In this document: in pieces, positions 1-64,000 of the stretch
How the letters are laid out: each line of letters opens with the position of its first letter
Position numbering within the stretch: position 1 is the stretch's first letter
From: Halogranum gelatinilyticum
GTDB lineage: Archaea > Halobacteriota > Halobacteria > Halobacteriales > Haloferacaceae
Length of the DNA stretch: 64,000 bases
Reading direction: 5' to 3'
NCBI RefSeq assembly: GCF_900103715.1
Contig: NZ_FNHL01000001.1
Span: 539,295-603,294, forward strand
Notes under the pieces: generated by a model
Database searches by the model: none
The model's input: the letters and a program-made list of their open reading frames with translations, nothing else
What the model was told of the DNA's origin: nothing
Translations under genes and position numbers: made by a program

Positions 1-8
1 CGACGCTC

Positions 9-845
9 GTGATTCCCACGCTCCCGCCCACACAGCTCGTCCCGTTTCTCGGCGTCGGCACGTTCGTCGCCCTCGCGTTCGTCCTCATCGGCGGCTACAT
101 CGCCACCAGAGGACTCGGTTCCGTTCGGGTCGCTCTCCGACTCCTCCGCACGCCGACGGTTCCCGTCCGCGAGTTGATGGAGGGGACCGACCGACAGATG
201 ACGCTCTCGGGAACGGCGCGGCCGACGGGGGAAGACGAGCCACTCGCCGGTCCCTTTTCCGGCCGCCCCGCGTTCGTCGTCGGCTACGAGGTGAAAGAGG
301 AGCGTTCCAGCTACAACGCCTCGACGAAGACCAGCCAGCGGACGTGGGAGACGGTCGATTCGGGCTGGGCTGGCGTCCCCTTCGTCCTCGAAGACGAGAC
401 GGGGCGCGTCCGCGTCGACCCGGCGACGGCCACTTTCGAGGTCAGTCTCGACGAGTCGACCCGCGTCGCCGGCGGCCGAAGCCCCCCGGACCGCATCCGG
501 ACGTTCATCGAGGTCAACGAGCGCGTCGACGACGAGAGCCACGGCTTCGACGTCGGTCCCCTTCGCTTCCCGACGGGTCGCGACCGCAAGTACGTCGAAT
601 ACCGCATCGAAGCCGGTGACGCGGTGTCGGTCCTCGGCACGCCCCGTCGCGCTCGCGGCGACGTCGGCGAGGTGAACGCCGTCGTCGACGGTGGCGACCC
701 GTTCGTCGTCGTCGACGGCAGTCCGCGGTCGGCCACGTGGCGGCTCGCGCTCGGTTCGCTCGTGCCGCTCCTCGTCGGGGGCGTCTTCGCCGCCATCGGG
801 CTGGTCTGGCTCGTCGGCGGTTTTCTGCCGTTTCTGCTGCCCTGA
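9..845 (+). CDS. GIDE-like domain membrane protein
   Basis: A 278-residue protein with one hydrophobic segment near the N-terminus (about residues 12-33), a soluble middle part, and a second hydrophobic segment at the C-terminus (about 246-276). The middle, with a conserved-looking pattern around AGPFSGRPAFVVGYEV and a Lys-Tyr-Val-Glu-Tyr-Arg strand, resembles the GIDE domain of MUL1-type proteins; in archaea this stands without the RING finger, so ubiquitin ligase activity is not implied. Role unknown. It ends 45 bp before the RNB-domain gene on the same strand. Domain assignment is from memory of the family, not a search. Confidence 0.75.
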   Translation: MIPTLPPTQLVPFLGVGTFVALAFVLIGGYIATRGLGSVRVALRLLRTPTVPVRELMEGTDRQMTLSGTARPTGEDEPLAGPFSGRPAFVVGYEVKEERSSYNASTKTSQRTWETVDSGWAGVPFVLEDETGRVRVDPATATFEVSLDESTRVAGGRSPPDRIRTFIEVNERVDDESHGFDVGPLRFPTGRDRKYVEYRIEAGDAVSVLGTPRRARGDVGEVNAVVDGGDPFVVVDGSPRSATWRLALGSLVPLLVGGVFAAIGLVWLVGGFLPFLLP

Positions 846-890
846 CCGGACCCCGACACGCCTAACTACCTCTCTGTTGTTGTCGAAACT

Positions 891-2210
891 ATGTCGAACG
901 AAGAGACGGACGAAGACGACCAGGCCTACGCCGGGACGGCGGAGGGGCAGGGTCCCGTCAAGATCACAGAAGAGATCGACCGCCACTTGGCGAACAAACG
1001 CGAGGAGCTGTTCGAGGAGTTCGAGATCCGCGACAAGTTCCCGTCGGCCGTCCTCCAAGAGGCCGAAGAGCGCACCGAGGGCGTCCACCAGGAGATTCAG
1101 GACGAACTGGACCACCGCCAGGACCTTCGGGACCTGACGACGTGGACGACCGACCCCGTCGACGCCCAGGACTTCGACGACGCCATCAGCATCGCCGAAG
1201 AGGAGGAACATTACCGGCTGTGGGTCCACATCGCCGACGTGACCCACTACGTCCACCCCGGCTCGGAGATGTGGGCCGAGGCGGTCCAGCGCGGCAACAC
1301 GGTCTATCTCCCCGGCTACACTATCCATATGCTGCCGCCCGCGCTCGCCGAGACGGTCTGTTCTCTCGTCCCCAACGAGGACCGACTGGCGCACACGGTG
1401 GAGATGGCGATCAAGAAGGACACCCTCTCGTTCGAGAACATCGAGATCTACAAGTCCGTCATCCACTCGAACGAACGGCTCACCTACACGCAGTGTGAGA
1501 ACCGGCTCGACGACCCCGACGCCCCGCTGCACGAGGAGAACAGCCTCGTCTACGACCTCGCCGACCAGCTCCACGAACAGCGCAAGGAGGACGGCTCGCT
1601 CGTGCTCAACCCGAGCCGCGACCGCGCACACACCATCATCGAGGAGTGTATGCTGAAGGCGAACAAGGCCGTCACGCACGAGCTGATGTGGAACCGCGGC
1701 GTCGAGGCGATGTACCGCGTCCACCCCCAGCCGACGCCCGACCAGTGGGACAAAGCCCTCAAAGAGATCGCCGAACTCGACGGCATCAACATGTCCGGGG
1801 CGGCGTGGGACGACCCCCGGAAGGCGGTCAACCAAGCCCTCGAAAGCGCGAGCGGCAAGAACCTCAACAAGGTCCAGCGGTCGGTGCTGCGGGTGATGCC
1901 CCGAGCGAAGTACATGAACGACCCCTTCGGCGGCCACTACGCGCTCAACTTCGACATCTACGGCCACTTCACCTCGCCCATCCGGCGGCTGTCGGACCTC
2001 ATCAACCACTGGATCGTCCACGAGAACGACGTGCCGGAGGATCTCATCGCGCTCTGTGACCGCGCCTCCGACAAGCAGAAGGACGCCGAGACGGCCGAAC
2101 GGCTCTACAAGCAGTTCATGGAGGAGATCGGTCTCAACCCCTACGACGTCAACAACCGCGGCGTCGAAGTCGTCGACGACGACGAGATCGACGACGACAT
2201 CGAATACTGA
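891..2210 (+). CDS. RNB-domain 3'-5' exoribonuclease, RNase R family
   Basis: A 439-residue protein with the RNB catalytic core. The acidic metal-binding cluster lies at about residues 88-97 (DPVDAQDFDD), and the family signature YGHFTSPIRRLSDL sits near residues 356-369. RNB enzymes bind Mg2+ and degrade single-stranded RNA processively from the 3' end. It is shorter than bacterial RNase R because the N-terminal cold-shock and C-terminal S1 domains are missing, which is usual for the haloarchaeal form. The C-terminus is a run of Asp/Glu. RNA turnover or processing is a family-based inference; haloarchaea lack the exosome, so this enzyme may carry much of the 3'-5' decay. Confidence 0.9.
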   Translation: MSNEETDEDDQAYAGTAEGQGPVKITEEIDRHLANKREELFEEFEIRDKFPSAVLQEAEERTEGVHQEIQDELDHRQDLRDLTTWTTDPVDAQDFDDAISIAEEEEHYRLWVHIADVTHYVHPGSEMWAEAVQRGNTVYLPGYTIHMLPPALAETVCSLVPNEDRLAHTVEMAIKKDTLSFENIEIYKSVIHSNERLTYTQCENRLDDPDAPLHEENSLVYDLADQLHEQRKEDGSLVLNPSRDRAHTIIEECMLKANKAVTHELMWNRGVEAMYRVHPQPTPDQWDKALKEIAELDGINMSGAAWDDPRKAVNQALESASGKNLNKVQRSVLRVMPRAKYMNDPFGGHYALNFDIYGHFTSPIRRLSDLINHWIVHENDVPEDLIALCDRASDKQKDAETAERLYKQFMEEIGLNPYDVNNRGVEVVDDDEIDDDIEY

Positions 2211-2307
2211 ACGGAGTCCGTCGGGGCTGCCCCGGCGTCTCTCGGTCACTCAAAGCCCTCTTTGTGTCTACAGAAGGCGTTTACCCCGTTCGCCCGCAGA
2301 GAGAGCT

Positions 2308-3660
2308 ATGTCCCCCGACAGACGCGACTTTCTCGCCCTCTCGACCGCGCTGGCCACCAGCGGTCTCCTCGGTGGCTGTCTCGGCTCACCCCTCGGCAAC
2401 GACACGGTCCCAGTCGACACCGTCGAGAGCGACAGCACACCGGTCAGGCCCGCCGACGTCGACGCCGACACCCTCGAGACGCTCGTCGCCGACGCCACCG
2501 ACTTCGCGTTCGATCTCCACGGGTCGCTCGTCGACGCGGACCCGAACACCAACCGGTTCATCTCGCCCTACAGCGTCTCCGTCGCGCTGGCGATGACCTA
2601 CGCCGGCGCACGCGGCGAGACCCGCGAGCAGATGGGTCAGACGCTCCGCTTCTCGCTGCCACGAGAAGAACTACACCCGGCGTTCCACACGCTTCGAGGA
2701 CGTGTGAACGGGAGTGACGACGCAGCGGACGACGGCTCGGACACTGACGACGACGAGCCTCGTCCCTTCAGGCTGGCCGGTGCCAACGCGCTCTGGGGGC
2801 AGGCGGACTATCCGTGGCGTGACCCGTTCCTCGCGACGCTCGAAGGGAACTACGGAGCGGGACTGCACGCCGTCGACTTCGTGTCGGAACCCGAGGGTGC
2901 TCGTCAGACCATCAACGGCTGGGTCGCCGACCGGACCGAGGAGAAGATTCCGGAGCTCTTGCCCGAGGGGTCGATTCACGACATGACGCGGCTCGTGCTC
3001 ACCAACGCCATCTACTTCAAAGCGAACTGGCAGCACGAGTTCGAGAAGGAGAAGACCGAACCACGCGAGTTCACCGCACTCGGCGGGTCGACTGCCGAGG
3101 TGCCGACGATGGAGGTGACCGAAGATTTCCAGTACGCGAAGACCGATGGCCACCAACTCGTCGAACTCCCCTACGTCGGCCACGAGGTGAGCATGGTCGT
3201 CGTGCTCCCGAAGGAGGGGACGTTCGAGGAGTTCGAGGGGAGCCTCGACGCCGAACGGCTGTCGACCCTCCTTGACAAACTGGACGAACGCGAGGGGACG
3301 CTCCGGTTGCCGAAGTTCAGTTTCTCGTCGGCGATGAGCCTGAAGCAGACGCTGTCGGACCTCGGGATGCCCGTCGCCTTCGACCCGAACGCCGCGGACT
3401 TCTCGGGCATGGCCGACGCCGAGGAGCCACTGTTCATCGGCGACGTGATTCACGAAGCCTTCGTCGGCGTCGACGAGAAGGGGACGGAAGCTGCGGCAGC
3501 GACGGCGGTGACGGTGGAGACGACGTCCGCGGAAGTGGACCCACCCGAACCGTTCGAGATGACCGTCGACCGGCCGTTCCTCTTCGCCATTCGCCACCGG
3601 GAGACAGATGCGATTCTGTTCCTCGGCCGGGTCGTCGACGCCGCCGCGGCAGCGGAATAA
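2308..3660 (+). CDS. Serpin, Tat-exported lipoprotein
   Basis: A 450-residue serine-protease inhibitor. It starts with a twin-arginine signal (RRDFLAL, Arg5-Arg6) and a lipobox with Cys24, so it should be exported folded and lipid-anchored outside. The serpin fold follows, with TNAIYFKANW and the hinge of the reactive-centre loop EKGTEAAAATAV. That hinge matches inhibitory serpins (small residues at P12-P9). Counting from the hinge, P1-P1' falls at Thr-Ser in VETTSAEV, pointing to an elastase- or subtilisin-like target rather than trypsin (inference). The ATG at 2308 is chosen because the signal peptide begins there; the open frame continues upstream without meaning. An Asp-rich insertion lies after the first third. 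Confidence 0.92.
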   Translation: MSPDRRDFLALSTALATSGLLGGCLGSPLGNDTVPVDTVESDSTPVRPADVDADTLETLVADATDFAFDLHGSLVDADPNTNRFISPYSVSVALAMTYAGARGETREQMGQTLRFSLPREELHPAFHTLRGRVNGSDDAADDGSDTDDDEPRPFRLAGANALWGQADYPWRDPFLATLEGNYGAGLHAVDFVSEPEGARQTINGWVADRTEEKIPELLPEGSIHDMTRLVLTNAIYFKANWQHEFEKEKTEPREFTALGGSTAEVPTMEVTEDFQYAKTDGHQLVELPYVGHEVSMVVVLPKEGTFEEFEGSLDAERLSTLLDKLDEREGTLRLPKFSFSSAMSLKQTLSDLGMPVAFDPNAADFSGMADAEEPLFIGDVIHEAFVGVDEKGTEAAAATAVTVETTSAEVDPPEPFEMTVDRPFLFAIRHRETDAILFLGRVVDAAAAAE

Positions 3661-3707
3661 TCGCCGCCCGGCGTAGCTTTTTCTCGGCCGCGTGGGTTGA
3701 GCCGACC

Positions 3708-4178
3708 ATGCATCCCAGTGCCGAGCAGTTCGTCGCCGACGCCCGCGCAAACTACGACTTCGAGCCGACCGTCGAGGAGTTCCCCGAGGGGACGAAGACC
3801 GCCGCCGACGCGGCCGAGGCCGTCGGCTGCGACGTCGCCCAGATCGCCAGCAGTATCGTCCTCGTCGCCGACAGCGAGGTGGTAGTGTCGGTCACCTCGG
3901 GCGCGAACCGCGTCTCGATGGCGAAGGTGGCCGAGCTTGTCGGGGCCGAGTCGGCGCGGATGGCCGAGGCCGACGAGGTGAAGCGGGCGACCGGCTGGTC
4001 TATCGGCGGCGTTCCGCCGATCTGTCACGCGACGTCGGTGCCGGTGTTCGTCGACGAGACGCTCTTGGAGTTCGAGACGGTGTGGGCCGCGGCGGGGACG
4101 CCGACGGCGGTGTTTCGGGTCGAGTCCGAGGAACTTGTTGAGTTGAGTGGCGGGGAGGTCGCGGACGTGGCGGAGTAG
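3708..4178 (+). CDS. YbaK/EbsC-family aminoacyl-tRNA deacylase
   Basis: A 156-residue single-domain protein of the YbaK/ProX family, which hydrolyses wrongly charged tRNA (for example Cys- or Ala-tRNAPro) in trans. Family features visible are the N-terminal TAADAAEAVG helix, the strand SIVLVADSEVVVSVTSGANRVS, and the GGVPPI loop at about residues 101-106. The family's usual catalytic lysine after the SI strand (often KS) is not obvious here, since the protein reads SSIVLV. Substrate cannot be told from sequence. It follows the serpin gene by 47 bp on the same strand but probably has its own promoter. Confidence 0.85.
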   Translation: MHPSAEQFVADARANYDFEPTVEEFPEGTKTAADAAEAVGCDVAQIASSIVLVADSEVVVSVTSGANRVSMAKVAELVGAESARMAEADEVKRATGWSIGGVPPICHATSVPVFVDETLLEFETVWAAAGTPTAVFRVESEELVELSGGEVADVAE

Positions 4179-4222
4179 ACCCGCTCCGCAGTGCCGCTCG
4201 ACGTCAGCGCGGCCACAGTCTT

Positions 4223-4471
4223 ATGAATCTGTCTGGTAATTGGACCGATATGCTGAGCGAACTTCACGCGGATACCTCGGGAGCAACGTCCGTCGTCGGA
4301 ACTGTTCTGATGATCGCACTCGTCGCGATACTCGGCGCGGTCATCCTGACGGCGGCCGGTCTGCTGGTCTCCGGCCGAGTCAACCTCGCCGAACAACTGA
4401 CCGACCAAATCCTCAGCTTTGCGGGACCCACCTGGTCTGTAGTCGGTTCGGTGGTTCTGGAAGTCGGATAA
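4223..4471 (+). CDS. Short type IV pilin-like protein
   Basis: An 82-residue protein with a charged N-terminal leader and then the H-domain typical of archaeal type IV pilins (DUF1628 / Pilin_N): GATSVVGTVLMIALVAILGA at about residues 19-38. Such proteins are cut by a PibD-type prepilin peptidase just before the H-domain and assembled into adhesive filaments. The mature part after the hydrophobic helix is only about 40 residues, whereas haloarchaeal pilins usually exceed 120. It may be a minor pilin, or a pilin that lost its C-terminal part, since the AT-rich island starts directly after its stop. Two other ATGs lie in frame downstream; the first is used. Confidence 0.7.
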   Translation: MNLSGNWTDMLSELHADTSGATSVVGTVLMIALVAILGAVILTAAGLLVSGRVNLAEQLTDQILSFAGPTWSVVGSVVLEVG

Positions 4472-4508
4472 TCTCTCTCGCTCGTGGTTCTGGGCCTCGT
4501 TTCCAACG

Positions 4509-4517
4509 AGTGGACTC
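4509..4517. repeat. Weak att-like match to the tRNA-Ala 3' edge
   Basis: The word agtggactc here is identical to 6500-6508, which spans the 3' end (discriminator side) of tRNA-Ala(CGC), in the same orientation. It lies at the other border of the AT-rich island, just after the pilin gene. Nine bases is short enough to occur by chance, so this is only a candidate attachment-site remnant. Confidence 0.2.
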
Positions 4518-4653
4518 TATGGATAGGTGAGACCCGACGAACAGCCATCGTGGACACGAATCGAAAGTAGTCCAGTTCCTTCTACAATTTGAGGGCTCAA
4601 TTCTGCGTGGTTCTGTCCGACTTTAGCGTGTTCTCGGCCTCCTCAAAATAGAA

Positions 4654-6036
4654 CTATTGCTGTCCTCTATGGTCTGCTTCCTCCCACATATTGTCGAATA
4701 GTTCAATAGCTGAGCCAACAGCCTCCGAATCTCGTGTGAACACACCTGCGTTAAATTCTTCATGAAGCTGTTCCCGAGTGAGATCTGCCGACGATACAAG
4801 CAATGCTTCGTTGTCTGAGATTACAAACCGCGTGTGTATCAAGTCATCTTCCTTCACATTACCCTCACTTCGTCTGTTTAGCTCGTTCATTGCAGCCACT
4901 TTGAGTTTTGAACGTGATCCAGACGTCTTTCCGGTATTGGTGAGAATTCGCACTTCAAGCGAATCTTCATGTATCTTATCGATGATTTCTTCATATAACA
5001 TATCAATTCTCAGTGTAGAAATTCGGAGAATCTCGTCAGTTTCTGAGATCAATTTTCCGGCATAGTTCAGAATATCCGTGTTCCTTTCTTCATGCCGAGT
5101 GGAAGGGACCGTGGTGACAAACTTCGGTTTTGATTTATCATATTCACGTGTCTTTTTCTCCAGCATGGCCTCGACCTCCATCGCGGGTATCTTTGGACCA
5201 TATCCGGCGTAAATTAGTGCAGTCGTCACTACCCCTGTTAGATGCAAATTGGTAGTACGGTGACTGCCGTTGGACTCTGATATTTCTTCAGGTGCTTTAC
5301 CCCAGTATCCCTCATCAGATTGCTCGCTGATGAGCTTTTCAGCTAATCGGTTTGTTGTCTCAGAATAGTCTCCTGGTGAGCTAACTAATGCCATCAGGTA
5401 GTAACCCAGCGTTGGATAGTATATGTCACTCTTCTCATCGAGGAGCTGATTAATAGATTCTGCAATCCAGTCTGTGATATCTTCCAACTCTTGGCGATAC
5501 GTATCAGGAGATACTTCAGAAACCGCGATTACTCCGATAGCAGCGTTAGCAAGCTCATGGCTATAAATCCGCTCCCGGTCCCTGGGGAACATGGATACGA
5601 AGTGTTTGATAGCCTTTCTGACCGAGTTCGCAGAACTATCATGTTGCACCAAAAACCAGATTGGTCCAGATGGATTATAGTCCCCCAGCGAAAAGTCACC
5701 CTTCGACATTTGGACTGATTTGAGGCGTTGGCTAAAGTAATTCAGATTGGGCGATTGATCTATATCCGGACTCCAAGCATCCTCCAGATACTTGTTTGCT
5801 AATTTCGCCAGAAATGGGAGTCGGTCTGAAAATTCAGAAGGAAGAATATCGAGACGTTCGGACACATGGTATCTTTCCAAGAATTTCTTGGCCTCATCTG
5901 AGCCAACTCGGTCAAGAGCGTAAAACGCGGCCGAATTGTATACCGAATAGTCTTCCTCAGAATTGATATGGTCTTCCAAATATCGTAGAGCTTTCTCAAC
6001 CTCTGAAGAGCATGTGCAGAGAAGGTCTTCGTCCAT
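4654..6036 (-). CDS. Alpha-toroid / PLD-like domain protein of unknown function
   Basis: About 460 residues in AT-rich DNA. The first 300 or so residues are helical repeats with a QSDEGYWG motif like the QW motif of alpha/alpha-toroid proteins (squalene/prenyl cyclase or terpenoid-cyclase fold), but I see no DxDD or DxDTA-type catalytic motif. The last 150 residues look like one phospholipase-D half: a beta strand with EVRILTN, then HTRFVISD, which fits HxK(x)4D except that Lys is replaced by Arg, then LLVSSADLT. Start chosen at 6036 because a TATA-like atatag lies about 29 bp upstream; an ATG at 6078 would add 14 residues. It is the only intact gene of the island. Function not known; nucleic-acid binding or defence is speculation. 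Confidence 0.7.
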   Translation of the reverse strand: MDEDLLCTCSSEVEKALRYLEDHINSEEDYSVYNSAAFYALDRVGSDEAKKFLERYHVSERLDILPSEFSDRLPFLAKLANKYLEDAWSPDIDQSPNLNYFSQRLKSVQMSKGDFSLGDYNPSGPIWFLVQHDSSANSVRKAIKHFVSMFPRDRERIYSHELANAAIGVIAVSEVSPDTYRQELEDITDWIAESINQLLDEKSDIYYPTLGYYLMALVSSPGDYSETTNRLAEKLISEQSDEGYWGKAPEEISESNGSHRTTNLHLTGVVTTALIYAGYGPKIPAMEVEAMLEKKTREYDKSKPKFVTTVPSTRHEERNTDILNYAGKLISETDEILRISTLRIDMLYEEIIDKIHEDSLEVRILTNTGKTSGSRSKLKVAAMNELNRRSEGNVKEDDLIHTRFVISDNEALLVSSADLTREQLHEEFNAGVFTRDSEAVGSAIELFDNMWEEADHRGQQ

Positions 6037-6058
6037 GTGAGATATGAATACGTTATTC

Positions 6059-6071
6059 CGACATATAGCTG
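6059..6071 (-). promoter_or_regulatory. Predicted TATA box of the toroid/PLD gene
   Basis: On the minus strand this reads agctatatgtcgg, centred 29 bp before the ATG at 6036, the spacing of a leaderless archaeal promoter. This supports the shorter start of the toroid/PLD gene. Confidence 0.35.
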
Positions 6072-6090
6072 ATGACAAGACAATAGAGTA

Positions 6091-6372
6091 TCAAAACACC
6101 TCGTCAATCGGCACCTTGTGCTGCTTCCCTTTCTCGTGACCCGACTCGTGCCAGCCACCGCGTTCGTTCACTAACCGAAGCACCGTCGAGGGACGTATCC
6201 GCCGCATATCGACCGGCTGCCGATCCCTGTCGAACAGCACGAACACGATTCACGCCGTCCCGCGAGCGTCGGCGGCGACGAGCGGTCGAAGTTCCTCAAA
6301 GAGCCGCAACCAGCCGGCGGTCGGCACGAACTTTGAGGGGTTCCAGCCACCACTGCTCAGGGAATGATGCAA
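6091..6372 (-). pseudogene. Degenerate reading frame beside tRNA-Ala
   Basis: On the minus strand one frame reads with protein-like composition for about 90 codons (for example GGWNPSKFVPTAGWLRLFEE, then after a stop VNERGGWHESGHEKGKQHK and PIDEVF), but it is interrupted by an in-frame TGA after ARGTA and has no clear start. The GC content and codon use are haloarchaeal, unlike the PLD gene next door. I do not recognise the family. It is best read as the decayed 3' part of a gene, perhaps brought in or cut by integration at the tRNA. Confidence 0.35.
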
Positions 6373-6501
6373 GCACGCTCACCGCGAGCGAAGCGAGCGG
6401 GCCGACGACTGAACGGAGCGAAGCGAAGTGAAGGAGGAGTGCTTTTGGCCGAGCTTTTGCCGAGGCTCACCGAAGGTGAGCCGCAGCGCAAAAGGTCGTA
6501 G

Positions 6502-6573
6502 TGGACTCGTCGGGATTTGAACCCGAGGCCTCTTCCTTGCGAAGGAAGCGATCTACCACTGATCTACGAGCCC
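6502..6573 (-). tRNA. tRNA-Ala(CGC)
   Basis: A 72-nt cloverleaf on the minus strand. The acceptor stem is GGGCTCG paired with CGAGTCC and includes the G3-U70 pair that marks alanine tRNA, followed by discriminator A. The anticodon arm is CTTCC-TTCGCAA-GGAAG, giving anticodon CGC (codon GCG). The T arm is TCGGG-TTCAAAT-CCCGA. No intron and no encoded CCA. It lies 104 bp downstream of rpsJ on the same strand, and its 3' end borders the accessory island. Confidence 0.97.
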
Positions 6574-6677
6574 GCACATAGACGCAGTCGGGTCGTCTAC
6601 TTAGTCGCTTCTGTTCAACGCTTCCAAAGAGGAAGCGGAAATCGGCGGCGCAAACGCCTTAGCGCCGGTCCCCTGGG

Positions 6678-6986
6678 TCAGTCTTCGAGAACGATCTCGA
6701 TGCTGACGTCGTTGGGCACCTGGATGCGCATGAGCTGGCGCAGCGCGCGTTCGTCAGCGTCGATGTCGATCAGACGCTTGTGGACGCGCATCTCCCAGTG
6801 CTCCCACGTTGCCGTCCCTTCACCGTCGGGCGACTTGCGGGCCGGGACTTCGAGCGTCTTCGTCGGCAGCGGAATCGGACCGCTGAGCGCGACGCCCGTC
6901 TTCTCCGCGATGTCGCGGACGTCATCGCAGATGTCGTCGAGGTCTTCCGGGCTGGTCCCGGCGAGCCGGACTCGAGCTTGCTGCAT
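6678..6986 (-). CDS. rpsJ: 30S ribosomal protein S10 (uS10)
   Basis: A 102-residue protein matching archaeal/eukaryotic uS10 over its full length. Features include QQARVRLAG at the start, the loop with [19 protein letters not shown], and the [12 protein letters not shown] segment. uS10 sits in the head of the small subunit. Its ATG overlaps the TAA of the upstream EF-1alpha gene by one base (TAATG), so the two are cotranscribed and probably translationally coupled. The tuf-rpsJ pairing is the usual haloarchaeal order. Confidence 0.98.
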
Positions 6987-8254
6987 TATCGCTCGTTGAC
7001 TTCGAGGACCTTGCCGGCCGCGATGGTCTGACCCATGTCACGGACAGCGAAGGAGCCGAGCTCCGGGATCTCGCCGGACGGCTCGATGCTGAGCGGCTTC
7101 TGCGGTCGGACCGTCACGACAGCGGCGTCGCCGGACTTGATGAAGTCCGGGTTCTCTTCGGCGACCTCGCCCGACTTGGGGTCGAGCTTCTGGTCGATCG
7201 ACTCGATGGTACACGCGACCTGCGCCGTGTGGGCGTGGAAGACCGGCGTGTAGCCAGCGGTGATGACCGAGGGGTGCTGCATGACGACGAGCTGCGCCTT
7301 GAAGGTCTCGGCGACCTTCGGCGGGTCGTCGGCCGGGCCACAGACGTCGCCACGGCGGATGTCGTCCTTGCCGATGCCGCGGACGTTGAACCCGACGTTG
7401 TCACCGGGCTCGGCGCGCGGGACTTCCTCGTGGTGCATCTCGACCGTCTTGACCTCGCCGCCGACGTCCGACGGCTGGAAGGAGACGTTCGCGCCGGTTT
7501 CGAGGACACCGGTCTCGACACGGCCGACCGGGACCGTACCGATGCCGGAGATGGTGTAGACGTCCTGGATGGGCAGACGCAGCGGTGCGTCCGTCGGCGG
7601 CTCGACCTCGGGCAGGTCGTTGAGTGCCTCGACCAGGTTCGGGCCGTCGTACCACGGCGTGTTCTCGGAGTCTTCGGCGATGTTGTCGCCCTCGAACGCC
7701 GAGATCGGGATGAACGTCGCGTCGTCGGACTTGAAGCGGACCTGCTTCAGGAGGTTGGAGACCTGCTCCTTGACCTCCTTGTAGGTGTCTTCGGAGTAGT
7801 CGACGACGTCCATCTTGTTGACGCCGATGATGAGCTCGTTGATACCCAGCGTACGGGCCAGGAAGACGTGCTCACGGGTCTGGGGCGCGACACCGTCGTC
7901 GGCGGCGACGACGAGAACCGCGTTGTCTGCCTGCGAGGCACCCGTGATCATGTTCTTCACGAAGTCACGGTGGCCGGGGCAGTCGACGATAGTGAAGTAG
8001 TATTTGTCGGTGTCGAACTGCTGGTGGGCGATGTCGATGGTGACACCACGCTCACGCTCTTCGGCGAGGTTGTCCATGACGTAGGCGAACTCGAAGCCAC
8101 CCTTGCCCTTCTCCTCGGCTTCCTCGCGGTGCTGCTCGATGACGTGCTCGGGGACGGACCCTGTCTCGAACAGGAGTCGGCCCACGAGCGTACTCTTTCC
8201 GTGGTCAACGTGGCCGATGATGGCCAGGTTCTGGTGCGGTTTGTCTTCGCTCAT
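6986..8254 (-). CDS. tuf: Translation elongation factor EF-1 alpha (aEF1A)
   Basis: A 422-residue GTPase that delivers aminoacyl-tRNA to the ribosome. G-motifs are GHVDHGKS (residues 14-21), DCPGH, and NKMD; domains 2 and 3 follow with the usual archaeal sequence and a C-terminal [10 protein letters not shown]. The start at MSEDKPHQN is preferred; an in-frame ATG at 8266 would add MNST only. It forms an operon with rpsJ through a one-base overlap. The gene is very rich in preferred codons, as expected for a highly expressed protein. No EF-2 gene is next to it here, unlike some other archaea. Confidence 0.98.
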
Positions 8255-8468
8255 GGTTGAGTTCACGCGCTAAGGCGCTTCGTGGGCCTTCTTTCGGAGG
8301 ATTCCCCTAAAACCATTTCGATACGCCAGTCGAAGCACCCCGACGCCGTCGTGCGGTTATTGGGATTATGTGCCATGCGGTGATGGGGCATACACCTAAT
8401 CTGACCTCTGCTGACGGGCAGAAAAAATCGCGGCGAGAATCCGCGCGGGCGACGTGGCCGAGACGCGC

Positions 8469-9056
8469 TCAGCGGTAGCCGTCGAGCATACTTTCGACGT
8501 ACTTCGCCACCACGTCGACTTCCAGATGGACCGCGTCGCCGACGGCCTTCTCCGAGAGCGCGGTCAGCTCGTACGTCGTCGGGATGATCGCCACGGTGAA
8601 CGCGTCCTCGCGCTTGTCGGCGACGGTCAGACTGATGCCGTCGAGCGTCACCGATCCCTTGTCGACGACGTACTGGCCGTACGCCTCGGGCAGTGAGAAC
8701 TCGAAGAACCAGTCCTCGCCGACCTGTTCGATCTCGCTGACTTCGACGGTCGTGTCGACGTGGCCCTGCACGATGTGGCCGTCGAACCGCCCCTCGGCCT
8801 TGAGCGCGCGTTCGAGGTTGACCGCGTCGCCGACGCCGACCTCGCCGAGATAGGTCTTCTCGACCGTCTCCGCCGCGAGAAACACTTCGAACCAGTCGTC
8901 GCCGTACTCCTCGACGGTGAGACAGACGCCGCTGACGCTGATCGACTGGCCGTGGTGGAGGTCGTCGAACGTGGTACGGAGTCGGAGGCGACGGCCGCCG
9001 TCGGTGTCGGTCACGTCGACGATCTCGCCGGTCTCCTCGACGATGCCTGTGAACAT
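8469..9056 (-). CDS. ribE: Riboflavin synthase, alpha-chain (bacterial) type
   Basis: A 195-residue protein made of two homologous lumazine-binding barrels. It starts MFTGIVEE, as in nearly all members, with the internal pattern SVSGVCLTV in barrel 1 and LDGISLTV in barrel 2, plus the GHIVQGHVD segment. It dismutates two 6,7-dimethyl-8-ribityllumazine molecules to riboflavin. Haloarchaea carry this bacterial-type enzyme, unlike methanogens with their own RibC type. The flanking genes are unrelated to flavin synthesis. Confidence 0.96.
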   Translation of the reverse strand: MFTGIVEETGEIVDVTDTDGGRRLRLRTTFDDLHHGQSISVSGVCLTVEEYGDDWFEVFLAAETVEKTYLGEVGVGDAVNLERALKAEGRFDGHIVQGHVDTTVEVSEIEQVGEDWFFEFSLPEAYGQYVVDKGSVTLDGISLTVADKREDAFTVAIIPTTYELTALSEKAVGDAVHLEVDVVAKYVESMLDGYR

Positions 9057-9152
9057 ACCTCCGCTTGCAGTCGGCCGCTCAAAGCCGTTGTGTCTCTCAA
9101 TTCTGAACCAGCGACGGGCCAGTGTTTTCTACCCGGCGGCCCCAACGACGGT

Positions 9153-9791
9153 ATGAGCCTCTTCACCCGCGTCCGCACCAGTTTCATCGCCGGTCTCTTG
9201 CTCGTCACCCCGCTCGCGGTGACGGTGTTCGTCCTGCAGTTCGTCTTCACCCGACTGACGGGCATCCTCAATCCGGTCGTCCAGGCGACCGAGCTGACCG
9301 CGTACACGGCCAACATCGAGATCGTCGCCCAACTCTTGGCGGCCGTGCTCATCGCGCTCGTCATCACGACACTCGGCTTCATCGCCTCGTGGAGTCTCGG
9401 CCAACGACTCTTCGGGGGGCTGGAACGCGCGGTCGGTCTCGTCCCGGTCGTCCGGACGGTCTACTTCGGCGTCCGGCAGGTCTCCGAGTCGCTGACGAAG
9501 CGCGACGACCGCTTCGAGAGCGTCGTCCTCGTCGAATACCCCCGCAAGGGCGTCTACCGTATCGGCTTCGTCACCAGCGACGGTCCCCGCAGCGTCGACG
9601 CCGCCGCGGGCACGGAGACGGTCGCGGTCTTCCTCCCGCACAGCCCGAACCCGACCGCTGGCGCGCTCGTCTTGGTCTCGCCCGACCAGCTCTACGAGGT
9701 GGATATGTCCGTTAGCCGCGGGCTGCGGCTCATCGTCACGACCGGCCTGACCGTCGAAGAGGAGGAGCTGCCGGTCGGCGTCGTGCAGTAG
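9153..9791 (+). CDS. DUF502 family membrane protein
   Basis: A 212-residue protein with two strong transmembrane segments (about residues 9-31 and 52-78) and a soluble C-terminal half. The family marks are TRLTGILNP after the first helix, LGQRLFGGLERAVGLVPVVR, and the beta-rich EYPRKGVYRIGFVTSD followed by PTAGALVLVSPDQLYEVDMS. DUF502 proteins are widespread in archaea, bacteria and plants (COV/LCV-type) and may act in membrane trafficking or transport; no reaction is known. The ATG at 9153 starts the conserved region, and the open frame upstream is not family-like. Confidence 0.88.
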   Translation: MSLFTRVRTSFIAGLLLVTPLAVTVFVLQFVFTRLTGILNPVVQATELTAYTANIEIVAQLLAAVLIALVITTLGFIASWSLGQRLFGGLERAVGLVPVVRTVYFGVRQVSESLTKRDDRFESVVLVEYPRKGVYRIGFVTSDGPRSVDAAAGTETVAVFLPHSPNPTAGALVLVSPDQLYEVDMSVSRGLRLIVTTGLTVEEEELPVGVVQ

Positions 9792-9845
9792 CCGAGCCTC
9801 GTCGCCGACGGGCGGCAACGACGACCCTGCGTGGTGGCTCTCCGC

Positions 9846-11714
9846 CTATACGGGCGGCGTCAGTCCCCAGAAGAACCAGATGCCGACCGTCGTCACGACC
9901 GTCAAGAGGAGTTGCAGCGGCGCGCCCACGCGCACGTAGTCGGTGAAGCGGTAGCCGCCGGGACCGTAGACCATCAGGTTCGTCTGGTAGCCGACGGGCG
10001 TCATGAACGCCGTACTGGCCGCGAACGTCACCCCCAGCACGAACGCGAAGGCGTTGGCGTCGATGCGGGCGGCAGTGTCGACGGCGATGGGAAGTAAGAG
10101 AACGACGCTCGCGACGGGCGTGATGACGTTCGCGAGCAGCCCCGTCAGGAGATAGAAGAGCGCGAGCACGACGAGGACGGGCAGGTTCTCCGCGCCGCCG
10201 ACGACGACCTGTGCCAGCAACGCCGCCCCGCCGGTCTCCTGCATCGCGAGACCCAGCGGGATGACGCCCGCGAGCAGGAAGACCACGTTCCAGTTGACCG
10301 CGTCGTAGGCGTCGCTCGGCGAGAGCACGCCCGTCGCGACCATGGCGACGACCCCGCCGAGTGCCGCGATGACGATGGGGACGAGACCGGCGGCCGCGAG
10401 TGCGATGACGCCGAAGACGATGGCCAGCGCGGGCACCGTCGTCGGACTCAACCCCCGTTCGCGCTCGCGCTGGAGCAGCTCTTCGGCCATCTCGCTCGTG
10501 ACGAGGAAGTCGTCGTTCTCCCCGAGATAGTCGGCGGTCTCATCGGTCGTCTGAACGAGCAGCGCGTCACCCTCCGCCAGTTCGAGTCCGCCCAACCCCT
10601 CCCGGACGAGGTCGCCACCCGCCCGCCGGACGGCGAGTACCGTCGCGTCGTACCGTTCGCGTAACCGGGTGCCGCTGATCGTCTCGCCGACCAGCGACGA
10701 CCGCGAGGGGACGACGAGTTCGACGAGCGTCGCCCGCTCGGGGTTGTCGAGTTCGGCGTCCGTCACGCTCGCCCGCGGCAGGATACGGAGGTCGGCGAGG
10801 TCGCAGAACTGCTGGATGGTCTCGGGGCTGCCCCGCACGGTGAGGATGTCGCGGCCCTCGATGGTCCGGTCGCCCTCGGTCGCGATGAAGTGTTGGTCGC
10901 CGCGAACCACGTCGAGGATGTCGACATCGAGGTCGCGGTGGGCATCCTCGATGACGTCGTTCGCGACGGTCCCGACGAGCGGCGACCGTTGGGTGACGAG
11001 CACGCGGGCGAGGAAGGGTTCGACCTCGAAGCGGGCCGTCCGGTCGCCCGGCGGAATCCGCGCCGGGGTGAGCAGTCGGCCGACCGTGAGGAGATAGATT
11101 CCGCCGACGACGAGGACGACCGCGCCGAGTTTGGTGAACTCGAACATCGAGAAGCCGTGCAGGCCGAGTCCGGGATTCTCCCGGCCGAGTTGGACGGCCA
11201 GGTCGCTGGCGACGAGGTTCGTCGCCGTCCCGATGAGCGTCAGCGTCCCGCCGAGCATCGAGGCGTACGAGAGCGGCAGGAGGAGTTTCGACGGCGAGAT
11301 GCCGGCGTCGTCGGCGAGGTCGGTCACCATCGGGATGAAGACCGCGACGACCGGCGTGTTGTTGATGACGCCCGCGATGGGACCGGTTAGCCCGACGACG
11401 GCCGTGAGCAGCCGCGACTCGCTGCCCCGCGTCACACGGGCGACCTCGACCCCGAGTCGCCGGACGATACCGGTCTCCTGGATGCCCTGTGAGAGCACGT
11501 ACATCGCGAGAATCGTCACGGTCGCGGCGTTCGAGAAGCCCGAGAGTCCCTCCTCGGGGCTGATTCCGGTCCACGGACCGAGCACGACGAGCGCGACGAT
11601 GATTCCGATAGCGACGATGTCGGGGGGCAAGAGTTCGGAGACGAAGAGGGCCACCGTGACGAGGATGAGCGCGAAGACGAGAACCGTCCCAGTCGGGAGC
11701 CCGAAGACGACCAT
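9846..11714 (-). CDS. SLC13-family permease with two TrkA-C domains
   Basis: A 622-residue secondary transporter of the divalent anion:Na+ symporter type (DASS/CitMHS). Roughly ten or more transmembrane helices are split by a cytoplasmic block of two RCK_C/TrkA-C regulatory domains at about residues 225-300 and 320-395. The conserved GVINNTPVVAVFIP and GTATNLVAS in the first half, and PVASVVLLLP and MTPVGYQTNLMVYGPG in the second, are the twin substrate/Na+ sites of this family. The substrate (sulfate, dicarboxylate, other) cannot be told. It is convergent with the DUF502 gene. Confidence 0.92.
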   Translation of the reverse strand: MVVFGLPTGTVLVFALILVTVALFVSELLPPDIVAIGIIVALVVLGPWTGISPEEGLSGFSNAATVTILAMYVLSQGIQETGIVRRLGVEVARVTRGSESRLLTAVVGLTGPIAGVINNTPVVAVFIPMVTDLADDAGISPSKLLLPLSYASMLGGTLTLIGTATNLVASDLAVQLGRENPGLGLHGFSMFEFTKLGAVVLVVGGIYLLTVGRLLTPARIPPGDRTARFEVEPFLARVLVTQRSPLVGTVANDVIEDAHRDLDVDILDVVRGDQHFIATEGDRTIEGRDILTVRGSPETIQQFCDLADLRILPRASVTDAELDNPERATLVELVVPSRSSLVGETISGTRLRERYDATVLAVRRAGGDLVREGLGGLELAEGDALLVQTTDETADYLGENDDFLVTSEMAEELLQRERERGLSPTTVPALAIVFGVIALAAAGLVPIVIAALGGVVAMVATGVLSPSDAYDAVNWNVVFLLAGVIPLGLAMQETGGAALLAQVVVGGAENLPVLVVLALFYLLTGLLANVITPVASVVLLLPIAVDTAARIDANAFAFVLGVTFAASTAFMTPVGYQTNLMVYGPGGYRFTDYVRVGAPLQLLLTVVTTVGIWFFWGLTPPV

Positions 11715-11804
11715 ACCGCCCAGAGAACACGCGACGGCTTAGTGATTCGTGTGCATCACGTGTGTCGACTCCGCCGACCGATGTCGGCTGGCCGACTCGC
11801 GGGG

Positions 11805-11812
11805 CTTAAATC
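11805..11812 (+). promoter_or_regulatory. TATA element deciding the start of the next gene
   Basis: The cttaaatc word is centred about 27 bp before the ATG at 11835. Because leaderless transcripts are common in haloarchaea, it favours 11835 over the in-frame ATG at 11847. Confidence 0.4.
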
Positions 11813-11834
11813 CCGAAGCCGAGTAGCCCTGCCC

Positions 11835-12116
11835 ATGCGAGCGACGATGGGTCTCATGGACATGGTCGGCTTGGCGGCTTCGCTCGTCTTCGCCATTCCG
11901 GTCGGTATCTTCGGCATCAACCGTCTCATCGAGGGCCAACATCTCCTCGGCGGCGGCCTCGTCGTGGTCGCCGTCTTGATGGTTCTTCTCCCGCAACGGC
12001 TGACGACCCCGATGGACATCCCGGGCAAGCTCGCGGAGAAAGCGGTCGGCAAGACGGTGAAGATGCCGGACGAAGACGACGAGCAGAAAGAGACCCGCGA
12101 GACGAACGACGACTGA
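11835..12116 (+). CDS. Small membrane protein of unknown function
   Basis: A 93-residue protein with two hydrophobic helices (GLAASLVFAIPVGIFGI and LGGGLVVVAVLMVLL) and a charged, acidic C-terminal tail. It looks like one of the short conserved haloarchaeal DUF75xx-type membrane proteins; I cannot assign a function. The start at 11835 is supported by the TATA element; an ATG four codons later is possible. It is convergent with the M24-like gene. Confidence 0.7.
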   Translation: MRATMGLMDMVGLAASLVFAIPVGIFGINRLIEGQHLLGGGLVVVAVLMVLLPQRLTTPMDIPGKLAEKAVGKTVKMPDEDDEQKETRETNDD

Positions 12117-12121
12117 CCCGC

Positions 12122-13237
12122 TCAGGGCGACAGCGACGTCGACGCGTCGACGAGCAGTTCACAGCCTTCCTCGGTGACGACCGCGAGATCCGCGAGCGCG
12201 ACGCGTCCCTTCTCGTCGACGGCACACGGTTTGACCGCGACGACGGTCCCCACTGCAGCCTCGTCGGCCAGCGACGGCTCCTCCCGCCGCGACAGGCCGA
12301 CCCCGTGGACGCGGTCGCCCTCCGGCGCGCCGAGACCGAAGGAGCCAGCCTCGGCGACGGTCTCGGAGTGGACCCACCGGAGCGCGGCACCCGGTTCGAG
12401 TTCGCCCAGCGCGACCCGGCGTGCGGCCTCGACGCCGACGTGCGCCCGGCGTTCCCAGCCGCCGTCGCTGTCGACGACGACCGTCCGGGTGAGCAGGCCG
12501 TAGTAGCCGTCGGCTCCCCGCGGTTCGACCGTCACCACGATAGGGTCACTCGCCGGGAGTCCGCCGGCCTCGCCCCCGTTGGCGACCCGTATCCGCGTCC
12601 CGCTCACGTCGACGACGCCCTCCGCCACGAGCGTCGCGTTCACCTGTCGGCGGAGCCGTTCGGCCGACAGCGGGGCGTCTTTCCAGTGGAGGACGCCGTC
12701 CTCGACGGTCGCCGCCGAGAGTATCGTGCGCGCTCGCTGCATCCCTCGGACAGCGGCACGTTGGACGGCTCGGAGCCGGTCGCGCTCCCAGTCAGACTTG
12801 ACAGCCCGCGCCTCGCCGACGACGGGCGTCGATTCGAGACCGTAGCCCGCCTGTTCGAGGTAGACTGCCGCGTCGTGTGGGAGATGCCGCGGAACGAGGA
12901 CGGTGGCGTCGTCCGCGCGTCCGTCGAGGCGGTCGGTGAGGCAGTCGACGACGCGGCTTCCCATCGGGTCGCTCGCCTGCGACTCCTCGATACGGCCAGA
13001 GAACGCCGCGGCTGCGTCGTCGTCCGTGTCGAGTTCCGGCGGCGCGAGGAGCGTCGCCTCGCCGTCGGCGTAGACGAAGCCGTACTCGTGTGGCGTCTCG
13101 GACAGGCGCGTCAGATAGCGCAGGTCGGCGTCCGTCGCGTCGCCGACGTGGACGAACGCGTCGGCGTCGGCCGCGTCGAGCGCGGCGGCCAGCCGGTCGA
13201 CGCGTGCGCCGTCGTCGGGGTCCGGTTCGGGAGCCAT
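12122..13237 (-). CDS. M24-like protein, probably catalytically inactive
   Basis: A 371-residue protein with the creatinase/prolidase layout: an N-terminal domain (to about 150), then the pita-bread M24 domain. The VKSDWERDRLRAVQRA helix and HGVGLSRREEP (residues 311-321) are recognisable. However, the metal ligands look lost: the first Asp pair region reads VTVEPRGADGYYGLLTRT, and the usual xxxEPG is VKPCAV (residues 335-340). It begins 7 bp after the helicase stop, so the two should be cotranscribed. Family usual activity is removal of N-terminal Xaa-Pro; here a binding role is more likely (inference). Confidence 0.85.
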   Translation of the reverse strand: MAPEPDPDDGARVDRLAAALDAADADAFVHVGDATDADLRYLTRLSETPHEYGFVYADGEATLLAPPELDTDDDAAAAFSGRIEESQASDPMGSRVVDCLTDRLDGRADDATVLVPRHLPHDAAVYLEQAGYGLESTPVVGEARAVKSDWERDRLRAVQRAAVRGMQRARTILSAATVEDGVLHWKDAPLSAERLRRQVNATLVAEGVVDVSGTRIRVANGGEAGGLPASDPIVVTVEPRGADGYYGLLTRTVVVDSDGGWERRAHVGVEAARRVALGELEPGAALRWVHSETVAEAGSFGLGAPEGDRVHGVGLSRREEPSLADEAAVGTVVAVKPCAVDEKGRVALADLAVVTEEGCELLVDASTSLSP

Positions 13238-13244
13238 CGGCCGC

Positions 13245-15086
13245 TCAGGGTTCGGGTTCGGGGGCGACCGGCTCCTGGGCCTCCTCCAGCATCTCGTCGA
13301 GCGGCGTGTCGCGGAGTTCGTTGTGCAGCAGGACGCTGACGGGGAGCGTCGGCGCGCCGTCGACGAGGTTCTCCAGCAGGACGAGCCGTTCGCGGGCACG
13401 CGACATCCCGACGTAGAAGACACGGCGTTCGTTGTCGGTCAGGATGGGGACCGGGCTGGTGGACTTCGTGAACTCCTCGACGCCGTCGACGTCCTCGTCC
13501 TCGACGGTAGCCGCCATCTGCTCGACGACCTTCTCGGTCAGGTCGGTGGCGACGAAGACGTGGTCGGCCTCGCGACCCTTCGCGGAGTGGATGGTGCCGA
13601 GGCGGACGCGACTCGGGTCCATGTTCTTGTAGTCGCCCGCGAAGTAGGCCTTGATCGTCTTGCGCTGGAAGCTCGTGACCTTCCGCACCATGTCGGAGGC
13701 GGAGTCACTGTCCGGCGCGAACGGCGCGAAGTTCTTGATCTCGTCGGGGGTGAGTTCGATCTCGGTCAGGTCGTCGACGTCGGCCTCCTCCTCGTATTCG
13801 TCGATGAGGTCGTAGAGGTCGTCGCGCTCGTTCGTTCCGAACGCCGAGTCCTGCAGCATATCGGCGAGCCGTCGGGCCTGCAGCCCGTCGACGTTCTCGC
13901 CGCGCTCCATCCGCTCGACGGCGCGGACGTACTGGGTCAGCCGGTCGGTCCACATCCGCTGGTCGGTCAGCGTCTTGAACGGGATGCCCTCGCCGATGAA
14001 CTCGTCCATGAACTGGAACATCTGGTACCGTGCCCGGAACAGGACCATGATGCTCCCGTCGGTCTGCTGGACGGTGTAGCGGACGTTGCGCACGAGGTCG
14101 AGCATCGACGGGCTGTTGACGCCCTCGACGGTCCCGCCCTCCTTGCGCGGCTTGAGGTCCTTCTCCTGTCGCTTCGTGATGTGCCGAATCTCGCGGTTGA
14201 CGACGTTGAGGACGTTCGACGGCAGTCGGTAGGAGTTCGGGAGGACGACGTCCTCGTCGCGCTCGGCCTCGAGCAGGAGCGCGGGGTCCGCACCCTGCCA
14301 CGCGTAGACGACCTGGTCGTCGTCGCCGGCGATGAGGACGCCCTTCATGTGGGGCTTCCACTCCTCGTAGACGTCGTACTGCAGGGAGGTGATGTCCTGG
14401 AACTCGTCGATGACGAGGTAGTCGACGTTCGGCAAGAGAGACCGCTGCTTCACGCGGACGAGCATGTCGGCGAAGCCGACGAGGTCGTTCTCGCCCTTGT
14501 AGGCGCGCCAGCCGCGGATGGCCTCGGGGATGTCGACGCGCTCGTCCGAACTCGGCCACGTCGGCGTGTACTTGTTGCCCTCCTGGGCGTTGGGGTCGAT
14601 CTCGGGGGGGAGTCGCACCTCTTCGACGTCCCACTGGAAGGGGACGTCGTACCAATCGGCGACGTCGCGGCGGGTCCGCTGGAGCCACTGGCTCGTGGCG
14701 ATGATCTTGTTGCCGAGCGTCGTCGACCGCGAGGTCCGGCGGCCGCCGCCGTACTCGTCTTCGAACTCCAGCCCGAAGTCCTCACAGAACTCCTTCTTGT
14801 GTTTCTCGCCGACGACGTCGCCGCGCGAGAGGTTGAGCAGTTCGTAGGCCTTCGCGTGCATGGTGCAGACGTTGCCCTGGAGTGCTCGCGGGGAGACGTC
14901 GAGCCGTTCGGCCAGCCGTTCGCGGATCTCTGCGGCCGCCGCCCGAGTGTAGGAGACGACGAGGATGTCGCGGAAGTCGGTGTCGTCATCCTCGAGGATC
15001 TCCTCGACGCGGTCGAGCAGCGCGGTCGTTTTCCCGCTCCCCGGGCCACCGAACAGCCGGGTGATGTGGGAGTCCGAATCGCTCAT
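13245..15086 (-). CDS. UvrD/Rep-type SF1 DNA helicase
   Basis: A 613-residue superfamily 1A helicase. Motifs in order: GGPGSGKT (Walker A, residues 13-20), YTRAAAAEI (Ia), DEFQD (motif II, 227-231), GDDDQVVYAWQGA (III), NSYRLP (IV), HSAKGREADHV (V), and VYVGMSRARERL (VI, as FYVGMSRARERL). A short linker replaces large 2B insertions. These enzymes unwind DNA 3'-5' in repair and replication restart. The haloarchaeal form is shorter than bacterial UvrD (about 720). It is followed by the M24-like gene at 7 bp. Confidence 0.95.
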   Translation of the reverse strand: MSDSDSHITRLFGGPGSGKTTALLDRVEEILEDDDTDFRDILVVSYTRAAAAEIRERLAERLDVSPRALQGNVCTMHAKAYELLNLSRGDVVGEKHKKEFCEDFGLEFEDEYGGGRRTSRSTTLGNKIIATSQWLQRTRRDVADWYDVPFQWDVEEVRLPPEIDPNAQEGNKYTPTWPSSDERVDIPEAIRGWRAYKGENDLVGFADMLVRVKQRSLLPNVDYLVIDEFQDITSLQYDVYEEWKPHMKGVLIAGDDDQVVYAWQGADPALLLEAERDEDVVLPNSYRLPSNVLNVVNREIRHITKRQEKDLKPRKEGGTVEGVNSPSMLDLVRNVRYTVQQTDGSIMVLFRARYQMFQFMDEFIGEGIPFKTLTDQRMWTDRLTQYVRAVERMERGENVDGLQARRLADMLQDSAFGTNERDDLYDLIDEYEEEADVDDLTEIELTPDEIKNFAPFAPDSDSASDMVRKVTSFQRKTIKAYFAGDYKNMDPSRVRLGTIHSAKGREADHVFVATDLTEKVVEQMAATVEDEDVDGVEEFTKSTSPVPILTDNERRVFYVGMSRARERLVLLENLVDGAPTLPVSVLLHNELRDTPLDEMLEEAQEPVAPEPEP

Positions 15087-15183
15087 TGTCCACGCTCACG
15101 CCCCGCCGCTTGATAAACAGCATGGCTTGCGCTCGGGGGGAGAACGTGAAAGAAAAACCGAAGGTTGGAGGGCGATACAGCGA

Positions 15184-15342
15184 CTACGTGCGTCTGGTCG
15201 AACGTGCCTCGCGGACCGACCCACCGTCGCGGATCATGTCCTCACAGCGAGGACAGACGCGTGGGTTCTCGAGCCCGCCGGGGGCGAAGACGCGGACGTA
15301 GTCCGTCGTGACGAAGGAACCGCAGTTCTCACACTCGGGCAT
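15184..15342 (-). CDS. Small zinc-finger protein with two CxxC knuckles
   Basis: A 52-residue protein with CENC near the N-terminus and CPRC about 23 residues later, forming one four-cysteine zinc site around a DYVRVFAPGG strand. It resembles the small haloarchaeal DUF7563-type proteins. The ATG at 15342 lies just before the first knuckle; the longer open frame upstream is not protein-like. Tiny zinc-finger proteins are abundant in haloarchaea and some are linked to stress or motility, but the role of this one is unknown. Confidence 0.8.
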   Translation of the reverse strand: MPECENCGSFVTTDYVRVFAPGGLENPRVCPRCEDMIRDGGSVREARSTRRT

Positions 15343-15422
15343 ATTTCTTCCAGTAGAAGTTGGGAAATTATCACACATAATTCTACCGGAACGTTCGACA
15401 GAAATCGGTCGTCCGTGCGGCC

Positions 15423-15605
15423 TTACGCCTCCGGGTGCCACCCACAGACCGAGCACTCTGTGGCGGCGTCGTCGTGGATTCCGCCACAGTCGGGACACTG
15501 TTTCTTGTTATACGACTGGTCCCATCGTTGCGGTGTCGTCACGTGACCGCGGTCTGAGAGGAACTCGTCGAACAGCTCGTCCGTGTCGGTCGGTGCTGAG
15601 GCCAT
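15423..15605 (-). CDS. HVO_0416-type zinc-finger protein
   Basis: A 60-residue protein. The N-terminal half (ELFDEFLSDRGH, then RWDQSYNKKQC) and the pair CPDCGG / CSVCGW match the family named after Haloferax HVO_0416. The four cysteines bind one zinc ion (family knowledge). Start at 15605 because the family begins MASAP. It precedes the other zinc-finger gene on the same strand by 80 bp, but a separate promoter for the second gene is likely. A perfect palindrome lies just upstream. Confidence 0.88.
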   Translation of the reverse strand: MASAPTDTDELFDEFLSDRGHVTTPQRWDQSYNKKQCPDCGGIHDDAATECSVCGWHPEA

Positions 15606-15613
15606 ACACGACA

Positions 15614-15628
15614 TGGTATGGCATACCA
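15614..15628. promoter_or_regulatory. Palindrome in the zinc-finger gene promoter
   Basis: Perfect inverted repeat TGGTATG-G-CATACCA, 9-23 bp upstream of the HVO_0416-type start. If that transcript is leaderless, the palindrome lies between the TATA region and the start site, a classic repressor position in archaea. The binding protein is unknown. Confidence 0.4.
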
Positions 15629-15743
15629 CTACTTCAATCTGATGGGTCGACAGGCCGAACAGTCTGATTCGCCGATACCCGACGGCTCGGCCGACCTAGA
15701 CAGCCATTACCGATGACGGCCTCTGTCCAGTGGGGGAGCGACC

Positions 15744-16190
15744 ATGCGCGACACCGAGTACACCTACACCACCGGGATGGACGACGACGAACTGGCACGA
15801 CGGCTCCGAACGGACGTCACGGGCGTTCTCTCGCTCGTCGACGGCGACGAGGCGGTCGGCTTTCCGGTCGCTCACTACTACGACGGCGAGACGCTGTATC
15901 TGCGGCTCTGTGAACGGCCGGGCAGCGACAAGTCCCGGCTCGTCGGCGCGACACGACGGGCGAGTTTCGTCCTCACGGGCGGCGACGACGAGACGGCCTG
16001 GAGTGTCGTCGTCCGTGGCCCGCTGGCCGCCGTCGACGGAGACGAGTTCGACGACGCGACGCTCAACCGCTGGTTCGCGCCCGTCCGCCTGTTCGACGAG
16101 GCCGTCGAGGACGTCCGGCCCGTCGTCTACCGGCTGACGGTCGACGATATCGGCGGCCGACGGGTGTGCGGCCCGGTTAGCGTTGCGTAG
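15744..16190 (+). CDS. Pyridoxamine 5'-phosphate oxidase-like flavin-binding protein
   Basis: A 148-residue split-barrel protein of the PNPOx-like / Nim group. The pattern GVLSLVDGDEAVGFPVAHYYDGETLYLRL near residues 26-55 is the flavin-barrel start, and WSVVVRGPLAAVD is the second conserved strand. Haloarchaeal members of this group bind FMN, F420 or haem; the cofactor cannot be decided here. It probably is not a true vitamin B6 enzyme. It stands alone, convergent with the M32 peptidase gene. Confidence 0.85.
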   Translation: MRDTEYTYTTGMDDDELARRLRTDVTGVLSLVDGDEAVGFPVAHYYDGETLYLRLCERPGSDKSRLVGATRRASFVLTGGDDETAWSVVVRGPLAAVDGDEFDDATLNRWFAPVRLFDEAVEDVRPVVYRLTVDDIGGRRVCGPVSVA

Positions 16191-16256
16191 GGGAGAAATG
16201 AAGAGAAGAGAAAAGGGGTTCGCAGCGACGGTTCGTGACCCTCGTGATCCGTCGGC

Positions 16257-17783
16257 TTACGCCGAGTCGAGGTCGTAGAGCGCGCCGTACTTCTCGGTGA
16301 CGTAGTCGAGGAAGTAGTCGGCGGTGAAGTCCTCGCCCGTCGCCTCCACGACCAGCTCGTTCGTCTCGTAGCGTTGGCCGTGGCGGTGGACGTTCTCCGT
16401 CAGCCACTCGTGGAGCGCGTCGAAGTCGCCCGCGCGGATCTGGCCGTCGAGGTCGCCGATGTCGTCCTCTGCGGCGGCGTAGAGCTGGGCGGCCATGACG
16501 CTGCCGAGCGAGTAGGTCGGGAAGTAGCCGAAGCTCCCGTGGCTCCAGTGGATGTCCTGCAGACAGCCCTCGCTGTCGGTCTCCGGGCGGATACCGAGAT
16601 ACTCCTCGTACTTGTCGTTCCACGTCTCCGGCACGTCGGCGACGTCGAGGTCGCCGCTGATGAGTTCGCGCTCGATCTCGAAGCGGATGACGATGTGGAG
16701 ATGGTAGGTCAGCTCGTCGGCCTCGACGCGGATGAGGTTGTCCTCGTAGACCTGGTTGGCGGCCTCGTACGCCTGCTGGACCGACACGTCCTCTGTCTCC
16801 GGGAACTGCTCTTTGAACGTCGGCAGGAACAGCTCCCAGAAGGCCTGCGAGCGGCCGACGTGGTTCTCCCAGAGCCGCGACTGCGATTCGTGGACCGACA
16901 GGTCGCGCGCCTGCCCCAGCGGCGTGCCATAGGCCTCGTCCGGCAGCCCGAGCGTGTAGGTAGCGTGGCCGAACTCGTGGACCGTCGAGAGCAGCGCGCC
17001 GAGGGGGTCGGACTCGTCGAAGCGGGTCGTCACGCGGGCGTCGAACATCGTCCCCGTCGAGAACGGATGCGGGGCGACGTCGAGGCGGCCGCGTTCCCAC
17101 GGATAGCCGAGGACGTCGAGCGCGTCGCGGACCAGTTCGTCCTGCTGCTCTTCGGGGAACGTGCCCTGGAACGAGTCGACGGCGAGGTCGACGTCCGACT
17201 CGCGGATCTCCTCGATCATCGGCACGAGCGTCGCCTTCACTTCGTCGAGAATCTCTTCGGCCTGGTCGAGCGGGAGACACGGCTCGAAGTCCTCGAACAG
17301 CACCTCGTACGGGTCGCGGTCGGGGTCGATGTGTTCGGCGTACTGCTTCTTCAGGTCGACCAGCCGTTCGAGCGTCGGCGCGAACTTCGAGAAGTCGTTC
17401 TCGGCCTTCGCCTCCTTCCACGCGGGCAACGCCTCCGAGGAGAGCTCCGAGATCTCCTCGACGAGGTCGGTCGGGACGCGAACCTCACGCTCGTAGCTCC
17501 GGCGGACTTCGCGGACGACGGCGGCCTGCTCGTCGTCCAGCTCCTCGGCTTCCAGTTCGTCGAGCAGTTCGCCGATCTCGTCGTCGACGAGGAGGTCGTG
17601 TGAGACCGCAGAGAGCGCGGAGAGCTGCTTGGAACGGGCGGGGGTGCCCTCGTCGGGCATCATCACCTGCTGGTCCCAGCCGAGGACGCCTGCGGCGTTC
17701 TGGACGTTGGAGATACGTTGAATCTTGTCGAGGAGTTCGTCGTAGGCGTCGGCCGACGACTCGGTGGAGGCTTCTGTTGCCAT
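16257..17783 (-). CDS. Carboxypeptidase M32 (Taq family)
   Basis: A 508-residue metallocarboxypeptidase, the usual family length. The zinc site HEFGH is at residues 269-273 with the third ligand Glu in VHESQSRLWEN (297-307), and the substrate-binding DXRXT-type segment FDARVTTRF lies at about 247-255. The substrate-groove sequence IRFEIERELISGDL and the C-terminal catalytic-like IHWSHGSFGYFPTYSLG segment are also present. M32 enzymes remove C-terminal residues from peptides in the cytoplasm, feeding peptide turnover. Single gene with its own promoter. Confidence 0.96.
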   Translation of the reverse strand: MATEASTESSADAYDELLDKIQRISNVQNAAGVLGWDQQVMMPDEGTPARSKQLSALSAVSHDLLVDDEIGELLDELEAEELDDEQAAVVREVRRSYEREVRVPTDLVEEISELSSEALPAWKEAKAENDFSKFAPTLERLVDLKKQYAEHIDPDRDPYEVLFEDFEPCLPLDQAEEILDEVKATLVPMIEEIRESDVDLAVDSFQGTFPEEQQDELVRDALDVLGYPWERGRLDVAPHPFSTGTMFDARVTTRFDESDPLGALLSTVHEFGHATYTLGLPDEAYGTPLGQARDLSVHESQSRLWENHVGRSQAFWELFLPTFKEQFPETEDVSVQQAYEAANQVYEDNLIRVEADELTYHLHIVIRFEIERELISGDLDVADVPETWNDKYEEYLGIRPETDSEGCLQDIHWSHGSFGYFPTYSLGSVMAAQLYAAAEDDIGDLDGQIRAGDFDALHEWLTENVHRHGQRYETNELVVEATGEDFTADYFLDYVTEKYGALYDLDSA

Positions 17784-17988
17784 CGCAGAGGGCTTCGATT
17801 CGTAGGTAATTAAAAGGCTGTTTTCGCGTGTCCCACCCGGCTCGTTCGACGATGCCGCGGCCGTCGCGCCCCGCGACCGTCACCGACGACGGTGCTCGCG
17901 TCGCTCGCCGTCGCCCGTGTCTCGCGCCGTCGAAAGAAGTCGACGTGACGACGGAGCAGTAGCAGTGTCCCGGCCGACGGCTGCGTGC

Positions 17989-18402
17989 TCAGTCGTCCGC
18001 GGCAGCCCCGCCCGCCGCACCCTGTTGGCTCTTGACGTGTTCGACGATCCCCGCAGTCTCGTCGACGAACTCGTTGTAGTCCACCTGTGCCCCGTGTAGC
18101 ACGGTCGAGAAGTATCGAATCGTACTCGCGAGGTTGACAGCCTCCATAATCTGCTCGTCGGAGGCACCATCGACCTTCGCCTGTTCTGTGTGGAAGTGAG
18201 TGCAGTACTGACACTGCAACGCGGCTGCGACACCCACGCCGATCAACGCCTTGTCCCGGGGTTGCAGGCTCGTCTCGCTCAGTTCGAGGTCGCGGACGAT
18301 TCCCCAACTGTGGTCGGCCGCCGGGTCCGAGAGCCCCTCGATCCAACTGGGAACCCGTCCCAGCATCCCTTCGATTTCCGTTCGTGTTTCGGTTGAAACC
18401 AT
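17989..18402 (-). CDS. Carboxymuconolactone decarboxylase / AhpD-like protein
   Basis: A 137-residue all-helical protein. The redox motif CQYCTHFH at about residues 67-74 has the CxxC plus downstream His of AhpD-type proteins, so a peroxide-defence or thiol role is more likely than aromatic degradation. The ATG at 18402 starts the fold; the upstream frame extension lacks family sequence. No peroxiredoxin gene lies next to it. Its C-terminus is Ala/Gly-rich. Confidence 0.85.
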   Translation of the reverse strand: MVSTETRTEIEGMLGRVPSWIEGLSDPAADHSWGIVRDLELSETSLQPRDKALIGVGVAAALQCQYCTHFHTEQAKVDGASDEQIMEAVNLASTIRYFSTVLHGAQVDYNEFVDETAGIVEHVKSQQGAAGGAAADD

Positions 18403-18610
18403 ACGTCTCTCTCCTGTCGGGTTTCGCTCCCACCCGCCGTTCTCACCCCACCGCTCGGGAGCGAGAAACCCGGATAGAGATTCGTCGAGAGCGGACATAA
18501 CCGTGAGTCACGTCCGCGGAGACTGTCTCGCCGAAGTGACTTCCTTCGGGGGAATGATAGTCCGTGACATGCCCCGTCCTCGGAGACATCGGGGGCAGCA
18601 GGGCGGTGTT

Positions 18611-18657
18611 CGTGTTCCTCCTCGTATTCGTGCTCCTCCCCGTATTCCTCCTCGGAT
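18611..18657. repeat. Imperfect 18-bp tandem repeat in an intergenic stretch
   Basis: Two and a half copies of an 18-bp unit (18611-18628 and 18629-18646, 16 of 18 identical, then a partial copy). On the minus strand it could encode Glu/His-rich peptide, but there is no start or promoter. Probably not translated. Confidence 0.4.
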
Positions 18658-18680
18658 TCGGGTTCCTGTCCACACACCGC

Positions 18681-19760
18681 TCAGTCGGCACCGACCGATT
18701 CGGCCGCGTTCAGATAGAGGCGGTAACACCGCTCCAGCACGTCGATACTGACGCTCTCACTCTCGGTGTGGGCCTCCCCCGGCTCCGAGGCACCCGCGAC
18801 GACGCAGGTCGTCCCGGCCTGCGAGAGCCAGCCGGCGTCGGTCGCGTGGGGCTTCGTCGTCAACTCGGGGGCGTTCGCCTGGGCGTCGCGGGCCGCCGCA
18901 AGCACCGTGTCGGCGAACGCCTCGTCGTCGCACTCCATCGGCGGTAGGTCCTGGTCGACGGTCCACTCGACGCCCTCTATCTCCTCGACGGCCTCCAGCG
19001 CGACGCGCTCCCCGGGGACGGTCCGCTCGTCGACGGTTATCTCACAGCGGTCGGGGATGACGTTCCACGCCGACCCCCCGTCGATTCCCGTGACGGCGAC
19101 GCTTCCCTGCACCTCGTTTCCGAGCACCTCAGCTTCGGGGAAGGCCATCTCGCGGACGAGGTCGACGGCGTCGCAGGCGCGGTAGACGGCGTTCACGCCC
19201 GACTCGGGAACGCTCGCGTGGGTCGCCTCGCCGTGGGCGACGATGGTGCTACCGCGGCGACCCTTGTGGGCGACGACGACGTCGGTCACGTCGTCGCCGG
19301 TGTAGTTGGTCGACCCCTCGCCGACGAGTGCGTAGTCCGGGGCGAAGCCGTCGTCGATGGCTGCGCGGGCACCCACGCCGCCGATCTCCTCGCCGACGAA
19401 ACTGACGAACAGGAGTTCGCACGCGGGGTCGGCGTCGCGGAAGGCACACATCGCGGCGGCGACGGAACCCTTCATGTCCGCCGTCCCTCTGCCGTAGAGT
19501 CGGCCGTCGCGTTCCTCGACCACGTAGCTGTCTCCCTCCGTCTGCCGGTCCGCTGGCGGGACGACGTCGTGGTGGCCGACGAGGGCGAACGAGACGTCGC
19601 CCGTGCCCTTTCGAGCGATGACGTTGCCCGCGTCGTCGCGGGTCACGTCGGCGTCGGTCTCGCGGCGGAGCCACGCCTCGATGGCGTCGCCCGCGGCGGT
19701 CTCGTCTTCGTGGCTCGGAATCGCCACGAGTTCGCGGGTCAGATCGGCGACGTCGGTCAT
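18681..19760 (-). CDS. M20-family metallopeptidase (DapE/ArgE-like)
   Basis: A 359-residue zinc amidohydrolase. Metal-site motifs are GHHDVVPP (first His and Asp), GRGTADMKGS (bridging Asp), and FVGEEIGGVGAR (catalytic Glu pair); the dimerisation domain lies in the middle (HKGRRGSTIVAHGEATHASVP). It is closest in pattern to succinyl-diaminopimelate desuccinylase/acetylornithine deacetylase-like proteins, and the true substrate is open. The ATG at 19760 begins MTDVADL; an upstream ATG at 19805 is not supported by family sequence. Confidence 0.9.
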   Translation of the reverse strand: MTDVADLTRELVAIPSHEDETAAGDAIEAWLRRETDADVTRDDAGNVIARKGTGDVSFALVGHHDVVPPADRQTEGDSYVVEERDGRLYGRGTADMKGSVAAAMCAFRDADPACELLFVSFVGEEIGGVGARAAIDDGFAPDYALVGEGSTNYTGDDVTDVVVAHKGRRGSTIVAHGEATHASVPESGVNAVYRACDAVDLVREMAFPEAEVLGNEVQGSVAVTGIDGGSAWNVIPDRCEITVDERTVPGERVALEAVEEIEGVEWTVDQDLPPMECDDEAFADTVLAAARDAQANAPELTTKPHATDAGWLSQAGTTCVVAGASEPGEAHTESESVSIDVLERCYRLYLNAAESVGAD

Positions 19761-19832
19761 TGTCGGGGGCGAGGGGATGCTCGGCCTTAACGATAGGTAT
19801 GGCAACGAACCCGACTGTCTGCCGAGCGAGAG

Positions 19833-19839
19833 TTTATAT
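19833..19839 (+). promoter_or_regulatory. TATA box of the histidine kinase gene
   Basis: tttatat is centred 26 bp before the ATG at 19862, the spacing of a leaderless transcript. It confirms this start over longer in-frame options. Confidence 0.5.
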
Positions 19840-19861
19840 CCGAGAACAGCCTCTGGATAGT

Positions 19862-20974
19862 ATGATTTCTGGGAGAGACGGGGAGAACCAGGTGACGCCC
19901 TCCACAGACCTGCTCTACGGCGTGTTCGAGACGAGTCCGGTCAGCCTCGTCGTCACCGACAGAGCAGGGACGATTACCGACGTGAACGAGCGGACGGAAC
20001 AGCTCCTCGGCGTGCCGACCAGCACGCTCGTCGGCGAGAGCGTCTTCGACCAGCAGTGGGACGCGAAAGACGCCGACGGCCGACCGCTGTCGGAGTCGTA
20101 CAACCCCTTCGTCCGAGCCCTCGGGGGGAAGGCGACTGACGGCCAGGAGCTGTCTCTCGTGCTCCCGACCGGTCGGCGAGTCGCCTTCCGGGTCAACTGC
20201 GCACCCGTCTACGACGACGGCCGGGTCGTCGCCGCCGTGGCCGCCTTCGAGGATCTGACCGCGGCTGGCCTCCGTGAGCAGGAGCTGTCGGCGAAGAACC
20301 GCCAGCTCGAAGCCCTCGCGAGCGTCCTCTCACACGACCTCCGGAATCCGCTCGCAATCGCCCGCGGTTATCTCGACCTCGCAGCGGAGACGGGCGACCT
20401 GGCCCATCTCGACCGCGTCGCCGGTGCCCACGAACGGATGGAGGAACTGATCGACAGTCTCCTGCTCTTGGCGCGGCGTGGCAAGGCAATCGGCCGCCGC
20501 GAGCCGGTGTCGCTGGCCGATGCAGCCCGGACAGCGTGGGCCACCGTCGAGACCGGGACGGCGACGCTCACCGTCGACGAGGATCTCGGGACCGTTGCGG
20601 CCGACCGGGTCCGGCTCCAACAGCTGTTCGAGAACCTCTTTCGGAACAGCGTAGAGCATGGCTCCACGAGCAGCCGGACGCAGTCCGGCGACTCGGTCGA
20701 GCACGGCGACGGCGACAGCCACGTCACCGTCGCCCCCTCCGAGACCACGACGGGCTTCACCGTCAGCGACGACGGCGCGGGGCTGCCGGGCGTCGCCGAC
20801 CGGATCCCGCTCGACGCCTACCTCGAAACGGGCGAGAGTGCCACCGGTCTCGGCCTGAAGATCGTCCTGGCGGTCAGCGAGGGCCACGGCTGGCAGGCGT
20901 CCGTCGCGCCAGCGTCCGGCGGCGGCGCGCACTTCGAGTTTCTCACCGGCGACGCTGTCGCCGTGACCGAGTGA
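19862..20974 (+). CDS. PAS-domain sensor histidine kinase
   Basis: A 370-residue soluble kinase: a PAS domain at about residues 15-130, HisKA with the phosphorylated His in SHDLRNP (His158), and HATPase with FENLFRNSVEH (N box), DDGAGLPG (G1), and ATGLGLKIV (G2). No membrane helix, so the signal is cytoplasmic or redox/light-like through PAS. An Asp/Ser-rich insertion (TSSRTQSGDSVEHGDGD) sits after the N box. No response regulator is next door, which is common for haloarchaeal kinases. Confidence 0.92.
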   Translation: MISGRDGENQVTPSTDLLYGVFETSPVSLVVTDRAGTITDVNERTEQLLGVPTSTLVGESVFDQQWDAKDADGRPLSESYNPFVRALGGKATDGQELSLVLPTGRRVAFRVNCAPVYDDGRVVAAVAAFEDLTAAGLREQELSAKNRQLEALASVLSHDLRNPLAIARGYLDLAAETGDLAHLDRVAGAHERMEELIDSLLLLARRGKAIGRREPVSLADAARTAWATVETGTATLTVDEDLGTVAADRVRLQQLFENLFRNSVEHGSTSSRTQSGDSVEHGDGDSHVTVAPSETTTGFTVSDDGAGLPGVADRIPLDAYLETGESATGLGLKIVLAVSEGHGWQASVAPASGGGAHFEFLTGDAVAVTE

Positions 20975-21035
20975 CGTCGGTGCCGACGAGTCCTGTTAAA
21001 CACCCTTATCAACGCGCCGACCCTACCCGGCAGAC

Positions 21036-22919
21036 ATGAAGATAGTGCCGGACACGAGCGCGGTCATCGATGGCCGTGTGTCCGAGCGGATCGAGTCGGG
21101 AACCTACGAGGAGTTAACGGTCTTGGTCCCCGAGGCGGTCGTCGGCGAACTCGAATCGCAGGCCAACGACGGCCGCGACAGCGGCTGGGAGGGGCTCGAA
21201 GAGCTCCAGCGGCTGACGAACTTCGCCGACGACGGGACGATCACGGTCGAGTATATCGGCCGCCGGGCGCGTGGCGACGAGCGCGACGCGGCCCACGAGG
21301 GCGACGTCGACGCGCTCATCCGCGACCTCGCCGACGACCACGACGCCACGCTCCTGACGAGCGACGGCGTGCAGGCCGAGGTGGCGAAGGCCAAGGGGCT
21401 CGCCGTCGAGTACGTCGAGCCGAGAGGCCGCGGCAAAGAGCATCTGGCTATCGAGGAGTTCTTCGACGACCAGACGATGAGCGTCCATCTCAAGGTCGGC
21501 ACGAAGCCGAAGGCCAAACGCGGCGCGCTGGCCGAGATGCACTACGAGACCATCCGCGATGAGGTCTCGACCGAGGCGGACCTGAAAGAGTGGGCACACG
21601 ACATCGAGGAGAGTGCCCGCGCCAGCCCCGAGGGCTTCGTCGAGCTGCAGGAGCCGGGCATGACCATCGTCCAGTTCCACGACTACCGGATCGCCGTCGC
21701 CCGCCCGCCCTTTGCGGACGCGCTGGAAATCACGGCAGTTCGCCCCATCGCCAAGACGGACATGGACGACTACGAGTTCGCCGACGAACTCAAATCGCGC
21801 CTGGCAGAACGCCAGCGCGGCGTCCTCATCTCCGGCGCGCCGGGTGCCGGGAAGTCCACCTTCGCGCAGGCCGTCGCGGAGTTCCTCAACGACAACGACT
21901 ACGCGGTCAAGACGATGGAGAAGCCGCGCGACCTGCAGGTCGGTCCCGAGATTACTCAATATACTGCTCTCGGCGGCCAGATGGAGAAGACGGCCGACTC
22001 GCTGCTCTTGGTGCGCCCCGACTACACCATCTACGACGAGGTGCGCAAGACCAACGACTTCAGCGTCTTCGCCGACATGCGGCTCGCTGGCGTCGGCATG
22101 GTCGGTGTCGTCCACGCGACCCGCGCCATCGACGCCCTCCAGCGGCTCGTCGGCCGGGTCGAACTCGGCATGATTCCGCAGGTCGTCGACACCGTCGTCT
22201 ACATCGAGGCCGGTGAGGTTCACACGGTCTACGACGTGACGACGGAGGTCAAGGTGCCCGCGGGCATGACCGCCGAGGACCTCGCCCGTCCGGTCATCCA
22301 GGTCCGGGACTTCGAGACGAAGAAGCCCGCCTACGAGATCTACACCTTCAACCGACAGGTCGTCACCGTCCCGCTCGACGACGAAGAGGGCGGCAAAGAG
22401 GAGTCCAGCGTCGGCCGCATCGCCCGCCAGGAGATCGAGCGCGAGATCCGCTCTATCGCCCGCGGGCACGTCGACGTCGAACTCCAGGGACAGAACAAGG
22501 CGGTCGTCTACGTCGAGGAGGACGACATCTCCTACGTCATCGGCAAGGGCGGCGGCCGCATCAACGACATCGAAGGTCGGCTCGGTATCGACATCGACGT
22601 CCGAACCCACGAGGAGAACCCGAAGATGGGCGACAGCGCGTCGAGCGCGTCGAGCGCGTCGAGTGCCGGAAGCTCCTCGCACAGCGGGCAGGTCAGCGAG
22701 GGCGACATCGTGACGCCCGAGATCACCTCTCGGCACGTCGTCATCCGGATGGACGAGCACGTCGGCGAGACGGTCGAGGTCCGCGCCGACGGCGAGTATC
22801 TCTTCACGGCGACGGTCGGCCGCGGCGGGGACATCCAGGTCTCCCGCGGCAGTGCCATCGCCGACGAACTCGAGGACGCCATCGACCGCAAGAAGCAGAT
22901 CACCGTCGTCGCGGCGTAA
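21036..22919 (+). CDS. PINc / PilT-type ATPase / KH protein
   Basis: A 627-residue archaeal fusion. N-terminal PIN nuclease-like domain (residues 1-130) with Asp6, Glu38-type and the Asp91/Asp110 acids; then a PilT/secretion-type ATPase with Walker A GAPGAGKST (267-275) and YDEVRKTNDF Walker B region; then a KH domain with VIGKGGGRINDIEGRLG. A Ser/Ala linker of repeated SSA triplets (about residues 534-544) joins the C-terminal beta domain. The combination is conserved in archaea and suggests an RNA-handling machine, but no reaction is established. A TATA-like cccttatc lies 28 bp before the ATG. Confidence 0.93.
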   Translation: MKIVPDTSAVIDGRVSERIESGTYEELTVLVPEAVVGELESQANDGRDSGWEGLEELQRLTNFADDGTITVEYIGRRARGDERDAAHEGDVDALIRDLADDHDATLLTSDGVQAEVAKAKGLAVEYVEPRGRGKEHLAIEEFFDDQTMSVHLKVGTKPKAKRGALAEMHYETIRDEVSTEADLKEWAHDIEESARASPEGFVELQEPGMTIVQFHDYRIAVARPPFADALEITAVRPIAKTDMDDYEFADELKSRLAERQRGVLISGAPGAGKSTFAQAVAEFLNDNDYAVKTMEKPRDLQVGPEITQYTALGGQMEKTADSLLLVRPDYTIYDEVRKTNDFSVFADMRLAGVGMVGVVHATRAIDALQRLVGRVELGMIPQVVDTVVYIEAGEVHTVYDVTTEVKVPAGMTAEDLARPVIQVRDFETKKPAYEIYTFNRQVVTVPLDDEEGGKEESSVGRIARQEIEREIRSIARGHVDVELQGQNKAVVYVEEDDISYVIGKGGGRINDIEGRLGIDIDVRTHEENPKMGDSASSASSASSAGSSSHSGQVSEGDIVTPEITSRHVVIRMDEHVGETVEVRADGEYLFTATVGRGGDIQVSRGSAIADELEDAIDRKKQITVVAA

Positions 22920-22944
22920 CCCGGTTTAACCCCTCCTTCGACGC

Positions 22945-23670
22945 TCAGTTCTCCGCGTTTGCGACGTCCACGAACCTGCCGTCTTCGAGCTTTGGCACCG
23001 CCGTCCGCTCGTCGAAGGCGGTGATGTAGTCCAGGAGGTCCGCCTGTCGCGTCGGGTGAGCGGTGTGGAGATAGTCGTCGCCCTTCGCCGTCGGTAGATG
23101 CTGGCGGAAGATTTCTAACTCCACCTCGGTCGGCGGATGGCCGTCGAGATGTCGGCCGACGAGTGTCGCGCCGACGTGGTCCTCGGTGGCGACGTCGCCG
23201 CTGGTGCCCGCGCTGACGACGTACGTCGGCCTGTCGTCGTCGCGGCCGCGGAGATGGGTGGCGAGCGCGCGGGCGTTCGTCGTCGACCCGATGTAGACCT
23301 CCACATCGTCGGAGTCGGCGGCGAGCAGTCGGTTGACCGCACGGCCGCCGTTGGTCGAGGTCATGTAGACCGGCCGGTCCGTGAGGTCGAGGTCCTGCAC
23401 GAAGCTCGGCGAGTTGAAGAAGTCGTAGTCGCCGACGGGCTGGAAGTCCTCGGTTCGGTCGCCGCCGGCGACGACGTCGGGGTTGTCGGCTTTGTGTTCC
23501 AGCGTCTCGGGCTTCTCGCTGACGACGTGCAACGAGGCCGCGCCGTTCTCGAACAGCTCGACCACCGTCGTCGAGAAGAAGATGACGTCGACGACGACGT
23601 AGCTGCCGGGCGCAGGGTCGTCGGGGATCTCCTCACAGCGTTCGATGACTCGCGAGGCGAGCGTGTCCAT
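22945..23670 (-). CDS. comB: 2-phosphosulfolactate phosphatase (ComB) family
   Basis: A 241-residue protein with the ComB fold: VVVDVIFFSTTVVELFENG near residues 25-44, the FFNSPSFV region, and TSTNGGRAVNRL as the nucleophile/phosphate loop. The true enzyme makes sulfolactate for coenzyme M, which haloarchaea do not use, so the substrate here is unclear. The short form starting at 23670 (MDTLASRV) is preferred; the frame upstream is not family-like. Convergent with the PIN-ATPase gene. Confidence 0.85.
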   Translation of the reverse strand: MDTLASRVIERCEEIPDDPAPGSYVVVDVIFFSTTVVELFENGAASLHVVSEKPETLEHKADNPDVVAGGDRTEDFQPVGDYDFFNSPSFVQDLDLTDRPVYMTSTNGGRAVNRLLAADSDDVEVYIGSTTNARALATHLRGRDDDRPTYVVSAGTSGDVATEDHVGATLVGRHLDGHPPTEVELEIFRQHLPTAKGDDYLHTAHPTRQADLLDYITAFDERTAVPKLEDGRFVDVANAEN

Positions 23671-23842
23671 CGGCGTCTCTACGTGACGAGACGGTCTTAA
23701 CTGTCCCTCTCGGCAGGCCGAGAGTCTCCCACGGGAGAACGAAGCGTCACTGGTTATGTCTGCGCGGCGCGTAGGTCTATAGTCACTCGTGTGGACGGCG
23801 AGGCTGTGGTCTCCGCCATCCACACCGCGACGGAGATTCATC

Positions 23843-24517
23843 ATGAAAGTAGTGCTCGAAGACGGGATGACGCTCGACTGTGGGAACTACAAGGCCGTCG
23901 ACGCGGGCCTCGTCCTGACAGAAGACAAAAAGCGCAAACACGTCATCGGGTTCGTCCCACACGACGAGGTTCGGTTCGTCCTGCCGGACGACGTGCTGAC
24001 ACAGCGGGAGACGGAGAACGGGGCGAGTGAGTTCGTCTACGTCTCGGACGCGGAGCAACAGACACGCATCGAGGAACTGGAAGCGACCGTCGCCGACCTC
24101 GAAGCCCAGTTGCTGGAAACGGCCGCGGACGCCGAAGCGGGGGCGAAGGCGCGCCACCACGTCGACGAACCGGAGAACCTCGAAGTCATCGACGGCATCG
24201 GGCCGACGTACCACGGACGGCTCACCGACGCGGGCATCACGACCTTCGAGGGGCTCCGCCGGTCGAGCGTCGCCAAAGTCGTCGAGGCGACGGGCGTCTC
24301 CGAGGAGCGCGCGCAGGGGTGGATCGACGCGACGAAGATGCGCGGCGGTGAACTGGTGCCGACCGAGGAGGAAGCGGTGGATGAGGGGACGGCGACCGAC
24401 GAGACAGCGGACGAGTCGGCCGACGCGACCTCGACCGCCGAAGCCGCCGAAACCGACGACGAACCGACCGAAGGCGAATCGGAGACGACCCCCGAGGAGT
24501 CGAGTGCGACGAGCTGA
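23843..24517 (+). CDS. Helix-hairpin-helix domain protein
   Basis: A 224-residue acidic protein. The N-terminal 60 residues form a small beta domain; a short coiled coil (RIEELEATVADLEAQLLE) follows; then a helix-hairpin-helix fold of the DUF4332/'topoisomerase-like' kind, LEVIDGIGPTYHGRLTDAGITTFEGL, at about residues 113-138; then a low-complexity Glu/Thr/Ala tail. HhH repeats bind DNA non-specifically or mediate contacts. Function unknown. Convergent (3 bp apart) with the ATP-grasp-like gene. Confidence 0.8.
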   Translation: MKVVLEDGMTLDCGNYKAVDAGLVLTEDKKRKHVIGFVPHDEVRFVLPDDVLTQRETENGASEFVYVSDAEQQTRIEELEATVADLEAQLLETAADAEAGAKARHHVDEPENLEVIDGIGPTYHGRLTDAGITTFEGLRRSSVAKVVEATGVSEERAQGWIDATKMRGGELVPTEEEAVDEGTATDETADESADATSTAEAAETDDEPTEGESETTPEESSATS

Positions 24518-24520
24518 CCG

Positions 24521-25312
24521 TCAGATCTCCACGTGGAGCCGCGGCGGGGCCGTCTGGAGACAGTCGACGACGGAGTCGACGACGACGTCGACCATGTCGG
24601 CACCCTCGAAGCTCGTCGCGGGGGTGACGTCGACGGCGTAGTTTCTCCCCTCCGAGATGACGACGTCGACGCCGAGTGCGCGGGCGTCGACGAGATGCAG
24701 CAGGCGGCGGAGTCTCGCGACGACCGCCGGGTCGGGCGTCACGGGACCGATGATCTCCCTCTCGCCGTGGAGTTCTGACCGCGAGAGCACGCAACTGACG
24801 TGGGTGGTGAGGCCGTCGTCGACGGCGTAGTACGTGAAGTCGAAGGGGTCGGCGGCGACCAGTTCCTGATAGACGTCGCTCTCGCCGCCGCCCGTGGGGG
24901 GAGACCCACCGTGCCAGTCGAACAGTTCCTTCGCGACGGACGGCCCGTCGGGCGGCTCGGACGAGACGGCGGGCACGTCGAAGCCGGCGGCTTCGAGCGC
25001 GGTGACGCCGACGAGGCGGGCAGCGAGGAAGTGTGCGACCGTGCCGTTCCACGTCGGCACGCCGGTGCGGTCGGCGTACCGGAGTGCGCGGAACGACGCG
25101 GGGTCGACGGCTGTGTTGAGGAGGAGAGAGAGGCCGTCGATCTCCGCGGGAAAGAGGTCGACACCCGGCTGGAAGAACTCGACGTCGTAGCCGAGTGTCT
25201 CCAGTCGGTCGGCGACCGGACCGAACGTCGGATGGTCCGCCCGACAGATGAGTCCGACCGGTCCGAACCGTGGCCCTGTCGGTGTGGCACTCGCTGTCAT
25301 GGTCGGGGGCAT
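24521..25312 (-). CDS. ATP-grasp-like protein of unknown function
   Basis: A 263-residue protein. An N-terminal Rossmann-like part (GPVGLICRADHPTFGPVADRLETLGYDVEFF) is followed by a segment that looks like the ATP-grasp lid and acidic site, ending in YAVDVTPATSFEGAD where the Asp/Asn metal ligands would lie. It is shorter than RimK-type ligases and lacks an obvious glycine-rich loop, so activity is uncertain. An internal ATG at 25300 may be the start. Confidence 0.55.
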   Translation of the reverse strand: MPPTMTASATPTGPRFGPVGLICRADHPTFGPVADRLETLGYDVEFFQPGVDLFPAEIDGLSLLLNTAVDPASFRALRYADRTGVPTWNGTVAHFLAARLVGVTALEAAGFDVPAVSSEPPDGPSVAKELFDWHGGSPPTGGGESDVYQELVAADPFDFTYYAVDDGLTTHVSCVLSRSELHGEREIIGPVTPDPAVVARLRRLLHLVDARALGVDVVISEGRNYAVDVTPATSFEGADMVDVVVDSVVDCLQTAPPRLHVEI

Positions 25313-25445
25313 GGTCGGAAAGAAGGGGGTTGTGGGAGTTAACTATTTTTCAGGGTTCGACCGAACGTCGCGCCAGCCACGTCACGCCGTCGGGCGAACA
25401 CCGAAGCCGAAAACGGTACTTGCCGTCAGAACCCGAAGCGTCTGC

Positions 25446-25721
25446 CTACTCGGCGCACTGCACTTCTTCGCCGCCGTCAGCCTTTGCCTTGGGTTTGTTG
25501 AGTTGATAGAGGTTCTGTCGGGCGTCGGCGAAGTAGACGTCTTCGTCGACCATCCCGATACCTTCCAGTCGTTCGAGTGCGTACCGGACCGTTCGTGCCG
25601 AGAGCATCGACTCTTCGACGATGCCCTTCTGCGTCAGTGCCCCGTTGTATTCGAGGACTTTGAACACGAGTTTCGCACTCGGTGGAAGGTCGTCCAGGTT
25701 CTCCTCTGCAGTTCCAGCCAT
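25446..25721 (-). CDS. Winged-helix DNA-binding protein, MarR/TrmB-like
   Basis: A 91-residue protein that is mostly one winged helix: PPSAKLVFKVLEYNGALTQKGIVEESMLSARTVRYALERLEGIGMV holds helices 2-3 and the turn. The recognition helix starts at about Ser40. It has no ligand domain, as with many short haloarchaeal regulators, so it probably acts as a dimer on nearby or distant promoters. The ATG at 25721 gives the conserved start. Confidence 0.82.
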   Translation of the reverse strand: MAGTAEENLDDLPPSAKLVFKVLEYNGALTQKGIVEESMLSARTVRYALERLEGIGMVDEDVYFADARQNLYQLNKPKAKADGGEEVQCAE

Positions 25722-25987
25722 CACTACGATTCGAAACGCGCCAGCGGCATAAAGGTTGATGGCTTGCATCCCCGGTACCTGCCGCCACCGACGAGCACAG
25801 GAGCTCTAACCGGTAAACTAGACGCTATTCAGGCCGGGCAAACGTGCACACCTGTGAACACCCTTGGTGCCCGAGTCTTATCAGCGTAGTGGATAGCCTG
25901 ACGCGCGACCGGGTCGCTCTCGACGGAGGGAACCGTTCGTGCGGCGCAAGCGAACACCTTTTCATTCTCGCTATCGGACTGTGGGGC

Positions 25988-26302
25988 ATGGCTACGGAAA
26001 CGACAACCGGCTTCTCCGACCACATGCGGGGCGTGACGGTCACGACGCTCGCCTGTCTCGCAGGCGTCATCGCGGCCCTCGCCTCCGCCTACGTCGTCGG
26101 GACGACGCCCGAGGCCGCGAGCGAGACGCTCTCGCTCGCCTTCCTCGGGGTATCGATCCTGGCACAGCTCCCGCTCTTGCGGGTCGTCGGTATCGACGTC
26201 GAAGACTTCGGCGCGAAGGACTACCTCTACGTCGCCTTCATGACCTTCACGTTCTGGTTCATCTCCTACGGCATCATGCTGACCGCAGGGGTCACGTTCT
26301 AA
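25988..26302 (+). CDS. EMC6-like membrane protein
   Basis: A 104-residue protein with three transmembrane helices (about 18-40, 50-68, 82-100). The layout and the position just before the ABCE1 gene suit the archaeal EMC6-like (Rab5ip) group, which in eukaryotes is part of the ER membrane insertase complex. The assignment rests on size and topology. Its stop TAA ends 2 bp before the ABCE1 ATG, so the genes are almost surely cotranscribed and may be translationally coupled. The upstream open frame is not protein-like. Confidence 0.65.
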   Translation: MATETTTGFSDHMRGVTVTTLACLAGVIAALASAYVVGTTPEAASETLSLAFLGVSILAQLPLLRVVGIDVEDFGAKDYLYVAFMTFTFWFISYGIMLTAGVTF

Positions 26303-26304
26303 CG

Positions 26305-28125
26305 ATGGCCGACGACAGCATCGCCGTCGTCGACCTCGACCGGTGTTCCCCCGACCGCTGTAACTACGAGTGTTCGAACTTCTGCCCCCCGAACCGGACG
26401 GGCAAGGAGTGCATCACCGTCCGCGGCGAGGACACCGAAGAGGGCGACCCGGACCAAGTGCGGATCTCCGAGGAGATCTGTCTCGGCGAGACCTGCGGTA
26501 TCTGCGTCGAGAAATGTCCCTTCGACGCCATCGAGATCATCAACCTCCCCTCCGAGCTGACCGAGGACCCCGTCCACCGCTACGGCGAGAACGCCTTCTC
26601 GCTCTACGGACTTCCCGTCCCTGAACCCGGCAAGGTGACCGGCATCCTCGGCCCGAACGGCATCGGGAAGTCGACGGCCGTCCGCGCGCTCGCAGAGGAG
26701 ATCGTCCCCAACCTCGGCGACTACTCACAGGAGCCGAACTGGGACGCCGTCCTCGACCGGTATCGGGGCACGGAACTCCAGAACTACATCAAGCGGCTGA
26801 CGGAGGGCGACATGGCGGTGGCGAAGAAGCCGCAGTACGTCGACCAGATTCCGAAGCAGTTCGACGGCAAGACGCGCGACCTGCTCGAACGCACCGACGA
26901 GCGCGGCGAACTCGACTATCTCGTCGACGAACTCTCCATCCGCCCGGTGATGGACCAGGACATCGACTCCATCTCCGGCGGGGAACTCCAGCGCGTCGCA
27001 CTCGCGGCCACGCTCGCCCGCGACGCCGACTTCTACTTCCTCGACGAGATCACGCCCTACCTCGACATCGGCCAGCGCGTCAAGGCCGCACGCCTGATTC
27101 AGGAACTCGCCGAGGACGACGAGGCCGACCGCTCGATGCTCGTCGTCGAGCACGACCTGGCCATCCTCGACCTGCTCGCCGATTCGCTCCACGTCGCCTA
27201 CGGTGAGCCGGGGGCGTTCGGTGTCGTCACGGACCCCAAGTCGGTCCGCAACGGCATCAACGAGTATCTCAAGGGCTATCTGACGAACGAGAACATGCGG
27301 ATTCGCCCGAACGCCATCACGTTCGAGGAACACGCGCCCCGGGAGACGACGGCGCGCGACGTACTCGTCGAATATCCCGACCTGAAGCAGTCCTACGGCG
27401 AGGGCGAGTTCTCCCTCGAAGTCGAGGGCGGTACCATCCGCCAGAGCGAAGTGCTCGGCATCGTCGGCCCGAACGGCATCGGGAAGTCGACGCTCGCACA
27501 GATGTTCACCGGCTCGGTGGCACCCGACGAGGGCGACCTCGACTTCCGGCTGGACATCTCCTACAAGCCGCAGTATATCGAGATCGACCAGCCGATGCGC
27601 GTCGACACGTTCCTCTCCTCCATTACCGACGACTTCGGCTCCTCGTACTGGAACACCGAAGTCGCCCAGCCGCTCCAGCTCAACCGCATCATGGAGCAGC
27701 AGCTGACGGACCTCTCCGGCGGGGAACGCCAGCGCGTCGCCATCGCGGCCTGTCTCTCGAAGGACGCCGACCTCTACCTGCTCGACGAGCCGTCGGCCCA
27801 CCTCGACGTCGAACAGCGGGTGCAGGCGACGACCGCCATCCGCCGCTACGCCGAGAACCACGACGCGACGGTCATGGTCATCGACCACGACATCTACATG
27901 ATCGACCTGCTCGCCGACCGGCTGATGGTCTTCGACGGCGAACCCGCCGAACACGGCCACGCCTCCCAGCCCCAGGAGATGCGCGCGGGTATGAACGACT
28001 TCCTCGCGGACCTCGACATCACCTTCCGCCGCGACGAGCGGACGGGACGCCCGCGCATCAACAAGCCCGACTCGCAGCTTGACCGCCAGCAGAAGAAACA
28101 GGGCGAGTACTACTACGCGCCCTGA
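26305..28125 (+). CDS. Ribosome-recycling ATPase ABCE1/RLI
   Basis: A 606-residue protein with the RLI layout: an Fe-S domain with CSPDRCNYECSNFCPP and CLGETCGICVEKCP (two 4Fe-4S clusters), then two ABC ATPase domains with Walker A GPNGIGKS in each, signatures SISGGELQRV and DLSGGERQRV, and Walker B FLDEITPYLD and LLDEPSAHLD. It splits 70S ribosomes after termination together with aRF1/aPelota. Note that the first Walker B has Ile-Thr-Pro after Glu, which is usual for archaeal RLI. Cotranscribed with the EMC6-like gene upstream. Confidence 0.98.
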   Translation: MADDSIAVVDLDRCSPDRCNYECSNFCPPNRTGKECITVRGEDTEEGDPDQVRISEEICLGETCGICVEKCPFDAIEIINLPSELTEDPVHRYGENAFSLYGLPVPEPGKVTGILGPNGIGKSTAVRALAEEIVPNLGDYSQEPNWDAVLDRYRGTELQNYIKRLTEGDMAVAKKPQYVDQIPKQFDGKTRDLLERTDERGELDYLVDELSIRPVMDQDIDSISGGELQRVALAATLARDADFYFLDEITPYLDIGQRVKAARLIQELAEDDEADRSMLVVEHDLAILDLLADSLHVAYGEPGAFGVVTDPKSVRNGINEYLKGYLTNENMRIRPNAITFEEHAPRETTARDVLVEYPDLKQSYGEGEFSLEVEGGTIRQSEVLGIVGPNGIGKSTLAQMFTGSVAPDEGDLDFRLDISYKPQYIEIDQPMRVDTFLSSITDDFGSSYWNTEVAQPLQLNRIMEQQLTDLSGGERQRVAIAACLSKDADLYLLDEPSAHLDVEQRVQATTAIRRYAENHDATVMVIDHDIYMIDLLADRLMVFDGEPAEHGHASQPQEMRAGMNDFLADLDITFRRDERTGRPRINKPDSQLDRQQKKQGEYYYAP

Positions 28126-28432
28126 ACTTTCGTCGGTCGCTTCTACTTTCTCGACTTCACGCGAATTCTGAGGGCGTTCTTTGACTCCTCGAACGCCCCT
28201 GCCTTTCACTCTCACTCTGTGGATTGATCAGTCAGTCGTGGCGCGTGGCTTCGCGGCGACGGCCGCGAGACACGCACGCGAGGGATGAGCGAACGAGCGG
28301 ATGCGAGTGAGCGAATCGGCTGGGGAGGACGTGGCTACTGTTCGGGCGGGACTTTCGAGGAGTTCTCTGCCTAACCACCTCGAACTTCCATGTCAACACA
28401 ACGGTTAGTAGAGACCCGCTTGAAAACTGATT
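28126..28432. other. Intergenic region after ABCE1
   Basis: About 300 bp. It holds an 8-bp stem hairpin at 28172-28198 and, at 28240-28340, GC-rich filler with repeated gagcgaac/gagtgagcg words as also seen beside tRNA-Ala. I see no coding frame with a promoter, only a 16-codon ATG frame ending on the start of the next gene. Confidence 0.5.
28172..28198 (+). terminator. Hairpin downstream of ABCE1
   Basis: Perfect inverted repeat GGGCGTTC / GAACGCCC with an 11-nt loop, followed by a pyrimidine-rich stretch. Archaeal termination depends more on T tracts than on hairpins, so it may instead stabilise the transcript end. Confidence 0.35.
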
Positions 28433-28621
28433 ATGGATGACAGCACTGGGAAACTCTTGATTGGCCTGAGTATGCTGATCCTTGCTAGCTTTCATCTGTA
28501 TGAGTACACGACTGGGAACTCTACTCCACTCAGTCTCTGGCTTGCCGGCGTCGCACTGCTGGTGATGTTCAGTGCCGTCTACTCTGGACTGAAAACGAGA
28601 GCGAACCGGGATTCTGGGTAA
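28433..28621 (+). CDS. Small two-helix membrane protein
   Basis: A 62-residue protein with helices LLIGLSMLILASFHLYEY and LWLAGVALLVMFSAVYSGL. It sits in DNA with lower GC than most of the window, so it may be accessory. No family recognised. The start is the first ATG; a 16-codon frame upstream overlaps it. Confidence 0.5.
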   Translation: MDDSTGKLLIGLSMLILASFHLYEYTTGNSTPLSLWLAGVALLVMFSAVYSGLKTRANRDSG

Positions 28622-28798
28622 AGCAGCCCCGCAGGAAGAAACGGAACAGACGCGCCCCTGATTCAGCACGACCATCGAACGTTACTAAACAGTGTCAGGA
28701 GAGTTGTGCACCAGACAGCGGGTATAGTCACCGCTGACGAACAGTTATTTCACCCTACTATTCACATAACCTAACACAGTCACGGTTTCATAGATCCC

Positions 28799-29233
28799 AT
28801 GTCAAGGAAATCAGTCAGTACCTCCTCCAGTTCACGATGGTGGTATGGCGTCGCGTTCTTTATCGCAATTTTAGGAGTCGTGTGGGCGTCGTACGGTATT
28901 CTTCACTTAGTTAGCGAACCACAGGCCGGCTCGCCCCCAAGCCTGGTGCCCTCCAGTCCAGAGACTGGCCTGGTATTCCTGTTCTCCACACTCACGGTAG
29001 CAGCGACAGTCCTACTTGGAAGCCTTCTCGCGCCACTGTACTCGCTGTGCCTCTATCTCGATGTGAGAGCAATCCGTCAGAGCGACACCGAGTGGATACC
29101 GAACCGAATGCTGTGGGGTGCCGTTGCCATACTGCACTTGGGTTCGTTTGTCTTTTCGGCCGTGCAACTACTCACGATCCCGGCAGGTGTAGTGTATCTG
29201 TACAGACGCCGCGAGGAAATCGGGCTAAGATAG
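28799..29233 (+). CDS. Membrane protein of unknown function
   Basis: A 144-residue protein with a Ser-rich N-terminus and three to four transmembrane helices (about 15-35, 52-85, 102-134), ending RRREEIGLR. GC content is again below the window's norm. It is likely accessory and recently gained. No partner gene is evident; the small protein at 28433 is the nearest on the strand. Confidence 0.65.
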   Translation: MSRKSVSTSSSSRWWYGVAFFIAILGVVWASYGILHLVSEPQAGSPPSLVPSSPETGLVFLFSTLTVAATVLLGSLLAPLYSLCLYLDVRAIRQSDTEWIPNRMLWGAVAILHLGSFVFSAVQLLTIPAGVVYLYRRREEIGLR

Positions 29234-29399
29234 CCATCCGAGCTCACCCTTGGCATGACCAACCCGCGTCCCGAGTTCAGCACGTCGCCGACGAATTCTC
29301 TGTCTTCTCTCAGTTCACGTGGCCCACTCCCCGCAGAACCGACATCGTTCGTCTCCCACAGCACAAAACCCCATACTCCCGCTCGACGTCTCTCTAGGA

Positions 29400-30062
29400 A
29401 TGGCCACAGACTCCACAGACAGAGACAACCACCTCGGCATGATCGTCGACATCGCGCTCGACGACGTGACTCTCGAAGGCGCGCTCTCGGTCCCAGAAGG
29501 CGCGCCAGGCATCGTCGTCTTCAGCCACGGCAGCGGCAGCAGCCGCCACAGCCCGCGCAACAACTTCGTCGCGGAGGTCGCGCGCCGCCACGGCCTCGGG
29601 ACGCTCCTGTTCGACCTGCTGACCGAAGAAGAGGACGAGAATTACGAGACGCGCTTCGACATCGACCTCCTGACCCAGCGGCTCGTCGACGTGACCGCGT
29701 GGGTCGCTGAGGGCGACGAGACGGCGGACCTGACGGTCGGGTACTTCGGCTCCTCGACCGGCGCGGCGTCGGCGTTGCGGGCGGCCGCCGCCCTGGGCGA
29801 CCAAGTCGGGGCCATCGTCTCCCGCGGCGGCCGCGTCGACCTCGCGAGCGAGCAGCTGCCGGACGTGACCGCACCGACGCTCTTCCTGGTGGGTGAGCGC
29901 GACGAGCAGGTGCTCGCGCTCAACGAGGCAGCCTTCACGAAACTCACCTGTACGAAAGAACTGGAGGTCGTCCCGGGTGCGGGCCATCTGTTCGAGGAGC
30001 GCGGGACGCTCGAAGCCGTCGCCGAGCACGCAGCCGAGTGGTTCGCAGAACATCTCGACTGA
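29400..30062 (+). CDS. Dienelactone hydrolase-family alpha/beta hydrolase
   Basis: A 220-residue cytosolic alpha/beta hydrolase. The oxyanion region HGSGSSRHSPRN comes first, and the nucleophile elbow reads GYFGSSTGAASAL (Ser in GSSTG), with Asp in VGERDEQV and His in VPGAGHLFEE completing the triad. The family includes phosphoribosyl transferase-associated and dienelactone-type hydrolases; substrate unknown. The ATG at 29400 starts MATDSTDRD; the upstream frame is not protein-like. Confidence 0.88.
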   Translation: MATDSTDRDNHLGMIVDIALDDVTLEGALSVPEGAPGIVVFSHGSGSSRHSPRNNFVAEVARRHGLGTLLFDLLTEEEDENYETRFDIDLLTQRLVDVTAWVAEGDETADLTVGYFGSSTGAASALRAAAALGDQVGAIVSRGGRVDLASEQLPDVTAPTLFLVGERDEQVLALNEAAFTKLTCTKELEVVPGAGHLFEERGTLEAVAEHAAEWFAEHLD

Positions 30063-30091
30063 GCACTCGGTGGCCGACGAGTGAACGACCG

Positions 30092-30541
30092 TCAGCGGAC
30101 GACCGTCACCGGAACCGAGGAGTGCTCGACGAGACCCTTCGCGACGCTGCCGAGCAGGCCTTCGTAGCGTTTCGAGTAGCCGCGGTGGCCGACGAAGACG
30201 CCGTCGAAGTCGCTCGCGTCGATGAAGTCCGGAAGGACGGCGAGCGGGTCGCCGTAGAGCAGTTCGCGCTTGACGGCGACGCCCGCGGCGGCCACCCGGT
30301 CTGCCGCCTCGTCGAGGACTCGCTGGCCGCGGTCTTCGGCGTCGGCGACCGCCTCGACGACGAGTGCGCGGTCGACGTCGCTCAGGCTCGTGATGGGGCC
30401 GTCGCCGCCCTCGGAGTAGACGTCCGGCTCGACGGCATGGACCACGCTCAGCGTGGCTCCCAGCCCGTCAGCGATGTCGATGGCGTAGTCGAGCGCGCGG
30501 TCGCTCTCTTCGGAACCGTCGGTTGCGACGAGGAACTTCAC
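30092..30541 (-). CDS. Universal stress protein (UspA family)
   Basis: A 149-residue single-domain Usp. It starts with the family strand KFLVATDGSEESDRALDYAI and carries the ATP-binding loop GHRGYSKRYEGLLGSVAKGLVEHSSVPVTVV (G-2x-G-9x-G(S/T) type). Such proteins bind ATP or AMP and help survival under stress. Its C-terminus faces the hydrolase gene. Confidence 0.94.
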   Translation of the reverse strand: MKFLVATDGSEESDRALDYAIDIADGLGATLSVVHAVEPDVYSEGGDGPITSLSDVDRALVVEAVADAEDRGQRVLDEAADRVAAAGVAVKRELLYGDPLAVLPDFIDASDFDGVFVGHRGYSKRYEGLLGSVAKGLVEHSSVPVTVVR

Positions 30542-30625
30542 AGTGAATCACCACCTACCGTACGCTCGCCGGAGCGATAGCTGTTCGTGCGGGTCGCAGG
30601 CGAAAAACAAGGGGTCGGCCGACGC

Positions 30626-31804
30626 TCAGTAGCCCCGGAGACGCGTCCGCGTGTCCTCGTCCGGGTGCTTCTTGGTCTGGGCGTGGGTCTTCTGTTCGAT
30701 GATCTGTCGCTCGACGACGTCGCGCGCCTCGTGGAGCGCGTGTTTCGCGCCGTAGCCCTCGCCGGAGCCGGTGACGAAGCCCCTGTCGGTGAACAGCCGG
30801 ACGCGCGCCAGGACGAGCGGCGTCCCGCGGAGCGTCTCGTCGTGTTCGTGCAGGTGGATGGTCGCATCGAGCAGCGTTATCTCGCTGTCCTTTGCGACCA
30901 ACTCTTCGACCATCGCGGCGACCCTGTCGTACGACATATCTTCGAGGAGACCGATGCCGATGACCTGCACCCCGCGGTGGCCCTTGGGCGTCCACGTCAG
31001 CGAGCGCAGCACGTCGGTCTTGGTGACGATGCCCGCCGGGTCGTCCTCCTCGACGACGACGAGCGACGAGCAGCCGCGGTCGAACATCGTCTCGACCGCC
31101 GTCTCGAGCGTCGCGTCGGTCGTCGTCGTGTCGACGGGGGAGTTCATCAGGTCACGGACGGGTAGGTCGAGCATCCGGTCGGTGTCGCCTTCGCGGGCAC
31201 CGAAACCGCCCTGTCGCGCCCCGCCGGGACCGAGACTCGACTCGCCGCCCGTACTCTTCGAGACGTCGCGCGTCGTGAAGCTCACGACGTCCGAGGCACT
31301 GACGATACCGACGAGGTCGTCGCCGTCGACGACGGGCAGATGGGTGATGCGCCGCTCGCGGAACCGGTTGAGCGCGGTCCCCAGCGTGTCGTTCGGGGTG
31401 ACCGTCTGCAGGTCGGCCGTGTAGACGTCTTCGACGTCGAGAGCCGACAGCGACTCCTGTACTTCGGCGAGCAGGTCGTCGGCATCGACGACGCCGACGA
31501 GGTCGCCCCCTGCGAGGACGGGGAGGACCATCGAGCGGGACTCGACCATGAGCCGAGCGGCCTCCCGAACGTCGGTGGTCTCGCTGACGGTCGGCACGTG
31601 GTAGACCAGCGAGCCGACTTTCCCCGCCGGTTTGTGGTGCGAGGTGAGCAGCTGTTGGCGGGTGACGACGCCCTCGTAGTCCGTCGCGTTGGTGACGACG
31701 ACGGCCTTGAGCGTCTGGTCCTCGAACGCACCCGTCAACTTCGAGACTGGGGCGTCTGCGTCGAGGGTACTGAACTCGTGAGAAATGATTTGTGAGATGT
31801 TCAT
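30626..31804 (-). CDS. Four-CBS-domain protein with an HPF-like C-terminus
   Basis: A 392-residue protein. Residues 1-280 hold four CBS motifs (for example SLVYHVPTVSETTDVREAARLMVESRSMVLPVLAGGDLVGVV and RMLDLPVRDLMNSPVDTTTT), which bind adenosyl ligands as two Bateman modules. The last 100 residues (ITLLDATIHLHEHDETLRGT up to VTGSGEGYGAKHALHEARDVVERQI) resemble the S30AE/HPF hibernation fold. CBS proteins acting in ribosome hibernation have been described in archaea; whether this is an ortholog is not shown. Start at 31804; the upstream extension is not family-like. Confidence 0.85.
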   Translation of the reverse strand: MNISQIISHEFSTLDADAPVSKLTGAFEDQTLKAVVVTNATDYEGVVTRQQLLTSHHKPAGKVGSLVYHVPTVSETTDVREAARLMVESRSMVLPVLAGGDLVGVVDADDLLAEVQESLSALDVEDVYTADLQTVTPNDTLGTALNRFRERRITHLPVVDGDDLVGIVSASDVVSFTTRDVSKSTGGESSLGPGGARQGGFGAREGDTDRMLDLPVRDLMNSPVDTTTTDATLETAVETMFDRGCSSLVVVEEDDPAGIVTKTDVLRSLTWTPKGHRGVQVIGIGLLEDMSYDRVAAMVEELVAKDSEITLLDATIHLHEHDETLRGTPLVLARVRLFTDRGFVTGSGEGYGAKHALHEARDVVERQIIEQKTHAQTKKHPDEDTRTRLRGY

Positions 31805-31918
31805 ACGAGACCTCCATGTGTGTGTATGGTTCCCACACTCTTTAAGGGGTGGGACAGATGTACGACACATAGAACCAGCGAGCAGTTTAAGTAGAGAGAC
31901 CGAGCGACGGCGGAGGGA

Positions 31919-32440
31919 TTACCGGTAGAGCCGACTACACGTGCCGCAGAGGTTCTCCTCTTTGACGTCGACCTCGCGGACCGTCGGCGAGAAGCTCATC
32001 ACGCATTTGGAGTTGTCGCAGTGTTCGAGGCCGAAGGTGTGGCCGATCTCGTGGACGACCTCTTTGCGGACGCGGTCGGCGAAGACCTCCGACTGGGGCT
32101 TGGAGGAGATGCCGCCGTCGGAGGAGGTCTGGAGCCGGTAGGTGGAGATGACGGAGCCGTTGCCGTTGAGGTAGGCGAGCCCGAAGACGTAGTTGCGGCG
32201 GCGGTAGAAGAGGTCCTGCGGCGTGATGCCGATGTTCTTGTCGCCGCTCCCGACGCGGCTGGCCAGCTCGATGAACTCCTCGGCCCGGTACTGGTTCCGA
32301 CTCCGGTCGTACGCGCCCTGGGGGATGCTCTGTTGGTCGTGGACGCTCACGTCGAGGTCGTAGACAGAGCGGAGGGCTGCCGAGGCCTCCCGCTTGACCT
32401 GCGCGGGGACGTCCCCGATGGGCACGATGTCGACAAGCAT
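31919..32440 (-). CDS. amzA: Archaemetzincin-type zinc metalloprotease
   Basis: A 173-residue protein with the extended zinc motif HEIGHTFGLEH (residues 130-140), the Met-turn-like CVMSFS, and four structural cysteines (141, 146, 165, 168) that bind a second zinc. This matches archaemetzincins, small soluble metzincin-like proteases of unknown natural substrate. It begins MLVDIVPIG. Its TATA (gatatttatg on the minus strand, 32465-32474) lies 30 bp upstream. Confidence 0.94.
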   Translation of the reverse strand: MLVDIVPIGDVPAQVKREASAALRSVYDLDVSVHDQQSIPQGAYDRSRNQYRAEEFIELASRVGSGDKNIGITPQDLFYRRRNYVFGLAYLNGNGSVISTYRLQTSSDGGISSKPQSEVFADRVRKEVVHEIGHTFGLEHCDNSKCVMSFSPTVREVDVKEENLCGTCSRLYR

Positions 32441-32464
32441 GGAAGGGGTTATGCGACGGCCTGT

Positions 32465-32474
32465 CATAAATATC
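32465..32474 (-). promoter_or_regulatory. TATA box of amzA
   Basis: Minus-strand gatatttatg, centred 30 bp before the amzA ATG. It also overlaps the leader of the divergent UPF0146 gene, so the two promoters share this short region. Confidence 0.4.
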
Positions 32475-32479
32475 CCGAC

Positions 32480-32911
32480 GTGAATACTGCACTGCGCGAC
32501 GCGCTCACGGCCCGACTCGCCCGCTACGACTCGCTGGTGGAAGTCGGCGTCGGCCGCCGTCCCGACGTCGCCGCCGCCCTCGCCGCCGACGGGGCGTCGG
32601 TCACCGTGACCGACGTCGTCGACGTGACCGCCCTCGACGGTGTCGAGGTTCCGGAGGGCGTCCGGTTCGTCCGCGACGACGTCGTCGCCGCGAGCGACGC
32701 CACTGACCCCGGCCCGCTCTACGCCGTCGACGCCATCTACGCGTTGAACCTCCCGGCCGAACTCCACCGCCCCGTCCGCGACGTCGCCCGCGCGACCGGC
32801 GCGGACTTCCTCTTTACCACCCTCGGCTACGAGGAACCCGACGTGGCCGTCCGCCGCGAGACCGTCGGCGACGTCGAAATCGGGCGCGAGACGGTCTACG
32901 TTGCCGTCTAA
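32480..32911 (+). CDS. UPF0146 family protein
   Basis: A 143-residue protein with an S-adenosylmethionine-like Rossmann start: LVEVGVGRRPDVAAALAADGASVTVTDV, then the acid-rich middle (RDDV) and DAIYALNLPAELHRPV. It is a known conserved archaeal family without assigned function. The GTG at 32480 is chosen because the family sequence starts there (NTALRDALT) and no ATG is available. Divergent from amzA with 39 bp between starts. Confidence 0.85.
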   Translation: MNTALRDALTARLARYDSLVEVGVGRRPDVAAALAADGASVTVTDVVDVTALDGVEVPEGVRFVRDDVVAASDATDPGPLYAVDAIYALNLPAELHRPVRDVARATGADFLFTTLGYEEPDVAVRRETVGDVEIGRETVYVAV

Positions 32912-32968
32912 GCCGGACGAAGAGGCCGGGACAGAAGCACTTTAGCGCGTGACGGCCGGACGACCGGT

Positions 32969-33832
32969 ATGAACGCGGACGCAGTCGTCCTCGACATCGA
33001 CGGGGTACTCGTCGACGTCGCCGACTCTTACCGACGAGCCATCGTCGAGTCGGTCGACAGAGTGTATGGCAAGACCATCGACTTCGAGGACATCCAGCTC
33101 TTCAAGGACGCGGGCGGCTTCAACAACGACTGGGAACTCACCTACGCGGCGGCACTCTACGTCCTCGGCCGCAGCGAGGGACTCGACCTCCGTCTCGCCG
33201 AGTTCACCGACGAGATCGCCGAGCGCGGCGGCGGTCTCGACGCCGCCCGTGCGACGGTCGCCGAACTCCCCAGCATCTCGCAGGCGCGAGTCCGAAACAA
33301 GTGGGACAAAGAACGCCTCCGCGACGTCTTCCAGACGCTCTATCTCGGCAGTGACCTCTACCGGGACCTCGAAGGCGGCGAGCCGCCGTTCGACGCGCCG
33401 GGCTACATCCACGACGAACCCGTCATCGTCACCGAGGAGACCATCGACGACCTCACGACACGCTTCGACGTCGGCGTCGTCACCGGCCGCCCCGCCGCCG
33501 AGGCCGACATCGCCCTCGACCGAGTGGGACTGGACGTCCCCGACGAGCACCGCTTCACGATGGACGACTGGGAGCGGGGCAAACCCCACCCCTACGCGCT
33601 GACGACGCTGGCCGAGCGGTTCGACGCCGACGCAGTGACGTTCACCGGCGACACGCTCGACGACGTCGAGACCGCGGTCAACGCCGCCGAGGCCGACCCC
33701 GAGCGCGACTACTACGGCATCGGCGTCTTGACGGGCGGCCTGACGGGCGAGGCGGGCCGCGCGAAGTACGAGGCCGCCGGTGCGGCCGCCGTCCTCGACA
33801 GCGTCAACGACCTTCCCGCCCTCCTCGAATGA
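32969..33832 (+). CDS. HAD-superfamily hydrolase, TIGR01548 type
   Basis: A 287-residue HAD enzyme. The nucleophile motif is [11 protein letters not shown] near residues 6-16, motif II reads VVTGRPA, motif III has the Lys in GKPHPYAL, and motif IV is [12 protein letters not shown]. The long cap domain fits the haloarchaeal/actinobacterial group whose bacterial relatives lie near histidine genes. Substrate unknown. Its stop overlaps the start of the next gene (ATGA). Confidence 0.9.
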
Positions 33833-34050
33833 GTCAGTACGGCCGGTTTCTCGTGACGATGCTCGCGCTCGACGCGCTCGGTTACGCCGTCGTGGCTCTC
33901 GTGACGCCCGCGAACTCGCTGACGCAGCTGGCCGCGCTCGTCCCGGTGCTGTTGGTCGCGCCCTTCGTCTCGCGACGCATCGTCTACGGCGAGTGGGTCA
34001 CGCGCGGTGACAGCGAGGGCGACGCGGACGACGACGGCGACGAGTCCTGA
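33829..34050 (+). CDS. Small membrane protein coupled to the HAD gene
   Basis: A 73-residue protein with two hydrophobic helices (about 6-26 and 31-48) and a C-terminal acidic tail with Asp runs. It overlaps the HAD gene by 4 bp (ATGA), so it is translated in the same operon. I do not recognise a family; the tight coupling suggests a conserved partner. Confidence 0.7.
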
Positions 34051-34072
34051 CCCGTCGACGACGCTCCCCGGG

Positions 34073-34555
34073 TCACTCCGACTCCGCAAGCGACAGCAGC
34101 CGCCCCCGGCCGCCGGGGTCGTAGACGGCCACCTCGACGCCAGCCTCGCGAGCGCGCGCTCGGAGTTCCCGAGCCAACCCGACCGTCTCGTCGCGTTCTT
34201 CGGCCGAGCGAAACCGGAGCCGGATCTCCTCCTCGCGGCCGTCGACGCGGAGCGAGAGCGTGAAGCCCGTCGGGCGGACGACGGGTGCCAGTGCCCGCAG
34301 GTCGGCGTAGCGGACGCGCAGCGTCTCGGGGTCGTGGGTCGCCTCGGTGCGGGAGACGGCGTGTGGCGAGTAGAGGCCGAGCGACTCGGGCAGGCCGGCG
34401 AGCAGGCCGTCGACCGCGTCGCCGACGAGGCGGGTGAACCGGCCGTGGCGCGAGGGGGTGAGCAGGAGCGCGTCGTCGGTGAGGAAGGCGCGGCCGGGGC
34501 GGGCCGACTCACCGGGCGACGGGCGGAGGAGCACGTCGTAGCTGGGACCGTCCAT
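34073..34555 (-). CDS. Conserved haloarchaeal hypothetical protein
   Basis: A 160-residue soluble protein, alpha/beta by pattern: VLLRPSPGESARPGRAFLTDDALLLTPS at the start and strong Arg/Glu-rich helices later. No motif known to me. Start at 34555 (MDGPSYDVL) because the frame upstream is proline/arginine noise. It is convergent with the small membrane gene (22 bp apart) and divergent from npdG. Confidence 0.6.
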   Translation of the reverse strand: MDGPSYDVLLRPSPGESARPGRAFLTDDALLLTPSRHGRFTRLVGDAVDGLLAGLPESLGLYSPHAVSRTEATHDPETLRVRYADLRALAPVVRPTGFTLSLRVDGREEEIRLRFRSAEERDETVGLARELRARAREAGVEVAVYDPGGRGRLLSLAESE

Positions 34556-34657
34556 AGTGGAGGCTGCCCCGCGACTGCCATAGCTATTGGGCCGTCGACA
34601 CCGGCCGCCTTCTCCGGTCGCGCAAGGCTTACCTCTCGGCACTCCACACTCAGGAGT

Positions 34658-35326
34658 ATGCGAATCGCACTACTCGGCGGCACCGGCGACATCGGCGAGG
34701 GCTTGGCCCTCCGCTGGGCGTATCACACGAACCACGAGGTCATCATCGGCTCCCGTGAACCCGAGAAGGCTCGGGCGAAGGCCGAGGAGTACGAGACCGA
34801 ACTCGACAGCCGCGGCGTCGAGCGGAAGGTCACGGGCTTCAAAAACGAGATGGCCGCCGACCGCGCGGACATCGTCGTGCTCGCGGTCCCGCCGTACCAC
34901 GTCGCCGACACGGTCGAGACCATCGCCGACAAACTCGACGAGGGCGACGTGCTCGTCAGTCCCGCGGTGGGTATCAAACGCGACGACGACGGCTTCCACT
35001 ACCACCGTCCCGGCGCGGGCAGCGTGACGGAGATCGTCGCCGACGCGGCCCCCGAGGGCGTCTCTGTCGTCGGCGCGTTCCACAACCTCGCGGCGGCTCG
35101 ACTGGCCGACCTCGACGCCGAGTTGGGTATCGACACCCTGCTCGTTGCCGACGACGAGGACGCCAAGGAGACGGTGCGGATGCTCGCCGAGGGTATCGAA
35201 GGCCTGCGCGCGCTCGACGCCGGCGGCATCGCCAACGCACCCGAAATCGAGGCGGTGACGCCGCTTCTCATCAACGTCGCGACGAACAACGAGGGGCTGC
35301 ACGACCTCGGCGTCCGGTTCCAGTAG
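34658..35326 (+). CDS. npdG: NADPH-dependent F420 reductase (F420H2:NADP oxidoreductase)
   Basis: A 222-residue enzyme with an N-terminal Rossmann motif IALLGGTGDIGEGLA (GxxGxxG), GSREPEKA for NADP, and VVLAVPPYHV; later the F420-site region SVVGAFHNLAA and DDEDAKETV. It moves hydride between F420H2 and NADP+, linking F420 to NADPH pools. A weak TATA ggcttacc lies about 30 bp upstream. Single gene; divergent from the hypothetical gene at 34073. Confidence 0.95.
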   Translation: MRIALLGGTGDIGEGLALRWAYHTNHEVIIGSREPEKARAKAEEYETELDSRGVERKVTGFKNEMAADRADIVVLAVPPYHVADTVETIADKLDEGDVLVSPAVGIKRDDDGFHYHRPGAGSVTEIVADAAPEGVSVVGAFHNLAAARLADLDAELGIDTLLVADDEDAKETVRMLAEGIEGLRALDAGGIANAPEIEAVTPLLINVATNNEGLHDLGVRFQ

Positions 35327-35330
35327 CCAG

Positions 35331-35705
35331 CTACGCTTCCGACGCCGACCGGTCCCGTATCCGCGTATAGACCGCGTAGCCGACGCCGCAGACACCGAGG
35401 ACGACGAATCCGTATCCGGTGAGCAGCGGCATCGCCGGCCCGGCGAGGTTGTGTAGTCCCCACACCGCGACGAGCAGCCCGAGACTGAGACCGAACAGCC
35501 ACGTCTCACGGAGTCGGCGGTGGGCGGAGACGACGAGAACCACGACCGTGAGGGCGGCGAGGACGTACGTCACCGGCTGACTGAACTCGGCGGCGAACTG
35601 CGCCGGATGCGTCGCGTACCAGAGGGCCACGAGGCTCAGAAAGACGGCCCCAAACGCGAGGCGTCGTCTGTCGAACCCCTGGCCGGTCTCAGTATCGGAG
35701 GGCAT
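35331..35705 (-). CDS. Membrane protein of unknown function
   Basis: A 124-residue protein with three to four transmembrane helices (AFGAVFLSLVALWYATH, VTYVLAALTVVVLVVSA, TWLFGLSLGLLVAVWGLH, GYGFVVLGVCGVGYAVYT). The start at 35705 gives MPSDTETGQG with a charged N-terminus. Convergent with npdG (4 bp). No function evident. Confidence 0.65.
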   Translation of the reverse strand: MPSDTETGQGFDRRRLAFGAVFLSLVALWYATHPAQFAAEFSQPVTYVLAALTVVVLVVSAHRRLRETWLFGLSLGLLVAVWGLHNLAGPAMPLLTGYGFVVLGVCGVGYAVYTRIRDRSASEA

Positions 35706-35865
35706 GACATAGCGTCGATTCGCGACCATCATAACCGTAGCCACGGTCACGGCCGACCAGTCCGCTCACGGCAGCCTCTCGCGACGACTCACACTCGGAC
35801 GTGTGGCCCGTCTTCGGCCGAGCGGTGCTCGACACATCTATCTCTCGCCCGCGAAACGTCCGGAT

Positions 35866-36288
35866 ATGGTCAGTCGACGTCCGACGCCCCGGCGTCTCGC
35901 CCTCCTCCTCGGTCTCGTCACGTTTCTCGCGTGGACCGTCGAGCGGTTCCTGTGGGAACTCGCCGACGTCCGCGTGGTCCTCGGCGTCGCTGTCGAGTCC
36001 GCGAGCCGCGTCGTCCTCGCCGCCGTCGCCGTCGCGACGCTCGGTCTCGTCGGGTGGTACGCGTTCGTCGGCCGCGGTCTGCGACCGGCCGCGACGGCTC
36101 TCGTCGGGCCGCTCGCTGGCGTCGGCGCGTTTCTCGTGCTCGCCACGGCCGTCCTCGGGCCGAGTTCGGACTCGCCGACGTGGCTCGTCTACCTCGCGCT
36201 GTGCGCGGGTGGAGCCGTCGCTGGCAGCGTCGCCTACGGACTCGGCGTCGTCGTCAGACGGCTCAAAACGAGGACCGAATCGGCGTGA
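35866..36288 (+). CDS. DUF7536-type/unknown membrane protein
   Basis: A 140-residue protein with four hydrophobic helices (LALLLGLVTFLAWTVERFL, VVLAAVAVATLGLVGWYAF, LAGVGAFLVLATAVLG, WLVYLALCAGGAVAGSVAYGL). The family label is a guess from size and pattern. An ATG at 35803 would add a tail without family sense, so 35866 (MVSRRPTP) is preferred. Convergent with the thioredoxin gene. Confidence 0.6.
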   Translation: MVSRRPTPRRLALLLGLVTFLAWTVERFLWELADVRVVLGVAVESASRVVLAAVAVATLGLVGWYAFVGRGLRPAATALVGPLAGVGAFLVLATAVLGPSSDSPTWLVYLALCAGGAVAGSVAYGLGVVVRRLKTRTESA

Positions 36289-36301
36289 ATACTCGCTCGC
36301 T

Positions 36302-36568
36302 CTACGCGCCGGCCTGCTTGAGGGCGCTTTCGATGTCCTCGCGCTGGGTGACACCGACGAAGCGGTCGACGACGCCGTCGTCGTTCTCGACGATGAGCGT
36401 CGGCAGCGAGCGGACCTGATACTGGTTGGCGATCTCCTGTTCGTCGTCGACGTCGACCTTTTCGAAGGAGACGTCGGGGTAGTCGGCCTCCAGCTCTTCG
36501 AGGATGGGGTCCTGGGTCTTACACGGGCCACACCAGTCGGCGTAGAAGTCTTTGAGTCGGACAGTCAT
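36302..36568 (-). CDS. Thioredoxin
   Basis: An 88-residue thioredoxin. The active site WCGPC is at residues 12-16, and the cis-proline lies in SLPTLIVEN. It is the short archaeal form, reducing protein disulfides. No reductase gene is close by. The promoter should lie within the 150 bp shared with the Sec61beta gene. Confidence 0.95.
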   Translation of the reverse strand: MTVRLKDFYADWCGPCKTQDPILEELEADYPDVSFEKVDVDDEQEIANQYQVRSLPTLIVENDDGVVDRFVGVTQREDIESALKQAGA

Positions 36569-36688
36569 TGTTCCCTTCTCCGGGTAGCCTACGAGTTCCT
36601 AAAAGGGTTTCCAAGGTGGATGTCTCCGCCGCCGGACCGTCGGGTTCGGGCGAGTGACTCGCCACCTGACGGTCTGGGGAGTCGAAAC

Positions 36689-36694
36689 GTTTAC
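36689..36694 (+). promoter_or_regulatory. TATA element before the Sec61beta gene
   Basis: cgtttac is centred 29 bp before the ATG at 36721, fitting a leaderless transcript. Confidence 0.4.
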
Positions 36695-36720
36695 ACCCCC
36701 AAAGAGCGGTGGTATGCAGT

Positions 36721-36885
36721 ATGAGCAGTGGACAGAACAGCGGCGGCCTGATGTCGAGTGCAGGGCTCGTCCGCTACTTCGACGCGGAGGACCGCAACGC
36801 GATCCGGCTCGACCCCAAGACCATCGTCGCGTTCGGTGTCCTCTTCGGTGTCGGCGTACAGCTCCTGAACATCCTCGCACTGTAA
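36721..36885 (+). CDS. Preprotein translocase subunit Sec61beta
   Basis: A 54-residue protein: a Ser/Gly-rich start, then [20 protein letters not shown], then one transmembrane helix ([19 protein letters not shown]). This is the archaeal Sec61beta/SecG, the small third subunit of the SecYE translocon, with a cytoplasmic N-terminus. It is too short for many gene finders but is intact from ATG to TAA. Confidence 0.95.
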
Positions 36886-36995
36886 GGTCGTCCGTTTCTC
36901 TCGATTCTCTCACCCGTCCAGTGCCGACAGCGTGTCGACGCTCCGACCACGTTCGGGTCGCGCCCTTTTTACCCTCCTAACCCCGAGCACGGACT

Positions 36996-37625
36996 ATGCT
37001 ACGTGCAGGCGTCATCGCCGTCCAGGGTGACGTGAGCGAACACGCCGCGGCCGTCGAGCGCGCGGCCCGCCTCCACGGCGAGGAGGCCGAGGTCGTCGAG
37101 ATCCGCCAGTCCGGGCTCGTCCCCGACTGCGACGTCCTGCTCCTTCCGGGCGGGGAGTCGACGACCATCTCGCGGCTCCTCCGCAGCGAGGGCATCGCCG
37201 CGGAGATCAAAGCACACGTCGCCGCAGGCAAGCCCGTGCTTGCGACGTGTGCCGGGCTCATCGTCGCCTCGACGGACGCGAAGGACGACCGCGTCGAGAC
37301 GCTCGACCTCGTCGACGTCACCGTCGACCGCAACGCCTTCGGCCGCCAGAAGGACAGCTTCGAGGCCCCGCTCGACGTCGACGGGCTGGACGAGCCGTTC
37401 CCCGCGGTCTTCATCCGTGCACCCCTCATCGACGACGCGGGCGACGTCGAGGTGCTCGCGCGGTGGGACGACGACCCGGTCGCCGTCCGCGACGGTCCCG
37501 TCGTCGGCACGTCGTTCCACCCCGAACTCACCGACGACGTCCGGCTCCACCGACTGGCGTTCTTCGAGGGCGTCGAGGGCAACAGTAAACTGTCGGCCGA
37601 GGAATCGCCCGTCGACGCTGAGTGA
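36996..37625 (+). CDS. pdxT: Pyridoxal 5'-phosphate synthase glutaminase subunit PdxT
   Basis: A 209-residue class I glutaminase that feeds ammonia to PdxS. Family marks: GVIAVQGDVSEH, the LLPGGESTTI loop, the nucleophile Cys in ATCAGLIVAS, and the His-Glu pair in GTSFHPELTDD. PdxS lies elsewhere in the genome. It is followed at 51 bp by hisE, probably in the same transcript. Confidence 0.96.
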   Translation: MLRAGVIAVQGDVSEHAAAVERAARLHGEEAEVVEIRQSGLVPDCDVLLLPGGESTTISRLLRSEGIAAEIKAHVAAGKPVLATCAGLIVASTDAKDDRVETLDLVDVTVDRNAFGRQKDSFEAPLDVDGLDEPFPAVFIRAPLIDDAGDVEVLARWDDDPVAVRDGPVVGTSFHPELTDDVRLHRLAFFEGVEGNSKLSAEESPVDAE

Positions 37626-37676
37626 GCAGACACGGCGAAGGGACAGCTTTTCGACCCGTCGCATCCGAGCACGTCT

Positions 37677-37973
37677 ATGGCCGACGACGACATCCTCGAC
37701 GAGCTGTTCTCTCTCATCGAGGAGCGCAAGGAGGAACTGCCGGAGGGGTCCTACACGACGTCGCTTTTCACCCACGAGAAGGGCGAGAACGCCGTCTTGG
37801 AGAAGCTCGGCGAGGAGACGACCGAACTCATCCTGGCGGCGAAAGACGACGACGAGGCAGAGCTGAAGGCGGAGGGTGCCGACCTCGTCTACCACTTCCT
37901 CGTCCTCCTGTCGATGAAGGACGTGACGCTCGACGAGTTGCGCGAGGAACTCGACGAGCGGTTCGGTCACTGA
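37677..37973 (+). CDS. hisE: Phosphoribosyl-ATP pyrophosphatase
   Basis: A 98-residue MazG-fold enzyme of histidine synthesis, second step (PR-ATP to PR-AMP). The signature is HEKGENAVLEKLGEETTELILAAK (with Glu-Glu metal ligands) and EGADLVYHFLVLL. It has no HisI domain, so PR-AMP cyclohydrolase is separate. Downstream of pdxT on the same strand. Confidence 0.96.
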   Translation: MADDDILDELFSLIEERKEELPEGSYTTSLFTHEKGENAVLEKLGEETTELILAAKDDDEAELKAEGADLVYHFLVLLSMKDVTLDELREELDERFGH

Positions 37974-37990
37974 GAGACGTCTCGCAAGCA

Positions 37991-37996
37991 TTATAC
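37991..37996 (+). promoter_or_regulatory. TATA box of the eL40 gene
   Basis: ttatac is centred 26 bp before the ATG at 38020, a clear leaderless promoter between hisE and the ribosomal protein gene. Confidence 0.5.
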
Positions 37997-38019
37997 AAGC
38001 GGGTCGGTAACTGCACTCC

Positions 38020-38169
38020 ATGCCCAGTTTCGACGCCGCCGTGGAGCGGACCCTGGAGAAACAGATCTGCATGCGCTGTAACGCACGAAACCCGAAGAAG
38101 GCCAAGCAGTGCCGCAAATGTGGCTACAAACACCTTCGCCCGAAGTCGAAGGAACGCCGCGCCGCGTAA
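38020..38169 (+). CDS. rpl40e: 50S ribosomal protein L40e (eL40)
   Basis: A 49-residue zinc-ribbon ribosomal protein: [31 protein letters not shown] with four cysteines in CxxC...CxxC. It is basic throughout, unusual for a halophile but normal for this small protein. Intact from ATG to TAA though short. Confidence 0.96.
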
Positions 38170-38209
38170 GCGCGCTCTCCTTCTCCGCGCGCTCTGCGCG
38201 GAACACTAC

Positions 38210-38345
38210 TCTCAGAACACCGACGAGCATCGGCTGTCTCGGCTCTCTCAGAACACCGACGAGCATCGGCTGTCTCGGCTCTCTCAGAACACCGACGAGC
38301 ATCGGCTGTCTCGGCTCTCTCAGAACACCGACGAGTGTCAGCTAT
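38210..38345. repeat. 36-bp tandem repeat between eL40 and the MBL gene
   Basis: Three exact copies of a 36-bp unit plus a diverged fourth. The anchor gaacaccgac recurs at 38215, 38251, 38287 and 38323. Each unit contains a small dyad CCGA...TCGG. No spacers, so it is not CRISPR. The period is a multiple of three, so one plus frame reads as a 12-residue repeat (SQNTDEHRLSRL), but no start codon or TATA leads into it. Confidence 0.9.
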
Positions 38346-38405
38346 CTCGCTTCGTCGAAGAGATCGAAAACATCGAGGCTCCCGACTCGGCCGTGTCGTC
38401 GTCGA

Positions 38406-39032
38406 CTACCCGTCGGGATACTTCGGCTGGCGTTCCTCGGCGCGGAGGAGCGCGCGGCGGACGACGTCGCGGACGCTGTCGCCGTCGGGGTCGGCCGCGA
38501 AGACGTCGCCGTGGCCCGCGTACATGGTCGTGACGGAGTCGGGGAGGCGGTCGAGAAGCTGTGAGATGCTCTGGATGAGTCGCTCACGGGACTGGCCGGG
38601 CAGGTCAGTCCGGCCGAAGCTGCCGTTGTCGAACGCGCCGTCGTTGTGGACGACGACGTCGCCGCTGAACAGTGCCGTCTCGCCGACGAGCGAGATGTGG
38701 TCGGCGGCGTGGCCGGGCGTGTAGACGACCTCGAAAGTCTCGTCGCCCATCTCGACGGTGTCGCCGTCGTCGAGCGCGTCGGTTCGCTGGGGATGTTCGG
38801 CGTAGGCGTAGACCTCGGGACCGAACCGCTCGCAGACCGCGTCGAGTTGGTCGACGTGGTCGGAGTGTTGGTGGGTGACGACGACTGCGTCCAGTGTGTC
38901 GACGTGGTCCGCGACGACGTCGACGACGCCGGGCATCGAGCCCGCGTCGACGAGGACCGTCCGTTCGCCCGTGACGAGATACGCGTTGCAGGTGAACTGC
39001 TCGGCGTCTGCAGTCACGTTGAAGACATCCAT
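38406..39032 (-). CDS. MBL-fold metallo-hydrolase
   Basis: A 208-residue metallo-beta-lactamase-fold enzyme with the metal motif THQHSDHVD (HxHxDH), TPGHAADHISL, the Asp in FSGDVVV, and the last His in YAGHGD. It most resembles glyoxalase II-like thioester hydrolases. Substrate unknown. It faces the eL40 gene across the 36-bp repeat array. Confidence 0.93.
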   Translation of the reverse strand: MDVFNVTADAEQFTCNAYLVTGERTVLVDAGSMPGVVDVVADHVDTLDAVVVTHQHSDHVDQLDAVCERFGPEVYAYAEHPQRTDALDDGDTVEMGDETFEVVYTPGHAADHISLVGETALFSGDVVVHNDGAFDNGSFGRTDLPGQSRERLIQSISQLLDRLPDSVTTMYAGHGDVFAADPDGDSVRDVVRRALLRAEERQPKYPDG

Positions 39033-39160
39033 GGGGAAGGCTTGTCACCGAAACCCAAAACTACCGGGGAAGCGGCCGATACTCCGCGAAGGGACAGGGA
39101 ATGGACAGGAATCTGATACGGCACCGGATTTTTCCGTATGAAGCGGCAATCTAGACGTGC

Positions 39161-39340
39161 ATGGGCTTTGGGAGCTACGACGAGTCCGAACAGGAGAACC
39201 AGGAGTACGATGCCGACCTCGACGAGTCAGACGGGGTCTCGTCCCGTGAAAACGACCACAAGGGGAGTATGGAGTTCGACATCGGTGCCTCGAACGACGA
39301 ACTCCTCGACCGGTTGCAGGACATCAAAGAGGACGAGTAG
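39161..39340 (+). CDS. DUF5786-type small acidic protein
   Basis: A 59-residue, very acidic protein starting MGFGSYDESEQENQEYD and ending LLDRLQDIKEDE; the C-terminal half looks helical. It matches the haloarchaeal DUF5786 family as I recall it. Its TAG is followed at once by the GTG of the DUF99 gene, so both should be in one operon. Function unknown. Confidence 0.8.
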   Translation: MGFGSYDESEQENQEYDADLDESDGVSSRENDHKGSMEFDIGASNDELLDRLQDIKEDE

Positions 39341-39958
39341 GTGAAGCCCGGGAGCCGCGCGCTCGGCGTCGCCGCCTCGGACGGCGACGACGAAAGCACC
39401 CTCTGTGGAGCACTCGTCCGCGCGGACCGCGTCGTCGACGACTGCGTCTTCGGGCGATGCACCGTCGGCGGCACCGATGCGACTCCCGCTGTGGCTCAGC
39501 TTTTTTCGAAGCTCGGTCGCGAGGACGTCCAGTATCTCCTGCTGTCCGGCGTCGCGCCCGCGTGGTTCAATCTCTATGACCTCCAGGCGATTCACGAGAC
39601 CGTCGAGCGGCCGGTCATCGCCGTCTCCTTCGAGACCAGCGAGGGGCTGGAACCGGCACTCAGCGAGCACTTTTCGGGGAACGCGCTCGACGAACGGCTC
39701 GCGACCTACCGGACCCTCCCGCCGCGGCGACGCGTCGAGGTGAACGGCGAGACGCGCTTCGTCCGCGCGGTCGGCGTCGACGACGCCGAGGCGGCCGAGA
39801 TCGTCCGCGGCTTCACCCCCGAAGGCGGCCGTCCCGAGCCGTTGCGGGTCGCGCGACTGCTCGCGCGGGCGGGACGGGAGTACGGAGAGCGGGTCGAATC
39901 CATCGACGTCGCTGCCGACAGTGACAGCGACGGCGACGACGAAAGCACCCCGAATTAA
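39341..39958 (+). CDS. DUF99 family protein (endonuclease V-like fold)
   Basis: A 205-residue protein starting with GTG directly after the stop of the DUF5786 gene. DUF99 features are ALGVAASDG near the start, YLLLSGVAPAWFNLYDLQAIHET, RPVIAVSFE, and a C-terminal PEPLRVARLLARA helix. It is a distant relative of endonuclease V and may act on deaminated bases. Note Asp/Glu sites in the fold: AASDG. It lies 24 bp before a uracil-DNA glycosylase, which suits a base-repair role (inference). Confidence 0.85.
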   Translation: MKPGSRALGVAASDGDDESTLCGALVRADRVVDDCVFGRCTVGGTDATPAVAQLFSKLGREDVQYLLLSGVAPAWFNLYDLQAIHETVERPVIAVSFETSEGLEPALSEHFSGNALDERLATYRTLPPRRRVEVNGETRFVRAVGVDDAEAAEIVRGFTPEGGRPEPLRVARLLARAGREYGERVESIDVAADSDSDGDDESTPN

Positions 39959-39982
39959 GCCGACGCCGTCCCCTCCCTCGGT

Positions 39983-40579
39983 ATGGAACAGATGGAGGGG
40001 CGTTGCGTCACCGACTGCGAACGGTGTCCCGCGCTCGTCGAGTCGCGGAGTCGAATCGTCAACGGAACCGGGCCGGCGGACGCCGACCTGCTCTTTCTCG
40101 GCGAAGGGCCCGGCGCGAACGAGGACGAACAGGGCGAGCCGTTCGTCGGCCGTTCGGGAACGGTCCTCGACGACGCGCTTCGCGACGTCGGGCTCGCGCG
40201 CGCCGACGTCCGCATCACGAACTGCGTCCGCTGTCGGCCGCCGGAGAACCGCGACCCCACCAAAGAGGAGCTCGCGAACTGCCGCGGCTATCTCGAACGC
40301 GAACTGGAACTCGTCGACCCCGAAATCATCGTCACGCTCGGGAAGGTCCCGAGCGAGCATCTGCTGGACCGCTCGGTCGCGGTGACGAAGGAGGCTGGCA
40401 GCGTCGTCGACGCGCGCATCGGCGAGTCGTCGCGGCGAGTCCTCGTGTGTGTCCATCCGGCCGCGACGCTCTACGACCGGAGCCAAAAGGAGACGTTCGA
40501 GGAGACGATTCGGAAGGCCGCCGAACTGTCGGGTGCCGGCGAGGGGTCCAGCGGCCAGTCACGGTTGGGCGATTACTGA
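39983..40579 (+). CDS. Uracil-DNA glycosylase, family 4/5 (Fe-S)
   Basis: A 198-residue Fe-S UDG. The uracil-site motif is GEGPGANEDEQGEPFVGRSG, the cluster cysteines lie at 8-15 (CVTDCERC) and in TNCVRCRPPENR, and the second active-site loop is VCVHPAATLYD. It removes uracil from DNA, important for a GC-rich, heat- and UV-exposed genome. The C-terminus is Gly/Ser-rich. Follows DUF5786-DUF99. Confidence 0.93.
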   Translation: MEQMEGRCVTDCERCPALVESRSRIVNGTGPADADLLFLGEGPGANEDEQGEPFVGRSGTVLDDALRDVGLARADVRITNCVRCRPPENRDPTKEELANCRGYLERELELVDPEIIVTLGKVPSEHLLDRSVAVTKEAGSVVDARIGESSRRVLVCVHPAATLYDRSQKETFEETIRKAAELSGAGEGSSGQSRLGDY

Positions 40580-40673
40580 GCCGGCGTAGCCGGTACGTCG
40601 AGAGACGGAGCGAGAGGAAGCGAGAGGAAGCGAGAGGAGAGAGGAGAGAAGTGAAAATCGGTTCTGCGTTGCG

Positions 40674-41639
40674 CTACCGCCAGATGGACTCGGCCATCCG
40701 CTGCGGGAAGTTCGCGATGAGGCTGAGGATGGTCTGCCCCTCGTCGTTGCCGCGGATGTACGAGCGGATCCGCTGGCTGAAGACCTCGACGGAGATGACC
40801 AACAGGAAGATGACGAGAATCGTCGCCATCATGTTGGTGTATTTGAACAGACCGCGCTGGGTCTGGAGCACCTGCCCCAGCCCGCCGCCGCCGATGAGCC
40901 CCATCGTGACCGCGATGCGGACGTTGATCTCGAGGATGTAGAAGGTCCACGCGATGAAGGGGGTGAAGACCTGGCTGAGCATCCCGAAGACGACCTTCTG
41001 GGGGCTGTTGGCACCGGTACTCTCGACGGCCTCGATGGGACCGTCCTCGACCTCTTCGAGCGCGTCGGTGAAGAGGCGACCGAGGTTGCCCATCGTGTCG
41101 GTCCCGATGGCGAGCGTCGCCGTGAACGGCGAGACGCCGCCGAGCGGGATGTAGATGAGTGCCCACACGAGTGCCGGGATGGCGCGGATGACGCTCATCG
41201 TGCCGCGGAAGATGAAGTTGAACGGATAGGGCGTCACGCGCTCGGAGCCGAGGACGCCGAGGAGGAGCGCGCCGGGGATACCGAGGACGGTCCCGGCGAA
41301 GCCCATCGCGAACGTGACGAAGACGGCCCCGAGGATGGGGTTGCCGTTCTGGAACTGCAGGAGGAGGTTCCGCTCCTGGATGAACGCCCAGTACTGGCTG
41401 ACGTCGACGAAGGGAAGGAAGCCGAAGAACTCCGCTGGCGGGAAGAAGCCGCTGAGCGCGTCGGTGAACTGGGGCCAGTATCGGAGAATCTCGCCGACGG
41501 AGAAGCCGACCTCCGAGAGGGCACTCTGGAAGAAGAAGGTGAAGATGGCGAGCAGGACCAGTGAGAAGACGAGACGGACGCGTTTGTGGAACTGGATGAC
41601 GGACAGTCGTTGCTTGATGCGGTCGGTGTCAGTACTCAT
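40674..41639 (-). CDS. phnE: Phosphonate/phosphate ABC transporter permease PhnE
   Basis: A 321-residue membrane permease with about six helices. The N-terminal helix is followed by an external segment, and the EAA loop reads EAVESTGANSPQKVVFGMLSQ near residues 204-224. It pairs with PhnC and PhnD. Its start overlaps the end of phnC by 11 bp, so translation is coupled. Only one permease gene is present, which is usual when it works as a homodimer. Confidence 0.95.
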   Translation of the reverse strand: MSTDTDRIKQRLSVIQFHKRVRLVFSLVLLAIFTFFFQSALSEVGFSVGEILRYWPQFTDALSGFFPPAEFFGFLPFVDVSQYWAFIQERNLLLQFQNGNPILGAVFVTFAMGFAGTVLGIPGALLLGVLGSERVTPYPFNFIFRGTMSVIRAIPALVWALIYIPLGGVSPFTATLAIGTDTMGNLGRLFTDALEEVEDGPIEAVESTGANSPQKVVFGMLSQVFTPFIAWTFYILEINVRIAVTMGLIGGGGLGQVLQTQRGLFKYTNMMATILVIFLLVISVEVFSQRIRSYIRGNDEGQTILSLIANFPQRMAESIWR

Positions 41640-42426
41640 GCGCTTGTGCGCCGCTCGTGGCGGTCGTTTCAGTGGGGGTCACTTCGCGCTCTTCGCGGAT
41701 GGATTCGGTCTCGATGTCGCCGTAGATCTCGTCGATGACATCGACGGTGAAGTCCTCGCGGTAGCCGTCGAAGACGAGTTCCCCGTCTTTCATGCCGAGG
41801 AACCGCTCGCCGAACTCGCGGGCGATGTTGACCTGGTGGAGACTGGCGATGGTCGAGAGGTCGCGCTCACTGGCGGCCTGTCGGACGTAGCGCATGACCG
41901 TCTCGGCACTCGCGGGGTCGAGGCTGGCGACCGGCTCGTCGGCGAGCAGCAGGTTCGGTTTCTGCACCAGCGCGCGGGCGATGCCGACGCGCTGTTGCTG
42001 GCCACCGCTCATCTTGCCAGCACGCTGGTTGGCCTCGTCGAGGAGACCGACCGTGTCGAGCGCGCGGAGGGCTTCGTGTTTGTCGTCCTCGGCGTACAGC
42101 CCCAAGAGGCTCTTGAGGAACGAGGTGCGGCCGAGTGCACCGGTGAGCGCGTTGCCGTAGGCACTCATCTGCTCGAGGAGGTAGTGTTGCTGGAAGATCA
42201 TTGCGACGTCGTTACGTGGTCCTTTGACGGGCTCGTCGTCGATGGTGATGGAGCCTGCCGACGGCTTCGTGATGCCGTTGAGACAGCGGAGGAGGGTGGA
42301 TTTCCCTGCACCCGACTCCCCGAGGAGGACCACGAACTCACCGTCCGGAATGGTAAACGAAACGTCGTCCAACGCTTGGACGTCTCCGTACGATTTGCTG
42401 AGGTTCGTTACTTCTATTTTGCTCAT
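41629..42426 (-). CDS. phnC: Phosphonate ABC transporter ATP-binding protein PhnC
   Basis: A 265-residue ATPase with Walker A GESGAGKST (residues 35-43), signature MSGGQQQRVGIARAL, Walker B LLADEPVASLD, and the H-loop in ASLHQVN. The PhnC subfamily pattern (MNALTGALGRTSFLKSLLGLY here AYGNALTGALGRTSFLKSLLGLY) supports phosphonate/phosphite/phosphate uptake. Between phnD and phnE on the same strand. Confidence 0.95.
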   Translation of the reverse strand: MSKIEVTNLSKSYGDVQALDDVSFTIPDGEFVVLLGESGAGKSTLLRCLNGITKPSAGSITIDDEPVKGPRNDVAMIFQQHYLLEQMSAYGNALTGALGRTSFLKSLLGLYAEDDKHEALRALDTVGLLDEANQRAGKMSGGQQQRVGIARALVQKPNLLLADEPVASLDPASAETVMRYVRQAASERDLSTIASLHQVNIAREFGERFLGMKDGELVFDGYREDFTVDVIDEIYGDIETESIREEREVTPTETTATSGAQAHEY

Positions 42427-42524
42427 GTGTCGTCGTTACCGGCTACCGCTGTCGCCGGATTCCTGATAATTGATTGTACAGTACACCTACGAAAAAGGTG
42501 CGATTCCTCGCGGCCGTGACAGGC

Positions 42525-43562
42525 TTACTGGCCCAGCGTCACGCCGAGTGCGTCCAGAACGTTCTGGACGGGCTCGTAGTCGTCGGCCGTCCCCTCGGCG
42601 ACGCCCGTGAACCAGAGCTGCTGGTCGTCGCTGAGGTCCTCGTTGATGAGCTGGTCCTCGGTGACGTTGAGCAGGGCCGTCTCGACTTCGGCGTACAGCT
42701 CCTCGTCCATGTCGGCACGAGCCAGGATGGGCGCGCGCGGGATGGGGTCGGAGGTGGCGAGCAGCTGCAGCTCGGGGTCCTCGGTGCCGAGGTCGCCGTC
42801 GTTCTCCGCGGACGTCTCGAGGAACTGCTCCGGGAACTGGTCTTCCGGAACGTGCGGTGCCGTCGAGAAGGCACCCGTCCCGGCCGCCACGACCTCCGAG
42901 CGGTTGATGAGTGTCTCGCGGGCCGTCGCGTGGTCGGACCACTGGCCGGTGAAGTCCTCCGGCGTGCCGTCGGGCGCGCCGCCGGTGTCGAGACCGGCCT
43001 GGTTGAGCATGTACAGCGGGAACAGCGATCCGCTCGTCGAGAGACGGTCGGCGAAGGCGACCGTCTCGCCTTCGAGATCCGTGAGCGACTCGATGCCGCT
43101 GTCGGGCGTCGTCGTGATGAGCGAGAAGTATCGCGAGGCACCGTAGGCGATACGGATGCCGACGACCTGCGTCACGCCCTCGTTCGCACCCTGGATTGCG
43201 ATTGCGGGGGCAGCGTCGGCGATGTCGGCCTGTCCGCTCTCGAGTGCCTGCAGGACTGCTGCGTAGTCGGCGGCGACGGTCGACTCGATGGTCGTGTTCG
43301 TCTCTTCTTCGAGGTAGTTGAACAGCGGCTGGTACTGCTGTTGGATGTCGACGTCGGACTCGGCCGGTGTGAGCGCGAAGGTCATCGTCTGCGGTTCGCT
43401 GCTCGAGCCGGTCGTCGTCCCCTCCGAGGAGCCGCCGCTCGAAGAGTCGGTCGTCTGAGAACCGCCGTCGTTCGAATCGCCACTGGTACAACCACTGAGA
43501 CCGGTGAGACCGGCGACGCCCGCCGCGCCGGTCACCTTGAGGAAGTTTCGTCGGTTTGCCAT
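42525..43562 (-). CDS. phnD: Phosphonate/phosphate-binding lipoprotein PhnD
   Basis: A 345-residue periplasm-side binding protein. Twin-arginine signal NRRNFLKVTGAAG and lipobox with Cys25, then a Ser/Gly/Thr linker (about 26-58), then the PhnD fold starting TFALTPAESDVDIQQQYQPLF. It captures phosphonates, phosphite or phosphate and hands them to PhnE. First gene of the operon; phnC starts about 100 bp after its stop, a gap that may hold an expression control. Confidence 0.95.
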   Translation of the reverse strand: MANRRNFLKVTGAAGVAGLTGLSGCTSGDSNDGGSQTTDSSSGGSSEGTTTGSSSEPQTMTFALTPAESDVDIQQQYQPLFNYLEEETNTTIESTVAADYAAVLQALESGQADIADAAPAIAIQGANEGVTQVVGIRIAYGASRYFSLITTTPDSGIESLTDLEGETVAFADRLSTSGSLFPLYMLNQAGLDTGGAPDGTPEDFTGQWSDHATARETLINRSEVVAAGTGAFSTAPHVPEDQFPEQFLETSAENDGDLGTEDPELQLLATSDPIPRAPILARADMDEELYAEVETALLNVTEDQLINEDLSDDQQLWFTGVAEGTADDYEPVQNVLDALGVTLGQ

Positions 43563-43592
43563 GCGGTTGTCATTCTTCTTAGAGACTTCGTG

Positions 43593-43646
43593 TTTAAGAC
43601 TTCCTATTCTATCTATAGAGAGGGGTATAGAAATGAACTATAGTTC
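43593..43646 (-). promoter_or_regulatory. phnD promoter region with a 12-bp palindrome
   Basis: An AT-rich block upstream of phnD. A TATA-like cttaaac (minus strand; tttaag at 43593-43598) lies about 33 bp before the ATG, tctatagatag follows upstream, and a perfect palindrome GAACTATAGTTC lies at 43635-43646. Phosphate-dependent promoters of Halobacterium carry a so-called P-box upstream of TATA; whether this is one cannot be told here. Confidence 0.4.
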
Positions 43647-43775
43647 TCAGAATGTGAGTTGTTTCACGAGACCGCCTCCGAATCTAGCTGTTAGTAAAGA
43701 AGTGTTCCACGAACGAGGACATATCTCGTCGCCCGAACGGAAACTGACTTGCCCCGCCCCCGAGTACCACCCCAC

Positions 43776-44435
43776 ATGAGCACGACCCACCCCCCGGAGG
43801 AGACGCTGGCCGACGTCGTCGTCGTGGACTACGGTCTCGGCAATCTCCGGAGTGCCACGCGCGGTCTGGAGCGCGCTGGCGCGAACGTGACGGTCTCGGA
43901 CGATCCCGACAGCATCGACGAGGCCGACGGGATCGTCCTCCCCGGCGTCGGCGCGTTCGGCGACGGCATGGAGAACGCCGGTCCCTTCCGCGAGTCACTC
44001 ACCCAGGCTGCCGCCGACGGGATGCCCGTCTTCGGTATCTGTCTCGGCATGCAGATGCTTCTCACCTCCTCGGAAGAGGCCGACCGCGCCGGCCAGGGCG
44101 ACGTCGAAGGTCTCGACCTCGTCCCCGGCACGAACGTCCGGTTCAAGGAGGGCCAGAAGGTCCCCCACATGGGCTGGAACGAACTGAACGTCCAGCGCGA
44201 CCACCCGCTCGTCGAGGGCATCGACGGAGAGTACGCCTACTTCGTCCACTCCTACTACGCCGTCCCCGACGACGACGAGGCCGTCCTGGCGACGACGGAC
44301 TACGGCATCGACTTCCCGGCGATGCTCGCCAACGAGGCAGGCAACGTGATGGGCACGCAGTTCCACCCCGAGAAGAGCGGCGAGACCGGGCTGCGGATTC
44401 TCCGGAACTTCGTCGAATACTGCGCCGAACAGTAG
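43776..44435 (+). CDS. hisH: Imidazole glycerol phosphate synthase subunit HisH
   Basis: A 219-residue glutaminase for histidine synthesis. Nucleophile Cys in FGICLGMQM, His-Glu in GTQFHPEKSGETG, and PGVGAFGDGM near the oxyanion strand. It gives ammonia to HisF, which is elsewhere. An extra N-terminal 8-residue acidic stretch precedes the usual start VVVDYGLGNL. Divergent from phnD. Confidence 0.97.
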   Translation: MSTTHPPEETLADVVVVDYGLGNLRSATRGLERAGANVTVSDDPDSIDEADGIVLPGVGAFGDGMENAGPFRESLTQAAADGMPVFGICLGMQMLLTSSEEADRAGQGDVEGLDLVPGTNVRFKEGQKVPHMGWNELNVQRDHPLVEGIDGEYAYFVHSYYAVPDDDEAVLATTDYGIDFPAMLANEAGNVMGTQFHPEKSGETGLRILRNFVEYCAEQ

Positions 44436-44572
44436 TCTCGGCTGCCTCTCTCGTCGAAGACGGCGACAGCCAGCGGCTGTGGCTCGGTGCGTCGCTGCAC
44501 GCGCCACCCACTCCCACAATATCCTCCTGACCCGACGCCCTTTTGCCAGTCACCGGCAAACCACCGCGTAGC

Positions 44573-45379
44573 ATGAAAGCCGTCACCCTCGGTCCCGCTG
44601 GCACGTACTCCCATCGCGCCGCCCGCGCCGTCGCCGACGACGTGGAGTTCCGCGAGTCGGTCACCGCCATCGTCGACGCCGTCGCCGACGGCGACTACGC
44701 CCGCGGGGTCGTCCCCATCGAGAACAGCATCGAGGGCAGCGTTACCGAGACGCTCGACGCCCTCTCGAACCGGGAAGTGGCCGTCACGCAGGAGATCGTC
44801 ACGCCCATCCGCCACGCGCTGCTCGCTCAGAGCGGCAACTTCGAGACCGTCGCCAGCCACTCCCAGGCACTCGCGCAGTGTCGCAGCTACCTCGAAGCCG
44901 AGTATCCCGACGTGTCGCTCGAAGCCGTCGCCAGCACGGCCCGCGGTGTCGAGCGCGCCCGCAACGACCCGACCGTCGCGGGCATCGGCCACCCCGACAA
45001 CGCGGGCGACGACCTCCAAATCATCGCCGAGGACATCCAGGACCGCAAGTCGAACGCGACGCGCTTCTTCGTCGTCGCGCCCATGAGCGAACGCTCGGAC
45101 GCGGGCGGCAAATCGTCGGTCGTCGTCTACCCGAACGCCAACTATCCCGGCCTCCTGCTCGAACTGCTCGAAGCCTTCGCCGAGCGCGACATCAACCTCT
45201 CGCGCATCGAGTCGCGGCCGAGCGGCGACCGCCTCGGTGACTATCTCTTCCATCTGGACTTCGAGGCCGGACTGTACGAGGACCGCGCACAGGAAGCGCT
45301 CGAAGACGTCGAAGAGATCGCTCGCAAGGGCTGGGTCCGTCGGCTCGGCTCCTACGACACCCGCCACGTGCTGTACTGA
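44573..45379 (+). CDS. pheA: Prephenate dehydratase
   Basis: A 268-residue enzyme of phenylalanine synthesis. The catalytic half starts TLGPAGTYSH and has VVPIENSIEGSV and the Thr-Arg-Phe motif NATRFFVVA; the ACT regulatory domain follows with NYPGLLLELLEAFAERDINLSRIESRP (the ESRP Phe-binding signature). So it should be feedback-inhibited by Phe. No chorismate mutase domain is fused. Confidence 0.97.
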   Translation: MKAVTLGPAGTYSHRAARAVADDVEFRESVTAIVDAVADGDYARGVVPIENSIEGSVTETLDALSNREVAVTQEIVTPIRHALLAQSGNFETVASHSQALAQCRSYLEAEYPDVSLEAVASTARGVERARNDPTVAGIGHPDNAGDDLQIIAEDIQDRKSNATRFFVVAPMSERSDAGGKSSVVVYPNANYPGLLLELLEAFAERDINLSRIESRPSGDRLGDYLFHLDFEAGLYEDRAQEALEDVEEIARKGWVRRLGSYDTRHVLY

Positions 45380-45437
45380 GACGGAGCCGACGGCCACCGA
45401 GTCCTGTCGACGCTCGGTCGTGTCGTTCCCGTAGCAA

Positions 45438-45448
45438 CAACGTTGAAG
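45438..45448 (+). promoter_or_regulatory. Shared Hsp20 promoter element, copy 1
   Basis: caacgttgaag lies 28-38 bp before the first Hsp20 ATG. It differs at one base from the element before the second Hsp20 gene (46100-46110), suggesting a common BRE/TATA or heat-shock site. Confidence 0.3.
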
Positions 45449-45475
45449 GTGTAAGGGAACCGATAGTACGGTACG

Positions 45476-45937
45476 ATGCCAGACCGCTCGAACCCGTTCA
45501 AGGATATCGAAGAGTTGTTCGACCGCATGAGCCACGGTTTCGAGCCGCGCGGGCTCGCCCTCCACGAGGTCGCCGTCGACGTGAGCGAGACGGATGACGA
45601 ACTCGTCGTCACCGCGGACCTCCCCGGCTACGACAAGGAAGACATCGACGTCGCCGTCGAGGGCGACCGCCTGACGATCACCGCCGACCACGAGGAGACG
45701 ACCGAAGAGGGAGACGATGTGGGCGAAGTCGACGAAGGGGACGAAGGCGATGAAGCAGACGACGACGTCCACTACCACCGCCGCGAGCGGACCCGCCGGA
45801 CGGTGAGTCGGAGCCTCCACCTGCCCACCGCGGTCGACGAGACCGCTGCGAGCGCGACCTACCGGAACGGCGTCCTGACCGTCACCCTCCCCAAGCCAGC
45901 GGCTGGCGACGAAGGCTACGACATCGACGTCCAGTAA
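45476..45937 (+). CDS. Hsp20/alpha-crystallin small heat-shock protein
   Basis: A 153-residue sHsp. The alpha-crystallin domain begins at about residue 33 (LALHEVAVDVSETDDELVVTADLPGYDKEDIDV) and holds the A-x-x-x-n-G-v-L signature ASATYRNGVLTV. A very acidic insertion (EEGDDVGEVDEGDEGDEADDD, residues 80-100) interrupts the domain. The C-terminal IDVQ replaces the usual IXI anchor. It holds unfolded proteins for refolding. Paralog of the next gene. Confidence 0.94.
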   Translation: MPDRSNPFKDIEELFDRMSHGFEPRGLALHEVAVDVSETDDELVVTADLPGYDKEDIDVAVEGDRLTITADHEETTEEGDDVGEVDEGDEGDEADDDVHYHRRERTRRTVSRSLHLPTAVDETAASATYRNGVLTVTLPKPAAGDEGYDIDVQ

Positions 45938-46099
45938 CCAGCCGCTCGCCGCGAGCGACGGCCCGTCGATACCGTTCGCCCGTCCGTCTCTCACGACACT
46001 CGATTTTCTCCCGTTAATCCCACCGTGTCGAACGCTGACCAGAGCTAGAATATCTCACGGAGCGCGCGTCTCTCGTGCGATTGGCTATCTCGCGTCCAG

Positions 46100-46110
46100 C
46101 AACGTTTAAG
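46100..46110 (+). promoter_or_regulatory. Shared Hsp20 promoter element, copy 2
   Basis: caacgtttaag lies 40-50 bp before the second Hsp20 ATG, giving a leader of about 15-20 nt. The gtttaag part is a good TATA box. Confidence 0.4.
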
Positions 46111-46149
46111 CTCACAAACGGCGTACTGAGGTGCCGGAGATATACAATC

Positions 46150-46617
46150 ATGATGCGACGTTCCAACCCCTTTGATTTCAGTGAACTCGACCGAATGTTC
46201 GAACGCATGAGCCGCCAGTTCGAAGACATGAACCGCCAACTCGGTTCCTGGGAGGGCAACGTCGGCGAGATGGTCAGCCACCGCGGCATGGCCATCGACG
46301 TCGCCGAGCACGACGACAGCCTCGTCGTCGTCGCCGACCTGCCGGGCTTCGAGAAGGACGACATCGACCTCACAGTCGCTGGCCAGACGCTCACCATCGT
46401 CGCCGAGCGCGAGATGGCCTCCGAGTCCGGTGACGAGGAGAGCGAGTACCTCCGCCGCGAGCGACGCAGCGAGTCCATCCGACGCAGCATCCGCCTCCCC
46501 GTCGACGTCGACGAAGAGGGCGCGAGCGCGAGCTACCAGAACGGTGTCCTGACCGTCAGCCTCCCCAAGTTCCAGGCCGACGACGAGGACGACTCCCACC
46601 ACATCGACGTCCAGTAA
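46150..46617 (+). CDS. Hsp20/alpha-crystallin small heat-shock protein
   Basis: A 155-residue sHsp, paralog of the gene before it. The crystallin domain starts near residue 48 (GMAIDVAEHDDSLVVVADLPGFEKDDID) and has ASASYQNGVLTVSLPK. It lacks the long acidic insertion of the other copy and has an N-terminal arm RRSNPFDFSELDRMFERMSRQFEDM. The start at 46150 (MM) or 46153. C-terminal HHIDVQ as in its paralog. Confidence 0.94.
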   Translation: MMRRSNPFDFSELDRMFERMSRQFEDMNRQLGSWEGNVGEMVSHRGMAIDVAEHDDSLVVVADLPGFEKDDIDLTVAGQTLTIVAEREMASESGDEESEYLRRERRSESIRRSIRLPVDVDEEGASASYQNGVLTVSLPKFQADDEDDSHHIDVQ

Positions 46618-46748
46618 GCGACCCGGTCCCCGGTAAGCAATCCAGTCTCCGGTAAGCGACCCACTCTCCAGTACCTGTCCGGTCGGCTCATCGGAGTCGA
46701 GAGACCATCCCCGCACGCCGCGGTGCACGCTCGGTTTTCTTTCGTCCC

Positions 46749-47266
46749 CTACCACTCCAGCGACGCTGCCGTCTCGTCGACCGTCTCCTTCCACGCCGGC
46801 GGTAGCTCCCCGCCCCGTTTCGGCGGGTCGAGCGGCAGTGTCAGTGCCGTGTAGTCGACGTGTTCGAACGCGTCGGCGACGCGCTCGCCGACGAACTCCG
46901 CGTTCTGCCGCTTCGAGGAGACACCGCCCGAGGCGAGGTCGTAGTAGGTCGTGAAGAGCTGTCGGACGTGGACGGTCTCGGCGTCGACCGTCTCGCTCGC
47001 GAGATGGCGGAACAGTTTGGCCGTGTTGTCCGCGGGGTCGGCGCGCCGCCGTGCTCGCTGCCGTACCCGCCGCTCGTAGTACCTTCGCCAGCGACGTCGA
47101 CCGGGGTCGAACCCACGCGGTACTCCGTCGTCCAGTGGAAGCCCGGATGTCGCTGGGCGAGCGTCTCGCGGAGTCGACGTTGGACGCGCGTCGCGGCGGT
47201 GGCCACGAGCTGGCCGTCGGCCGGGGGCGGCCTCAAGCTTTCGCCTGGCGTGCGTCGCGTGGACAC
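46749..47266 (-). pseudogene. Frameshifted gene, possible nuclease-like protein
   Basis: Two protein-like halves in different frames on the minus strand. From 47266, about 60 residues read well (MSTRRTPGESLRPPP start, then ETLAQRHPGFHWTTEYRVGS and TPVDVAG, ending near 47087). The second half, in another frame ending at TAG 46749, reads DPADNTAKLFRHLASETVDA through ASLEW. Between them (47030-47087) the sequence is Arg-rich noise. The layout recalls a small restriction-like nuclease fold, but I cannot name it. Broken gene or sequencing error. Confidence 0.55.
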
Positions 47267-47307
47267 GTGACAGGGAGATCAGACAGACACGGACGTCAGG
47301 TATAGGA

Positions 47308-47316
47308 GTATTTTAG
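47308..47316 (+). promoter_or_regulatory. TATA box of leuS
   Basis: tattttagg is centred 28 bp before the ATG at 47340, the spacing of a leaderless transcript. Confidence 0.45.
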
Positions 47317-47339
47317 GGTTCGACCCGACACACACGACT

Positions 47340-50249
47340 ATGGACTACAACCCGCAGGAACTCGAACAGCGCTGGCGAGAGCGTTGGGCCGAGACAGGTC
47401 GGTACGAGGCCGACCCGAGCGACGTCGCCGACGAGGACCCGACGTTCGTCACCGTCCCGTATCCGTATCCGAGCGGCGGGATGCATATCGGCCACGCCCG
47501 GACGTACACCGTCCCCGACGTCTACGCGCGCTACCGTCGCCAACAGGGCGACAACGTCCTCTTTCCCATCGCGTGGCACGTCACCGGCACGCCCATCATC
47601 GGTGCCGTCGAGCGGCTGAAGAAGCGCGAGCCCAAGCAGATGTCCGTCCTGCAGGACACCTACAACGTCCCCGAAGACAGCCTCTCGGACCTCGAGACCC
47701 CGATGGGCTTTGCCAACTACTTCATCGAAGAGCACTACAAGCAGGGGATGCAGTCGCTCGGCCTCTCGGTCGACTGGCGACGCGAGTTCAACACGAACGA
47801 CGACCGTTACTCGCAGTTCATCACGTGGCAGTACGAGACGCTGCGCGACCACGGCCGACTGGAGAAGGGACTGCACCCCGTCAAGTTCTGTACCGACGAG
47901 GAACAGCCCGTCACGACCCACGACCTGCTGGAGGGTGAGGAAGCCGAGTTCCAGGAGTACACGCTGGTCAGATTCGGGTGGGACCACGAGGGCGAGTCAG
48001 ATACCCACTCGCGTGGTTCGTCACCGCGCGAGGTGATCGTCCCGATGGCGACGCTCCGCCCCGAGACGGTCTACGGCGTCACGAACGCCTACATCGACCC
48101 CGAAGCGAGTTACGTCGTCGCCGACGTCGACGGCGAACACTGGTTCGTCTCGACCGAAGCCGCCGAAAAACTCCGCCTGCAGGCCCACGAGGTCGAGGTC
48201 CTCTCGGAGTACGAGGGGAGCGAACTCGTCGGCCAGCGCGTCACGAACCCCATCACGGGCGACGACGTGCTCGTCCTGCCCGCCGACTTCGTCGACGCCG
48301 ACAACGCGACTGGCGTCGTCATGTCCGTCCCGGCACATTCGCCGGACGACTACGTCGCGCTGCAGGAGGCGAAGGCCGACACCGACTATCTCGAATCCTT
48401 TGGCATCGACCCGGCCGAGGTCGCCGACATCCAGCCGATCCCGATTCTGGACATCGAGGACGACGACGAGGACTGGGGCGAGATTCCGGCGAAGCACGCC
48501 GTCGAGTCCCGCGGCATCGAGTCGTCGGACGACCCCGCACTGGAGAAGGCCACCAAGGACCTCTACAACAAGGAGTTCCACGCCGGCCACCTCAAGGAGA
48601 TGTACGGCGAGTACGCCGGTCGCGTCGTCAACGAGGTCCGCGACGAGTTCAAGCACGACTACGCCGACTCCGGCGCGTTCGACGTCATGCAGGAGTTCTC
48701 CGAGGAGGTCGTCTGTCGCTGTGGCGGTGACGTCGTCGTCGCCGAACAGGACACGTGGTTCCTGACCTACAACGACGAGGACTGGAAGCGCATGGCCCAC
48801 GAGGTCGTCGAAGGGATGGACGCCATCCCGGACAACACCCGTGGCGAGTACGACCACACCATCGACTGGCTCAACGAGTGGCCCTGTATCCGCAACTACG
48901 GGCTGGGCACGCGCCTGCCGTGGGACAAAGACTTCGTCATCGAGCCGCTGTCGGACTCGACGGTCTACATGGCGTACTACACCATCGCCCACCGCCTGCA
49001 GGACGTCCCCGTCGAGGACCTCGACCGCGACTTTTTCGACGCGCTGTTCTACGGCGAAGAGGCAGTGGAGGACGCCGACGAGCGCGCGCTGGCCCTGCGC
49101 GAGGAGTGGCAGTACTGGTATCCGGTCGACTACCGGTTCTCCGGCAACGACCTCATCAGTAACCACCTGACGTTCTACCTGTTCCACCACGCCGACCTCT
49201 TCGACGAGGAGATGTGGCCCGAGGGTGTCGTCATCATGGGCATGGGCCTCTTGGAGGGCGAGAAGATGTCCTCCTCGAAGGGCCACGTCGTCCTCCCCGG
49301 CGAGGCCATCGAGAAGTACGGCGCGGACACCGTTCGGTTCTTCCTGCTGAACTCCGCGGAGCCGTGGCAGGACTACGACTGGCGCGCCGACCAGGTCGGC
49401 AGCGTCCGTAACCAGCTGGACCGCTTCTGGTCTCGTGCGCAGGACCTCATCGAGGGTGACGAGGGCGACGAAGACGACGTGACGCACATCGACCGCTGGC
49501 TGCTGTCGAAGCTCCAAGACACCGTCGCCACCGTCACCGAGGCGATGGAGAACTCCGAGACGCGGACGGCGAGTCAGGCCGCCTTCTACGGCTTTGAGGA
49601 GAGCCTGCGCTGGTACCGCCGGCGCGCCGACCTCGACCGGCCGGGCGCACAGTGGACGCTCCGTCACGTCCTCGAGACGCGCCTGCGACTGCTCGCCCCG
49701 TTCGTGCCGTTCCTGGCGAACGAACTCCACGAGCAGCTGACCGGGACGCCCGCCGAGGACGCCCCGTGGCCCGAGGTCGACCACGAGTACGAGAGTACGG
49801 TCGTCGAAGTCGAGGAACGGCAGGTCGAGCGGCTGACCGAGGACATCCACGACATCATCGACGTGACCGACACCGACCCCGAGACGGTTCGGGTCTACGT
49901 CGCCGCCGACTGGAAGAACCTCGTGTTCGACACCGTCGCCGACGTCGGCACGGACATCGGCCAGGTGATGGGGCAGGTCATGCAGCACGAGAGCCTGCGC
50001 GAGCGTGGCAACGAGGTCAACGACCTCGTGCAGGACCTCGTCGATGTCGTCCGCGGTCTCGACGACGAGACGGTCGAGGCGATGCGCGAGATGGAGGAGG
50101 CCGAGGTCTACGAGAACGCAACCGGCTTCCTCACCCGCGAGTTCGACGCGGACATCGAGGTCTACGTCGAGGGCAGCGAGGACGTCCACGACCCGGCCGA
50201 CCGCGCGAGCAAGGCGACGCCGTTCCGCCCGGCAATCCACCTCGAATAG
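47340..50249 (+). CDS. leuS: Leucyl-tRNA synthetase
   Basis: A 969-residue class Ia synthetase of the archaeal/eukaryotic type. HIGH motif in PYPSGGMHIGHARTY, the CP1 editing domain in the middle (DADNATGVVMSVPAHSPDD), and the KMSKS motif as EKMSSSKGHVVLPG. An anticodon-binding domain and a C-terminal extension follow. Ligates Leu to tRNA-Leu and edits Ile/norvaline. Confidence 0.98.
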   Translation: MDYNPQELEQRWRERWAETGRYEADPSDVADEDPTFVTVPYPYPSGGMHIGHARTYTVPDVYARYRRQQGDNVLFPIAWHVTGTPIIGAVERLKKREPKQMSVLQDTYNVPEDSLSDLETPMGFANYFIEEHYKQGMQSLGLSVDWRREFNTNDDRYSQFITWQYETLRDHGRLEKGLHPVKFCTDEEQPVTTHDLLEGEEAEFQEYTLVRFGWDHEGESDTHSRGSSPREVIVPMATLRPETVYGVTNAYIDPEASYVVADVDGEHWFVSTEAAEKLRLQAHEVEVLSEYEGSELVGQRVTNPITGDDVLVLPADFVDADNATGVVMSVPAHSPDDYVALQEAKADTDYLESFGIDPAEVADIQPIPILDIEDDDEDWGEIPAKHAVESRGIESSDDPALEKATKDLYNKEFHAGHLKEMYGEYAGRVVNEVRDEFKHDYADSGAFDVMQEFSEEVVCRCGGDVVVAEQDTWFLTYNDEDWKRMAHEVVEGMDAIPDNTRGEYDHTIDWLNEWPCIRNYGLGTRLPWDKDFVIEPLSDSTVYMAYYTIAHRLQDVPVEDLDRDFFDALFYGEEAVEDADERALALREEWQYWYPVDYRFSGNDLISNHLTFYLFHHADLFDEEMWPEGVVIMGMGLLEGEKMSSSKGHVVLPGEAIEKYGADTVRFFLLNSAEPWQDYDWRADQVGSVRNQLDRFWSRAQDLIEGDEGDEDDVTHIDRWLLSKLQDTVATVTEAMENSETRTASQAAFYGFEESLRWYRRRADLDRPGAQWTLRHVLETRLRLLAPFVPFLANELHEQLTGTPAEDAPWPEVDHEYESTVVEVEERQVERLTEDIHDIIDVTDTDPETVRVYVAADWKNLVFDTVADVGTDIGQVMGQVMQHESLRERGNEVNDLVQDLVDVVRGLDDETVEAMREMEEAEVYENATGFLTREFDADIEVYVEGSEDVHDPADRASKATPFRPAIHLE

Positions 50250-50317
50250 GGCGCGACACCGGCGCGCAACGTGTTTTTCGACTAACCCTTATCTATCCAC
50301 CACCCCTACCGTGAGGC

Positions 50318-50551
50318 ATGAGCAGTGAATCTGACGACTCGGAGCCGGGCGTGTTGAAATCGGCGTACCGCACGGTGACGCCGGGCTACAAGAGTCACCC
50401 GGATACCGAGATGAACGTCATCGGGCTGGCGTACTTCCTCGGTATCCTCGTGCTGCTCGTGCCCCTGCTCCCGTTCATCGTCCTCGTCTGGCTCATCAGC
50501 AAGCTCATCGAACTCGTCGCCGACCAGACGGGCAGCGGTGAGACGAAGTAG
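50318..50551 (+). CDS. Small membrane protein, DUF75xx type
   Basis: A 77-residue protein: acidic start, LKSAYRTVTPGYKSHPDTEMNVIGL, then one long hydrophobic helix (LGILVLLVPLLPFIVLVWLI). A cccttatc TATA lies about 28 bp before the ATG. It looks like a conserved haloarchaeal DUF7535-type protein; function unknown. Confidence 0.7.
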   Translation: MSSESDDSEPGVLKSAYRTVTPGYKSHPDTEMNVIGLAYFLGILVLLVPLLPFIVLVWLISKLIELVADQTGSGETK

Positions 50552-50668
50552 CGAACGCGAGAGCGCGCGAACGAGCGTGGACGAGCGCGACTGGTTTTTC
50601 AGAGCCGACGCTCAGAGACTGAGTGCGACAGAAGGGGATGACAGCCTGCGGCTTCCTGAAGACTGGAC

Positions 50669-51661
50669 TTACTCGGCGAGACCGAGCAGGTCGAACGGGT
50701 AGCCGTTGTCGTTGTCGTCGGCGTGCTCGTAGACGACGTGGGCGGCGGCGACGTCCTGAATCGCCAGCCCGGTCGAGTCGAAGACGGTGATGCCGTCGTC
50801 GTCGGTGCGGCCCGCCTTGTCGCCGACGACGATCTGGCCGATCTGGCCGTAGATGTCGTCGTCAGCGAGGACGCCCGCGTTGTACGGGACGTTGATCTCG
50901 CCGGAGTGGGTCGTCTGCTCGAAGTCGTCGATGACGAGCTTCGCATCCAAGAGAACCTCGTCGGCGAGTTCGTGTTTGCCCTCGGCGTCGGCACCCATCG
51001 CGTTGATGTGGGTGTGGTCGCCGACGGCCTCGCGCGGGACGATGGGGTCTTCGACGGGCGTGACCGTCGAGAGGACGTCACAGCCGGCGGCCTCCGCGAT
51101 AGAGCCGGCGCGGACGTCGAACTCGCCCTCGAAGGTGTCGATGAAGCGCGCGACGCGTTCCTCGGAGAGGTCCGAGACGACGACCTCCTCGATGTCGCGG
51201 ACCTCGGAGATGGCCCGGAGCTGGGTGTACGACTGGACACCCGCGCCGATGATGCCCATCGACGTCGCGTCCTCGACCGCGAGATGGTCGGTGGCGACGG
51301 CGGCGGCCGCGCCGGTGCGGAGCATCGTCAGTTCCGTCCCGTCCATCAGGGCCAGCGGGAAGGCGTTCTCGGGGTCCGAGTAGATCATCGTCCCCATAAC
51401 CGTCGGCAGGTCGAACTTCTCGCCGTTGTCGGGGTGGACGTTGACCCACTTGATGCCGGCGGCGTCCCACTCGCCGGCGTCGAGGTAGGCGGGCATCGAC
51501 CGGAAGTCGCCGTTGTACTGCGGCAGGTCGATGTAGGACTTCGGCGGCATCTGTGCGTCGCCCGTCTCGTAGGCGGCGAAGGCGTCTTCGATGGCCGAGA
51601 TGAGTTCGGGCATCTGGCAGTTGTCGTGGACGTCGTCGCTGTTGAGCAGCAGCGTCTGCAT
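50669..51661 (-). CDS. Ornithine cyclodeaminase / alanine dehydrogenase family
   Basis: A 330-residue mu-crystallin/OCD family enzyme. The substrate half has MPPKSYIDLP and the catalytic Lys region AAGIKWVNVHPDN; the NAD-binding half reads MGIIGAGVQSYTQLRAI (GxGxxS) and DLSEERVARF, and the Asp of the active site lies in VIDDFEQTTHSGEI. Archaeal members include an alanine dehydrogenase; the true substrate is open. Start at 51661. Confidence 0.9.
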   Translation of the reverse strand: MQTLLLNSDDVHDNCQMPELISAIEDAFAAYETGDAQMPPKSYIDLPQYNGDFRSMPAYLDAGEWDAAGIKWVNVHPDNGEKFDLPTVMGTMIYSDPENAFPLALMDGTELTMLRTGAAAAVATDHLAVEDATSMGIIGAGVQSYTQLRAISEVRDIEEVVVSDLSEERVARFIDTFEGEFDVRAGSIAEAAGCDVLSTVTPVEDPIVPREAVGDHTHINAMGADAEGKHELADEVLLDAKLVIDDFEQTTHSGEINVPYNAGVLADDDIYGQIGQIVVGDKAGRTDDDGITVFDSTGLAIQDVAAAHVVYEHADDNDNGYPFDLLGLAE

Positions 51662-51778
51662 AGTCGCCCCTTCCCAGAGGGGCTACTTAGTTCGTTCCAT
51701 TTCTACACTGTCGTCCAAGTTCAGGTATGAAAGTAGGAGTTGTGTCTAACTTTTTGGAACTGTCAGGATTGCTCACGC

Positions 51779-52687
51779 TCACGCCCCGTCGGCGGACGTC
51801 TCGTCTTGCTCGTCGACATCGATGGTGCGTTTTTCATCGCCGCTGGTTGTTCTGAGGTACAGCCCAAAGGTACTCGCATCCGGTGCATAGTCCGCAGGAC
51901 GGAGTTCTTCTGTCCACGTCGCCTCGCTTCCTGCTTCGGTGGCAAGTTCAATCTCGTAGAAGGCGTACAGCCCAGACGTGTTGACACACCCACGAAAGAC
52001 ACCGTCAACGTCGCTCGTGTTTTCGACGGTCACCGTCACGTCAGCGGTGTCGGAGAGGAGGACGCGTTTCGGTGTGTCGAAGGAGACGACCTCGAAAGTC
52101 GGGTGTGTGCTGGCGACATGGTCCGTCACCTTCTCGGGGAGTGACCACTGGGCGGTGTCACCCTCGTGGTCGACCCGAAACGTGAGGTCGGATGCCGAGT
52201 CGAACTCGGTCGGAACGACGAACGCGACCCATCCCGTCGACCCATCTCGGTCCCAGTACGGACCAGTGTCGACGGCGTCGTCGGCGGACAGTTGGTCGAG
52301 TGGAGCCTCGTCGACTGTCTCGACTGCAGGAAACGAGTCGTCTCCTGCGACGAGCCGAAACGAATCCCACGGCGGCGGGTTCTCAGACTCGCCGCTAACG
52401 AACAGTTTCACGAACACCAGCCACTCATCTTCAAGTCGCTTGACGTCCGCCCAATCGACGTTCGAGATGTAGAGAAACGACGACTGCGGATGTGCCATCA
52501 GTGGGGTCACGGCTATCTCACCGACAGTCGCCTCGTTCCCGAACGACTGTGACGCTGGCGTCGGCGTTTCGGTGGACGAACCTGTCGCCGTCTCGGTGGC
52601 TGTCGGCTCGTCACCGAGACAGCCCACGAGGCCGAGCACGGAACCGAGGCTACCGAGACCGGTGAGGTAGCTACGTCTGGAGAGCAT
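51779..52687 (-). CDS. Haloarchaeal Tat lipoprotein of unknown function
   Basis: A 302-residue protein with a twin-arginine signal (SRRSYLTGLGSLGSVLGLVG, Arg4-Arg5) and a lipobox Cys23, then a Thr/Glu/Ser linker (about 24-48), then a beta-rich domain (EIAVTPLMAHPQSSFLYIS; TVTVENTSDVDGVFRGCVNTS near the C-terminal third looks like an Ig-like strand pair). Probably surface-anchored. No named family known to me. Confidence 0.75.
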   Translation of the reverse strand: MLSRRSYLTGLGSLGSVLGLVGCLGDEPTATETATGSSTETPTPASQSFGNEATVGEIAVTPLMAHPQSSFLYISNVDWADVKRLEDEWLVFVKLFVSGESENPPPWDSFRLVAGDDSFPAVETVDEAPLDQLSADDAVDTGPYWDRDGSTGWVAFVVPTEFDSASDLTFRVDHEGDTAQWSLPEKVTDHVASTHPTFEVVSFDTPKRVLLSDTADVTVTVENTSDVDGVFRGCVNTSGLYAFYEIELATEAGSEATWTEELRPADYAPDASTFGLYLRTTSGDEKRTIDVDEQDETSADGA

Positions 52688-52798
52688 GGCCGCGGCTACT
52701 CGAGTATGTGGTATCTGTCTTCTGGTCGAAAAGAAAACGGTCTGTCGTGCGGTGCGGTGGTCGGTCGGGTTAGGGTGATGTGGGCGTTATGCCGAACT

Positions 52799-54472
52799 TC
52801 ACATCGCGCCGCCCATACCGCCCATACCGCCCATGCCACCCATGCCGCCGGGCGCGCCGCCCTCGTCGTCACCGTCGCCCTTGGTGGAGAGGTCACCAGC
52901 GGCGATGATGTCGTCGATTTTGAGGACGAGGTTCGCGGCCTCGGTGGCAGACGAGATTGCCTGCTCCTTGGAGTGAGCCGGCTCGACGACACCTGCGTCG
53001 AACGTGTCGACGACGTCGCCCGTGAAGACGTTCAGGCCAGCGCGAACCTGGCCGTCCTCGTGGGCGGCGCGGAGGTCGACGAGCGTGTCGATGGAGTCGA
53101 GACCGGCGTTCTCGGCGAGGACGCGCGGGACGAGTTCGAGCGCGTCGGCGAAGGCCTCGACGGCGAGCTGCTCGCGGCCCGAGACGGAGTCAGCGTAGTC
53201 ACGGAGACGCGAGGCGAGTTCGACTTCGATTGCACCGCCGCCGGCGACGACACGGCCGTCGGAGACGGTCGTGGCGACGACGTCCAGGGCGTCCTGGATG
53301 CCGCGCTCGAGCTCGTCGACGACGTGGTCGGTGGAGCCACGGAGGAGGATGGTGACGCCGTGGGCGTCGTCGCCCTCGACGTAGAACAGCTCGTCCTCGT
53401 CGTCACGGCTGACCGAGCCGTGGCCGAGGTCGGAGACCTCGACGCTGTCGAGGTCCGAGACGACGGAGCCGCCGACGACGTTCTTGAGGAACTTGATGTC
53501 GGACTTCTTGACGCGGCGGACGGCGAGGATGTCCTCCTTGGCGAGGTAGTGCTGGGCGAGGTCGTCGATGCCCTTCTGGCAGAAGACGACGTCAGCACCG
53601 GAGTCGACGATCTGCTGGACCTTCTGCTTCAGCTGCTTCTCTTCCTGGTCGAGGAACTGCTGGAGCTGGTCCGGGCTGTCGATGGAGACGTTCGTGTCCG
53701 TGGAGGCCTCCTCGACTTCGATTGCCTCGTTGAGCAGCAGGATGTTCGCGTCCTCTGCCTCGGTCGGCATGTTGTCGTGGACCGGGTCCTTGTCGATGAC
53801 TGCACCCGTCAGGAGCTCGGACTCGGAGGCCGAGCGGCCGGTCTGGGTCTCGAGCTTGACGTTCTCGAGGTCGACGATGTGCGAGCCGTCGGCGGCCTCA
53901 ACGGTGACCTGCTTCACGGCGTCGACGATGAGCTGGGCGAGGAGGTCCTTGTTGAGCTCCGTGCCCTTGCCCGTCATGGAGGTCTCGGCGACCTTCTTCA
54001 GGAGTTCCTCGTCGTCGGGTTCGACGGTCTCGGCGATGTTGCCGACTTCCTCACGAGCCTTCTCCGAGGCGAGGTGGAAGCCCTTGATGACCGCCGTCGG
54101 GTGGATGTCCTGCTCGAGGAGGTCCTCGGCGTTCTTGAGAAGCTCGCCAGCGATCGCGACGGCGGTCGTCGTGCCGTCGCCAGCCTCGTCTTCCTGCGTC
54201 TCGGCGACCTCGATAATCATCTCGGCCGTCGGGTTGTCGATGTCCATCTCTTTGAGGATGGTGACACCGTCGTTCGTGATGGTGACGTCGCCCATCGAGT
54301 CGACGAGCATCTTGTCCATCCCTTTCGGGCCGAGTGTGGAACGTACGGCCTCGGCGACGGCGCGAGCCGCGCGGATGTTGTACGACTGCGCGTCACGGTC
54401 CTTGACGCGCTGGGAATCCTCTCCGAGAATGATCATCGGCTGACCCTGTTGCATTCGCTGACTCATGTTCAT
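52799..54472 (-). CDS. thsA: Thermosome (group II chaperonin) subunit
   Basis: A 557-residue chaperonin subunit. Motifs: RSTLGPKGMDKMLVDSMGD, the nucleotide-binding GDGTT in DEAGDGTTTAVAIAGELL, VVAGGGAIEVELASRLRDYA, and a C-terminal Gly-Met repeat tail (GGAPGGMGGMGGMGG) usual in haloarchaea. It forms two stacked rings and folds proteins with ATP. Starts at 54472 (MNMSQ) or 54466 are both possible; the TATA lies 24 or 30 bp upstream. Confidence 0.98.
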   Translation of the reverse strand: MNMSQRMQQGQPMIILGEDSQRVKDRDAQSYNIRAARAVAEAVRSTLGPKGMDKMLVDSMGDVTITNDGVTILKEMDIDNPTAEMIIEVAETQEDEAGDGTTTAVAIAGELLKNAEDLLEQDIHPTAVIKGFHLASEKAREEVGNIAETVEPDDEELLKKVAETSMTGKGTELNKDLLAQLIVDAVKQVTVEAADGSHIVDLENVKLETQTGRSASESELLTGAVIDKDPVHDNMPTEAEDANILLLNEAIEVEEASTDTNVSIDSPDQLQQFLDQEEKQLKQKVQQIVDSGADVVFCQKGIDDLAQHYLAKEDILAVRRVKKSDIKFLKNVVGGSVVSDLDSVEVSDLGHGSVSRDDEDELFYVEGDDAHGVTILLRGSTDHVVDELERGIQDALDVVATTVSDGRVVAGGGAIEVELASRLRDYADSVSGREQLAVEAFADALELVPRVLAENAGLDSIDTLVDLRAAHEDGQVRAGLNVFTGDVVDTFDAGVVEPAHSKEQAISSATEAANLVLKIDDIIAAGDLSTKGDGDDEGGAPGGMGGMGGMGGMGGAM

Positions 54473-54490
54473 CGCCAGATTGTTTGTGAT

Positions 54491-54500
54491 TCTATATAAG
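54491..54500 (-). promoter_or_regulatory. Thermosome TATA box
   Basis: Minus-strand cttatataga, 24 bp (to 54472) or 30 bp (to 54466) before the two possible starts. A strong TATA suits a heat-induced, highly expressed chaperonin. Confidence 0.55.
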
Positions 54501-54693
54501 GCTCACGATTCGGGACGATCCTGTGGAGACACGACGAAGAGATTTCAAGACACGAAACCGCAAGACTGGCCGGGATTTCTGCCCAAACTATGAGACTTAT
54601 TACCACGTCTCGGATCGGTGTCGTCGGGACCCGATTTCGGCCATTTATATACTCTTTGGCGTGGCGAGTCGGACAGGAGACTCGTGCGGTTCG

Positions 54694-54745
54694 GAGCGAT
54701 ACGCGAGTCGGGATGATGCGAGAGTCAGAGCGATACGCGAGTCGG
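54694..54745. repeat. Two 18-nt direct repeats, 34 bp apart
   Basis: gagcgatacgcgagtcgg occurs exactly at 54694-54711 and 54728-54745, with similar flanks (atgatgcgag / acgatgcgaag). Could be a regulator site or a decayed sequence. Confidence 0.5.
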
Positions 54746-54882
54746 AACGATGCGAAGAACTGGCCCGAATGCGCGGCAGCGGACGTGGCGGCCGTGCCGC
54801 GTCGCTCGTGGCGAGTGAAAACGAAGCCGTGCGGGAAGCGCGCCGAAAAGACGTTCGGGCGGGGTCTCGACGGCTCGGCTGG

Positions 54883-55023
54883 CTATCGCGCGAGGTCGAG
54901 TTCGACGGCGTTGTCCGCGCGAATCCACGCGAACTCGTGTCGTGTGTCGTAGATCTCGACTGAGCCGTCGTCGCAGATGAGCGTTTCGTACCGTCCACGG
55001 TGTCTGAGGCTTTCGTCCGCCAT
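54883..55023 (-). CDS. Small haloarchaeal protein, DUF7331-like
   Basis: A 46-residue protein: MADESLRHRGRYETLICDDG start, then EIYDTRHEFAWIRADNAVEL and DLAR. It has the look of short conserved haloarchaeal proteins with a YET...YD...AWI pattern. No known role. It is short but runs cleanly from ATG to TAG with haloarchaeal codon use. Confidence 0.65.
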   Translation of the reverse strand: MADESLRHRGRYETLICDDGSVEIYDTRHEFAWIRADNAVELDLAR

Positions 55024-55104
55024 GGTGGTCTACCCGTAGGAGAGTGAGTGGGGCACATACCCGTTTCGGATGGGGCGATTCAGTGACCCTACCGACAGAC
55101 CGGG

Positions 55105-55500
55105 CTACTCGACCGGCTCCTTCCAGTGTACTGTCACCGTCCCGACGGCGAAGGCGTCCGTTCCCTCGGCGTTGCGCCGAAACTGAACGGTGTTCGTCCC
55201 CTCGTGGAGCGTCGCGCCCGAGAGCGTGTCGACCCAGTACTGCCAGCCCTCGTTCGGTGGGATGTCGAACCCACCTAACGGCTCGCCGTTGACGAGGATC
55301 TCGTGGCCGTACTCGGCGACGTCGAACGCCTGCAAGCCGATGTAGGCGTCGGTCGGTTCGTCGGTCGGCACGGTGAACTCGAAGGCGTCGGTCTCGTCAC
55401 CGGCGTCGGTCGCCCACTCGAGGTCCAGCGAGTGTCCCTCGGGCGCGAGTTGTGCTCCAACGTAGACGGTCGCGTAGTTGGCACGGGTCTGCACGCTCAC
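55105..55500 (-). CDS. Conserved haloarchaeal beta-rich protein
   Basis: A 131-residue protein with beta strands throughout (ANYATVYVGAQLAPEGHSL; AYIGLQAFDVAEYGHEILVN; TNTVQFRRNAEGTDAFAV). It resembles a jelly-roll/galactose-binding-like module (cf. DUF7383), so it could bind carbohydrate or protein, but that is inference from strand pattern only. No signal peptide. Confidence 0.7.
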   Translation of the reverse strand: MSVQTRANYATVYVGAQLAPEGHSLDLEWATDAGDETDAFEFTVPTDEPTDAYIGLQAFDVAEYGHEILVNGEPLGGFDIPPNEGWQYWVDTLSGATLHEGTNTVQFRRNAEGTDAFAVGTVTVHWKEPVE

Positions 55501-55540
55501 GGCTAATCAGGCAGGTGATAAAAACACGACGACAACGCCG

Positions 55541-55723
55541 TCAGTTGTCCAGTTCGTCGAGTTCCGACGGTTCGGCGAGAAGTTCGTCGTCGACGTCCTC
55601 GAACCGTGGCGGCTCCTGCTGGTCTTCCGCTCCCAGTTCACGTTGAGCGAGTTCGGATTCGAGCTGTGCTTCCTTGTTGAGGCCCTTCTTCTCTCGACCA
55701 CTCTTCGTGTCTGGCATTGTCAT
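55541..55723 (-). CDS. Small charged protein of unknown function
   Basis: A 60-residue, highly charged protein (MTMPDTKSGREKKGLNKEA, then a Glu/Asp-rich helix ending ELDELDN). Starts at 55723 or 55717 (MPDTK) are both possible. Such short helical proteins are conserved in haloarchaea; function unknown. It lies 40 bp downstream of the beta-rich protein gene's position on the same strand order. Confidence 0.6.
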   Translation of the reverse strand: MTMPDTKSGREKKGLNKEAQLESELAQRELGAEDQQEPPRFEDVDDELLAEPSELDELDN

Positions 55724-56132
55724 GCATGGAGAGGCCACGGAGGGTGATGAACCTTTTTGAAAGGTATCTGATACGGTGACCGCGACAGGTTGACAGTTGC
55801 GTGAGAAATCGGCTGTTCGTGCCGGAAACCGCTGCGATGAGTGTCTTTCGTGCGGCCGTTTCGAGAACTGGTTAGACGCTCCGGCAGGGCAGACGGTTGT
55901 CGGCGGCGACGTAGGCTGCCGAACACAGTCGCACACGTCGGTGGCTAGCACACGAGGTGCTCGCCGTGTTGTGTGCGACAGAAAAACGGCAGGACAGGGA
56001 TTTGAACTACGGTCGTTTCGCTCGCGTTGCTCGCTCCACTCCCTGATTCAAATCCCGTCGTCGTCGTTCACTCGAAATACGGTGGTCACAGCGCGATAAA
56101 ACGCGCTGCTCGGCACGTAGTTTCTCGAGAAA
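55724..56132. other. Intergenic region holding a tRNA-Ser 3'-end copy
   Basis: About 410 bp upstream of the small charged gene and downstream of tRNA-Ser. I see no plausible gene. It holds the duplicated 18-nt tRNA-Ser segment (55990-56007) and an inverted copy of its core (56047-56056), with typical GC-rich filler between. Confidence 0.5.
55990..56007. repeat. Copy of the tRNA-Ser 3' end (att-like)
   Basis: caggacagggatttgaac is identical to 56136-56153 inside tRNA-Ser(GGA) (T arm and 3' acceptor side), same orientation, 146 bp away. This is the structure of an attachment-site pair left by integration and loss of an element. Its core gggatttgaa (55997-56006) also has a 10-bp inverted partner at 56047-56056. 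Confidence 0.6.
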
Positions 56133-56213
56133 CGCCAGGACAGGGATTTGAACCCTGGATCCCAAAGGGAACACGCTTTCCAGGCGTGCGCTTTACCACT
56201 CAGCCATCCTGGC
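56133..56213 (-). tRNA. tRNA-Ser(GGA)
   Basis: An 81-nt class II tRNA on the minus strand with a long variable arm. Acceptor GCCAGGA / TCCTGGC with discriminator G; anticodon loop TGGAAAG within CACGCC...; anticodon GGA (codon UCC). The long variable arm (TTCCCTTTGGGA region) and discriminator G fit serine. No intron seen. Confidence 0.95.
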
Positions 56214-56242
56214 TTGCAATCCATCGTACCGCAGTGGGAAGT

Positions 56243-56449
56243 TTAAGTCCTTCCTTTCCGAGCGAGACGGTGTTCGGTGACGTACGACACACCGGCGACA
56301 GCGACGCCGAGGGCGGCTGCCAGCGCGAGCCGTACCAACAGCGACACCGGCAGCGGTCCGACGAGCAGGATGTAGCCCTGCGTCAGCGCGAGGAACGCCA
56401 GCGCGCCGACCGCACCCCACAGGACGCCGGACTTGGTTCGTGCCCGCAC
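56243..56449 (-). CDS. Small membrane protein of unknown function
   Basis: A 68-residue protein with two hydrophobic helices (VLWGAVGALAFLALTQGYIL and LVRLALAAALGVAVAGVSYV), basic at both ends. It lies 6 bp downstream of the RidA gene on the same strand and is probably cotranscribed with it. No family recognised. Confidence 0.6.
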   Translation of the reverse strand: MRARTKSGVLWGAVGALAFLALTQGYILLVGPLPVSLLVRLALAAALGVAVAGVSYVTEHRLARKGRT

Positions 56450-56455
56450 GGCCGA

Positions 56456-56836
56456 CTACTCCAGGGAGGCGATGGCCTCGATCTCGATGCCGACGCCCTT
56501 CGGGAGGTTGGCGACCTCGAACGCGCTGCGGGCCGGTGGCTCGTCGTCGAAATACGTCGCGTAGGTCTCGTTCATCTCGTCGAAGTCCTCGATGTCGTCG
56601 AGGAGGACGGTCACCTTCAGCACGTCGCCCGCGTCGGCACCCTCCTCGGCGAGGACGGCCATGATGTTGTCCAGTGCCTGCTCGGTCTGCGTGGTCATGT
56701 CCGCGTCGGCGAGTAGTTCACCGTCGGGAGTGAGCGGAATCTGCCCGGCCGTGAAGAGGAGGCTGCCGTCTGTCGTCGCCTGACTGTACGCGCCCACCGC
56801 GGCGGGGGCGTCGTCGGTGCTGATGATTCGCTTCAT
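56456..56836 (-). CDS. ridA: RidA-family enamine/imine deaminase
   Basis: A 126-residue protein of the YjgF/YER057c/UK114 group. Marks: VGAYSQATTDGSLLFTAGQIP near the start, and the active-site region with the conserved Arg in PPARSAFEVANLPKGVGIEIEAIA. RidA hydrolyses 2-aminoacrylate and 2-aminocrotonate made by PLP dehydratases, and it sits next to ilvA, whose product is exactly that. A trimeric cytosolic protein. Confidence 0.95.
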   Translation of the reverse strand: MKRIISTDDAPAAVGAYSQATTDGSLLFTAGQIPLTPDGELLADADMTTQTEQALDNIMAVLAEEGADAGDVLKVTVLLDDIEDFDEMNETYATYFDDEPPARSAFEVANLPKGVGIEIEAIASLE

Positions 56837-56887
56837 ACGCGAGGCGTCGGCCGGACGGGGCTTAAAAGGTCGAGTCGTGCGTCCGAA

Positions 56888-58099
56888 TCAGGCGAGAACC
56901 TCGACGGAGTAGCCGTGTTCGCGGAGGGCGTCCAAGACTTCCTCGACGTGGTCCTCACCGCGAGTCTCCAGGTCCAACTCGACCTCCGCGGCGTTCATGG
57001 CGATGTCCCGCGAGGTGCGGTCGTGGCGGATGGCGTAGATGTTCGCCTGCTGGGCGGCGAGGACGTCGATGAGCTTCTCCAGCGCGCCCGGCCGGTCCTT
57101 GAGTACCGTCTTGACCTTGAGGTAGCGACCCGTCTCGACCAGCCCGCGCATGATGACCGTCGTCAGCGTGTTCATGTCGATGTTGCCGCCGCAGAGCGCG
57201 GGAACGACGACCTCGTCTTCCTCGTAGTCGAACTTGTCGAAGAGCAGTGCCGCGAGCGCGACGGCTCCGGCCCCCTCGACCAGCGTCTTGCTCCGTTCGA
57301 GCAGGTAGGTGAGTGCGACGGCGATCTCCTCGTCGGAGACGGTGACGACCTCGTCGACGCGCTCGCGGATGACCTCGAAGGGAGCCTCGCCGACGTTGCG
57401 GGTGGCGATCCCGTCGGCGATAGTGTCGACCTCGTCGAGCGGCGTAATCTCGCCCTTCTTCAGCGAGTCGGCGACGCTGGAGGCACCCTCGGCCTGCACG
57501 CCGATGACTCGGGCGTCGGGGACCTGCTCTTTGACCGCCGTGGCGATGCCGGAGATGAGGCCGCCGCCGCCGATGGGGACGATGACCGTGTCGAGGTCGG
57601 GGCAGTCCTCGACGATTTCCAGGCCGATGGTCCCCTGCCCGGCCATGACGTACGGGTCATCGAAGGCGTGGACGTACGTTCTCCCTTCCTCGGCCTCGAT
57701 CTCGTGGGCCTTGTCCTGGGCGTCGTTGTAGTCCGCGCCGTGGAGGACGACCCGGCCGCCGTAGCGCTCGGTGGCTTTGACCTTCGTGATGGGCGCGTGT
57801 TCGGGCATGACGATGGTCGAGTCGACGCCCGCGCGGGTGGCCGCGAGCGCGACCCCCTGGGCGTGGTTCCCGGCGCTGGCGGTGACGACGCCTACCTCCT
57901 TCTCTTCCTCGGAGAGCGTCGTGATGCGGTTCATCGCCCCGCGAATCTTGAACGACCCCGTGCGCTGGAAGTTCTCCAGCTTCAGGTGGACCTCGGCACC
58001 GGTCATGTCGGTGTAGGTGTGGGAGTATTCCAGCGGTGTATGGCGGGCGACCTCGGAGACGCGGTCGCGCGCGTCGAGAACGTCGGCGAGCGAGAGCAT
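56888..58099 (-). CDS. ilvA: Threonine ammonia-lyase (threonine deaminase)
   Basis: A 403-residue PLP enzyme converting threonine to 2-oxobutanoate. The Schiff-base Lys is K51 in RTGSFKIRGAMN; the phosphate loop is GGGGLISGIA; and the C-terminus is an ACT domain (VLKDRPGALEKLIDVLAAQQANIYAI), so it is probably allosteric. Length and ACT domain match the archaeal/catabolic-like form. Upstream lies a small TATA-led frame (58133-58216) and its own TATA at about 58131-58137. Confidence 0.95.
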   Translation of the reverse strand: MLSLADVLDARDRVSEVARHTPLEYSHTYTDMTGAEVHLKLENFQRTGSFKIRGAMNRITTLSEEEKEVGVVTASAGNHAQGVALAATRAGVDSTIVMPEHAPITKVKATERYGGRVVLHGADYNDAQDKAHEIEAEEGRTYVHAFDDPYVMAGQGTIGLEIVEDCPDLDTVIVPIGGGGLISGIATAVKEQVPDARVIGVQAEGASSVADSLKKGEITPLDEVDTIADGIATRNVGEAPFEVIRERVDEVVTVSDEEIAVALTYLLERSKTLVEGAGAVALAALLFDKFDYEEDEVVVPALCGGNIDMNTLTTVIMRGLVETGRYLKVKTVLKDRPGALEKLIDVLAAQQANIYAIRHDRTSRDIAMNAAEVELDLETRGEDHVEEVLDALREHGYSVEVLA

Positions 58100-58132
58100 A
58101 GCCGTCGCTACTTCGGCAACGTTGTTAACCGT

Positions 58133-58216
58133 TTATTCACACAGACGACTCGGCCAGCGCGGCCGCTCTCGGGCGGTTTGGGGGAAGGGGGGAATGTAAG
58201 TGCGCGTGATGCGCAT
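58133..58216 (-). CDS. Possible leaderless small ORF upstream of ilvA
   Basis: A 27-codon frame (MRITRTYIPPFPQTARERPR, then WPSRLCE) whose ATG at 58216 lies 27 bp after a good TATA (cgtttatgtg on the minus strand, 58239-58247). It ends 33 bp before ilvA, overlapping the ilvA TATA. It could be a real small protein, a leader peptide, or just a promoter with an untranslated leader. No homology known to me. Confidence 0.25.
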   Translation of the reverse strand: MRITRTYIPPFPQTARERPRWPSRLCE

Positions 58217-58343
58217 TCGTCTCCTCACGCCCAGTACACATAAACGTCCGCCACGCGGAGTGAAAGTGTAATCGCTAGACGGAAGCGACCCGAAACGCGT
58301 GTCAGACGCCTGTCGGCCGTTCGTCCGCCACCCGGTTCTCGGC

Positions 58344-58784
58344 TCAGTCGGTCCACGAGACGGTCACCGATTCGCGGGCGACGTAGCGGCGGACCCGCTC
58401 GGCGAGCGACCCGTCGCCGGGCCACGAGATCTCCTCCTCGGCGTCGAGTTCGTCGGGGTCGCCGACGTAGACGGCGACCGTCTCGCCGACACCGTCGTCC
58501 CCGGCGGTCGCGTCGCCGTCGCCACCATCGTTTCCGTCCACCCGCCACGGCACCTCCACCCGGACGTAGAGTCCCTGCCCGACGCCCTCGTAGGTGTCGA
58601 CCGCGTCGACGTCGTCCGTCCGCAGCACGCGGCCGCCGACCGACCCGCCCGGCGCGAGCGTCGGATACCGGCCGCTCACGGGATGGAGTCCGTCCAGGAC
58701 CGCCGCGCCGAGATAGCTGTAGGAGTCGACGACCTGCGCGACCTGTTCGGGATTGGTGAGCGTGCCGTAGACGAAGAAATCCAT
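58344..58784 (-). CDS. Gamma-glutamylcyclotransferase-fold protein
   Basis: A 146-residue protein with the start MDFFVYGTLTNPEQVA that gives the YGxL motif of the GGCT/BtrG fold, then LHPVSGRYPTLAPGGSVGGRVL and a catalytic-type Glu in DTYEG. An Asp/Gly-rich insertion (GNDGGDGDATAGDDGVG) separates two strands. Haloarchaea make gamma-glutamylcysteine, so a role in thiol turnover is possible, but the family is broad. Confidence 0.9.
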   Translation of the reverse strand: MDFFVYGTLTNPEQVAQVVDSYSYLGAAVLDGLHPVSGRYPTLAPGGSVGGRVLRTDDVDAVDTYEGVGQGLYVRVEVPWRVDGNDGGDGDATAGDDGVGETVAVYVGDPDELDAEEEISWPGDGSLAERVRRYVARESVTVSWTD

Positions 58785-58892
58785 ATACGGTCGTCGGGCC
58801 GGACGCAGTTCAAGTTGCCTCCTAACTCAGCCGACACCGGCCAGCCCCTCGGGTTCCGGTACGGGTAAACGCGACGGCCGCGGAGGGTCCGT

Positions 58893-60284
58893 GTGAGCGA
58901 CAGCCGACTCCTCGCCGTCTGGAAGCGCGTCTTCGGACTGGCGTGGCCGGTGATGGCCGAGCAGACCTTCCGCACGGCGATGCGGACGACCGACATCATC
59001 GTCACCGCGACCATCTCGCCCGTCGCCGTCGCGGCCATCGGTCTCGCGGACCTCTACGCGCGCTTCCCGCTGTGGATCGGTCTCGGAACCGGCGGCGGTG
59101 CCATCGCGCTCTCCAGTCAGGACACCGGCAGCGGTGCCGACGCCAACCGCGACCAAGCCATCTCGATCGCCCTCCTCCTCGGCGCGTTACTCGGGATTCC
59201 GTTCGTCGTCTTCGGCCTGCTCTTCGGTCGGCAAGCAATCGCCATCCTCGGCGCGCCCGCCGACGTCGCCGACCTCGGCGGTCTCTATCTCGCGGTCATC
59301 TTCGCGACCGCGCCCGCCCGCCACGTCGCACTCATCGCCGCCCGCTCCTTGCAGGGCACAGGCGACACCCGGACGCCGATGTACGTCAACGTCGTCGCCA
59401 ACGCGCTCAACATCGGCGGCAGCGTCGTCCTCGGTCTCGGTCTCTTCGGGACCGCGGGGATGGAACTCTTCGGCGTCGGCATCACGGGTGTCGTCGGTGT
59501 CGGCATCGCCACCTCCGCTGCCAACGTCGTCACCGCCGTCGCCCTCCTCGGCGCGCTCCGGACGAACTACACCGACGCGTGGCTCGTCCGGCCCACGGAC
59601 CCCATCGTCGCCAAACAGCTCGTCGTCGTCAGCGCGCCGAGCGTCGCCGAGGGGCTGGCGTCGACGCTCGCGGAGTTCCCGCTCAACAGCATCCTCCTCG
59701 GCTTCGGCACCGAGGTCAACGCCGCCTTCCAGATCGGCCGTCGGCTCTACCAGCAGGTGACGGGACCGCTCTCGCGCGGCTACAACGTCGCCGCGAGCGT
59801 CGTCGTCGGCCAGGCGCTCGGCGAGGGCGACCCGGAGAAGGCGCGCTTCGAGGGCTGGGGGACCGTCGCGCTCGGGCTGGCGACCGTCGGCGTCGTCGGC
59901 CTGCTGCTCGTCGTCGTCGCGGAGCCGTTCGTCAACCTGTTCACCACCGACTCGGAGACGGCCAGCTACGCCGTCGACTTCGCGCGGGTGTACGGCCTGA
60001 CCGCCGCGTTCCTCGTCACTTTCTCCATCCTGCAGGGGGCACTCCGCGGCGCGAGCGAGACCCGGATGCCGTTCTACGCGCGGACATCGGGGCTGTTCGG
60101 CTTCATGGTCGGCTTCACCTACCTCGTCGGTGTCGTCATGGACTACGGTGTCGTCGCTGCCTACGCGGGCATCGGTCTCTCGTACGTCTGGATGGCCGCA
60201 ATCGTCGCCCTGAGCTTCTGGCGCAGCGACTGGGCCAGCCGGGCGGCGTCGATGATGCAGGAACGGGGCAGCACCGTCGAGTGA
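58893..60284 (+). CDS. MATE-family efflux transporter
   Basis: A 463-residue multidrug/toxin exporter with about 12 helices in two homologous halves (start VFGLAWPVMAEQTFRTAMRTTDIIV; second half SAPSVAEGLASTLAEFPLNSILLGFG). Substrates are usually cationic drugs exchanged for Na+ or H+. The GTG at 58893 is chosen since no ATG fits and the sequence begins at the family start. Promoter should lie in the 100 bp shared with the gene at 58784. Confidence 0.92.
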   Translation: MSDSRLLAVWKRVFGLAWPVMAEQTFRTAMRTTDIIVTATISPVAVAAIGLADLYARFPLWIGLGTGGGAIALSSQDTGSGADANRDQAISIALLLGALLGIPFVVFGLLFGRQAIAILGAPADVADLGGLYLAVIFATAPARHVALIAARSLQGTGDTRTPMYVNVVANALNIGGSVVLGLGLFGTAGMELFGVGITGVVGVGIATSAANVVTAVALLGALRTNYTDAWLVRPTDPIVAKQLVVVSAPSVAEGLASTLAEFPLNSILLGFGTEVNAAFQIGRRLYQQVTGPLSRGYNVAASVVVGQALGEGDPEKARFEGWGTVALGLATVGVVGLLLVVVAEPFVNLFTTDSETASYAVDFARVYGLTAAFLVTFSILQGALRGASETRMPFYARTSGLFGFMVGFTYLVGVVMDYGVVAAYAGIGLSYVWMAAIVALSFWRSDWASRAASMMQERGSTVE

Positions 60285-60373
60285 GGTGGTTGCGGTCGTT
60301 GTCGACGACATACCAAGGGCTGTCGCTCACGGTGACGAGAGCCGAAAAAGCGGGAGTCTGTGGTTTTCGCGGA

Positions 60374-60697
60374 TTACTTCGAGAGGCGTCGCACGAGGTA
60401 GCCGACGGCGATGCCACCCACCGCGGCACCCGCGGCGAACGAGCGAACCATGAGGCTCCGGCGACGCGCCTGGTACTCCTCGGGGAACGCCTGGGCGATG
60501 GAGTCGATCATCCGGTCGCCGAGCTGGTGGTACTGGTCGGTCTCGCGGGCGGCCATCGCCCCCTCGCGGAGCAACTCGCCCATACGGCGGGCGTACCGCT
60601 CGCTGTTCGGGTATCGCTCGCGGATACGGTCGGTCGGGAGGGACGTGAGGGCACTAACGTCGTCGCCACTCGGCCGTCGGATATTGTAACGCGCCAT
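60374..60697 (-). CDS. Haloarchaeal protein with a C-terminal membrane anchor
   Basis: A 107-residue protein: a charged helical part with many Arg (MARYNIRRPSGDDVSALTSL, YPNSERYARRMGELLREGAM) and one C-terminal helix RSFAAGAAVGGIAVGYLVRRL, so a tail-anchored topology is likely. Function unknown. Convergent with the MATE gene. Confidence 0.7.
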   Translation of the reverse strand: MARYNIRRPSGDDVSALTSLPTDRIRERYPNSERYARRMGELLREGAMAARETDQYHQLGDRMIDSIAQAFPEEYQARRRSLMVRSFAAGAAVGGIAVGYLVRRLSK

Positions 60698-60780
60698 ACG
60701 TTACCAAGGCTGTCCGAAGCAAAAAGCCTAGCGTCGGCTGAGAGGTCCGAAAAAGCGGAAAAACCGAAGCGAGCGGCGCG

Positions 60781-61923
60781 TTACCGTTCGTCGAGCGGGA
60801 CGAACTCCTGTTCCGTCTCGCCGATGTAGCGGGCACGCGGCCGGATGAGGCGGTTGTCGTCGTACTGTTCGAAGACGTGTGCGATCCAGCCGCTGACGCG
60901 CGACATCGCGAAGATGGGCGTGTAGATGTCGACCGGGATACCCATCTGGTAGTAGGTCGACGCGGAGTAGAAGTCGACGTTGGGTGCCAGCCCCTTCTCC
61001 TCGCCGATGTACTCCTCGATGGCGACGCTCATGTCGTACCACTTCATGTCGCCCGCGGCCTCGCCGAGTGCTTCGGACTTCTCGCCGAGGATCTTCGCGC
61101 GGGGGTCCTTGACGTTGTAGACGCGGTGGCCGAAGCCGGGGACGCGGCGGCCCTCTTCGAGTGCCTTGACGACCCATTCGGTCGGCTCCATGTCGGCCTC
61201 GTCGACCTCCTTGAGCATCCGCATCACGTTCTGGTTCGCCCCGCCGTGGAGGCTTCCGGCGAGCGTGCCGACGGCACTCGTGACGGCACTGTGGAGGTCC
61301 GTGAGCGTCGAGGCAGTGACCATCGCGGAGAACGTCGAGGCGTTCAGCCCGTGGTCGGCGTGGAGGACGAGTGCCATGTCGAACGTCTCGGCGAGCACCT
61401 CGTCCGGCTCCTCGTCGTTGAGCATGTAGAGGAAGTTCGCGGCGTGTGTCAGGTCCTCGCGCGGCGCGACGGGGTCGTCGCCCTGACGGATCCGCTGGAA
61501 CGCGGCCAGCGCGGTCGGGATCTTCGACGTGATGCGACAGGCCTTCCGGATGTTCGCCTCGTCGTCGGTCACGTTCTCGAAGCCGTCGGCGTCGGCGTCG
61601 TAGGCCGAGAAGTCCGAGACGATGGTCCGAAGCGCGGCCATCGGGTCCTCGTCCTGTTCGGCGAGTTCGCGGACAGTCTCGTGGACGCCGTCTGCGAGTT
61701 CGCGCTCGGCGGCCATCGTCTCGCGGAACGACTCCAGCTCCTCGCGCGTCGGCAGTTCACCGTGCCAGAGGAGATAGACGACTTCTTCGTAGCTCGCGTT
61801 GCGCGCGAGGTCCTCGATGGTGTAGCCTCGGTAGACGAGTTTCCCGGCGTCGCCGTCGATGAAGCTGAGTTCCGACTCAGCGACGAGCACGCCTTCCAGC
61901 CCCCGCTTCAGTTCGTCTGACAT
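60781..61923 (-). CDS. citZ: Citrate synthase
   Basis: A 380-residue type I citrate synthase, entry of the TCA cycle. Catalytic residues lie in GHRVYNVKDPRAK (the conserved His and Asp region), with LHADHGLNAST holding a second His. The N-terminal GDAGKLVYRGYTIEDLA is typical. A TATA-like ttttttgag lies about 28 bp upstream of the ATG at 61923. It is a stand-alone gene. Confidence 0.97.
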   Translation of the reverse strand: MSDELKRGLEGVLVAESELSFIDGDAGKLVYRGYTIEDLARNASYEEVVYLLWHGELPTREELESFRETMAAERELADGVHETVRELAEQDEDPMAALRTIVSDFSAYDADADGFENVTDDEANIRKACRITSKIPTALAAFQRIRQGDDPVAPREDLTHAANFLYMLNDEEPDEVLAETFDMALVLHADHGLNASTFSAMVTASTLTDLHSAVTSAVGTLAGSLHGGANQNVMRMLKEVDEADMEPTEWVVKALEEGRRVPGFGHRVYNVKDPRAKILGEKSEALGEAAGDMKWYDMSVAIEEYIGEEKGLAPNVDFYSASTYYQMGIPVDIYTPIFAMSRVSGWIAHVFEQYDDNRLIRPRARYIGETEQEFVPLDER

Positions 61924-62202
61924 ACCCCAATGGTTCCGGACCGTCTCAAAAAAGCGTTACCGTTTTCGCGTTTCGTGCCACCATGTGTCGTCTTTTGTGT
62001 CCCTCTCCGTGAGCGACAGGTACATCACGGCCCACGTCGTTTAAATTCGGCAGATGAACCGTCGGACGGCAGGGCGGTCGGCGGCGACCCCGACCGGCCT
62101 GCCAGCAGCAGTGTATCAGAACCGAGCCGGGACCGCGTCGTCGCCGAGGCGCGCCCAGTGAGGCGAGCAACCCTTTTCTCACCGGGGCGTAAACGCCGAG
62201 TC
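61924..62202. other. Divergent promoter region of citZ and the PhoU/TrkA-C gene
   Basis: Divergent region. It includes a strong plus-strand TATA (cgtttaaatt at about 62038-62047) that is too far from the 62203 start for a leaderless transcript and would give a leader of about 130 nt, and a 35-codon ATG frame at 62053 that I do not trust. Nothing else is evident. Confidence 0.35.
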
Positions 62203-63411
62203 ATGGACCCTCGGGACGTCGAGTACGAGCCGGTCAGTGTGAAGGCGGTGCTCGCGGAGATGAAAGACACCGCAGAGCTGCTCATCGACCTCTCGTACTC
62301 CGCCGTCCTCCACCGCAGCACCGACATCGCCGAGGAGGTGCTCGAGCTCGAAGACCGGATGGACGTCCTCCAGCTCCAGGCGCGGATGAGCCTCCTCATG
62401 GCCGCCCGCACCCCCGACGACGCCGAAGCGCTCGCGCCCGTCCTCGGCGTCGTCGGCGCGGCCGAGAAGATATCCGACGCAGCGGGCGACATCGCGAAGA
62501 TCGTCCTCGAAGACATCGGCCTGCCCGACGCGATGCGCGCGGCACTGCCCGAGGCCGTCGAGACGGTCGTCCGCGGGACCGTCGCCGCCGACTCGGCCTA
62601 CGCGGGCGAGACGCTCGCCGCCGTCAACATGGAGACGGAGACGGGCGTCCGCGTCATCGCCATCCGCCGGCAGGGCGACTGGATCACGAACCCCGACCAC
62701 GAGACGACGCTCGAAGCCGGTGACGTGGTCCTCCTGCGCGGGCTGGAAGAGGGCATCGCGACGGTCTACGAGACCGCGACGGGCACCGCCTACGAACCCC
62801 CCGAGATATCCGAGTCGACCATCGAAGACCTCGAACGCGCGGTCGACTCCATCGTCCTGATGAAGAACATGAGCGAACTCGCGGTCGACCTCGCCTACGG
62901 GGCCGTCCTCTTCGACAGCGAGGGCGTCGCCGAGGAGGTCGCGGAACTGGAAGCCGAGGTCGACGCGCTCGAATCGCGCTTCGAGGCGTGGACGCTCCGC
63001 GCCGCGAGTCGCGTCGAGGACCCCATCTCGCTACGCGGGCTAATGCATCTCGCGGGCGCGACGGAGGTCATCAGCGACGCCGCACTCGAAATCAGTGAGG
63101 GCGTCCTCCGCGGGATGGACACCCACCCCGTCGTCGCCGCCGCCGTCGAGGAGTCCGATGAGATCATCGTCCGGCTGACCGTCGGCGCGGGAAGCCCGCT
63201 CGCGAACGCGACGCTCGGCGACAAGATGGTCCGGACGGAGACCGGGATGCGCGTCATCGCGGTCCGCCGGCCCGACGGCGGCGAGTGGGTCGTCTCACCC
63301 GGCCCGGCGACGAAGCTCACGCCGGGCGACGTCATCATCGCGAAGGGGACGCGCGCGGCCGCAGAACAGCTGAGCGAACTCGCGGGCGAACCGCAGGACT
63401 ACCACGACTGA
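62203..63411 (+). CDS. Duplicated PhoU / TrkA-C protein
   Basis: A 402-residue protein built of two similar halves: PhoU-like helices (residues 15-115 and about 215-305) each followed by an RCK_C/TrkA-C domain (about 120-195 and 315-395). Compare VRVIAIRRQGDW with MRVIAVRRPDGG, and TLEAGDVVLLRG with LTPGDVIIAKG. It is annotated elsewhere as 'potassium channel family' but has no pore or membrane helix, so it is a soluble regulatory partner of a transporter encoded elsewhere, sensing a nucleotide or ion (inference). Confidence 0.88.
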   Translation: MDPRDVEYEPVSVKAVLAEMKDTAELLIDLSYSAVLHRSTDIAEEVLELEDRMDVLQLQARMSLLMAARTPDDAEALAPVLGVVGAAEKISDAAGDIAKIVLEDIGLPDAMRAALPEAVETVVRGTVAADSAYAGETLAAVNMETETGVRVIAIRRQGDWITNPDHETTLEAGDVVLLRGLEEGIATVYETATGTAYEPPEISESTIEDLERAVDSIVLMKNMSELAVDLAYGAVLFDSEGVAEEVAELEAEVDALESRFEAWTLRAASRVEDPISLRGLMHLAGATEVISDAALEISEGVLRGMDTHPVVAAAVEESDEIIVRLTVGAGSPLANATLGDKMVRTETGMRVIAVRRPDGGEWVVSPGPATKLTPGDVIIAKGTRAAAEQLSELAGEPQDYHD

Positions 63412-63423
63412 GCGATTAGACGT

Positions 63424-63714
63424 CTAGACTTCTTGGGCGAGCCGGTAGGCCGACACCAGCGTCAACAGTGCCGTGACGAGCATCGCGCTCGTCGTCGCCA
63501 GTACGAACGCGAGGAAGACGAACCAGCCCTGCGGCCCGAGAATCGGATACTCGCGCGTGCCGAGGACCGGCCCGAGCAGTTCGAACACCCGGATGAGATA
63601 GACCGAGACTGCCAAGAGAAGGCCGACGGCGACGCCGATCGTGGCGTTCCGCGGGACGTTCAACGCCTGGACGAGTCCGCCCGACGGCGGCCGTTCGGGG
63701 ATGTCGTCGCTCAC
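63424..63714 (-). CDS. Small membrane protein, DUF7536-type
   Basis: A 96-residue protein with three helices (GVAVGLLLAVSVYLIRVFEL, GWFVFLAFVLATTSAMLV, LLTLVSAYRLAQEV). The GTG at 63714 is used because the family-like part (DDIPERPPSGGLVQALNVPRN) starts there; longer starts run into the 33-bp minisatellite. Convergent with the PhoU/TrkA-C gene, 12 bp apart. Confidence 0.65.
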   Translation of the reverse strand: MSDDIPERPPSGGLVQALNVPRNATIGVAVGLLLAVSVYLIRVFELLGPVLGTREYPILGPQGWFVFLAFVLATTSAMLVTALLTLVSAYRLAQEV

Positions 63715-63791
63715 GACTGAGGGTGAGGAGCGCGACGATATAGGCGCGTCGTCTCGGAGCCGCGCGTCACGTCCGTCCGACTCGCCACCGA

Positions 63792-63923
63792 CTCGCCACC
63801 GACTCGCCAACAACTCCCCACCCACTCGCCACCGACTCGCCAACAACTCCCCACCCACTCGCCACCGACTCGCCAACAACTCCCCACCCACTCGCCACCG
63901 ACTCGCCAACAACTCCCCACCCA
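63792..63923. repeat. 33-bp tandem repeat, four exact copies
   Basis: Unit ctcgccaccgactcgccaac (first 20 bases) then aactccccaccca, repeated exactly at 63792, 63825, 63858 and 63891, with a partial unit before. The plus strand is almost purely C/A/T-rich with strand bias. The minus-strand reading frames give 11-residue peptide repeats, but no start or promoter. It lies between two minus-strand genes. Confidence 0.9.
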
Positions 63924-63937
63924 CTCGCTCGCGGCTC

Positions 63938-64000
63938 CTACGACTCGTTCTCCACCGCGTCCAGCAGCGTGAACGTCCGCTCGACCAACTCCGCGGGGTC
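63938..64000 (-). CDS. C-terminal end of an unidentified gene (cut by window edge)
   Basis: The minus strand from the window edge reads an open frame of 20 residues (DPAELVERTFTLLDAVENES) ending at TAG (63938-63940). The acidic, helical look and codon use are haloarchaeal. Too short to identify; the rest lies outside. Confidence 0.6.
   Translation of the reverse strand, partial: DPAELVERTFTLLDAVENES

Follow-up and report, generated by a model that had tools for sequence, protein, structure and literature searches.

A haloarchaeal protein joining an alpha-toroid to a PLD half with an invariant H-R-D-N site: a possible stand-alone conflict protein

What kind of protein is encoded at 4654-6036 of the window, and can a PLD half that carries arginine in place of the usual lysine still act on a phosphodiester? 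The window is the whole 64,000-nucleotide stretch of Halogranum gelatinilyticum DNA (contig NZ_FNHL01000001.1) that was analysed, and the features discussed here are collected in Table 1. According to the original prediction, made from the letters of the sequence, the protein consists of an alpha-toroid fused to one PLD half with HxR instead of HxK, lies in an island, may bind nucleic acid rather than cut it and may belong to an undescribed type. The translation contains the three motifs on which this was based (QSDEGYWG, HTRFVISD and LLVSSADLT). The ORF is a true gene rather than a chance reading frame, because 12 further full-length homologs and three fragments occur across archaea and in one bacterium. 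A search of the host's own genome revealed no second copy. The G+C content of the stretch holding the gene is 0.43-0.48, compared with mostly 0.63-0.70 around it.

Table 1. Position of the toroid-PLD gene, its domains and site residues, and the surrounding insertion in the window.
Feature	Position	Strand	Basis or remark
Toroid-PLD gene	4654..6036	-	460 aa, ATG at 6036, stop at 4654; 12 further full-length homologs
N-terminal (alpha/alpha)6 toroid, residues 7-281	5194..6018	-	AlphaFold2 model and fold search
C-terminal PLD half, residues 301-458, Nuc-like	4663..5136	-	PLDc_2 match, AlphaFold2 model and fold search
HTRFVISD, residues 401-408: H401, R403 (Lys in other PLDs), D408	4813..4836	-	H, R and D kept by every member
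SSAD, residues 415-418 (other PLDs mostly GSxN); D418 invariant	4783..4794	-	Alignments
N429, invariant, aligned with the catalytic Glu of Nuc-type PLDs	4750..4752	-	Alignments
2.2-kb insertion, between ybaK-like gene and tRNA-Ala side	4179..6381		Low G+C content over the gene; same-genus genome G423 has 22 bp
tRNA-Ala(cgc); insertion on its 3' side	6501..6573	-	tRNA scan

An AlphaFold2 model of the window protein, built from a 13-row alignment (pLDDT 81.7, pTM 0.64), was compared with known structures in a fold search, and both predicted domains, rather than neither, were recovered. The N-terminal domain matches drimenyl diphosphate synthase (Z 18.9) and squalene-hopene cyclase 1sqc (Z 18.5, 3.4 A, 248 aa), as well as (alpha/alpha)6 toroids other than terpene cyclases. 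The C-terminal domain matches Nuc 1byr (Z 19.0, 2.1 A over 142 aa), and residues 329-451 give a Pfam match to PLDc_2 (1.8e-9). The same two domains reappear in the model of a distant relative, L053 (pLDDT 85.6; Z up to 20.6 for the toroid and 18.5 for Nuc), whose sequence scores above the Pfam cut-offs of both SQHop_cyclase_C (2.1e-11) and PLDc_2. The Foldseek matches include the non-catalytic PLD-like folds FAM83 and TrmBL2.

In Nuc, the catalytic quartet H-K-N-E is formed by H94, K96, N111 and E122. In the toroid-PLD family, taken here as 16 members (the window copy, 12 full-length relatives and three fragments), the quartet is replaced without exception by H-R-D-N: the equivalents of H401, R403, D408, D418 and N429 are invariant in 16/16 members, including that of Chloroflexota, and the site Ser is likewise invariant. 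HxR is thus a trait of the whole family and not a local mutation. The exchanged positions pair in alignments with well-known PLDs: H-x-K with H-x-R (MitoPLD and PLD1), the Asn of GSxN with D418 (MitoPLD, NucT and PLD1), and the Glu eleven residues past this Asn with N429 (MitoPLD and NucT). The other PLD proteins from the same searches have HxK in every case in which the motif was extracted, GSAN or SSAN with two exceptions as read from the motif (SIN in L011 and GSQN in L068), and Glu at +11 in the GSAN/SSAN proteins wherever readable. All 14 invariant columns of a 15-row alignment lie in the PLD half, with the four quartet columns among them; by simple counting, the chance of four given columns (of about 158) all falling among the 14 is about 4e-5. 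Set against the pattern of the catalytic HKD class, HxK(x)4D...GSxN...E, all members keep H and D and show K, N and E exchanged for R, D and N, respectively.

Mutants of PLD1 and PLD2 with the K-to-R exchange serve as catalytically inactive enzymes (PMC3648575), and for this reason catalysis is not to be assumed. The joint exchange of the quartet residues nevertheless argues against random decay. With K-to-R accompanied in every member by N-to-D and E-to-N, and with His, Asp and Ser unchanged throughout, remodelling of a phosphodiester site that still functions seems a better description than simple loss.

Among family members, the toroid has neither an invariant acidic residue nor a shared DxDD motif, the latter being absent from the window protein (P0001) and present in scattered single cases in other members; a cyclase role is therefore unlikely. 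The QSDEGYWG motif to which the original prediction drew attention does match Q-x-x-D-G-x-W-like repeats kept in the methanogen and Chloroflexota relatives, but it is not conserved in close relatives. In the pairs examined, sequence divergence of the toroid far outpaces that of the PLD half, with toroid/PLD identities (in percent) of 60/84, 54/68 and 39/63 in closest pairs and of 23/68 for L003 (=L108)/L050, in which the toroid looks to have been replaced or to have changed very fast. A variable sensor attached to a constant effector would be expected to show such a lag. In the dN/dS analysis of the family, synonymous sites were saturated in nearly all pairs.

The homologs, found in searches of prokaryote genomes, are 24-48% identical where measured. 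In the scan of genome contigs, relatives were detected with an alignment as the query, whereas a single-protein query gave none. Their hosts are haloarchaea of several families, a Methanosarcinales MAG, Methanoperedens and further genomes of its class, and one Anaerolineales (Chloroflexota) bacterium. The family is rare and patchy: with the window copy counted, there are 7 full-length copies in an order-level sample of 293 genomes and 5 in a family-level sample of 170. One copy, that of Haladaptatus caseinilyticus, is plasmid-borne, and it is the only full-length relative from the plasmid searches. The Methanoperedens copy (L054 3428-6301) is split into an N-terminal part (~3653-4066) and a C-terminal part (from 5510), with a transposase-like ORF (4307-5509) between them. 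A viral origin of the gene was rejected, as four IMG/VR scans, a phage collection and PHROGs contained no relatives. Literature searches yielded no description of a toroid joined to a PLD or of a PLD of the HxR type, and none of the curated families found describes it. The joint change of the four site residues, kept from haloarchaea to a bacterium, points to an undescribed family, as had been supposed.

The island location was borne out by comparison with a same-genus genome (G423), in which 22 bp, from the ybaK-like stop codon to the tRNA-Ala flank, replace the insertion. The gene is a lone one, probably imported from elsewhere. The copy at L109 starts 124 bp past tRNA-Thr, and a tRNA lies within about 5 kb at four of the 12 neighbourhood sites (window, L052, L108 and L109; L062 left out), compared with one of the 12 control regions; a universal tRNA insertion site was rejected, as only these four sites have one nearby. 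The insertion also holds a type IV pilin-like ORF of 82 aa, perhaps truncated (4223-4471, + strand; Pilin_N 0.0012, below the cut-off). Directly upstream of the toroid-PLD gene there is a high-GC ORF piece of 52 codons (6091-6249, - strand; IVFVLFDRDRQPVDMRRIRPST...VPIDEVF), which gives no Pfam match and looks like a gene remnant. A sequence of about 80 bp beside the tRNA (6424-6499) recurs, whole or in part and with ~82-92% identity, elsewhere in the genome and in relatives. Read by eye, 2056-3660 (+ strand; protein part from about 2302) encodes a protein that resembles serpins and carries a Tat-type signal sequence (MSPDRRDFLALSTALATSGLLGGC...).

We also compared the neighbourhoods of the copies (12 sites only, annotated with a home-made gene caller) with twelve other regions from seven of the same genomes. 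Restriction-type genes are found near 4 of the 12 sites: L048 has a type IIG enzyme and L055 a type II cytosine methylase, L050 is flanked by Hma-like methylase and ATPase, and near L108 there are Mrr and Schlafen/AlbA_2 proteins. Within 7 kb of the window copy there is no recognised defence gene. The 111 PADLOC families around the copies, against 33 in the control regions (mostly DEAD-box helicases), are a count of models and not of genes; several of the models overlap, and one gene can match dozens. Small winged-HTH genes (HVO_A0261_N-like) lie near 5/10 haloarchaeal sites (L049 7323-7604, L062 11899-12120, L048 6404-6781, L050 10687-11025 and L051 5383-5727) and in 0/12 control regions, as found with a search model built from the same five; they were rejected as a partner on account of this origin of the model and the fact that most are not adjacent. 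A conserved operon or partner gene was also rejected, as the neighbours differ at every site compared. Toxin-antitoxin-like genes were seen by eye near several copies. The neighbourhood evidence for a role in defence or element maintenance is suggestive only.

Among known proteins, Nuc and NucT resemble the C-terminal half in fold (Z about 19, 2.1 A), in having a single motif and in the motif His and Asp, and the toroid-PLD family differs from them by the exchanges of Lys for Arg, of the catalytic Asn for Asp and of Glu for Asn, and by the added N-terminal toroid. Of the named relatives, DrmC proteins of DISARM score best with the PLD half (NF038319, 1.8e-10; PADLOC DrmC, 1.3e-7); the window protein differs from them by HxR, the toroid and the absence of adjoining DISARM genes; inspection by eye revealed no drmA, drmB or methyltransferase beside the window copy. 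Membership in DISARM as DrmC was rejected on the basis of this neighbourhood and of the NF038319 score (40.8 bits, with a cut-off of 133). The only MZB-domain (DUF1998-type) match in the window genome is on another contig.

The explanation we prefer, tentatively and at somewhat short of an even chance, is a stand-alone, horizontally moving conflict-type protein, probably antiviral or anti-element. It is supported by the fold of both halves, repeated in L053; by the H-R-D-N site, invariant even in Chloroflexota, as against HxK in other PLDs; by the lag of toroid behind PLD identity; by the lone gene in an insertion next to a tRNA, the L109 copy by tRNA-Thr and the plasmid copy; and by the genes of restriction or Hma type close to the copies at L048, L050, L055 and L108, together with the absence of viral relatives from the collections searched. 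Against it stand the inactivity of K-to-R mutants of PLD1 and PLD2, the matches to FAM83 and TrmBL2, the lack of a conserved partner and of defence genes close to the window copy, and the PADLOC matches in the control regions. Two PLD halves would pair into one active site, as in Nuc, and this site would bind a nucleic-acid phosphodiester, with Arg replacing Lys; the bound phosphodiester would be either cut by an altered phosphohistidine chemistry or merely held. The variable toroid, devoid of the cyclase catalytic motif, may recognise an invader-derived molecule and gate the PLD site. If the protein is of the conflict type, an active site with altered chemistry is slightly more probable than binding only. 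The defence role is what we infer from these observations. That the proteins form a family of single-protein archaeal immune effectors, with a swappable toroid sensor and a PLD half catalysing or trapping phosphodiesters, in which K-to-R is offset by the N/E exchange, seems unlikely to us at present.

The chief rival, which we consider rather doubtful, is a catalytically dead PLD half that dimerises and serves only to bind DNA or a ligand, as in TrmB/TrmBL2, in a protein that regulates or coats DNA. It fits the classical dead character of the K-to-R change, the PLD-like domain shared with these proteins, the TrmBL2 match in Foldseek and the match of L051 to Regulator_TrmB (1e-4, just under its cut-off). 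The toroid-PLD family, however, keeps its His-Arg-Asp-Asn site, and the N-terminal winged HTH of the TrmB type is missing from the window protein, residues 7-281 being the toroid. Moreover, the site residues (His, Arg, Asp, Ser, Asp and Asn) are the same in every archaeal and bacterial member, and most of the columns that never vary in the PLD half are grouped around them, which a pure scaffold would not need. An improbable alternative is a plasmid- or island-maintenance or toxin-like gene without a specific immune role; the plasmid and island locations and the toxin-antitoxin-like neighbours agree with this, but there is no conserved partner antitoxin, the gene is mostly alone, and it persists in a minimal 2.2-kb insertion without a replication gene. 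It is very improbable that the protein is a membrane or lipid enzyme, with the toroid holding an isoprenoid chain and the PLD half acting on the head groups of archaeal ether phospholipids. The toroid is indeed closest to squalene-hopene cyclase and the class II terpene cyclases, with the SQHop_cyclase_C match in L053 and QxxDGxW-like repeats in distant relatives, and PLD phospholipases have the same fold as the other half. Yet the family has a single toroid, no shared DxDD, no conserved acidic or other catalytic residue in it and a PLD fusion, the single-motif PLD halves of closest fold (Nuc and NucT) are nucleases, and the Chloroflexota member presumably has ester lipids.

The toroid-PLD family offers a natural experiment in PLD chemistry: the classical 'dead' Lys-to-Arg change, together with two partner changes, has been kept in hosts as distant as haloarchaea and Chloroflexota. 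Work on a single protein with a handful of point mutants could reveal whether PLD catalysis accepts another set of residues, and, if the protein is protective against viruses, the small set of archaeal defence proteins known so far would gain a toroid sensor.
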